A DNA stretch of 27,681 bases from a virus. Each line of letters starts with the position of its first letter. Position 1 is the first letter of the stretch. This document shows positions 1 to 27,681 of the stretch, piece after piece. The stretch spans positions 1-27,681 of IMG/VR virus record IMGVR_UViG_3300042555_000278. One strand, written 5' to 3'. Below the pieces are notes generated by a model. That model was given only the letters and a program-made list of their open reading frames with translations. It made no database searches and had not been told where the DNA came from. The translations under genes were made by a program, and so were the position numbers.

Positions 1-2
1 TT

Positions 3-266
3 GAAACAGGCAGTACAACTAATACAGAAACTTCATATTCTGTAAAAATGTATAAAAAGCATATCAGAGCAAGTCAGTATAACTTCCCAAATATGATTGG
101 AAGAGATTCTGCTCTATTTTATTTGGCTAACAATAACCTGAGTTTTGTACCTGCTAATAAAGATAAAATTACAATTGAAGGTACAACCTACACAGTAGAC
201 TCAATTACAGAACACGCTGCAGATGGTCTTATTATCTTATATAAGATTCTAACCGTAAAGGGTTAA
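3..266 (+). CDS. Head-closure / neck protein, 5'-truncated by window edge
   Basis: The frame is open from the first bases of the window with no stop, so this is the C-terminal 87 residues of a longer protein; the ATG at 48 is probably internal. The visible part has a threonine-rich lead and ends in a beta-rich segment in which a valine/isoleucine strand, a G-T-T-Y-T-V turn and a closing L-I-I-L-Y-K strand alternate. That pattern, together with the next genes (neck protein, tail terminator, tube protein), fits the small head-tail connector or head-closure proteins of siphoviruses. The stop is 1 base before the next ATG, so it is tightly coupled to its neighbour. Family assignment rests mainly on gene order; the exact role (connector, stopper) is inference. 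Confidence 0.5.
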   Translation, partial: ETGSTTNTETSYSVKMYKKHIRASQYNFPNMIGRDSALFYLANNNLSFVPANKDKITIEGTTYTVDSITEHAADGLIILYKILTVKG

Positions 267-267
267 T

Positions 268-795
268 ATGCAAGTTACATGTGATACTTCAAAATTAGAA
301 CAAAGTCTTAAGAAGTTCCATGAAGAAACTGTTCGTAAAATGCAAGGTATGGTCAGTATCTTTTCATATTGGGTAACTTGGGAAGCTATTGAGAATACAC
401 CTATTGGTACTTTGACTGAAGCTAATGAGTGGATGTACAATCTACCTTCTCGACTTAGAGTATTACCAGCAGAAGTAGGTTCAGCTAAGGGTGGTTGGAC
501 GATATCATTTAATGGTCCTACAAGAATTATTTTCCCTGAACGTGCTACTGACGAAAATGCTCAGAATATTAAAAGCAATGCAGATATTGATAGTGGAAAA
601 TACAAGCTTGGTGATACTGTTTACATTATGAACAGTGTAAGATATGTTGCTTCAGAAGGTTGGACACTACCTAAGTTCGGTTCTCTTGAGGGTGGTTATT
701 CATCACAAGCACCAAATGGTATTATGGAACCTACATTAAATGCTATTTATGGTATATACCGTTCAGATTTAAAATCATACTATGAGGCAAGTTAA
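268..795 (+). CDS. HK97 gp10-like neck / minor tail protein
   Basis: 175 residues, in the size range of the HK97-gp10 family, which sits at the head-tail interface. Family-like elements are the early T-P-I-G-T-L segment near residue 50 (family pattern T-P-x-x-T-G-x-L followed by an N/S-W patch), the V-R-Y-V-A-S-E-G-W segment near 128 (like the N-x-x-Y-A-x-x-x-E-x-G motif), and S-S-Q-A-P-N-G-I-M near 150 (like S-x-Q-A-P-x-G-M-V). It starts one base after the preceding stop and its TAA overlaps the next ATG as TAATG. Position between head closure and tail terminator supports the call. No truncation or other oddity is visible. Confidence 0.75.
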   Translation: MQVTCDTSKLEQSLKKFHEETVRKMQGMVSIFSYWVTWEAIENTPIGTLTEANEWMYNLPSRLRVLPAEVGSAKGGWTISFNGPTRIIFPERATDENAQNIKSNADIDSGKYKLGDTVYIMNSVRYVASEGWTLPKFGSLEGGYSSQAPNGIMEPTLNAIYGIYRSDLKSYYEAS

Positions 796-1202
796 TGGCA
801 ATTATAGAAATTAAAAGAGCAGCCGAAAGAAAACTAAACGCATTAACTCCTACGGTATCTACCGCATGGGAAGGTGTTAGTTTTGATGCCCCAAATGGGT
901 TATATCAAAGAGTACAGTTTACCATTCAAGCTCCAGATGATCCTGTACTTGGTACGGGTTTTCATAGAGAACGAATGACAATGCAAGTATTTGTTGTTGG
1001 TGCTGCAAATAAAGGAACTTCAGAAGTTATAAATCGTGCCGAATTGATTCGGGCGCATTTTGCGAAAGGTTTAGTACTACAAGAAGGTAACGTAAAGATT
1101 CATGTGTTAAGAACACCACAAATTGCTGGTAACACGGTTGTATCTGAAAGAGTAATATGTCCAGTTCTAATTGAATTAGTAGCTGAAGTTTATTCTTATT
1201 GA
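795..1202 (+). CDS. Tail terminator protein (gpU-like, DUF4128 type)
   Basis: 135 residues. The product resembles the DUF4128/tail-terminator group: an N-terminal helix with I-K-R-A-A-E-R-K-L, an aromatic patch near A-W-E-G-V, then beta strands including R-M-T-M-Q-V-F-V-V, and a strand pair near the end (V-S-E-R-V then V-L-I-E-L-V). Tail terminators cap the tube when the tape-measured length is reached and provide the surface that joins head to tail. Its place directly before the major tail protein is the standard siphovirus order. Translation is coupled to the upstream gene through a TAATG overlap. The functional call is from family resemblance plus gene order. Confidence 0.72.
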   Translation: MAIIEIKRAAERKLNALTPTVSTAWEGVSFDAPNGLYQRVQFTIQAPDDPVLGTGFHRERMTMQVFVVGAANKGTSEVINRAELIRAHFAKGLVLQEGNVKIHVLRTPQIAGNTVVSERVICPVLIELVAEVYSY

Positions 1203-1228
1203 ATCATGGTTGCTGAACCTAAATCAGT

Positions 1229-1242
1229 ACATTTGCAAATGT
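1229..1242. repeat. 14-base perfect palindrome in the leader of the tail tube gene
   Basis: The two halves ACATTTG and CAAATGT are exact reverse complements with no spacer. It lies 24 bases before the ATG of the major tail protein and ahead of the AAGGAA ribosome-binding site at about 1255. It could be a protein-binding site or a short hairpin in the mRNA leader, but a chance AT-rich palindrome is equally possible. Confidence 0.35.
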
Positions 1243-1266
1243 GAAATTTAAATTAAGGAAAATAAT

Positions 1267-2475
1267 ATGGCAATCTCAAAAGGTACATCAAAAGTCGTAG
1301 CCTACAAAAAAGAAAGCGCATGGGGTACTCTAGCTGGTAGCACTGGTGGTAAATTACTTCGCCGTGTAACTGCTAGTTTTAACCTAGTAAAAGAAGCTTA
1401 CGAATCTGGTGAAATTCGCACTGATCGTCAAATCGCTGATTATCGTCACGGTGTTCGTTCTGCTGAAGGTAGCTTGAACGGTGAACTCTCTCCTGCATCA
1501 TACGCTGATTTTATGGGTTCTATCGTAGGTCGTGATTTTACTACATCACCTGCTTCATCTAGTGCTTCTGTAACTATCGCTGCTTCTGGTGCATTATATA
1601 CAGTGACTCGTGCTACTGGTGATTTTCTAACTGATGGTTTTAAAGTTGGTCAAGTTGTTCGTTTAACTGGTTCTGGTCTAGATGCTGATAACGTAGCTAA
1701 AAACTTGCTAATCGCCTCTGCTAGTGCTACCGTTCTAACTGTAAAAGTTGTTAACGGTTCTGATCTAACTGCTGAAGGTCCAATCGCTTCTGTTACAGTT
1801 ACTGCTGTTGGTAAAACAACTTTCGTTCCTGCTAGTGCTCACACTGACCAATCATACACTGTTGAAGAATTCTACGGTGATATCGCTCAGTCCGAAGTTT
1901 ACACTGGTATGAAATTAAACAGTATGGCTGTACAGCTACCTGCTACTGGTCTAACTACTGTTGACTTTGGTTTTGCAGGTAAAGACCTAACACAATCAGG
2001 TACAAGTCAATACTTTACTTCACCTACTGCTCAAAATGCTAATGGTATCTTTGCTGCTGTAAACGGTGTTATGCTTGTTGATGGTGCTCCTGTTGCTCTA
2101 GTAACCTCTGCTGACTTCTCAGTTGAACGTGCCACTGAAAATGCAACTGCTGTAGGTTCTAACTCTGTAGCTGAAATTTTCACTGGTCGTATTCGTGTTA
2201 CTGGTAACATGAGTGTTTACTTCCAAGATGCTGCTTTCCGTACTTATTTCGATGAAGAGACTCCTGTTTCTATCGTCCTAACACTAACTACAGATAATGC
2301 TGCTGCTTCAGAGTTCGTAACATTCACAATGCCTAAAGTAAAACTAGGTAGCTTCACCAAGGATGACGGTGAACTCGGTATTGTCGCTTCAGCAAGCTTC
2401 CAAGCTCTATTGAATGATGTTGTCGATGCTGGTCTACCTGCTACTACAATTCAAATTCAAGACTCTGCAGCTTAA
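1267..2475 (+). CDS. Major tail tube protein
   Basis: 402 residues, preceded by an AAGGAA ribosome-binding site. The N terminus (K-E-S-A-W-G-T-L-A, then R-x-T-A-S-F-N-L and the D-R-Q-I-A-D-Y-R-H-G-V-R-S-A-E-G patch) is typical of the siphoviral tail tube proteins that polymerise around the tape measure. Residues about 95-180 form an inserted domain with T-R-A-T-G-D-F-L-T-D-G-F-K-V-G-Q-V-V-R-L, seen in many long tube proteins. The composition is Ala/Thr/Ser-rich. Arg is almost always CGT and Ala/Gly mostly GCT/GGT, unlike neighbours that use AGA freely, consistent with very high expression. A strong terminator follows 25 bases after the stop. This and the tape measure are the most secure structural calls here. 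Confidence 0.88.
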   Translation: MAISKGTSKVVAYKKESAWGTLAGSTGGKLLRRVTASFNLVKEAYESGEIRTDRQIADYRHGVRSAEGSLNGELSPASYADFMGSIVGRDFTTSPASSSASVTIAASGALYTVTRATGDFLTDGFKVGQVVRLTGSGLDADNVAKNLLIASASATVLTVKVVNGSDLTAEGPIASVTVTAVGKTTFVPASAHTDQSYTVEEFYGDIAQSEVYTGMKLNSMAVQLPATGLTTVDFGFAGKDLTQSGTSQYFTSPTAQNANGIFAAVNGVMLVDGAPVALVTSADFSVERATENATAVGSNSVAEIFTGRIRVTGNMSVYFQDAAFRTYFDEETPVSIVLTLTTDNAAASEFVTFTMPKVKLGSFTKDDGELGIVASASFQALLNDVVDAGLPATTIQIQDSAA

Positions 2476-2500
2476 TCGCTAAAGACTCAACTTGAGACAC

Positions 2501-2530
2501 AACCCTTCGGTCAAAAGCCGAGGGGTTTTT
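2501..2530 (+). terminator. Intrinsic terminator after the tail tube gene
   Basis: A 10-base-pair stem (2501-2510 with 2518-2527, one G-U pair) and a 7-base loop are followed by a T run. It ends the abundant tail tube transcript and separates it from the promoter at 2546-2574. Confidence 0.88.
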
Positions 2531-2545
2531 CTTTATTTCAACCTC

Positions 2546-2574
2546 TTGATTTATCCTAAAAATTGTGCTATAAT
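2546..2574 (+). promoter_or_regulatory. Sigma70-type promoter P1 for the tail chaperone/tape measure genes
   Basis: The -35 is TTGATT (2546-2551), the spacer is exactly 17 bases, and the -10 is TATAAT (2569-2574) preceded by TGC, which makes an extended -10. The start point is predicted near 2581, giving a short leader to the ATG at 2607. It sits just after a terminator, so it restarts transcription of the tail genes. It shares its layout with four other promoters in the window. Confidence 0.82.
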
Positions 2575-2606
2575 CGTTACTTGATTAACAATAATGAAAG
2601 GACATT

Positions 2607-3020
2607 ATGACATTCGATTTAGCAAAACACAACTACACTGAAATCGCAGAAGCTGGTTACGAGTTTGAACTTAAACTTCCCGGTACAGGCGAAGGTACTG
2701 GTGTATTTATTACAGTACGTGGTGATCAATCTAAAACTGTAAAAGCTTTTGGTCGTAAAAAGTACAGCGAGTTTAAGCTTCGTGAACAACAAGCTAAACG
2801 CAGAGGTAAAGATGTTGAGGATATGACCCTAGAGGAAGCCGAAGAACTAAGCATTGAATCAGCTATTGTGCGTGTAATCGGTTGGAAGAATATCACTGAG
2901 AATGGTAAAGAAGTAGCTTTTACGAAAGAAAACGCAGAGCGAATCTTCAAAGAATACTCTTGGATTAAAGACCAAGTAATGGAGGAATCAGGACAACTCC
3001 TGAACTTTCGATCAGAGTGA
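2607..3020 (+). CDS. Tail assembly chaperone, gpG-like
   Basis: 137 residues against 140 for lambda gpG, in the same place between tube protein and tape measure. The N terminus is a beta-rich tail-chaperone fold (F-E-L-K-L-P-G-T-G, then F-I-T-V-R-G-D-Q-S-K-T), and the C-terminal half is charged and helical. By analogy it coats the tape measure protein and recruits tube subunits. A GAAAGGA ribosome-binding site precedes the ATG. Its stop lies inside a window where a second open frame continues to 3399 without its own ATG, so a minor longer product (gpGT-like) is expected by frameshifting. No enzymatic motif is visible, as expected for this family. Confidence 0.8.
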   Translation: MTFDLAKHNYTEIAEAGYEFELKLPGTGEGTGVFITVRGDQSKTVKAFGRKKYSEFKLREQQAKRRGKDVEDMTLEEAEELSIESAIVRVIGWKNITENGKEVAFTKENAERIFKEYSWIKDQVMEESGQLLNFRSE

Positions 3021-3399
3021 ACTAGATGATGCTATAGCTTTTGCACAACAAGAGTTTGAACTAAGTAGAAAATCAGGTAATTCAGGTACACTTCGTGATC
3101 AGTTAAACTCCGTATGGAGACAAACTGGTGTTAAACCTAAAGAATTGGAAGAACTTAAAGAGTTACCTGAAAGTTGTACTAAAGTTTGGAAGTGGTTCAT
3201 TGATCTTAATAACTCCAGAACATCTAATGGTTTTGGCGTTAACCCTATTTCTTACTCAGATATTAAAGCTTATCTTGATTTAATCGGTATTGAAATAGAA
3301 GAGTGGGAACTTGAGTTGATTAAACGTTTTGATATTGAAGCGTTGAACTCATATGCAAAAGAGGCAGAACTAGAGCGCAAGAAAGCCTCTAAGAAATAA
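2607..3399 (+). CDS. Tail assembly chaperone fusion, gpGT-like, via predicted +1 frameshift near 3006-3009
   Basis: Downstream of G, the frame from 3004 to 3399 is open, has no ATG before its end region and no ribosome-binding site, so it is best read as the T domain joined to G by frameshifting. The T frame is +1 (or -2) relative to G, not -1 as in lambda. Because of a stop at 3001-3003 in the T frame and the G stop at 3018-3020, the shift must occur in about 15 bases. TTT followed by CGA at 3006-3011 is a good site: tRNA-Phe can re-pair from UUU to UUC while a slow CGA Arg codon waits. That product would be about 263 residues (134 + 129), close to lambda gpGT (276). The T part is acidic and helical and ends in a Lys-rich tail. 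Confidence 0.7.
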
Positions 3400-3404
3400 T
3401 AGTC

Positions 3405-3430
3405 GCCCTCTAACGAGGGCTTCTATATTT
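3405..3430 (+). terminator. Terminator-like hairpin between GT and the tape measure gene
   Basis: A perfect 6-base-pair G/C-rich stem (3405-3410 with 3415-3420) with loop TAAC is followed by a T/A-rich but broken T tract. It may attenuate read-through into the tape measure gene or act only as an mRNA processing or stability element. Confidence 0.55.
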
Positions 3431-3485
3431 GTGAATCTGCGTGGTTTATAAATATAGAATTGCCTTTATAACAGGAGAAAATGCT

Positions 3486-6400
3486 ATGGATTTAGCAGAA
3501 TTAAAGTTCGTAGTTGATACGAAAGAATTGGAAACTGCAGCTACTAAGGTTGCAGAATTGGGTACTGCTGTATCTAAACTAAACAAACCGATGCAGGAAT
3601 TGTCTAAGGAATCTGCAAAGAATAGTAAAGAACTGTCTAAAGCTGAAGAGGCTGCTGCAAAAGCTACACTTGCCCAACTTAAATTAGAACAAGCACAAAC
3701 TAAATCTGCTGAAGCTACAGGTAAGTCTGCATCTGTTTTAGAACGTCAAAATTTAATCCTTGAGTACATGGCTCAGGGTAACTCAAAAGGTCAAGCGTCT
3801 ATCCTTGCTACAGCTAAAGCTGCTGGTGCTTTGGATGATGAAATGCTGCAGTTAAATAATACGTTGAAAACACAACGTACTTTAATCGGTGGTGATCCTT
3901 TTGATAAAAGTATCGGTTTGATGCAAAAGCTTCAAAACGAATACAAGACAACCAATGAAGTAAGTAACCTATTCAATAAGAATCTAGGTTTAACTGAAAA
4001 GCAAATGATCGATCTGGCTCGTGAGAAAGAGCGTTTGATTGCATTGTATGGTATCGAAGGTAAAAGCTTAAATGGCTTATCTGCCGAGTATGATCAATTG
4101 ATCCGTAAGAGCGTAGAGATTAATCAAGCTAATGATGCTCGTACTAATAGCATGAAGGCTCAGATCAAAGCACAAAATGATACTGCTAAAGCTAATGCTT
4201 ACATGGCTACAGAATTAGAGCGAGTTAATCGTTTAAATGAATCAGGTAGTGAAATTACCAGTGCTACAAATAATAAGTTAATTAAATTCGAACGAGCTTT
4301 AAAACAGTCCGGTGCTACCGCTTCTGAACAAGTTACTAAACTTGAAGCTTATAAAGCTGCACTGTTGTCTACACAAAAAGCTGCAGGTAATCGTCAAGTT
4401 GATTATCTGTCTCGTGCTTTAGGTCCACAGATTACCGACATTTTCGTTGGTCTTGCCACTGGTCAGTCCCCTTTGATGGTTATGCTACAACAGGGTGGTC
4501 AATTACGAGATCAATTTGCGTTAGCTGGTGTAGCTGGTGCAGACATGGGTAAGATGCTGGTTCAAGCCAGTAAATCAATGATCAGTAGCGTCAAAGACGT
4601 TAGTGTAGCCGTTGGTCAAGTACTTGTTGGTGCATTCACAGGTACAGGTAAGGCGATCATCAATTTTGGTATGGAACTTACAGGCACTAACTTTTTACTT
4701 GAAAAAGCAAAAACTCAGATGCTAAGTTTTGTAGGAGCTAACAGTATTCTAGTTAAAGGACTTGCTCTGATGGGTTCTGTACTAGCAGGAGTTATCGGTG
4801 TTGCCGTTCTCAGTGCAATTGCTGCTATTGGTGCTTTAGGTGTAGCTTATTTTAAAGCTGGTCAAGAGCAAGACAAGATGACAAAGCAACTTGCTCTAAC
4901 AGGTGGTTCATTAGGTTTAACAACTGCTCGTGCTGTAGATATGGCTACTTCTATGAATGCTGTTGGTGTTAGCACAAGTGCAGCAATCTCAGTCATTACA
5001 GCAATGGCTAAAGAAGGTGGTTTCGTAACTAAAGAAATTGAAATGGTTACCAAAGCTGCGTTAGACATGCAAAAGTATGCTGCTGTTTCAATCGAAGATA
5101 CAGTAAAAGCTTTCGCTAAAATGAAAGAAAAACCTGTAGACGCTTTATTTGAACTTGCTAAAGCAACAGGAATGGTTTCACCTGAAATAACTAAAATGGT
5201 TATCGAATTAGTGAATCAGGGTAAAACTGCAGAAGCTACTGCTTTGGCAATGAAAACTCTTGCTGATGTTAACTCCCAACAAGTCGCCAGAATGAAAGAA
5301 GATTATACAAGTCTTTCATTATCGCTGATCGAAGTTGGCGGTGCAATCAAAACATTCTTTGAGAAAAACTTCAAAGATTTATTCTTTAAGTTATCTCCAG
5401 AGAAACAACTCAAAGAGCAGATTGAATCTATTGATGCCATTCTCGGAGATAAAGCTGGTGCATTTGGTGTCGGTAGTTTGTTCGCCGATAAAGAAAAATA
5501 TCAAAAGCAGCGTGAAGAACTAACACAGCAACTGAATTTAATTCAAAGAGCAGCCGAAGCCGATAAAGCACGAACTGCCCAAAATTCAAAATTAAATTCC
5601 GATCTTGAAAAGTTCAATAACGTACAAGAAACTTTTGCAACTAACAAAGATAAACGTGAAAAAGAAATCGCAGAAGTTACGAAAAGAAATCAATCTTTAC
5701 TTGCTGCAGGTTTAATTACTCAACAACAACACGAAGAGCAACTTGCTAAAATTCGTGAAAAATATAAAGACCCAAAAACACAACAACAAAGCTTTGATGA
5801 AAGTATTGTGAAGCAAGCAACAGAAGCTTATCTTACACAAATTGGTGCATTAGAGCATCTAACTAAATCTGAGATTGCTTTACTAAAGTTACGTACTGAT
5901 CCTAAATGGCAAGGTACTACTCAAAGTATTAAAGATCAAGTTGAAGCAACATATAATGCCGCTGCTGCTAGTGAAAGATTAGTTGAAGCTGAAAAAGAAA
6001 GTCAAAAAGCCTTAGACCTGAAAAACAGATTACTCGGTAAATCAGAAAATTTAGGTAAAGACTATTATAAAACTATTGAACTTATTAACAAGTACGCTAA
6101 AGAAGGCCATTTCGGTGCAGATGAAGTTCTGCAACTAAAAGCTGCTCTTGAAGCTACTACACCAGAAGCTAAACGTCTAGCTGCTGCTCAAGCTGAAAAT
6201 GCAAAAGTAATGCAGGGTATTGGTGCTGAACGTGCTGCGGTCCAAGATCAATACGGCGGCGATTTTAAAAACTCAGATGAAAAAGCTGCTATTAAAAATC
6301 TATCCGATTATCGTAAGAAAACTGCACAAGCTGATATTGAATATCAAAAACAACTTTCTGATGCAGGTGTTAACATTGGGTGGGAAGAGTGGGCAATGTA

Positions 6401-7109
6401 TCAGCAACAAGCTGATGCTAAGAAAGCCCTAGCCGAAGAAACTTATAATAGAGAACAATACCTATTGAGCGATAGTTACAAGCGCAACCAAGCCTATTCT
6501 ACTGCGTTTGAAGACCTATTTAAAGGTATGGGTGACGCTATTGTTGATTTTGCACTTACAGGTAAAACATCTTTTGATGATATGATTAAATCTATGATCA
6601 TTGGTTTGATTAAACTTGAAATGCAAATGGCAATGACCAACATGTACCAGTCTATGGGCGGGATGAGTGGCATACTTGGATCACTTGCTGGTGCATTCAC
6701 AGGCACTCCTGTTCCTTCTGCTAAAGGGAATGTCTTCGATGGCGGTCTACAGACTTTTGCCAAAGGTGGTACTTTCACAAACGGCATTGTCAGTTCACCA
6801 ACGATGTTTAATATGGGTCTAATGGGCGAAGCTGGGCCAGAGGCTATCATGCCCTTGCGTAGAGGTTCTGATGGTTCCTTAGGTGTTGCAACCTCTGGTG
6901 GTTCTTCCGGTGGTAATGTCTCTGTGCAAGTTATCAACAATAGTAACGCACAAGCTACCACAAACGAAACAACTGACTCTAAAGGCAACCGTAAAATTGA
7001 GGTAATAATTGGTGAGATGACTGCTGGTGAAATTTCACGCAGTGGTAGTTCTTCACAGAAATCAATTAAATCAACTTTCGGTATTCAACCTCAATTAATT
7101 AGGAGATAA
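3486..7109 (+). CDS. Tail tape measure protein (lambda gpH-like)
   Basis: 1207 residues from the ATG at 3486, chosen because an AGGAG site lies 8 bases upstream; an in-frame GTG at 3441 lacks one. It sets tail length and is ejected at infection. The N-terminal 300 residues are Lys/Glu/Ala-rich coiled coil. A lambda-H-type segment follows at about 308-345 (L-G-P-Q-I-T-D-I-F, then G-Q-S-P-L and L-Q-Q-G-G-Q). Strongly hydrophobic stretches lie at about 420-460, as expected for the part that inserts in the inner membrane. The C-terminal part has the tape-measure closing motif G-E-A-G-P-E-A-I-M-P-L near residue 1120. At roughly 1.5 angstrom per residue a tail of about 180 nm is predicted. Confidence 0.93.
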   Translation: MDLAELKFVVDTKELETAATKVAELGTAVSKLNKPMQELSKESAKNSKELSKAEEAAAKATLAQLKLEQAQTKSAEATGKSASVLERQNLILEYMAQGNSKGQASILATAKAAGALDDEMLQLNNTLKTQRTLIGGDPFDKSIGLMQKLQNEYKTTNEVSNLFNKNLGLTEKQMIDLAREKERLIALYGIEGKSLNGLSAEYDQLIRKSVEINQANDARTNSMKAQIKAQNDTAKANAYMATELERVNRLNESGSEITSATNNKLIKFERALKQSGATASEQVTKLEAYKAALLSTQKAAGNRQVDYLSRALGPQITDIFVGLATGQSPLMVMLQQGGQLRDQFALAGVAGADMGKMLVQASKSMISSVKDVSVAVGQVLVGAFTGTGKAIINFGMELTGTNFLLEKAKTQMLSFVGANSILVKGLALMGSVLAGVIGVAVLSAIAAIGALGVAYFKAGQEQDKMTKQLALTGGSLGLTTARAVDMATSMNAVGVSTSAAISVITAMAKEGGFVTKEIEMVTKAALDMQKYAAVSIEDTVKAFAKMKEKPVDALFELAKATGMVSPEITKMVIELVNQGKTAEATALAMKTLADVNSQQVARMKEDYTSLSLSLIEVGGAIKTFFEKNFKDLFFKLSPEKQLKEQIESIDAILGDKAGAFGVGSLFADKEKYQKQREELTQQLNLIQRAAEADKARTAQNSKLNSDLEKFNNVQETFATNKDKREKEIAEVTKRNQSLLAAGLITQQQHEEQLAKIREKYKDPKTQQQSFDESIVKQATEAYLTQIGALEHLTKSEIALLKLRTDPKWQGTTQSIKDQVEATYNAAAASERLVEAEKESQKALDLKNRLLGKSENLGKDYYKTIELINKYAKEGHFGADEVLQLKAALEATTPEAKRLAAAQAENAKVMQGIGAERAAVQDQYGGDFKNSDEKAAIKNLSDYRKKTAQADIEYQKQLSDAGVNIGWEEWAMYQQQADAKKALAEETYNREQYLLSDSYKRNQAYSTAFEDLFKGMGDAIVDFALTGKTSFDDMIKSMIIGLIKLEMQMAMTNMYQSMGGMSGILGSLAGAFTGTPVPSAKGNVFDGGLQTFAKGGTFTNGIVSSPTMFNMGLMGEAGPEAIMPLRRGSDGSLGVATSGGSSGGNVSVQVINNSNAQATTNETTDSKGNRKIEVIIGEMTAGEISRSGSSSQKSIKSTFGIQPQLIRR

Positions 7110-7112
7110 TTT

Positions 7113-7478
7113 ATGGCGTACAATTACGTTTGGCCTTTGAGCCTACCACAAAGACCGTTAAGTAATTACTCTGAAACTACAGGTGTTACAATAATTCGTA
7201 CACAAACCGACCTTGGACCCGCAAAGCAACGCAGAAGAGCACAGCGCCCTGATACATTGAACGTACAATTCGATATGTCTACAACACAAGTTGAAACTCT
7301 GCGGTCTTTTATTCAAGATACATTGCGTGGTACAACTCGTTTTGGTTTTACACATCCTCGAACATTAGATGTTGTTGAAGTAAGAGTTGTACCACAAGGA
7401 GATGGTATGATGTACAGCACGAGTTATTTATTGCCTGATTATTGGCAAGTATCTTTACAGTTGGAGGTATTACCTTGA
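7113..7478 (+). CDS. Minor tail protein (gpM position)
   Basis: 121 residues, starting 3 bases after the tape measure stop with an AGGAG site just upstream. The sequence follows a recognisable siphoviral minor-tail pattern: W-P-L-S-L-P-Q near residue 7, then an R-T-Q-T-D-L-G-P-A-K-Q-R-R-R-A patch at 29-43, then F-T-H-P-R-T near 80, and a closing W-Q-V-S-L-Q-L-E-V-L-P strand. In lambda-like tails the gene in this place (gpM) is part of the tail-tip/baseplate assembly that initiates tube growth. The final TGA overlaps the TTG start of the next gene by 4 bases. The role is inferred from position and pattern. Confidence 0.75.
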   Translation: MAYNYVWPLSLPQRPLSNYSETTGVTIIRTQTDLGPAKQRRRAQRPDTLNVQFDMSTTQVETLRSFIQDTLRGTTRFGFTHPRTLDVVEVRVVPQGDGMMYSTSYLLPDYWQVSLQLEVLP

Positions 7479-7996
7479 GTCGTTTAACGTCAATGTCACC
7501 AAACGCTTTAAAAGCAGTATTTTCTCCAGATGCCGATGATGATCTGATCATCTTGCTAACCATTTATGATCCTCTAAATGAATCGCAGATTATAGCTAGG
7601 TTAGCAGACGGATTTACTAAACGTATCTCTGAAACTACAGAAGAAGTAATATATGGTGTAACAAGTAATGGTTTTGATTATACGTTCTTACCGATGCAAA
7701 TTTCATTACCTTCTGAGGATGAAGCACAGGCTCCAAGATGCTCACTCGTAATGCATGATGTTACAAGATATTTAACTCCTGTAATTCGTACAATTACTGC
7801 ACCTCCGAGGATTAAATTAGAACTAGTACTTACGAAAAGTCCAGACGTAGTAGAGGTATCTTTTTCTGATTTCTATATAAATAATTTTACTTATAATGCT
7901 GATTCTGTTACTGCAGATTTAGCAATGATTGATTATGAACGGGAACCTTTCCCAATGCATTCGTTTACTCCTAGATATTTTCCGGGAATGTTTTAA
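7475..7996 (+). CDS. Minor tail protein, DUF1833 family (gpL position)
   Basis: 173 residues from a TTG start at 7475, picked because GGAGG lies 7 bases upstream and the TTGA overlap couples it to the previous gene; no ATG is suitably placed. The sequence fits DUF1833: P-M-Q-I-S-L-P-S-E-D-E, then R-C-S-L-V-M-H-D-V-T-R-Y-L, a middle strand with S-P-D-V-V-E-V, and the closing P-F-P-M-H-S-F-T-P-R-Y-F-P-G-M-F, a family hallmark. Genes of this family sit between the tape measure and the NlpC/J genes in many proteobacterial siphophages, matching lambda L. The exact place in the tail tip is inferred from gene order. Cysteines typical of lambda gpL's Fe-S domain are not apparent (only one Cys). Confidence 0.78.
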   Translation: MSRLTSMSPNALKAVFSPDADDDLIILLTIYDPLNESQIIARLADGFTKRISETTEEVIYGVTSNGFDYTFLPMQISLPSEDEAQAPRCSLVMHDVTRYLTPVIRTITAPPRIKLELVLTKSPDVVEVSFSDFYINNFTYNADSVTADLAMIDYEREPFPMHSFTPRYFPGMF

Positions 7997-8005
7997 AGGG
8001 ATATT

Positions 8006-11000
8006 ATGAATTTTGAAAAATATATTGGTATTCCTTACGTTGAAAAAGGTAGGGATATCACAGGATTAGATTGTTATGGTTTGGTACGATTGATTTATAA
8101 AAACGAATTAGATATTAATTTACCAAGTTTTGTGACAGAGTATGATCCTTCAGATAATCAGCGTTTAGAGGACTTGTTCGCTCAATATAAAGAAGGTTGG
8201 GAATCTGTAGATAATCCAAAAGTAGGTGATGTTGTAATCTTTAGAATTTTTGGATACGAATCACACATCGGTATCTGCATCGGTGATAATAAATTTTTAC
8301 ATGTGCGTGAAGGTAAAGATAGCGTAATTGAATCTTTAGATAATGCTAAATGGTCAAAACGCATTACTGGCTTCTTTAAATACTCCGAACAAAAGAATGC
8401 GATACTGAACACAATTCCGCATCCATTAAAAACAGAACGTTACACATTGGCAATTGTTCCCGGAACTACAGTAGCTGAGATTGTAAAAGATATCAGTGAA
8501 AAATATAATGTTGCTGTTGAATTAAAAAGTAGAATCAGTGTTCTAATAAACGGTAGAGTTATTGCTCAAGAAAAATGGTCAGATACTGTTGTTAATCAAT
8601 CTGATGTAATTGAGTATAGAGCTGTTCCCGGTAAAGATGCCCTAAGAACTTTAGCATTAATAGCTGTTGTTTATTTTGCTCCTATGCTCGCAGGTGCTGC
8701 TGAATTTGCATACATGGGTACTGCTGCTGCTACTGCAGCGGGTTCTGCTGCGGTATATACTGCAGCATACGCTGCCACAGTGCTTGTTGGTTCCGCACTA
8801 ATCAATGCTATCGCACCCATCAGACCACCCGTACAAGGTGCTAGTAATGATCCGGGTTCTGCTGAACGTCAATTAATGGTTAACGGTGGTTCAAACCGTG
8901 GTAATCCTTATGGCTCAATTCCCGTAGTACTTGGTAAAGTTAGAATGACACCGTTACTTGGTTCCAATAACTTTTTAACTTATGAAAATGAGAGAGATAG
9001 TTATTTGTCAATGCTGCTAGTGTGGGGTTATGGCCCATTGAATATCGATGATACTTCTTATAAGATTGGTGATGTACCTTTAATTAGTTTTACAGATTAT
9101 AATAAAATTACATTAGATCGCAAAAGTGAACCAACTGCAGAAGTAAAAAGAAATTTTGATGCAATATATGGTAAAGATGTTACTCAGGTAAATACCCTTG
9201 TAGAATTAGTATGCGATGGTAACCCTGAAACTTCTACTAATATTAATTATTCTGGATCAGAAACCTCTGGATATTATACTGAAACAGGTGAATACTTTAG
9301 TTATTTTGATATAAGATTTACAGGTGTAACTTCAGGTCGTAATATTGAGGCGTATTTTACATCAAGTAACACTAGCTCTTGGTCACTTTCTTATACCAAT
9401 TTATCAAACGTAGTTGTAACCGATATTTCAAGTACTCAGAAAAAAATAACAGCAACAACTATTGCTGATGATCGAAACTTTTTTCCAACAAAAATTACAT
9501 ATGTATTGTCACCACTTGCAACAGGTACTTATACTGCTACAGTTCTTTCTAATGTATCTCCCGGTCCTTGGTTTGAAGCTGCTACAAATGAAGTTGTAAA
9601 TAGTGTCACTTTGGCATTACATTTTCCACAAGGATTAAGACGCATCGCTGTTCAAGGCGAATCTGCTGGTAATTCTTATCCTGTTTCTGTATCTTTCAGA
9701 GCAGAATATTCAATTGACAATGGTTCTACATGGAGCCTATTAGAGAGCTTTTCAATTGGCGGTGATGCTGTCAAAAAAGACGCATTCACTAATACTAAAA
9801 CTTACAATGGTTTAAATTATTCTCAAATGATTGTAAGAGTACGTAGAGAAACTGGAGATAATACAGAAGATAATCCAACCTATAGGTATTATTTTACATC
9901 AAATTTACAGAATGTAACTTTTCTTCGTAATACAAATCCTGCAGTTGATCCTGTAGATACGAAAATTGCTAAAACTGCTTTTAAAATTAAAGCAACAGAT
10001 CAATTAAATGGTAATATTCAGGGAATTAGTGCAGTTGTACAAACATATTGTAAGGTTTGGAATGGTACGAATTGGGTGGATGGTGTTACAAGTAATCCTG
10101 CAGCATTGATGAGGTATGTTCTAGAGCATCCTGCCAACCCTCGTAAAATTACGAACGCATCCTCTCAGATTAATTTAAATCAATTACAATATTTTTATGA
10201 GTATTGCACAACAAGAGGTTTTGAGTATAATGGTACTTTAGGTGAAGCTCGTAGTGTATTAGAAGTTATTCGTGATATATGTGCTGCTGGTAGGGCTAGT
10301 CCTGCATTGGTAGACGGTAAGTGGACAGTTGTTATTGACGAGGTAAAAACAAATATAGTACAGCACTTTACTCCACACAATAGTTGGGGTTTTGAAGGTG
10401 CAAAAAGTTTACCTAAACGTCCAGATGGTTTGCGTGTAACTTATTACGATCAAGATCAAGATTATCAGGAAGCTGAGATTATTGTATATGATATTGGTAA
10501 AGATTCAAGTAATGCGAATTTATTTGAAAGCATAACTCTTCCGGGTGTAACTAAAAAATCACTAGTTATTGATCATGCGAAGTGGCACATGGCTCAAATG
10601 AAATTACGCCCTGAGGTTTACACATTAAACTCTGATATTGAATATCTAGTATGTAATCGTGGTGATCGTGTAAAGGTTATGCATGATGTTCCGATGTGGG
10701 GTTTGGGTTCTGGTCGTATTAAAAATAGAATTTCAAATACTCAACTTGAGTTGGATGAAGATGTACCAATGAAAGCTGGTTTGCAGTATACTATCAGATT
10801 CAGAAGTAAATCAGGTGTGTCTGTTACAAGAGATGTAGTACCTAAAACTACAGACGATTATTATAGTGAAATTGAGCTGGTCAGTTCTGTAACAACAGAC
10901 GAAGCAGATGCTTTAGATTTGTTCTTATTCGGGGAAATTAGTCAGGAGTCACAAGACCTGATTGTTCTAGGTATTGAACCAACGGCAAATAATTCGGCAA

Positions 11001-13207
11001 GAATAACTCTAGTCGATTATGGCGTAACACCTCAATATAATATCTTTACTGATTATCTGAATTTAAGTGCATCTACATTGTTTGAATCACAGTTAACTTT
11101 ACCACCTGTACTACAAGTACAAGCTTTCGGTAATAAGGTTCCAACTATTACAGGTTTTCTAAGTGACGAATCTGTGATGGAAAGAGTATCTAAAGGAATT
11201 TTCAAATATAATATTAGTGTTGCATACTTCAATAATTCCCAATTACCCCCTGTTGTAGAATCTGTCGAAGTTCAGTATGATTTAAGTAGTTCTGAATCAG
11301 GTGTAAATTTACGATCAATATTTGTACCGTATCAAAAAGGTTCTGCAACAATCAGTGATGTAAAAGAAGGTGAAACCTATAAAGTTAGAATGCGGTATAT
11401 TGCTCGTGATGGTAAAGTAGGTAATTGGTCGGAATATGGTAATCATACAGTGGTTGGTAAAACTAACCCTCCATCTCAGGTTACCGAATTCAACGTTTCT
11501 GCTGATAAATCAAGTGGTCAGTTATTGTTATCATGGCATCCTAACTTAGAACTTGATACCAGCACTTACGAAGTTCGTACAGAAGATACAGGATGGGGTA
11601 TTGGCGATGTTAATAGAGTTTTTTATGGCGACAATACCAATGCTTTCGTTAAGTATGTTACAAACGGTTCTGCTACCTTCTATATTCGGGCAGTTGATAG
11701 TTCGGGCAATTATAGTTTAACATCTAGTGTGGTTACTTTCATTCCAAGTGCAGTGCCGAACATTAGTGATATTGTTTATTCATATGCAGATACTGCATTG
11801 ACCAGTGCAACTATAACATTGAACTGGACAGACATAACTGACAGTGAGTTTGATGTAGCTTTTTATGAATTGACTTACAATGATGATATTCGTACAGTAA
11901 GAGCTAACAATATTACGTTACCTGCTGACTGGTTGGGTGATCGTACATTTATAGTAAAAACAGTAGATGTACACGGTAATAAATCTTCAGGTTATTCTGA
12001 AACTATTGCCAAGATTGCCCCTAATCCTCCAACAGACGTAAGAGCACAGGTTGTAGATAACACAGTGATGTTATACTGGACATTACCAGTTAGAACATCA
12101 TTACCTATTGATCACATCTTGATTAAAAAAGGTGCTACATGGGATACTGCTACCGTTCTAGGTGATAAGAAAGGTGAATTCACAACAATCAATGAAAGTA
12201 TTGGTGGTAATTTTACTTATTGGTTATCTGCTGTTGATACTGAAAGTGTACAAAGTACACCTGTATCCATAACTACACTAGTTTCTGAACCCCCTGATTT
12301 CGTATTCCATGCTGAATTTGATAGTACTTTTACAGGTACAAAATCTTCAGCTACATTTGATGGTAGTGTATTAGCATTACCCATTAATACTACGGAAACG
12401 TTTGATGAGCACTTTACTACAAGATCATGGAGTACACCAGAAGATCAGATTAACGCAGGTTATCCTGTATTTATTCAACCTTCTGTTAGCACTGGTTACT
12501 ATGAAGAGATTTTTGATTTTGGTCAACCTCTAGCTTCTAGTCGAGTGCTATTGACTTACAATGGAAATGCAGTTGCTGGTTCACCTATTGTTGTACCAAG
12601 AATCAGTTTGTCACTTGACAATTCTACTTACATAGATTATAATGGAGTAACTGATGTATTTGGATTAAACTTTAGATATGTAAAAATTAGACTTACAGTT
12701 ACCAGTGTTCCAACAAACATAGGGTTGTATGAGATTACACAAATTAATGTAAGACTTGATGCAAAATTAAAGAACGATGCAGGAACAGTATCTGCTGTTT
12801 CAGCGGACTCTCTTGGTACGATTATAAACTTTAACAAAGAATTTATTGATATACAGAGTATAACATTATCACCTTTAGCCACCACACCTGTAATCTCGGT
12901 ATACGATATTAAAGATGCTTTTGTCTCTGGTACGTATTCAATTACTTCCGGTGTTTGTACTGTAAGTATAGATAACCACGGTATGATTACTGGTCAGAAT
13001 ATTAAATTATTTATTAATTCAGGTTCTGGTAATACAGGTATCTATACCATAACGAGCTATTCAACAAATAGTTTTACAGTAAACATGGCAGTGGATGACA
13101 CAACTGGTGGTTGCTCAATGTATCCTCAATCTTTTAGAGTTTATTTATTCAACAATTCTGGTTCAAGAGTAAGCGCAAATACTTCTTGGTCTATTAAAGG
13201 ATATTAA
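8006..13207 (+). CDS. Tail tip fusion: NlpC/P60 peptidase + gpI-like + gpJ-like central tip/host-specificity protein
   Basis: 1733 residues. Residues 1-125 form an NlpC/P60 domain with catalytic candidates C23 (G-L-D-C-Y-G), H87 (E-S-H-I-G) and H99, matching lambda gpK's peptidase part. Residues about 145-210 are ubiquitin-like and are followed by an Ala-rich hydrophobic stretch to about 275, as in lambda gpI. The rest is gpJ-like: N-P-Y-G-S-I-P-V-V-L-G-K near 300, Y-L-S-M-L-L-V-W-G-Y-G-P-L near 332, then the long tip body and fibronectin III-like repeats from about 1150. In lambda these are three separate proteins, so a single polypeptide is the oddity. The frame is uninterrupted and the domain order is K-I-J. 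Peptidase action on peptidoglycan at entry and receptor contact by the C terminus are inferred. Confidence 0.87.
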   Translation: MNFEKYIGIPYVEKGRDITGLDCYGLVRLIYKNELDINLPSFVTEYDPSDNQRLEDLFAQYKEGWESVDNPKVGDVVIFRIFGYESHIGICIGDNKFLHVREGKDSVIESLDNAKWSKRITGFFKYSEQKNAILNTIPHPLKTERYTLAIVPGTTVAEIVKDISEKYNVAVELKSRISVLINGRVIAQEKWSDTVVNQSDVIEYRAVPGKDALRTLALIAVVYFAPMLAGAAEFAYMGTAAATAAGSAAVYTAAYAATVLVGSALINAIAPIRPPVQGASNDPGSAERQLMVNGGSNRGNPYGSIPVVLGKVRMTPLLGSNNFLTYENERDSYLSMLLVWGYGPLNIDDTSYKIGDVPLISFTDYNKITLDRKSEPTAEVKRNFDAIYGKDVTQVNTLVELVCDGNPETSTNINYSGSETSGYYTETGEYFSYFDIRFTGVTSGRNIEAYFTSSNTSSWSLSYTNLSNVVVTDISSTQKKITATTIADDRNFFPTKITYVLSPLATGTYTATVLSNVSPGPWFEAATNEVVNSVTLALHFPQGLRRIAVQGESAGNSYPVSVSFRAEYSIDNGSTWSLLESFSIGGDAVKKDAFTNTKTYNGLNYSQMIVRVRRETGDNTEDNPTYRYYFTSNLQNVTFLRNTNPAVDPVDTKIAKTAFKIKATDQLNGNIQGISAVVQTYCKVWNGTNWVDGVTSNPAALMRYVLEHPANPRKITNASSQINLNQLQYFYEYCTTRGFEYNGTLGEARSVLEVIRDICAAGRASPALVDGKWTVVIDEVKTNIVQHFTPHNSWGFEGAKSLPKRPDGLRVTYYDQDQDYQEAEIIVYDIGKDSSNANLFESITLPGVTKKSLVIDHAKWHMAQMKLRPEVYTLNSDIEYLVCNRGDRVKVMHDVPMWGLGSGRIKNRISNTQLELDEDVPMKAGLQYTIRFRSKSGVSVTRDVVPKTTDDYYSEIELVSSVTTDEADALDLFLFGEISQESQDLIVLGIEPTANNSARITLVDYGVTPQYNIFTDYLNLSASTLFESQLTLPPVLQVQAFGNKVPTITGFLSDESVMERVSKGIFKYNISVAYFNNSQLPPVVESVEVQYDLSSSESGVNLRSIFVPYQKGSATISDVKEGETYKVRMRYIARDGKVGNWSEYGNHTVVGKTNPPSQVTEFNVSADKSSGQLLLSWHPNLELDTSTYEVRTEDTGWGIGDVNRVFYGDNTNAFVKYVTNGSATFYIRAVDSSGNYSLTSSVVTFIPSAVPNISDIVYSYADTALTSATITLNWTDITDSEFDVAFYELTYNDDIRTVRANNITLPADWLGDRTFIVKTVDVHGNKSSGYSETIAKIAPNPPTDVRAQVVDNTVMLYWTLPVRTSLPIDHILIKKGATWDTATVLGDKKGEFTTINESIGGNFTYWLSAVDTESVQSTPVSITTLVSEPPDFVFHAEFDSTFTGTKSSATFDGSVLALPINTTETFDEHFTTRSWSTPEDQINAGYPVFIQPSVSTGYYEEIFDFGQPLASSRVLLTYNGNAVAGSPIVVPRISLSLDNSTYIDYNGVTDVFGLNFRYVKIRLTVTSVPTNIGLYEITQINVRLDAKLKNDAGTVSAVSADSLGTIINFNKEFIDIQSITLSPLATTPVISVYDIKDAFVSGTYSITSGVCTVSIDNHGMITGQNIKLFINSGSGNTGIYTITSYSTNSFTVNMAVDDTTGGCSMYPQSFRVYLFNNSGSRVSANTSWSIKGY

Positions 13208-13210
13208 AAT

Positions 13211-14311
13211 ATGGCAGATCATTTAAAGCCGACAATTACAAGTATTTATTCTGACTTTGTTGCTGAAATGGATGCGCGATTTGACGATTTAGCGGTGGGG
13301 CTAGACCCCTCCGCTACTACCGCAACTAACGTGACCACGAATGCAATACGATGGATTAGCACAAGTAATAAATGGCAAAAATATAACGGTAGTACTTGGA
13401 GTGATTTAAGTTCACTATATAGTATAAATATTAGTGGTAACGCTGGTACAGTAACTAACGGTGTTTACACCAATGGTTCATATTCCAATCCAACATGGAT
13501 TACTGCTCTTGCAGGTTCTAAAATTACTGGCGATATTGCTGGTAATTCAAGTACCGCCACTGCATTAGCTACTGCAAGAAATATCAATGGTGTGGCTTTT
13601 AATGGTACTGCTGCTATCAGCGTTAACCTAAACAATAGTGTTATATTTAACAATACTGGTACAGGTGGTGCTTCAGGTGCTTCTTTCAACGGTGGCAATG
13701 GCCTTACAGTGAGTTATAACACGATTGGTGCTCCTAGTACAACTGGTGTTGATGCGTCCGGTACATGGGGTATCAATATCTCTGGTAATGCAGCAACAGT
13801 CACCAATGGTGTTTATAATAATAGTGGTACATACAGTATAAATATTACAGGTAGGGCTTATCCTCGCCGTTCTGATGGTTCAGATTTAAATTTTAACTGG
13901 TCAGGTCAGAGTGGGCAACCGCCGTGGCTTTGGGGGGGTTCAGATGGTAATGAGATGTATGTCTATAATCCATCAAACTTTAATGTCAATTATGCCAATA
14001 GCGCAGGAACTACAAACTACGCTACAAATGCTGGTAACGCATCTACAGTATCCTCTGTATCTACATCTCAAGTGTTGAATGCTACTGCTGCTGCAAGTGC
14101 TGGTGCTGTTGGTACTTACGCTCTTGCCATGTTGGTAAGTGGGCCAAGTACTGCGGTTTTTAACTCTACTACTTCAGGTTCTAATTTACGAAACTCTGCT
14201 GCGGGGCTTGTTGGAGGTGGTGGTTATTTGTCCGGGACATGGAGATGTATGGGCCTATCTGCCCAAGCAGCAGACTCCACTGGTGTAACTCTCTGGCTCC
14301 GTATCTCTTAA
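13211..14311 (+). CDS. Tail fibre / receptor-binding protein
   Basis: 366 residues, rich in Gly, Asn, Ser, Thr and Ala. A short helical N terminus is followed by repeats of the fibre-type motif I-S-G-N-A-x-T-V-T-N-G-V-Y (near residues 75 and 192), plus related G-N-S-S-T-A-T-A and N-A-G-N-A-S-T-V segments. Such repeats are usual in trimeric beta-structured phage fibre shafts. The C terminus (G-T-Y-A-L-A-M-L near 300, then G-T-W-R-C-M-G and L-W-L-R-I-S at the end) resembles a compact fibre tip domain. It directly follows the J-like tip protein, with 3 bases between them, where lambda-type phages keep side or tip fibres. Receptor specificity cannot be read from sequence. No chaperone or depolymerase motif is seen. 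Confidence 0.78.
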   Translation: MADHLKPTITSIYSDFVAEMDARFDDLAVGLDPSATTATNVTTNAIRWISTSNKWQKYNGSTWSDLSSLYSINISGNAGTVTNGVYTNGSYSNPTWITALAGSKITGDIAGNSSTATALATARNINGVAFNGTAAISVNLNNSVIFNNTGTGGASGASFNGGNGLTVSYNTIGAPSTTGVDASGTWGINISGNAATVTNGVYNNSGTYSINITGRAYPRRSDGSDLNFNWSGQSGQPPWLWGGSDGNEMYVYNPSNFNVNYANSAGTTNYATNAGNASTVSSVSTSQVLNATAAASAGAVGTYALAMLVSGPSTAVFNSTTSGSNLRNSAAGLVGGGGYLSGTWRCMGLSAQAADSTGVTLWLRIS

Positions 14312-14319
14312 GGATTATT

Positions 14320-14532
14320 ATGCAATCTCAACTTACATCACTTATAAATCCACAATGGATAAATGAAGAACATACAATGATTGATTGTTTAATTACAACA
14401 ACACAATTTGATGAAGTATTACCTTTTACAGCGAATAAGAATGATATTGAACCACATGGTCGTGCCATTTTTGCAGACATTGTTTCAGGTAAATATGGTA
14501 CAATAGCTGATTATTCAACAACTACGAGTTAA
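14320..14532 (+). CDS. Small fibre-associated protein, hypothetical
   Basis: 70 residues from ATG 14320 with AGGA five bases upstream; a longer upstream in-frame start at 14239 would overlap the fibre gene by 73 bases and has no such site. The C-terminal half reads N-D-I-E-P-H-G-R-A-I-F-A-D-I-V-S-G-K-Y-G, a pattern seen in short phage proteins and in N- or C-terminal pieces of fibre assembly proteins. It lies between two fibre-type genes, so a role in fibre folding or attachment is plausible, but no function can be shown. There is no signal peptide and no membrane segment. Confidence 0.6.
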   Translation: MQSQLTSLINPQWINEEHTMIDCLITTTQFDEVLPFTANKNDIEPHGRAIFADIVSGKYGTIADYSTTTS

Positions 14533-14582
14533 GTAGTCTAATATCAATAACATGATTTTAATATTAATTAAGAGGTTTAACA

Positions 14583-15011
14583 ATGGGAACCGTAACTCAA
14601 TATGATTTAGCACATATACAGGGAGCATTAGGTGGAGCTAGTCCTATATCCATGAGTGAGTATTACCGTGGTGGCTCTTATGTTCCGACAACTGGAACAA
14701 CAACTGTCACGGAAGGCCCGTTTTATACGTCCAATAGCTATGAGTTTACTCAAACATCGTCAGGTATTGTCACTATTTATTGGGCTGGAAGTTTGATTAC
14801 GCAAGGCTCATATGGAGCTACTGTGACAAGTGTTTCTTATGGGGGTTATGTTTATGTCCGTGGTGCATACGTGAGTGGTAGCGGTTCGGGTTTTTTCCCA
14901 GCACGTTATTACATCAGCCGCCAGTACAATACATCAGTCAGTATTAACACGGGTGTACCTTCGTCTGGACAAATAGCCATAAGCCAACTCTATGGGGCAA
15001 GAAATCCATGA
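14583..15011 (+). CDS. Small tail/fibre structural protein with I-S-x-S-x-x-Y-G motifs
   Basis: 142 residues, AAGAGG ribosome-binding site. The protein is Gly/Ser/Thr/Tyr-rich and predicted mostly beta. Near residue 22 it has P-I-S-M-S-E-Y-Y-R-G-G and near the C terminus G-Q-I-A-I-S-Q-L-Y-G-A-R-N-P; these are two copies of a motif (I-S-x-S-x-x-Y-G) that is common in phage tail-tip and fibre proteins. The middle is a beta-sandwich-like domain with repeated aromatic/Gly pairs. It closes the structural gene run, before a promoter and terminator and the lysis genes, and is likely a virion decoration or receptor-binding component. The specific role is not known. Confidence 0.62.
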   Translation: MGTVTQYDLAHIQGALGGASPISMSEYYRGGSYVPTTGTTTVTEGPFYTSNSYEFTQTSSGIVTIYWAGSLITQGSYGATVTSVSYGGYVYVRGAYVSGSGSGFFPARYYISRQYNTSVSINTGVPSSGQIAISQLYGARNP

Positions 15012-15021
15012 TAAATAATCC

Positions 15022-15050
15022 TTGATTTCTATCAATACTAATGATATAAT
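15022..15050 (+). promoter_or_regulatory. Sigma70-type promoter P2 for the lysis genes
   Basis: TTGATT (15022-15027), a 17-base spacer and TATAAT (15045-15050), with TGA just before the -10 (extended -10). Transcription should start near 15057, just before the UUCG hairpin at 15063-15082. It matches P1 in layout and would express the lysis cassette separately from the tail genes. Confidence 0.8.
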
Positions 15051-15062
15051 AAATCATTACTT

Positions 15063-15092
15063 AGGTCACCTTCGGGTGGCCTATTTTATTTT
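15063..15092 (+). terminator. UUCG-loop intrinsic terminator / 5' hairpin
   Basis: An 8-base-pair stem (15063-15070 with 15075-15082, one G-U pair) is capped by the stable TTCG tetraloop and followed by a T-rich tract. It terminates transcripts arriving from the tail genes. For RNA begun at P2 it lies only about six bases from the 5' end, where it cannot terminate but could protect the mRNA end. Confidence 0.85.
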
Positions 15093-15127
15093 GCGATAGT
15101 TATTAATCTGAAGTTGAAAGTAGTAGT

Positions 15128-15355
15128 ATGTCTGAACAAATTGAACACCGAGTAATAAAATTAGAATTAAAAGTAGAAGATCATGCTGAAGAATTAAAGA
15201 AACTTCAGGATATTTCTTCTGATTTACGTAGCTCATTAACTGGTATTGAGAACACATTAAATCAAATTAAATATTTAGCTATTGGTGCAGTATTGGTTGT
15301 ATTATCTCAAGCAATCGGAATCACAAACGTTGTAAAACTTATGTTAGGTGTGTGA
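15128..15355 (+). CDS. XhlA-like membrane protein of the lysis region
   Basis: 75 residues. Residues 1-48 are a charged amphipathic helix or coiled coil (E-H-R-V-I-K-L-E-L-K-V, then heptad-like Leu/Ile). Residues about 50-68 form one transmembrane helix, and the tail is short. This matches haemolysin XhlA-like proteins, which occur in phage lysis modules, often beside a holin. It may support or regulate the holin or be a pinholin-like factor; sequence alone does not settle this. The ribosome-binding site is weak (GAAAGTAG). The TGA overlaps the next start as TGATG. Promoter P2 lies 78 bases upstream. Confidence 0.68.
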   Translation: MSEQIEHRVIKLELKVEDHAEELKKLQDISSDLRSSLTGIENTLNQIKYLAIGAVLVVLSQAIGITNVVKLMLGV

Positions 15356-15837
15356 TGATTGATCCGGTAAGCGCATTCGCCTTAGCTACGGCTGCTTATA
15401 ATGCAGTTAAACAAGGTATCGAAGTGGGTAGAGAATTGCACGAAGTATCAGGTGCTCTAGGTAAATTCTTTAAGGCTTCTACAGACATAAAAGAAGCTGC
15501 AGAACACAAGGCCAAACCTTCCATATTTAAGAAACTATTGGATAAGGGTTCTGTTGAGCAAGAGGCTTTAGATAATTTAGTAAGACGTAGAACTATTATC
15601 AAACAAGAATATGAATTAATGATGATGGTTAAGATGCAATATGGTGAATATGCTTACAATGAAATGCTAGAAGAGCGTAGAAAGATTTCCGTAGAGAGAA
15701 TCAAAGCTGAAAAACTACAAAAAGCTCATCAGAAACAAGTGCTTGAAAATGTTTTCATGTATTCACTATTAGCTGTACTTTTATACATTTCATATTTATT
15801 AATTATGTTTGCATATTCATTAATGCAAGGTGTTTGA
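15355..15837 (+). CDS. Phage coiled-coil protein with C-terminal membrane anchor
   Basis: 160 residues from ATG 15355, overlapping the previous stop by one base; a GTG three bases earlier is in frame. The N terminus (D-P-V-S-A-F-A-L-A-T-A-A-Y) is a hydrophobic helix with small residues. Residues 24-130 are strongly charged and helical, with V-E-Q-E-A-L-D and E-M-L-E-E-R-R-K-I. Residues about 133-156 form a transmembrane helix. Proteins of this layout are recurrent in lysis regions of marine and environmental phages, where their function is undefined. Context suggests a role in holin control or membrane disruption; this is inference. It overlaps no other gene apart from the one-base coupling. 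Confidence 0.65.
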   Translation: MIDPVSAFALATAAYNAVKQGIEVGRELHEVSGALGKFFKASTDIKEAAEHKAKPSIFKKLLDKGSVEQEALDNLVRRRTIIKQEYELMMMVKMQYGEYAYNEMLEERRKISVERIKAEKLQKAHQKQVLENVFMYSLLAVLLYISYLLIMFAYSLMQGV

Positions 15838-15838
15838 T

Positions 15839-16177
15839 ATGACAAAAAAACTAGAAACAAACTCAGTCTATAACCAGTTTGATATGGATGGTGACGGTAC
15901 TGTATCTGACGAAGAATTAAGCCGTAGTGAAAAAATGCTGCAGATTGATAACATGGATAAACTTGCTGACCAACAGCGGTTAATGGCATGGGCTGCATTA
16001 TTCTTACCGTTTATTACAATAATTATAATGACACTACCTTTTGTCAGTGCAGAAAAAGTTAATCTCGTAATGGGTTTAGCTACTACATTCTCTGCAGCAA
16101 TGGGAACAATTGTTGTTGCATTCATGGCTGCTACTGCTTATGTGCGTGGTTCTATGAATAAAGAAAATAAGGACTAA
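15839..16177 (+). CDS. EF-hand two-helix membrane protein, holin candidate
   Basis: 112 residues from ATG 15839 with AAGG eight bases upstream. Residues 15-26 are a canonical 12-residue EF-hand loop: D15, D17, D19 at positions 1, 3, 5, Gly at 6, a hydrophobic at 8 and Glu at 12. Residues about 49-68 and 76-101 form two transmembrane helices, with a short charged C terminus. Two-helix size and place between XhlA-like and spanin genes suit a class II-type holin. An EF-hand on the cytoplasmic side suggests binding of Ca2+ or Mg2+. Similar EF-hand membrane proteins occur in other environmental phages. Holin function is inferred from topology and neighbours. Confidence 0.68.
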   Translation: MTKKLETNSVYNQFDMDGDGTVSDEELSRSEKMLQIDNMDKLADQQRLMAWAALFLPFITIIIMTLPFVSAEKVNLVMGLATTFSAAMGTIVVAFMAATAYVRGSMNKENKD

Positions 16178-16178
16178 C

Positions 16179-16628
16179 ATGAACTACATTACCGCAGGTC
16201 TAGTAACTGCAGCTTTTATTGCAGGTTTTGTAGTACAAGGTTGGAGAATGGATTCTACTATTAGTTCAATGCAAGCCGAGCACTCCAAAGCTTTAGCTAC
16301 TGCAACGCAACAAGTTCTAGATCAATCTACAGAATTACAAAGGAAAAAAGATGCAGCTTTACAAAATGCTCAACTCAAGGCTAAACAGAACGCTGATGCT
16401 GCCTCTGCTGCTCAGTCTCAGCTTGATTGGCTGCGGGACTACAACGCCCGTAATAACACCTCCATCAGTAGTTCTACCTGCACCTCCGTTAGAGACTATG
16501 CAACAACCGCAACAGCCGTATTCACAGAGTGTACAGTTGCTCTTGAAGACATGGCAAGAAAAGCTCAAGGCCACGCCCTTGATGCCAGAACGTTGATACA
16601 AGCATGGCCTACATCACCTGTAAAATAA
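16179..16628 (+). CDS. i-spanin (Rz-like, DUF2514 type)
   Basis: 149 residues, starting one base after the previous stop. Residues about 4-21 form an N-terminal transmembrane helix, followed by a periplasmic helical region rich in Gln/Ala/Lys (coiled coil near 30-85) and two cysteines near residues 101 and 118. That is the layout of inner-membrane spanins of the DUF2514 type. It would bridge to the outer-membrane lipoprotein encoded inside it in the +1 frame, fusing inner and outer membranes as the last lysis step of a Gram-negative host. The downstream neighbour is the endolysin. The embedded partner gene makes the call firm. Confidence 0.82.
   Translation: MNYITAGLVTAAFIAGFVVQGWRMDSTISSMQAEHSKALATATQQVLDQSTELQRKKDAALQNAQLKAKQNADAASAAQSQLDWLRDYNARNNTSISSSTCTSVRDYATTATAVFTECTVALEDMARKAQGHALDARTLIQAWPTSPVK
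16351..16596 (+). CDS. o-spanin (Rz1-like lipoprotein), embedded in the i-spanin gene
   Basis: 81 residues lying completely inside the i-spanin gene in the +1 frame, the classic embedded Rz/Rz1 arrangement. An AAAGGAAAA site is directly upstream of the ATG. A basic start with R10 and R13 and a hydrophobic run lead to lipobox L-I-G-C, with the lipidated Cys at residue 28. The mature part begins G-T-T-T-P-V-I-T-P-P and is Pro-rich (P-P-S-V, P-A-P-P), like Rz1, followed by a helical, Gln-rich tail. It would be sorted to the inner leaflet of the outer membrane and pair with the i-spanin. Such genes are often missed in annotation. Confidence 0.85.
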   Translation: MQLYKMLNSRLNRTLMLPLLLSLSLIGCGTTTPVITPPSVVLPAPPLETMQQPQQPYSQSVQLLLKTWQEKLKATPLMPER

Positions 16629-16640
16629 TAGAAAGAATAT

Positions 16641-17024
16641 ATGACATTTCAATTTGGAACTAAAAGTCTAGAACGATTAGCTACGGTACACCCTGACCTA
16701 CAAAACCTGTTTAAAGAGGCTATAACTAACTCTCCTTACGATTTCAGTATCACCGAAGGGATTCGTACCTTAGAACGTCAGAAACAGCTTGTAGCAGATA
16801 AAAAGAGCACTACGTTAAACTCTAGGCACTTAACAGGTAAAGCCTTAGATATTGCTGTAATTGTAGACGGTAAAGTTACTTGGGATATTCAAGCATATAA
16901 GGTTGTAGCAGAGCATATTAAATCTGTAGCTAAACTAATGAACATTGCAATTGTATGGGGTGGAGACTGGAAATCATTTATTGATGGTCCTCATTTTGAA
17001 TTAGATAAAAAAGTATATTTATAA
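16641..17024 (+). CDS. Endolysin, M15-family L-Ala-D-Glu / D,D-peptidase (T5-lysin type)
   Basis: 127 residues. Zinc ligands are visible as H63 and D70 in S-R-H-L-T-G-K-A-L-D and as H118 in D-G-P-H-F-E-L; D115 matches the catalytic acid of the T5 endolysin. W106-G-G-D and the S-I-T-E-G-I-R-T segment near residue 36 also match the M15 peptidase fold. There is no signal peptide or separate cell-wall-binding domain, so release to the periplasm should need a holin. Slightly shorter than T5 endolysin (137 residues) but all metal ligands are kept. It is the last gene of the + arm, 12 bases after the i-spanin stop and just before a bidirectional terminator. Confidence 0.9.
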   Translation: MTFQFGTKSLERLATVHPDLQNLFKEAITNSPYDFSITEGIRTLERQKQLVADKKSTTLNSRHLTGKALDIAVIVDGKVTWDIQAYKVVAEHIKSVAKLMNIAIVWGGDWKSFIDGPHFELDKKVYL

Positions 17025-17033
17025 TAAAAGAAA

Positions 17034-17068
17034 ACCCGGATATCCTTGACAGGACTCCGGGTATTTTT
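17034..17068. terminator. Bidirectional terminator between convergent arms
   Basis: A 7-base-pair G/C-rich outer stem (17034-17040 with 17056-17062) extends inwards through TCCT/AGGA. On + it is followed by ATTTTT; on - the stem is followed by TTTTCTTTT. It therefore ends both the late (+) and the RNR/thioredoxin (-) transcripts. Confidence 0.9.
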
Positions 17069-17079
17069 ACGTCTGTACT

Positions 17080-17325
17080 TTACAAAGCTACAAACTCTTT
17101 CAATTGTTCAGCACTCATGTAACCTGATCTACGTTTCATCACTTGGTTGTCACTCATTAGAAGTACAGTTGGTACTCCACGAATATCAAATTCAGTTGTA
17201 GCTGTAGGGTCTGCATCAATGTCTACTGTTTCTACAGGGATACCAAGATCAACACCTTGTAAAGTTTTACTAAGCATTTTACACGGACCACACCAATGAG
17301 CTTTAAATACTACTAGTTTTTGCAT
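17080..17325 (-). CDS. Thioredoxin-like protein
   Basis: 81 residues, shorter than E. coli thioredoxin (108) and of glutaredoxin-like size. The active site W-C-G-P-C is at residues 11-15 and the cis-proline is P52 in R-G-V-P-T-V. The remaining core follows the thioredoxin pattern with D-I-D-A-D-P near 36. It lies directly downstream of nrdA, so its likely job is to reduce the C-terminal cysteine pair of the phage ribonucleotide reductase. The start overlaps the end of a 22-codon ORF, and only GGTGG precedes it as a ribosome-binding site, suggesting coupled translation. It is the last gene of the RNR operon, 12 bases from the bidirectional terminator. Confidence 0.88.
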   Translation of the reverse strand: MQKLVVFKAHWCGPCKMLSKTLQGVDLGIPVETVDIDADPTATTEFDIRGVPTVLLMSDNQVMKRRSGYMSAEQLKEFVAL

Positions 17326-17381
17326 GCGTAACCACCCATATCATCTTTTGAAATACCGTCCCAACCTTCTTTATGTTTCAT
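17313..17381 (-). CDS. 22-residue small ORF between nrdA and thioredoxin
   Basis: The frame has an ATG preceded by AAAGGA six bases upstream, and encodes 22 residues starting M-K-H-K-E-G-W-D-G-I. It ends inside the thioredoxin gene (13-base overlap in a different frame). It is charged, with one Trp and one Cys near the end and no membrane helix. It may be a coupling leader that loads ribosomes for the weakly initiated thioredoxin gene rather than a functional peptide. No homology is recognised. Confidence 0.45.
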   Translation of the reverse strand: MKHKEGWDGISKDDMGGYACKN

Positions 17382-17395
17382 TCTATTTCCTTTCA

Positions 17396-19090
17396 TTATT
17401 GACAAGCTTCACATTCACCCTTACTGGCTTGCACACCAGCTTGAGTATAAATGTAATACAACGCTAAGATGTTTTCATCACGGAAAGCTTCAGCGTGAAC
17501 TTCAGCAATCCAAGCAGGGTCTTCATCTGCTGCAAAGAACAGATTTAACGACTGCCACTGATCAATATACATACTACGTGCAGATGCTAATCTTAGCACA
17601 GCTTTCTGGTTGATTTCAAAAGCAGTTTTAAATACTTGCTTTTCATCATCGGTCAACCATTCTACGTGCTGTACTGAACCTTGTTTGTCTGTAATCTCTT
17701 GAACATGTTTCTTGGTGTAAACACCTTTCTTTTTCATTAGCTCAAGTAGTACAGGATTCAAACGATCAATCTCACCTGCAGAAGTAGTTTGATTATAACT
17801 CATAGCTGGATCAGGATTAATACCTTCTGATACACCACCCATTAGCAATGCAGTAGATTTGGTAGGTGCAATAGCAATCAAGTGCGTATTACGAATACCA
17901 TAACCTTTACACCATTCGGGTTCACCTAAGATTACAGCCATTTCTTTAGTAGCATTTTGTGCATGTTTCCAAATCACCATTTGAATCTCTTGACTCAACC
18001 TGTGTGCATCAAAGCCTTCAAATGGTAGCATCTCTTGCATGAACAATGTATGAATACCACATAGACCTAAACCAAGTGCTCGACTCTTCTTAGTGAATCG
18101 TACAGCTTTCTCTAGGCCATTAATACCTTCTGCTCTTTCGATAAATTCAGAAGCTACACAATCCAAGAAGATAGTTGCCCAATAAGGTGCATCAGTATAA
18201 ATCCATTCACGGTACTTAGCTGCATTCATTGAAGAGAGTACACAAGTATATGTGTGATCTTTATCGTTGAATAGCATAATCTCAGAACACAACTGTGAGT
18301 TGTTAATCTTCAAACCATGATCTACATAAGTAATTGGACGTTTAGCATTTGCTTTATCAATAAAGAAGAAATAACCTTTACCAGTTACCATTTTAATCTT
18401 CATTGCCTTTTGAAAGCGTTCAATAGCATCACGATCACCAGCTTCCAAACGATCAATAAACGATTGTCGAATGGTCCAACCTGCGTTTAGATCATCAGGT
18501 TCCGCTAAGATGTGATCAGAGATTTCGTTAAAGTCGCCATGTTCGATATCTAAGTAAAAAGCCCAAGCACCTCTACGTGCTGTACCTTGTGCGATATTAC
18601 GCATAGCATTAACGTGCTCTTTAACCACAGGTAAGATACCAGAAGCTTTACCACCTACGCTAATCTTGGAACCACGAGGACGAATAGAACTTAGATCAGT
18701 TGCTGTACCAAAACCGTATTTAGTCAGCATAGCAACTTCATGTAAGTTACTGTAGAAACCATCTACTGAATCATCTGCAATGGTTCCTGAGCATGATACA
18801 GGCATTCCACGAGTCGTTCCCATGTTAGCTAGTACAGGAGTGCTAGGTGACAACCAACCGTTCCACAGCAGTTTAAAGAACTCTGCTTCAGCTTCAGGAA
18901 GCATAGGAACGTGTTTTGCTGCAGTACGGGCTATCCTCTCAAATTGACCACGTACAGAACGACCTTCAGTTTGATATTCATATTTATCTTTGAACATCTG
19001 ATAACCTGCAGTTGTATACCACTGAGGCACTAAATCTTGCTCCTGCAGTTTCTTGCGCTCTTCACTTAGTTCTTTATAAATATTACTCAT
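17396..19090 (-). CDS. nrdA: Class I ribonucleotide reductase large (alpha) subunit
   Basis: 564 residues from ATG 19090, with AAGGA upstream; a longer start at 19183 would overlap nrdB by 101 bases. It makes dNDPs with the NrdB radical subunit. Catalytic residues by comparison with E. coli: C100 and C283 (redox pair), C268 (thiyl) and E270 in Q-L-C-S-E-I, Y545-Y546 (radical relay), and C560/C563 in the C-terminal G-E-C-E-A-C swinging arm. It is about 200 residues shorter than E. coli NrdA; the N terminus has no ATP-cone, so overall dATP feedback would be missing. The residue equivalent to E. coli N437 is Gln (Q266). The 5' end overlaps the nrdB stop by 8 bases. Confidence 0.93.
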   Translation of the reverse strand: MSNIYKELSEERKKLQEQDLVPQWYTTAGYQMFKDKYEYQTEGRSVRGQFERIARTAAKHVPMLPEAEAEFFKLLWNGWLSPSTPVLANMGTTRGMPVSCSGTIADDSVDGFYSNLHEVAMLTKYGFGTATDLSSIRPRGSKISVGGKASGILPVVKEHVNAMRNIAQGTARRGAWAFYLDIEHGDFNEISDHILAEPDDLNAGWTIRQSFIDRLEAGDRDAIERFQKAMKIKMVTGKGYFFFIDKANAKRPITYVDHGLKINNSQLCSEIMLFNDKDHTYTCVLSSMNAAKYREWIYTDAPYWATIFLDCVASEFIERAEGINGLEKAVRFTKKSRALGLGLCGIHTLFMQEMLPFEGFDAHRLSQEIQMVIWKHAQNATKEMAVILGEPEWCKGYGIRNTHLIAIAPTKSTALLMGGVSEGINPDPAMSYNQTTSAGEIDRLNPVLLELMKKKGVYTKKHVQEITDKQGSVQHVEWLTDDEKQVFKTAFEINQKAVLRLASARSMYIDQWQSLNLFFAADEDPAWIAEVHAEAFRDENILALYYIYTQAGVQASKGECEACQ

Positions 19091-20075
19091 TTGTTTTCCT
19101 TTTCCATACGAAATCAGCACTGTCCCAACTACGATGATATTGGTTGCCCATACCGCTGAAAAAATCGTTAAAAGTATAGTCATTGATACCCTTATAAAAC
19201 CATGAAGCTATGGGGTTGTATTGTACATCATACTCTTTTGTAAAGCCCAATTGCTTTAAGCACTCGTTGACCCTAGATTGTACAAAGTTCTCAAGCTGAT
19301 GTGCAGTGATACCTTTGATTTCACCTTGCTCAAATAACTTAGCGATGATCTGGCACTCATGCTCATAAAGCTTCTTAGCTACTAATCGTACTTGAGCCTC
19401 GATTGCTAACTTGTGTAATTCAAAAGCTTCAAGTGAAACAGTTTGCTTTAATTGTTCTAGCTTATATTTGAAAGCCCAAGCTCCACCAGTAGAATGCATA
19501 TTTTCATCACGTACTGAGAAGTTGATTCCTCGCACAATGTTCATTAACTTGTTCTTACCTTGAGATTGGTAGTGCTTTAAGAATGCAAAAGATGAATACA
19601 AGATTACACCCTCGACCATTGAAAAAGCAGCTAATGAAATCAAATCATCAGGATGATCAATAATTTCACCAATGTGTTCTACCCTTTGGTTTAACACAGG
19701 GTCATTTAAATATGATGTGTAAAACTCAGGTGTATCAATATGCAATAGCTGATTAATCTTATTGTAAAACGGTGCGTGAACTGCCAATTCAAACATAGAA
19801 AAGACCGAAGCCATTCTATGAAATTCTGCACCATTAAACATGTTCTTAAAGCGTCCACCCCAATACTCAGAACCAGCGTGTGTTTCGTAGATACTAAATA
19901 GTTTTAATGTAGTAATAACAGCATGCTTTTCAGCAGGTGTAAAGTTTACTAGTACATCTTGAATATCTTTCTCTACTTTAATTTCATCTGGTAACCAGAA
20001 TACTTTCAACTGCTGATCTGCAAACTCAACTGGTTCCTGTCGTTCATTGATAGGTAACAAGTATTTTTCTAGCAT
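19083..20075 (-). CDS. nrdB: Class I ribonucleotide reductase small (beta, radical) subunit
   Basis: 330 residues. Proposed metal ligands: E64 (Asp in E. coli), E155, E191 and H194 in R-D-E-N-M-H, and H100. Y104 aligns with radical Tyr122. The first E-x-x-H motif is unusual: the sequence is F-E-L-A-V-H, so the Glu (E96) is four, not three, residues before the His. The conserved C-terminal part ends in a basic tail, shorter than the E. coli tail that docks on NrdA. AGAGGA precedes the ATG, which starts immediately after the TAA of the upstream gene. Coupled to nrdA by an 8-base overlap. A di-iron Tyr-radical enzyme is the default reading; the E96 placement leaves the cofactor less certain. Confidence 0.92.
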   Translation of the reverse strand: MLEKYLLPINERQEPVEFADQQLKVFWLPDEIKVEKDIQDVLVNFTPAEKHAVITTLKLFSIYETHAGSEYWGGRFKNMFNGAEFHRMASVFSMFELAVHAPFYNKINQLLHIDTPEFYTSYLNDPVLNQRVEHIGEIIDHPDDLISLAAFSMVEGVILYSSFAFLKHYQSQGKNKLMNIVRGINFSVRDENMHSTGGAWAFKYKLEQLKQTVSLEAFELHKLAIEAQVRLVAKKLYEHECQIIAKLFEQGEIKGITAHQLENFVQSRVNECLKQLGFTKEYDVQYNPIASWFYKGINDYTFNDFFSGMGNQYHRSWDSADFVWKRKTNE

Positions 20076-20489
20076 TTAGTCTTCCTCTGTTGTTGTCGCA
20101 TATTTATCTCTAGATTCTAGCAGTGCCTGTGCATCTTCTGTTTCGTATCTAGCACGATAAATGTCTTCCGTTAATTTACTTCCACTTGCTTTATCAAGAG
20201 CAGGTCTACTTGCATAGCCGCTATTAATCCAAGTTTCATCTAATCGTTCCTCGCCAACCCAACGACTGCACACAACAATTTCGTTAAATCTGTTTCTGTG
20301 CTGTAGTGCATCTTGTCTTTGGTATGGTCGATCTACATTCATTCCTAAAGAATAAAGAAAGTTCTTAAATTCTTCATCCCTGTTTTCAAACTCACTTGAG
20401 TAATTTGGCATTACTTTAATAATCTCTGATTCAGAAATAATACATAATGCTACAATTGCATTGGGGCGAGTTGCTGGTTTTTTATTCAT
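20076..20489 (-). CDS. Hypothetical protein, first gene of the RNR operon
   Basis: 137 residues; not recognised. It starts basic (N-K-K-P-A-T-R), has a hydrophobic strand near residues 11-19, and a central segment with V-V-C-S-R-W-V-G-E-E-R-L-D-E-T-W-I-N-S-G-Y-A-S near 72-94, which looks like a conserved core. The C terminus is acidic and probably disordered (Thr/Glu/Asp). There is no signal peptide or membrane helix. AAAGGTAGTAACA precedes the ATG, 26 bases from the predicted start of transcription at promoter P3. Its stop abuts the nrdB ATG, so it is co-translated with RNR; a regulatory or nucleotide-metabolism role is possible but not shown. Confidence 0.7.
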   Translation of the reverse strand: MNKKPATRPNAIVALCIISESEIIKVMPNYSSEFENRDEEFKNFLYSLGMNVDRPYQRQDALQHRNRFNEIVVCSRWVGEERLDETWINSGYASRPALDKASGSKLTEDIYRARYETEDAQALLESRDKYATTTEED

Positions 20490-20521
20490 TGTTACTACCT
20501 TTCAGAATAAACGAGAGTCCT

Positions 20522-20550
20522 ATTATATCACTGCTTATTGGTTAAATCAA
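20522..20550 (-). promoter_or_regulatory. Sigma70-type promoter P3 of the RNR operon
   Basis: Reading the - strand: TTGATT (20550-20545), a 17-base spacer, TATAAT (20527-20522), with TGA just before the -10. The predicted start is near 20515. The -35 lies inside the upstream small ORF and the TG of the extended -10 is part of that ORF's stop codon. Confidence 0.85.
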
Positions 20551-20686
20551 GGTTATCTTGATCTTCTGGTTCATCTTTAATACTATGTAGTTCACGGTGT
20601 TCGTTTACTAATTTAATAGCAACAGAGTAAATCGTTACGATTACAAATACTAAAACTAACAGACTAATTATTTGCATTACAATCAT
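20528..20686 (-). CDS. 52-residue single-helix membrane peptide
   Basis: The frame starts with ATG 20686, overlapping the TGA of the upstream gene by 4 bases, with AAAAGGAT upstream; an internal ATG at 20677 is also possible. Residues about 4-22 form one hydrophobic helix (I-I-S-L-L-V-L-V-F-V-I-V). The C-terminal half is charged and acidic (E-H-R-E-L-H-S-I-K-D-E-P-E-D-Q). It is probably an inner-membrane protein with its charged tail in the cytoplasm. Function is unknown. Codon usage and coupling to the nucleotide-metabolism gene upstream support it as real. Promoter P3 is embedded in its 3' end. Confidence 0.68.
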   Translation of the reverse strand: MIVMQIISLLVLVFVIVTIYSVAIKLVNEHRELHSIKDEPEDQDNLDLTNKQ

Positions 20687-21261
20687 TTGTTATCCTTTTG
20701 TTTAAGTTCGGGGTCTAGCATAAATTCTAGTAGGAACATTGCATTAACGGCTACAGCAGCCAAATGCGGCATATCTGGTACGCTGCTATCAGGATCATAG
20801 ACTTCGCCCCTTCTGTGGGCTTCTAAGTGCCTGTAAAGAGCATCTAGATATCGCTGTTCAGCGCCTTCTACTTTCTTCCAGTTGTTACGCTCTTTATACT
20901 TCTTAAGACCAACTGTAAGATTCTTTGCAACTTGCTCCAATGCATAAGGTGGAATTAAGCTATATTGCAACTTATCTTGATCATACTTAGTACCTACAGG
21001 TTGATCTTCTTGCGGTATAGTGCGATGAAACGGCCACTTGGCAGGTTGCCAGTTTTGCATTTGTTGTGTATCAGATCGCAAATCTACTTTTGAGGATGGC
21101 ACAAAATATACTTCCTTATCAGAACAATCTACAATCTGAACCGCTAATCTACATCCTTCACTATCATTGCGAAATGCACATAAATCACAGCCACTATTAT
21201 CTTCACCATCGAACACAGGCGTGTAATCTTTAAAATTAACCGTAATATCATGTAAACTCAT
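20683..21261 (-). CDS. dATP/dGTP diphosphohydrolase-like protein with N-terminal C4 module
   Basis: 192 residues from ATG 21261, chosen because AAGGAGG lies 7 bases upstream; the TTG two codons earlier would be too close. Residues about 88-180 match the phage dATP/dGTP diphosphohydrolase N-terminal family: G-T-K-Y-D-Q-D-K near 90, S-L-I-P-P near 101, K-K-Y-K-E-R-N-N-W near 120, R-Y-L-D-A-L-Y-R-H-L near 137 and H-L-A-A-V-A-V-N-A near 166. The Gly-Lys-Tyr-Asp and Arg-His motifs are the family marks. Residues 25-46 carry C25, C28, C37 and C46, a likely zinc-binding addition. It would convert purine dNTPs, fitting the adjacent MazG-like and RNR genes; substrate is inferred. Confidence 0.72.
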   Translation of the reverse strand: MSLHDITVNFKDYTPVFDGEDNSGCDLCAFRNDSEGCRLAVQIVDCSDKEVYFVPSSKVDLRSDTQQMQNWQPAKWPFHRTIPQEDQPVGTKYDQDKLQYSLIPPYALEQVAKNLTVGLKKYKERNNWKKVEGAEQRYLDALYRHLEAHRRGEVYDPDSSVPDMPHLAAVAVNAMFLLEFMLDPELKQKDNK

Positions 21262-21263
21262 GA

Positions 21264-21767
21264 TCAATCCTCCTTAAAACCATTCAGTAGTAAATCTGCA
21301 GGAATGCAATTAGATAAATCGTTTGATTCAAAATCAATCGGCTTCATGACCTTATCATTCCAGTTCTTAATAACAAACAATTCATATTCTGAATTATACT
21401 CTACCGTAACAGGAATACCATCTTCTTCATACTTCTGTGCAGTTTGAATTGCAATTAGTTCTTTCGAAGGATACTTTGTTAGGTTATTGTATGCAGTATC
21501 TCGCATAGCTTTTCTAACATCTACGCCAAGGTATTCAAGCTTTTGCATCAAACCTAATGCAGTGACCATTACGTCCATTACACCGTCTAGTACTTCTTTT
21601 ACATTATTCTGATCAATACCCTTATCTTTAATCTCTTTTGTTTCCTCTAAGATTAAATTGTATTGAAACTCAATATCCTTTAAGCTACCTAGTTTATCTT
21701 TACCTGCGATATCATTAAATGAATAGCAATCCATTTGAAATTCTAAAATATCATAATCGTCTGTCAT
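21264..21767 (-). CDS. MazG-like / all-alpha NTP pyrophosphohydrolase
   Basis: 167 residues. Residues about 38-105 show the all-alpha NTP pyrophosphatase pattern: E-E-T-K-E near 41 as the E-E-x-x-E part, then E-V-L-D-G-V-M-D near 58 as the E-x-x-D part, and a closing R-D-T-A-Y-N-N-L-T-K-Y. These acidic residues bind Mg2+ in the family. The C-terminal 50 residues are beta-rich and unrecognised. AAAGGAG precedes the ATG. The adjacent downstream gene is a second putative nucleotide-pool enzyme; together they may remove non-canonical or host nucleotides or tune dNTP ratios. Its promoter (P5) and a hairpin are immediately upstream. Substrate cannot be told from sequence. Confidence 0.75.
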   Translation of the reverse strand: MTDDYDILEFQMDCYSFNDIAGKDKLGSLKDIEFQYNLILEETKEIKDKGIDQNNVKEVLDGVMDVMVTALGLMQKLEYLGVDVRKAMRDTAYNNLTKYPSKELIAIQTAQKYEEDGIPVTVEYNSEYELFVIKNWNDKVMKPIDFESNDLSNCIPADLLLNGFKED

Positions 21768-21783
21768 AGTACTCCTTTACTAA

Positions 21784-21811
21784 GAAAAAAATCCCCGGCT
21801 ATTAACCGGGG
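21784..21811 (-). terminator. Intrinsic terminator after the DEDD exonuclease gene / attenuator of P5
   Basis: On - the stem is CCCCGG (21811-21806) with CCGGGG (21798-21793), a 7-base loop, then A and a run of seven T within 21791-21785. It ends the replication-gene transcript. It also lies about 20-45 bases into RNA made from promoter P5, before the MazG-like gene. Confidence 0.87.
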
Positions 21812-21834
21812 TGTGAACTCAAATTGTAAGTGCT

Positions 21835-21863
21835 AGTATAGCACAAGTTTGTTACATCAGCAA
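21835..21863 (-). promoter_or_regulatory. Promoter P5 upstream of the pyrophosphohydrolase genes
   Basis: On -: TTGCTG (21863-21858), 17-base spacer, TATACT (21840-21835), TGC before the -10. The -35 is a weaker match than in the other promoters, but spacing and extended -10 agree. Predicted start is near 21828, upstream of the terminator-like hairpin. Its -35 overlaps the end of the exonuclease gene. Confidence 0.62.
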
Positions 21864-22811
21864 GCTTTTACGCTTTTCTTTTGTAGTCTTTGATGTTCTG
21901 TGACGATGTACAGCACCGCATTCACTGCAACGCATTTCATCAAATACATTCAACGATGTTTCTACTGTACGACCTGTAGCTTCAACTTCTGAGCTACCGC
22001 ATACACGGCATCGCACCAAGTCATCATCATAGTACAACGCTGCATTGAAGTCTGAACCTGCACGACCCAATTGGCGAGTACGTAAGTAAACTTCATACAG
22101 TAGATCAACGTCCTGTACGCAGTATTCTACCATTTGTGCCATCGCTTCTTCATCACCTTCTTGTACTTTACGCCACAGTGAAATACCACCAGTGCTAATC
22201 TTACGACCAAGCCCAAAGAATTCACCAATTGCGTCTAAACGATTGCTAGGCAGTTTCAAATACTTCTTTGCTAGTTGCAATGTATCTAGTACTTTGACTT
22301 GTGGTAGCGGAGGAAAACCATTATAGATTGCTCGTGCTTGAACTACCTTGTGATCAAAACCCATGCTATTGTGTGCAAGTACAGCGTCTGCTTGTTCATA
22401 CAATTCAAATAACTTTGCAACAATCCGAGAATCATCTTTGATTAGTACTTCTTCTGCTGAAAGGTAGATGCTTTCTGTAGTATTACTGCCCAACCAGCGC
22501 CAGCAAGCACATAAAATCCAACCACCATTATCTAAGATGTTGTCTTGCGATAAGTTAACCTTGAATCGACCAAAGGTAAGAGCAGTAGCTGCTGCAGTTT
22601 CAGTATCAAATACTAAAATCTTTGGACCTTCTGTTTGCTTAAAGGCTACATCTTCTGGATTATAGAAAGGTTTAGGATCAGCAATCCAACGATTCCAAAT
22701 ATCATTAACAGTAGATTTACCGATACCCAATTCTTGTGCTACTTTGCGACTACTGATACCAGCACCTGTCATTCTCACGACTTGTTCTACGATGTTATTC
22801 GAATGCTTCAT
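21852..22811 (-). CDS. DEDDy 3'-5' exonuclease with N-terminal HTH and C-terminal zinc ribbon
   Basis: 319 residues in three parts. Residues 7-42 form a resolvase/transposase-type helix-turn-helix (V-A-Q-E-L-G-I-G-K-S-T-V). Residues 64-245 are RNase H-like exonuclease: D69-T-E71 (Exo I), N148 to D153 (Exo II), and Y230-x-x-x-D234 (Exo III), so the catalytic set is D, E, D, D with Tyr. Residues 268-298 hold C268-x-x-C271 and C295-x-x-C298, a zinc ribbon. A helix-turn-helix in front of a DEDD nuclease is unusual and suggests targeted DNA binding. It overlaps the preceding gene (ATGA). It may proofread, resect or degrade DNA; no polymerase domain is attached. Confidence 0.8.
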   Translation of the reverse strand: MKHSNNIVEQVVRMTGAGISSRKVAQELGIGKSTVNDIWNRWIADPKPFYNPEDVAFKQTEGPKILVFDTETAAATALTFGRFKVNLSQDNILDNGGWILCACWRWLGSNTTESIYLSAEEVLIKDDSRIVAKLFELYEQADAVLAHNSMGFDHKVVQARAIYNGFPPLPQVKVLDTLQLAKKYLKLPSNRLDAIGEFFGLGRKISTGGISLWRKVQEGDEEAMAQMVEYCVQDVDLLYEVYLRTRQLGRAGSDFNAALYYDDDLVRCRVCGSSEVEATGRTVETSLNVFDEMRCSECGAVHRHRTSKTTKEKRKSLLM

Positions 22812-22990
22812 TCTACATTTCCTTCCGTTATGGTTGCGTGTTCTTTCTTAATCCAATTTAGTGCATTGAATTGTCCACCCTCTCTAGCCCAATATGCCTT
22901 GTCTTCGATAAATTCTACTTTGAACTCTTCACCGATTCTTTTAGCATACCATAAAAGTCCATCATCGCAGTCTATTACTTTGATTTTCAT
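22808..22990 (-). CDS. Small phage protein of unknown function
   Basis: 60 residues. The pattern is beta-rich: an M-K-I-K-V-I-D-C-D start, W-Y-A-K-R-I-G-E-E-F-K-V in the middle and D-K-A-Y-W-A-R-E-G-G-Q-F-N-A-L near 31. The layout K-I-K-V...W-Y-x-x-x-I-G-x-x-F...Y-W-x-R-E-G...N is a familiar one in short phage proteins of unknown function. AAAGGAGTAAC precedes the ATG. The TGA overlaps the exonuclease start by 4 bases. No catalytic motif or membrane helix is seen. Confidence 0.62.
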   Translation of the reverse strand: MKIKVIDCDDGLLWYAKRIGEEFKVEFIEDKAYWAREGGQFNALNWIKKEHATITEGNVE

Positions 22991-22991
22991 G

Positions 22992-23507
22992 TTACTCCTT
23001 TATACTGTTGATAATATCTCGGATTGTATCATAAGTGAATTGCCTTGTCAATACGGCAGATTGAAATGACTTCTTTCTCTCTGTAGCATTTTTACCTGCA
23101 GATTTACCTAAAGCAACTAACACTAAATCTTTTTGTGCTTCTTTTAGCTTATTAAATTCAGTGTTAATCTTTTTGATCCAACCGTTATGACGATATCTAC
23201 CATCAGGTTCTTTTTCAAGATAGTCTGCACATTCTCTAAGTAAGGTAGGTAGATCATTAGGATACCACCAAGCAATCAAACGTATAAATGCATTCTCAGC
23301 TTTACCTGCAAAAGCATTCACTTGTCGATGTAATACACCACGAACAAATTGAGTTTCATCGTGAGCATGATCAAGAACGTGCTGCTTAACTGGAATGTCT
23401 AAACCAGTTACTGCACATTTATTCAATTGCTCTTTTGTAAGAAGTTCTCGTACCTTTTTAACGTCTGCTGTATTATAAAGGTCAATAGTAGTATTCTTTT
23501 TAGTCAA
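22992..23507 (-). CDS. Recombination endonuclease VII-like protein
   Basis: 171 residues from a TTG at 23507, selected by a GAGGTG site 6 bases upstream; it overlaps the flap exonuclease stop by 8 bases. Residues 31-75 match endonuclease VII of T4: C31-A-V-T-G, then L-D46-H47-A-H49-D and, after R-G-V-L-H, N64 and G68-K69. D46, H47 and N64 align with the catalytic residues. The four zinc cysteines of T4 enzyme are largely missing (C31 is the only one in the core; the C-N-L-C-N part is H-R-Q-V-N). The C-terminal 90 residues are helical and basic. It likely resolves branched DNA before packaging. Confidence 0.78.
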   Translation of the reverse strand: MTKKNTTIDLYNTADVKKVRELLTKEQLNKCAVTGLDIPVKQHVLDHAHDETQFVRGVLHRQVNAFAGKAENAFIRLIAWWYPNDLPTLLRECADYLEKEPDGRYRHNGWIKKINTEFNKLKEAQKDLVLVALGKSAGKNATERKKSFQSAVLTRQFTYDTIRDIINSIKE

Positions 23508-24477
23508 TGTACACACCTCTTTCTGCTGCAAACTGAATAAAGCTACTATCGTCATCCATACTACGCTTCATATATGCACAAGTCCAATACATCTGAAGCA
23601 TATCAAACCAAGTTACTTCTGTATGTTCTACACCATGACAATCTGTGTATTCAAACGGCTCTGGATACAAGCGTTTAAACTCACTGATGACAACTTCAAG
23701 AATTTCTTTTTCAGTGCTGGCTTTCTCCAGTGCTTTCATGGCTTTAGCTGGACCGTAATCTATCTTAGATAATTCATACCCTTTGTAAGTATCTGCATTA
23801 TCTCCAGATAGAACCTGTAAAGCTAAAAACTTCAGACCTTCGCCTTTATAACTTGTTTTTTCTTTCCACAGTGATCCAACTTCTGGCATAAGTCTACCTT
23901 CCCATACTTCTTTAGTAAAGTCCAGTATCTCTATGCCCTGTGATTGCCACGCATCTTTATCTGCTGAACTAATGATAGGGTAGTTACCTTTAGCTAACTC
24001 TTCGTAAGCTCTGATTGTGATCATATCATCGGTTTCAATCTCTCTAATCAACTGTGCTTGATGCTTGACTTGCATATAGCGTCTTACATCGGCAAGTTGT
24101 AAAGGTTTGAGCAAGTCTTCACGATTGTTCTTATAAGGTGTAGGCAGCGGTAGAGCGTTTCTAAAGGTCTTTCCAGTACCAAGGTATAGCTCAACCTTAT
24201 CAGCCCATGTATGGTCCGTTAAACGCTGAATAATCCCTTTTACATTGCGTAGTGCAAATCTAATGGATGCTGCTGTTTGAACATCTTCAATTTCATAATC
24301 TTCGGGTTTAAACTCCATGTTCTTTTCTTTGAGTAATTCTTTTAGCTCTGTGCGAGTTTTAAAGACTTTCTCCCTACTAGACTTTAGATGCTTTGCTATG
24401 ATACTGCGTTTTTCATTTGCTGCAGCATAACGGTACGCAATAAGGTCGGCATCAATGAGCAGTACTCTTTGTGTCAT
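23500..24477 (-). CDS. FEN-like 5'-3' exonuclease (T7 gp6-like)
   Basis: 325 residues. Metal-binding acids appear in order: D9 and D11 in L-L-I-D-A-D-L, E148/D150/D151 in E-I-E-T-D-D-M, D173 and D175 in S-S-A-D-K-D, and D226/D229 in S-G-D-N-A-D. The P-Y-K-N-N-R-E segment near 114 and R-R-Y-M near 132 form the template-binding region typical of phage 5' nucleases. It removes RNA primers and degrades nicked DNA. It lacks a fused polymerase, as in T5 and T7. The upstream site is TTAAGGAGAATT. It heads the overlapping run with the endonuclease VII-like, 60-residue and DEDD genes. Confidence 0.87.
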   Translation of the reverse strand: MTQRVLLIDADLIAYRYAAANEKRSIIAKHLKSSREKVFKTRTELKELLKEKNMEFKPEDYEIEDVQTAASIRFALRNVKGIIQRLTDHTWADKVELYLGTGKTFRNALPLPTPYKNNREDLLKPLQLADVRRYMQVKHQAQLIREIETDDMITIRAYEELAKGNYPIISSADKDAWQSQGIEILDFTKEVWEGRLMPEVGSLWKEKTSYKGEGLKFLALQVLSGDNADTYKGYELSKIDYGPAKAMKALEKASTEKEILEVVISEFKRLYPEPFEYTDCHGVEHTEVTWFDMLQMYWTCAYMKRSMDDDSSFIQFAAERGVYID

Positions 24478-24491
24478 AATTCTCCTTAAAG

Positions 24492-24519
24492 AAAAACCCG
24501 TAAGCTTTCACCTACGGGT
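24492..24519 (-). terminator. Intrinsic terminator after the 72-residue gene
   Basis: On -: ACCCGTA (24519-24513) pairs with TACGGGT (24502-24496), loop of 10 bases, followed by TTTTC. It separates the small genes and SSB from the exonuclease group. Confidence 0.85.
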
Positions 24520-24526
24520 CTTATTA

Positions 24527-24745
24527 TCAGCTACGAGCAGCTTGAATAGCTTCTAGCGTTAACTCAGATTTTTCTACTAGCTTTTGGACACCATCTTTTA
24601 CAATGGCCTTAGCTACTGCACTTAGGACTGAAGGATCAAGACCTGCAGCTTTTGCTTCGTCTTTAATCTCTTTGATTTCTTCACCTAGTGATTGTTCTTG
24701 TGTGTATAGTCGTACTAGTTTAGCGATTGCTTCTTTACTTTGCAT
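24527..24745 (-). CDS. Small helical protein, weak GapR-like (DUF2312) resemblance
   Basis: 72 residues, almost wholly charged helix. The middle (E-E-I-K-E-I-K-D-E-A-K-A-A-G-L-D near 21-37) resembles the D-I-K-x-x-x-x-E-A-K-x-x-G-F-D segment of GapR-type DNA-binding proteins. The first 20 residues resemble their coiled coil. It is a single short copy with no recognisable DNA-contact residues assured, so DNA binding is only a hypothesis. AGGATTAAT precedes the ATG, and the membrane-protein gene upstream ends 1 base before it. A strong terminator follows 8 bases after its stop. Confidence 0.62.
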   Translation of the reverse strand: MQSKEAIAKLVRLYTQEQSLGEEIKEIKDEAKAAGLDPSVLSAVAKAIVKDGVQKLVEKSELTLEAIQAARS

Positions 24746-24746
24746 A

Positions 24747-24953
24747 TTAATCCTTTCTGATAGTTGGTTTGTACATCCATGTGAGATTCATTACGATTAC
24801 AGCCAACCAGCTATAGAATGTGTAAGGAATGCTCAAGATTGGAAACAATGTATTTAGCGACCAAATTGTAGCTAACGGTACAAAGATAATTGCAAGAATT
24901 GCCAATACTAGAATAGCTAGAATTGTCAGAATATCTTTAGTTTGTTTTGTCAT
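24747..24953 (-). CDS. Small phage membrane protein, two helices
   Basis: 68 residues. Residues about 9-29 (I-L-T-I-L-A-I-L-V-L-A-I-L-A-I-I-F-V) and 41-60 form two hydrophobic helices. Between them lies T-I-W-S-L-N-T-L-F-P near 29-38, a pattern recurrent in small phage membrane proteins of unknown function (W-x-L-N-x-L-F, then I-P-Y-T-F-x-S-W). Charged ends suggest both termini face the cytoplasm. AGGAGAAATT precedes the ATG. It is not in a lysis region, so holin function is less likely. The function is unknown. Confidence 0.6.
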   Translation of the reverse strand: MTKQTKDILTILAILVLAILAIIFVPLATIWSLNTLFPILSIPYTFYSWLAVIVMNLTWMYKPTIRKD

Positions 24954-24975
24954 AATTTCTCCTGTGAATATTAAA

Positions 24976-24994
24976 GGCAGGGGCCGAAGCCCCT
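24976..24994 (-). terminator. UUCG-loop hairpin terminator after ssb
   Basis: On -: AGGGGC (24994-24989), loop TTCG, GCCCCT (24984-24979), then a GCC and TTTAAT tract. The stem is strong but the T run is short, so some read-through into the membrane-protein gene is expected. Confidence 0.72.
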
Positions 24995-25003
24995 ACTATA
25001 TGA

Positions 25004-25645
25004 TTAGAACGGAATATCGTCATCCATGTCATCAGCCGCTGGTTTAGCTTTGGCCTTTGCAGCAGGTTTAGCAGCAGGTTTCTCTGCTTTCGGTGCAGGA
25101 GTTTCATCGCTGAACTCATCACCGGGATTGTAATCACTTGCTGAACCTTCTTCTGGTACGTATTCAATCATTTCAGTTACAAGAATGTTCTTTAGATAAA
25201 GAGAACTTGTACCGTTGTTGCGAGTAAACACATCAATACTGATTGAACCAATAGAACCATTTGCAGGTAGTTTGGTATTAGTTACATCAACTAGCGTATT
25301 CTTAACCTTCTCAAATACTTTTGGTTTGTATAGATCAGGTACAGGCTTACCAGTTTTACCTAGCTCTGTAGATTTGCGGAAAGTTACAACCCAAATATTT
25401 TTACCTGCTCCTTCGGGAGGTGCAGTTTTATATACGGCTTCAAACTCTGCAGTTTTGACTTTCTTTACTGATACTTTTGCGTCAATGCTTTTAGCATAAT
25501 CTTCAAATTCATCGATAGTGTCTTCATCTACAATAGCTACGGATGCTTTCCATTCGTCAGCTTTAGCGGGTTCGCCAGCTTTCACATAAGCTTTAACAGG
25601 CTTATTGAGTTGGACGTAGAGTAGAGTTCCAGTTAATTTATTCAT
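25004..25645 (-). CDS. Phage single-stranded DNA-binding protein with bacterial SSB-type tip
   Basis: 213 residues. The N-terminal 155 residues are beta-rich with basic and aromatic patches, including K-N-I-W-V-V-T-F-R-K near 82, then S-I-G-S-I-S-I-D-V-F near 130 and S-L-Y-L-K-N-I-L-V near 147, consistent with a phage OB-fold SSB. Residues about 165-203 are a Pro/Ala/Lys linker. The end is D-D-M-D-D-D-I-P-F, ending exactly like E. coli SSB's D-D-D-I-P-F tip that docks host repair and replication proteins. It has its own promoter P4 and a leader with two hairpins. The exact family is not certain, but the tip and linker make the SSB role very likely. Confidence 0.85.
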   Translation of the reverse strand: MNKLTGTLLYVQLNKPVKAYVKAGEPAKADEWKASVAIVDEDTIDEFEDYAKSIDAKVSVKKVKTAEFEAVYKTAPPEGAGKNIWVVTFRKSTELGKTGKPVPDLYKPKVFEKVKNTLVDVTNTKLPANGSIGSISIDVFTRNNGTSSLYLKNILVTEMIEYVPEEGSASDYNPGDEFSDETPAPKAEKPAAKPAAKAKAKPAADDMDDDIPF

Positions 25646-25685
25646 ATATTTCCTTTCGAGGACTAATTATGTTACAGACTAAAAT

Positions 25686-25728
25686 GTGCGTAAATGCACG
25701 ACTAATGTAACGCAAGAATCTGCGCTAC
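25686..25728 (-). promoter_or_regulatory. Two hairpins in the ssb leader
   Basis: Near the predicted mRNA 5' end is GTAGCGCA (25728-25721) pairing with TGCGTTAC (25714-25707; 8 pairs, one G-U, 6-base loop). A second stem, GTGC (25699-25696) with GCAC (25689-25686), follows. They lie about 40-80 bases before the ssb start. They could stabilise the mRNA or allow feedback control by SSB, as T4 gp32 does on its own leader; control is a hypothesis. Confidence 0.58.
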
Positions 25729-25735
25729 AAATCCG

Positions 25736-25764
25736 ATTATAACAAAGCTTGATAATTAAGTCAA
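25736..25764 (-). promoter_or_regulatory. Sigma70-type promoter P4 for ssb
   Basis: On -: TTGACT (25764-25759), 17-base spacer, TATAAT (25741-25736), with TGT before the -10. The predicted start is near 25729, at the base of the first leader hairpin. The -35 overlaps the stop of the upstream gene. It is the best -35 match of the five promoters. Confidence 0.85.
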
Positions 25765-26108
25765 GCTTTAGTTTCGTAAAATGTTACAAGTTTTTCTACA
25801 GCTTTTACTTCGTAGAAGTTTTCGTATGTACTACCATCGTAGGACATGTAGTAACCATCAAATTTGATAAATACTACCTCTTGACCATCAGAGAATGAAT
25901 ACACAGCCCAATACTGTTCACCTTCGCCTTCACCTCCGTGACGGTCTACAAGTTTAAAATTGATTTTATTATCTTGCAGTAGTTTCAGAAATTCATTTGT
26001 CTCGTCAGTATTCCACTGGAGATTGTCTGAAATTTCTGCATTGAAAAATTCACGACAAATATCGTTATCAGCTTCATCAAGCAGAGTAATTAACTTATTT
26101 TTGAACAT
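25761..26108 (-). CDS. Hypothetical protein, paralogue-like to its upstream neighbour
   Basis: 115 residues; function not recognised. The N-terminal half is acidic and helical (L-L-D-E-A-D-N-D-I). The C-terminal half is beta-rich: F-K-L-V near 51, W-A-V-Y-S-F near 67, I-K-F-D-G-Y-Y-M-S-Y-D-G near 81-92 and V-T-F-Y at 108. That C-terminal domain is shared with the 170-residue protein encoded just upstream (same order: F-K-L-V, A-V-Y, Y-S-S-Y-N-G, then a Tyr-rich end). AAAGGAAACAAT precedes the ATG. Similar Ser-Tyr-Asp/Asn-Gly modules occur in small proteins of other phages without known role. Confidence 0.65.
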   Translation of the reverse strand: MFKNKLITLLDEADNDICREFFNAEISDNLQWNTDETNEFLKLLQDNKINFKLVDRHGGEGEGEQYWAVYSFSDGQEVVFIKFDGYYMSYDGSTYENFYEVKAVEKLVTFYETKA

Positions 26109-26119
26109 ATTGTTTCCTT

Positions 26120-26632
26120 TCAGGGTTTGTAAGTGTTGTAAATTGTACAGGTAATTTGTTGTGGTTTAACAAACGTCCAGTTGTTATATTCATTACCATT
26201 GTAGGACGAATAATTGCAGTTAATCTGAATAAAACCTAGAGTTTCTTTCTGTAAGTTTTGCACTTCATAGACAGCATACACAGGGTATTCACTTAGATCA
26301 TAATCATCAATACTGTTTTGTGTTCGATCATATAGATCATTGTCAAATGAAGCTGCTTTATAGACAAGTTTAAATTCTTGTTCTTTTAATTTTGCATTAA
26401 CTTCATCTTCAAACTCAGATTCATCTGGTTTATAACCACGAATACAATTAGCAATGGTTTGTTTGCGATTACTCACGTACTGATTTAACACAGCAGTAAA
26501 TCGCTTTTCCCACGGAAGTTGTTTTTCCAGTTCTTTAATTTTTTGTGCAGCTTCTTTACGAATTTCTGCAATTTGCTCTTCAGGTGTTAATTCTTTAAAC
26601 ACCATCGGTCCTTTAGCTTTAGCTGTTGCCAT
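26120..26632 (-). CDS. Hypothetical protein with coiled-coil N terminus and shared C-terminal module
   Basis: 170 residues; function not recognised. Residues 15-40 are a coiled coil (E-E-Q-I-A-E-I-R-K-E-A-A-Q-K-I-K-E-L). The middle is basic and helical (N-R-K-Q-T-I-A near 55). Residues 87-168 form the same beta-rich module as the next gene, with F-K-L-V at 87-90, A-V-Y at 120-122, and Y-S-S-Y-N-G at 141-146. AAAGGAGTTAGAAA precedes the ATG; the gene overlaps the upstream stop by 14 bases. It looks like the full-length member of a duplicated pair, with the 115-residue protein retaining mainly the module. Confidence 0.66.
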   Translation of the reverse strand: MATAKAKGPMVFKELTPEEQIAEIRKEAAQKIKELEKQLPWEKRFTAVLNQYVSNRKQTIANCIRGYKPDESEFEDEVNAKLKEQEFKLVYKAASFDNDLYDRTQNSIDDYDLSEYPVYAVYEVQNLQKETLGFIQINCNYSSYNGNEYNNWTFVKPQQITCTIYNTYKP

Positions 26633-27425
26633 TTTCTAACTCCTTTCTAATGTTTTCAAACTTCATTGTATCACACAATTGCATGACTTCTGGATAATAA
26701 TCAATTGCATGATCACGAAACCAACCACTACACAGTGTAGTACACACTTTGTCCAAAGATTTCAGATAGGCATGTCTTACAGGATAATTCCAGTCTTTCG
26801 GTACTAAGAACCGTTCGATTGCAATTACTTGTGTTTCTTCTGCAACGCATTTTGTACGGTCTTCGATGGACAGATTATCCCAAAGATCACGATCACACCA
26901 TGCACTGCTGCTATCACGCTGAAGTTGAGTATACAACGGTTTATCGTAGTATGCAACAAGTTCGTGCAAATAATCGTGATCGTATTTTTTGGTTACGTAA
27001 TCATCAAAGAACTCATCTACGCTTTTCTTCAAGCTTGGATGACCTTGTGGGAAAGCTTGCATTGTTAATGCAGTGCGTTCTTGTAATACATTTTCCATAA
27101 AACTGTCGTATTGTTGACGTTTAACAAATTGCATGTATTTGTGGTAGTGAGTAACATGCTTTTGAAAGCTAAGATTACGCCACAGATGGCTACGTTTGAT
27201 AATTGACAGTCCCCACATATCTACAACGTATAGTTTGTGACCATTAAAATTTACGTTTGCTACGTTTGTAAAGTTCTCAAAGGTAGCATTGTTCAAGAAA
27301 TCAGGTTTATGCCACTCAGCACCTTCAATGGGTTCATCGCTGATAATATCCCAATCTGCATTGGGTTTTAACTGAAAGTCTTTCTTCCAGTAAGCTAATG
27401 CTCGTGATCCAATTAATAGTTTCAT
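26619..27425 (-). CDS. Nucleotidyltransferase-like phage protein
   Basis: 268 residues from ATG 27425, with AAGGAG six bases upstream; a longer frame would read back into the tRNA. The N terminus has L-L-I-G-S-R-A-L near 3-10 and D24-W-D26, the G-S-x...D-x-D core of the minimal nucleotidyltransferase fold. Later parts (K-R-S-H-L-W near 95, then F-Q-K-H-V) match phage proteins of this type, often called hypothetical or nucleotidyltransferase. The C-terminal half is helical with several Trp and Cys. It begins 15 bases after the tRNA, so co-transcription with it is likely. Substrate (nucleotide, tRNA or protein) is not known. Confidence 0.68.
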   Translation of the reverse strand: MKLLIGSRALAYWKKDFQLKPNADWDIISDEPIEGAEWHKPDFLNNATFENFTNVANVNFNGHKLYVVDMWGLSIIKRSHLWRNLSFQKHVTHYHKYMQFVKRQQYDSFMENVLQERTALTMQAFPQGHPSLKKSVDEFFDDYVTKKYDHDYLHELVAYYDKPLYTQLQRDSSSAWCDRDLWDNLSIEDRTKCVAEETQVIAIERFLVPKDWNYPVRHAYLKSLDKVCTTLCSGWFRDHAIDYYPEVMQLCDTMKFENIRKELENGNS

Positions 27426-27440
27426 GTTTACTCCTTTATC

Positions 27441-27516
27441 TGGTGCGACAGGGGAGAATTGAACTCCCGACCAAGGCATTATGAGTACCCTGCTCTTACC
27501 ACTGAGCTACTGTCGC
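27441..27516 (-). tRNA. tRNA with CAU anticodon (Met or Ile2)
   Basis: 76 bases ending in encoded CCA. The 7-base-pair acceptor GCGACAG/CTGTCGC is perfect, which excludes an initiator tRNA (no 1-72 mismatch). The D stem is GCTC/GAGC, the anticodon loop CTCATAA gives CAU, and the T stem is GGGAG/CTCCC with a TTCAATT loop. The anticodon arm and variable loop (GAGCAGG before, CTTGGTC after) look more like bacterial tRNA-Ile2, which reads AUA after lysidine modification, than like elongator tRNA-Met. The nucleotidyltransferase-like gene starts 15 bases downstream. Confidence 0.9.
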
Positions 27517-27681
27517 AATAATATACTAGAAAATACTCATTGAATAATCTCTAGTATATCACCAGTCCCTACACTGGCTTTATACTGTCTTGTTACATCC
27601 GGGCGACAACCCTTTAGCCTTGGAAATCCTGCAGTACCACGCCATCAGTACTTGCATTTTTAATGATAGGACTTTCACCTA
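27517..27681 (-). ncRNA. Structure-rich non-coding stretch upstream of the tRNA, unidentified RNA candidate
   Basis: No credible protein frame exists on either strand in these 165 bases. Read on -, several stems can form: TAGG/CCTA at the window edge around TGAAAGT, AGTAC/GTACT near 27650-27630, CCAGT/ACTGG near 27575, and a 10-base-pair stem ATATACTAGA/TCTAGTATAT just before the tRNA with complementary bases inside its loop. The RNA continues outside the window. Large ornate phage RNAs such as GOLLD or ROOL are known beside phage tRNA genes, but I cannot match this sequence to either; a leader with processing stems is also possible. Confidence 0.42.

Follow-up and report, generated by a model that had tools for sequence, protein, structure and literature searches.

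GOLLD forms an RNA nanocage. It is a structured RNA of phages found near tRNA islands, with many members exceeding 800 nt and one example located downstream of a Met-tRNA, and its expression rises during lysis (PMC12286853). ROOL, a structured RNA of phages and prophages with unknown function, is often found near tRNA islands as well, and in both RNAs kissing loops occur between subunits (PMC12286853). Phage tRNA arrays are known to encode RNAs that are stable or ornate and to which no function has been assigned (rnaC and rnaD of T4, ROOL and GOLLD), and one small family is added to them here.

The element at the contig edge

The DNA analysed (the window, 27,681 nt) is a whole viral record, IMG/VR IMGVR_UViG_3300042555_000278, and the contig end falls inside an RNA element. 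Reading the minus strand from the edge, a structured core of about 140 nt is followed by a long hairpin, by tRNA-Met(CAT) and by a DUF7275/DUF7277 gene (Table 1). The motif GSRAL...DWDI suggests that the product of this gene is nucleotidyltransferase-like. Relatives of DUF7275/DUF7277 were found in 715 phage records, and several of them adjoin tRNA-Arg and noncoding sequence.

An earlier note on this DNA had described 27517-27681 as lacking a reading frame and lying 5' of a tRNA in the same orientation, and had suspected that a structured RNA enters at the right edge. The description was accurate, as no ORF of at least 60 aa was found across this segment and the neighbouring tRNA-Met(CAT) is on the minus strand. 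The minus strand of the 165 nt folds with -48.2 kcal/mol (z = -3.68; 0 of 200 shuffled sequences equally stable), and the fold of the plus strand is less stable (z = -2.85). At the Rfam gathering threshold only tRNA was matched in this region, and at E ≤ 10 the matches beyond the tRNA were at chance level. The reluctance of the note to name a family was justified, since GOLLD, ROOL and introns were all unmatched at the gathering thresholds, and the GOLLD and ROOL models remained so at permissive E-values. Elsewhere in the window, ARAGORN called a tRNA-SeC at 21996-22085; the call lies inside an exonuclease gene (21852-22811), has no Rfam support and is probably false.

Table 1 Features of the RNA element and its neighbours in the window.
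Feature	Position	Strand	Basis or remark
RNA core, 3' two thirds (model positions 61-201)	27543..27681	-	cmsearch with R1, truncated 5'
P3 hairpin, stem UAGG/CCUA(UC), 7-nt loop UGAAAGU	27665..27681	-	sequence
P4 hairpin UGCA(A)GUAC-UGAUGGCGUG-GUACUGCA	27630..27656	-	sequence; helix 6
P1 3' strand GGAU; partner GUCC outside window	27626..27629	-	RNAalifold prediction
P5 hairpin GGG-UUGUCG-CCC, conserved YGUC loop	27601..27612	-	helix 7
P6 whole, including apical stem CCAG/CUGG and loop L6 UGUAGGGA	27553..27586	-	helices 8 and 9
P6 strand a AGUAUA	27586-27581	-	
P6 strand b UAUACU	27558-27553	-	
L6 UAGGGA	27566..27571	-	complement of L2 UCCCUA
3' long hairpin b:c	27516..27564	-	arms 27564-27541 and 27539-27516, 24 positions with mismatches
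Strand c	27539-27519	-	end adjoins tRNA
tRNA-Met(CAT)	27441..27516	-	downstream neighbour of RNA; Rfam match
DUF7275/DUF7277 gene	26619..27425	-	downstream neighbour; context only, outside RNA

Relatives, covariation and fold of the family

The search for relatives started from the neighbouring gene (seven viral contigs) and continued with degenerate patterns, the matches being confirmed with the model. Homologues occur in about 80 viral records from freshwater-type phages, in tRNA gene arrays, and each of the 14 whole records with a match has a single copy, one of them together with a sub-threshold fragment. In three contigs (L002, L005 and L006) the DNA is 81-93% identical to the upstream region; L003 and L004 carry a diverged version. 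One of the phages with a member has been cultured, namely Limnohabitans phage DC31 (PQ492658), in whose record the region is unannotated; the paper on this phage (PMC12195039) contained none of the noncoding RNA terms looked up in it. An exact search with a 20-mer of the window gave no match, and BLAST against phages returned essentially tRNA matches for the window piece, chance matches for the divergent elements of L018 (same as L013), L046 and L073, and DC31 alone for those of L003 and L040. Pattern matches in bacterial genomes were dismissed as chance (best model score 9.6 bits), hence no cellular copy is known. Curvibacter phage P26059A shares the layout of tRNA-Arg, noncoding sequence and DUF7275, yet it had no match to the family model; its segment of about 1 kb without annotated genes (L126:4000-4990) includes tRNA-Arg(TCT) and, between this and the DUF7275 gene, units bounded by hairpins. 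Three contigs encode phage tmRNAs (L040:860-1278, L046:12073-12443 and L107:666-1021), which match beta_tmRNA and tmRNA_permuted and thereby point to betaproteobacterial hosts.

A first alignment of 32 sequences, excluding the window and independent of the later one, was made with MAFFT, and RNAalifold predicted from it helices P1, P2, P3, P5, P6 and part of P4. With the loop-loop pairing included, 97.5% of the cells of this structure were paired and covariation was 0.330 versus 0.139 ± 0.008. The covariance model derived from this alignment, R1, was built without the window and found its truncated copy by cmsearch with 130.3 bits (E = 2e-30). This match and the covariation in the relatives exclude a chance structure and bear out the RNA suspected at the right edge.

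Addition of the window and of 26 more members, many of them divergent, gave 59 distinct rows with pairwise identities of 46-99%, fitted to the nested model and not to the loop-loop pairing. In this set 98.4% of helix cells were paired, two-sided changes occurred in 23 of 38 pairs (among them pairs of P2c, P3, P4, P5, P6a and P6b), and covariation reached 0.451 as compared with 0.148 ± 0.006 for shuffled and 0.043-0.061 for slid alignments; P1 and the base of P2 covary little. The covariation in relatives that the note had proposed to look for is present, and neither of the findings it had named as speaking against an RNA, a coding gene spanning the region or absent covariation, was made. The shape has been kept by evolution while the letters changed.

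The nested helices contain 132 G-U cells against 4 A-C cells, which identifies the RNA as the minus strand of the window. The same count bears on whether the element might act as DNA, as a recombination or replication site with inverted repeats recognised as DNA hairpins. Such repeats are present, and modules (P4 types, 3' hairpin cassettes) appear shuffled among members, but the G-U excess indicates that only one strand folds, the orientation relative to the tRNAs is constant, and the complementarity of a putative pseudoknot (see below) also speaks against this explanation, which is scarcely credible.

The whole RNA, as deduced from the homologues, comprises a closing helix P1, a stem-loop P2, a putative T-loop hairpin P3, P4, P5 with its YGUC loop, and P6. 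The core spans 177-256 nt, and in the relatives tRNAs or genes bound it on both sides. In the window copy the first 60 model positions, with the 5' strand of P1 and with P2 and its predicted kissing loop L2, are beyond the contig edge. The relatives have TTAGTCCCG ... UCCCUA ... in this part, then the hairpin that the window edge cuts, and if the window copy is a full member, TTAGTCCC...TCCCTA is expected at most about 65 bases past the right edge.

The cut hairpin, TAGG-TGAAAGT-CCTA (27681-27667), had already been picked out in the note and is indeed P3 of the family. Judged by its letters, the loop UGAAAGU fits the T-loop pattern; the stem covaries in the relatives (UAGG/CCUA, CGGG/CCCG and others), with four of six pairs changed on both sides. 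P3 is absent from L046, a very divergent member (51 bits), and likewise from L090, and another stem takes its place in L020 and L073. All P4 cells in the relatives are paired (100%), with two-sided changes in 3/3 counted pairs, and helices 8 and 9 of P6 are paired in 97.1% and 99.6% of cells with two-sided changes at every pair. The stem of P5 occurs as GGA/UCC, GGG/CCC, GGC/GCC and GAA/UUC. P1 is paired in 99.1% of cells, its changes being one-sided only, e.g. G-U to G-C. Strand a is TATAAT-like, but its interpretation as a promoter was abandoned, since the AATATG members do not keep the motif.

In L002, P3 and its surroundings weakly resemble a group II intron domain (12.4 bits), a point in favour of a ribozyme or intron remnant. 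The score is below the gathering value of 49 bits, neither domain V nor a group I core was seen and no Rfam ribozyme matched, so that such an origin is very improbable.

Putative loop-loop pairing and the alternative partners of strand b

Loop L2 reads (A)UCCCUA and loop L6 UAGGGA or UAGGGG, and the two are able to pair in 58 of 58 relatives at every position with letters, the sole varying pair being U-A in 50 and U-G in 8. The stems presenting the loops vary; around L2 they are, for instance, CUC/GAG, UUC/GAA, CCAC/GUGG or GUAAAC/GUUUAU. It seems likely from this complementarity that L2 and L6 form a kissing pseudoknot; as the loops hardly vary, no compensatory change occurs between them. The window copy has L6 as UAGGGA, and its L2 falls past the contig edge. 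The segment 5' GUCCC was considered as another partner of L6 and rejected, given that its outer pair is lost in three members (L082, L096 and L110), whereas L2 pairs throughout.

The same loops might instead join different molecules, L2 of one kissing L6 of another, to give an RNA-only homo-oligomer as in ROOL and GOLLD. Their perfect complementarity, the location in tRNA arrays that ROOL and GOLLD share and the kissing loops between the subunits of those RNAs (PMC12286853) would agree with this arrangement. However, L2 and L6 can pair intramolecularly and nothing distinguishes the two modes, and the RNA is far smaller than ROOL and GOLLD and unrelated in sequence; an oligomer is accordingly regarded as improbable.

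The AT-rich stem noted earlier before the tRNA is real, although longer than the 10 bp given, with arms of 24 positions when mismatches are included. Strand b serves both as the 3' side of P6 and in the 5' arm of this b:c hairpin, and the a:b and b:c pairings are mutually exclusive. Most members carry the 3' hairpin, and strand c nearly repeats strand a in the first set of members. In L021, L024 and L040 the hairpin was recognised by eye, that of L040 having a near-zero loop. When 56 members were folded, the mean pairing probability of P6a was 0.75 for the core alone and 0.15 in the precursor, where strand b pairs downstream with a mean probability of 0.82; refolding was not predicted in about ten of the 56. 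The first impression that every member has strand c was overturned by this wider set. Three members (L096, L108 and L125) lack a predicted b:c hairpin yet keep a:b, and within about 15 nt they continue into a tRNA-like sequence with a terminal CCA. Since lineages without c keep a:b, it is this pairing that is conserved, and b:c has been added to it in most lineages.

A 3'-hairpin cassette (CAGGTTGGG ... TATTTGGG ... TAAGATACGGAA) is conserved in L006:3881-3961, L003:3802-3882, L016, L020 and L037, where it resembles a separate structured domain; other members have a different cassette at this place. In L013 and its relatives, four hairpins of this kind fall within 900 nt and alternate with noncoding segments that differ from one another, a recurrence that suits a role in processing or spacing. 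Different noncoding segments of the tRNA array are separated by long inverted repeats (CCATATTGAAGCACA ... TGTGTTTCAATATGG and similar) in L013:252-1171, and likewise in L009, L018, L022, L030, L040 and L046. The 3' arm of each such repeat is also able to pair with the 5' arm of the repeat that follows, and the intervening segment would then be enclosed. Two more noncoding segments lie between these repeats (L013:357-481 and 580-775); no tRNA was predicted in them, and they are possibly further new structured RNAs.

Genomic setting, proposed maturation and comparison with known RNAs

The element and the nearest tRNAs are on the same strand in all members. The nearest upstream tRNA according to ARAGORN is Arg(TCT) in the majority; an Arg tRNA ends 3-6 nt before the element in 8-9 members, and several further members have at this place a tRNA-like sequence with a terminal CCA. 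Downstream the element is followed directly by tRNA-Met (window, L003, L047 and L013), by other tRNAs (L046 and L073), by the DUF7275 gene (L005, L006 and DC31) or by a small ORF (L002), and this inconstancy speaks for action in trans. Sequences resembling tRNAs were also noted just 3' of tRNA-Arg(TCT) in L003:3448-3545, L002:3292-3500 and L126:4368-4466, with normal acceptor and T arms and with anticodon arms enlarged or missing; in L002 and L003 they precede the element.

The fold, the single copy, the borders punctuated by tRNAs and the inconstant downstream gene favour an excised RNA that would act in trans. On balance, the family probably represents a small structured RNA encoded as a single gene in tRNA arrays, excised together with the tRNAs, stable and trans-acting. 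The strongest alternative would be a cis-acting switch, in which the core would be a sensor and strand b, when held in P6, would block b:c and alter maturation or expression of what follows (tRNA-Met or the DUF7275 gene). The exclusive a:b and b:c pairings of most members would suit a switch, as would the complementarity of c to a toehold in b beyond a, the compact junction, the pseudoknot and the highly conserved unpaired bases. It is nonetheless judged unlikely, as the downstream gene is inconstant, there is one copy per genome, b:c has no U-tract, the ribosome-binding site is uncovered in L006 and L003, and several lineages without c still keep a:b.

For the excised RNA the following course is proposed. 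It would be transcribed together with the tRNAs, and its 5' end would arise from 3'-end maturation of the upstream RNA, either a tRNA or a tRNA-like sequence ending in CCA. An RNase III-like cut in the b:c hairpin may generate the 3' end; in members lacking this hairpin, RNase P may do so at the next tRNA. Once b:c is cut, strand b would become available to strand a, P6 would be completed, L6 would kiss L2, and the mature fold would be locked. Other stable RNAs from the tRNA clusters of phages set a precedent by location, and like them the mature RNA might be trans-acting during infection. That maturation and refolding are coupled, with b locked in the b:c precursor until cleavage allows the L2-L6 fold to close and the RNA being active only once excised, is a tentative extension of this scheme.

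The element is best read as a new, uncatalogued RNA family, with no Rfam match and with the earlier literature covered in part, and this small, well-constrained family shows strong covariation, a 3' helix that is probably switchable and a putative kissing pseudoknot. With one member in a phage that is cultured together with its host (DC31 on Limnohabitans DCL3), it can be tested directly whether the RNA is transcribed, how it matures and whether infection requires it.

The "giant" RNA envisaged in the earlier note did not hold, the core of about 195-260 nt and the 3' hairpin of about 50-130 nt contrasting with the 800 nt or more of GOLLD (PMC12286853). The new RNA resembles GOLLD in location and in its putative kissing loops, but it is far smaller and has a different fold; ROOL is similar in the same two respects, with a location at tRNA islands, but is much larger and multimeric. 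With riboswitches that use alternative helices it shares two exclusive pairings of one strand, and it differs from them in having no fixed downstream gene and no terminator or sequestration of a ribosome-binding site that could be seen. The small stable noncoding RNAs rnaC and rnaD inside the T4 tRNA cluster (species 1 and 2, NC_000866; 119 and 139 nt) were rejected as homologues, R1 with filters off giving at best 3.2 bits in the cluster and whole T4 no match. While not homologous by R1, they are the nearest analogues by place: rnaC has a T-arm-like hairpin, comparable to the putative T-loop hairpin of the new RNA, although the folds of the T4 RNAs differ, and rnaD lies 1 nt from a tRNA-Arg with its anticodon read as TCT, which is the usual neighbour of the new RNA too.
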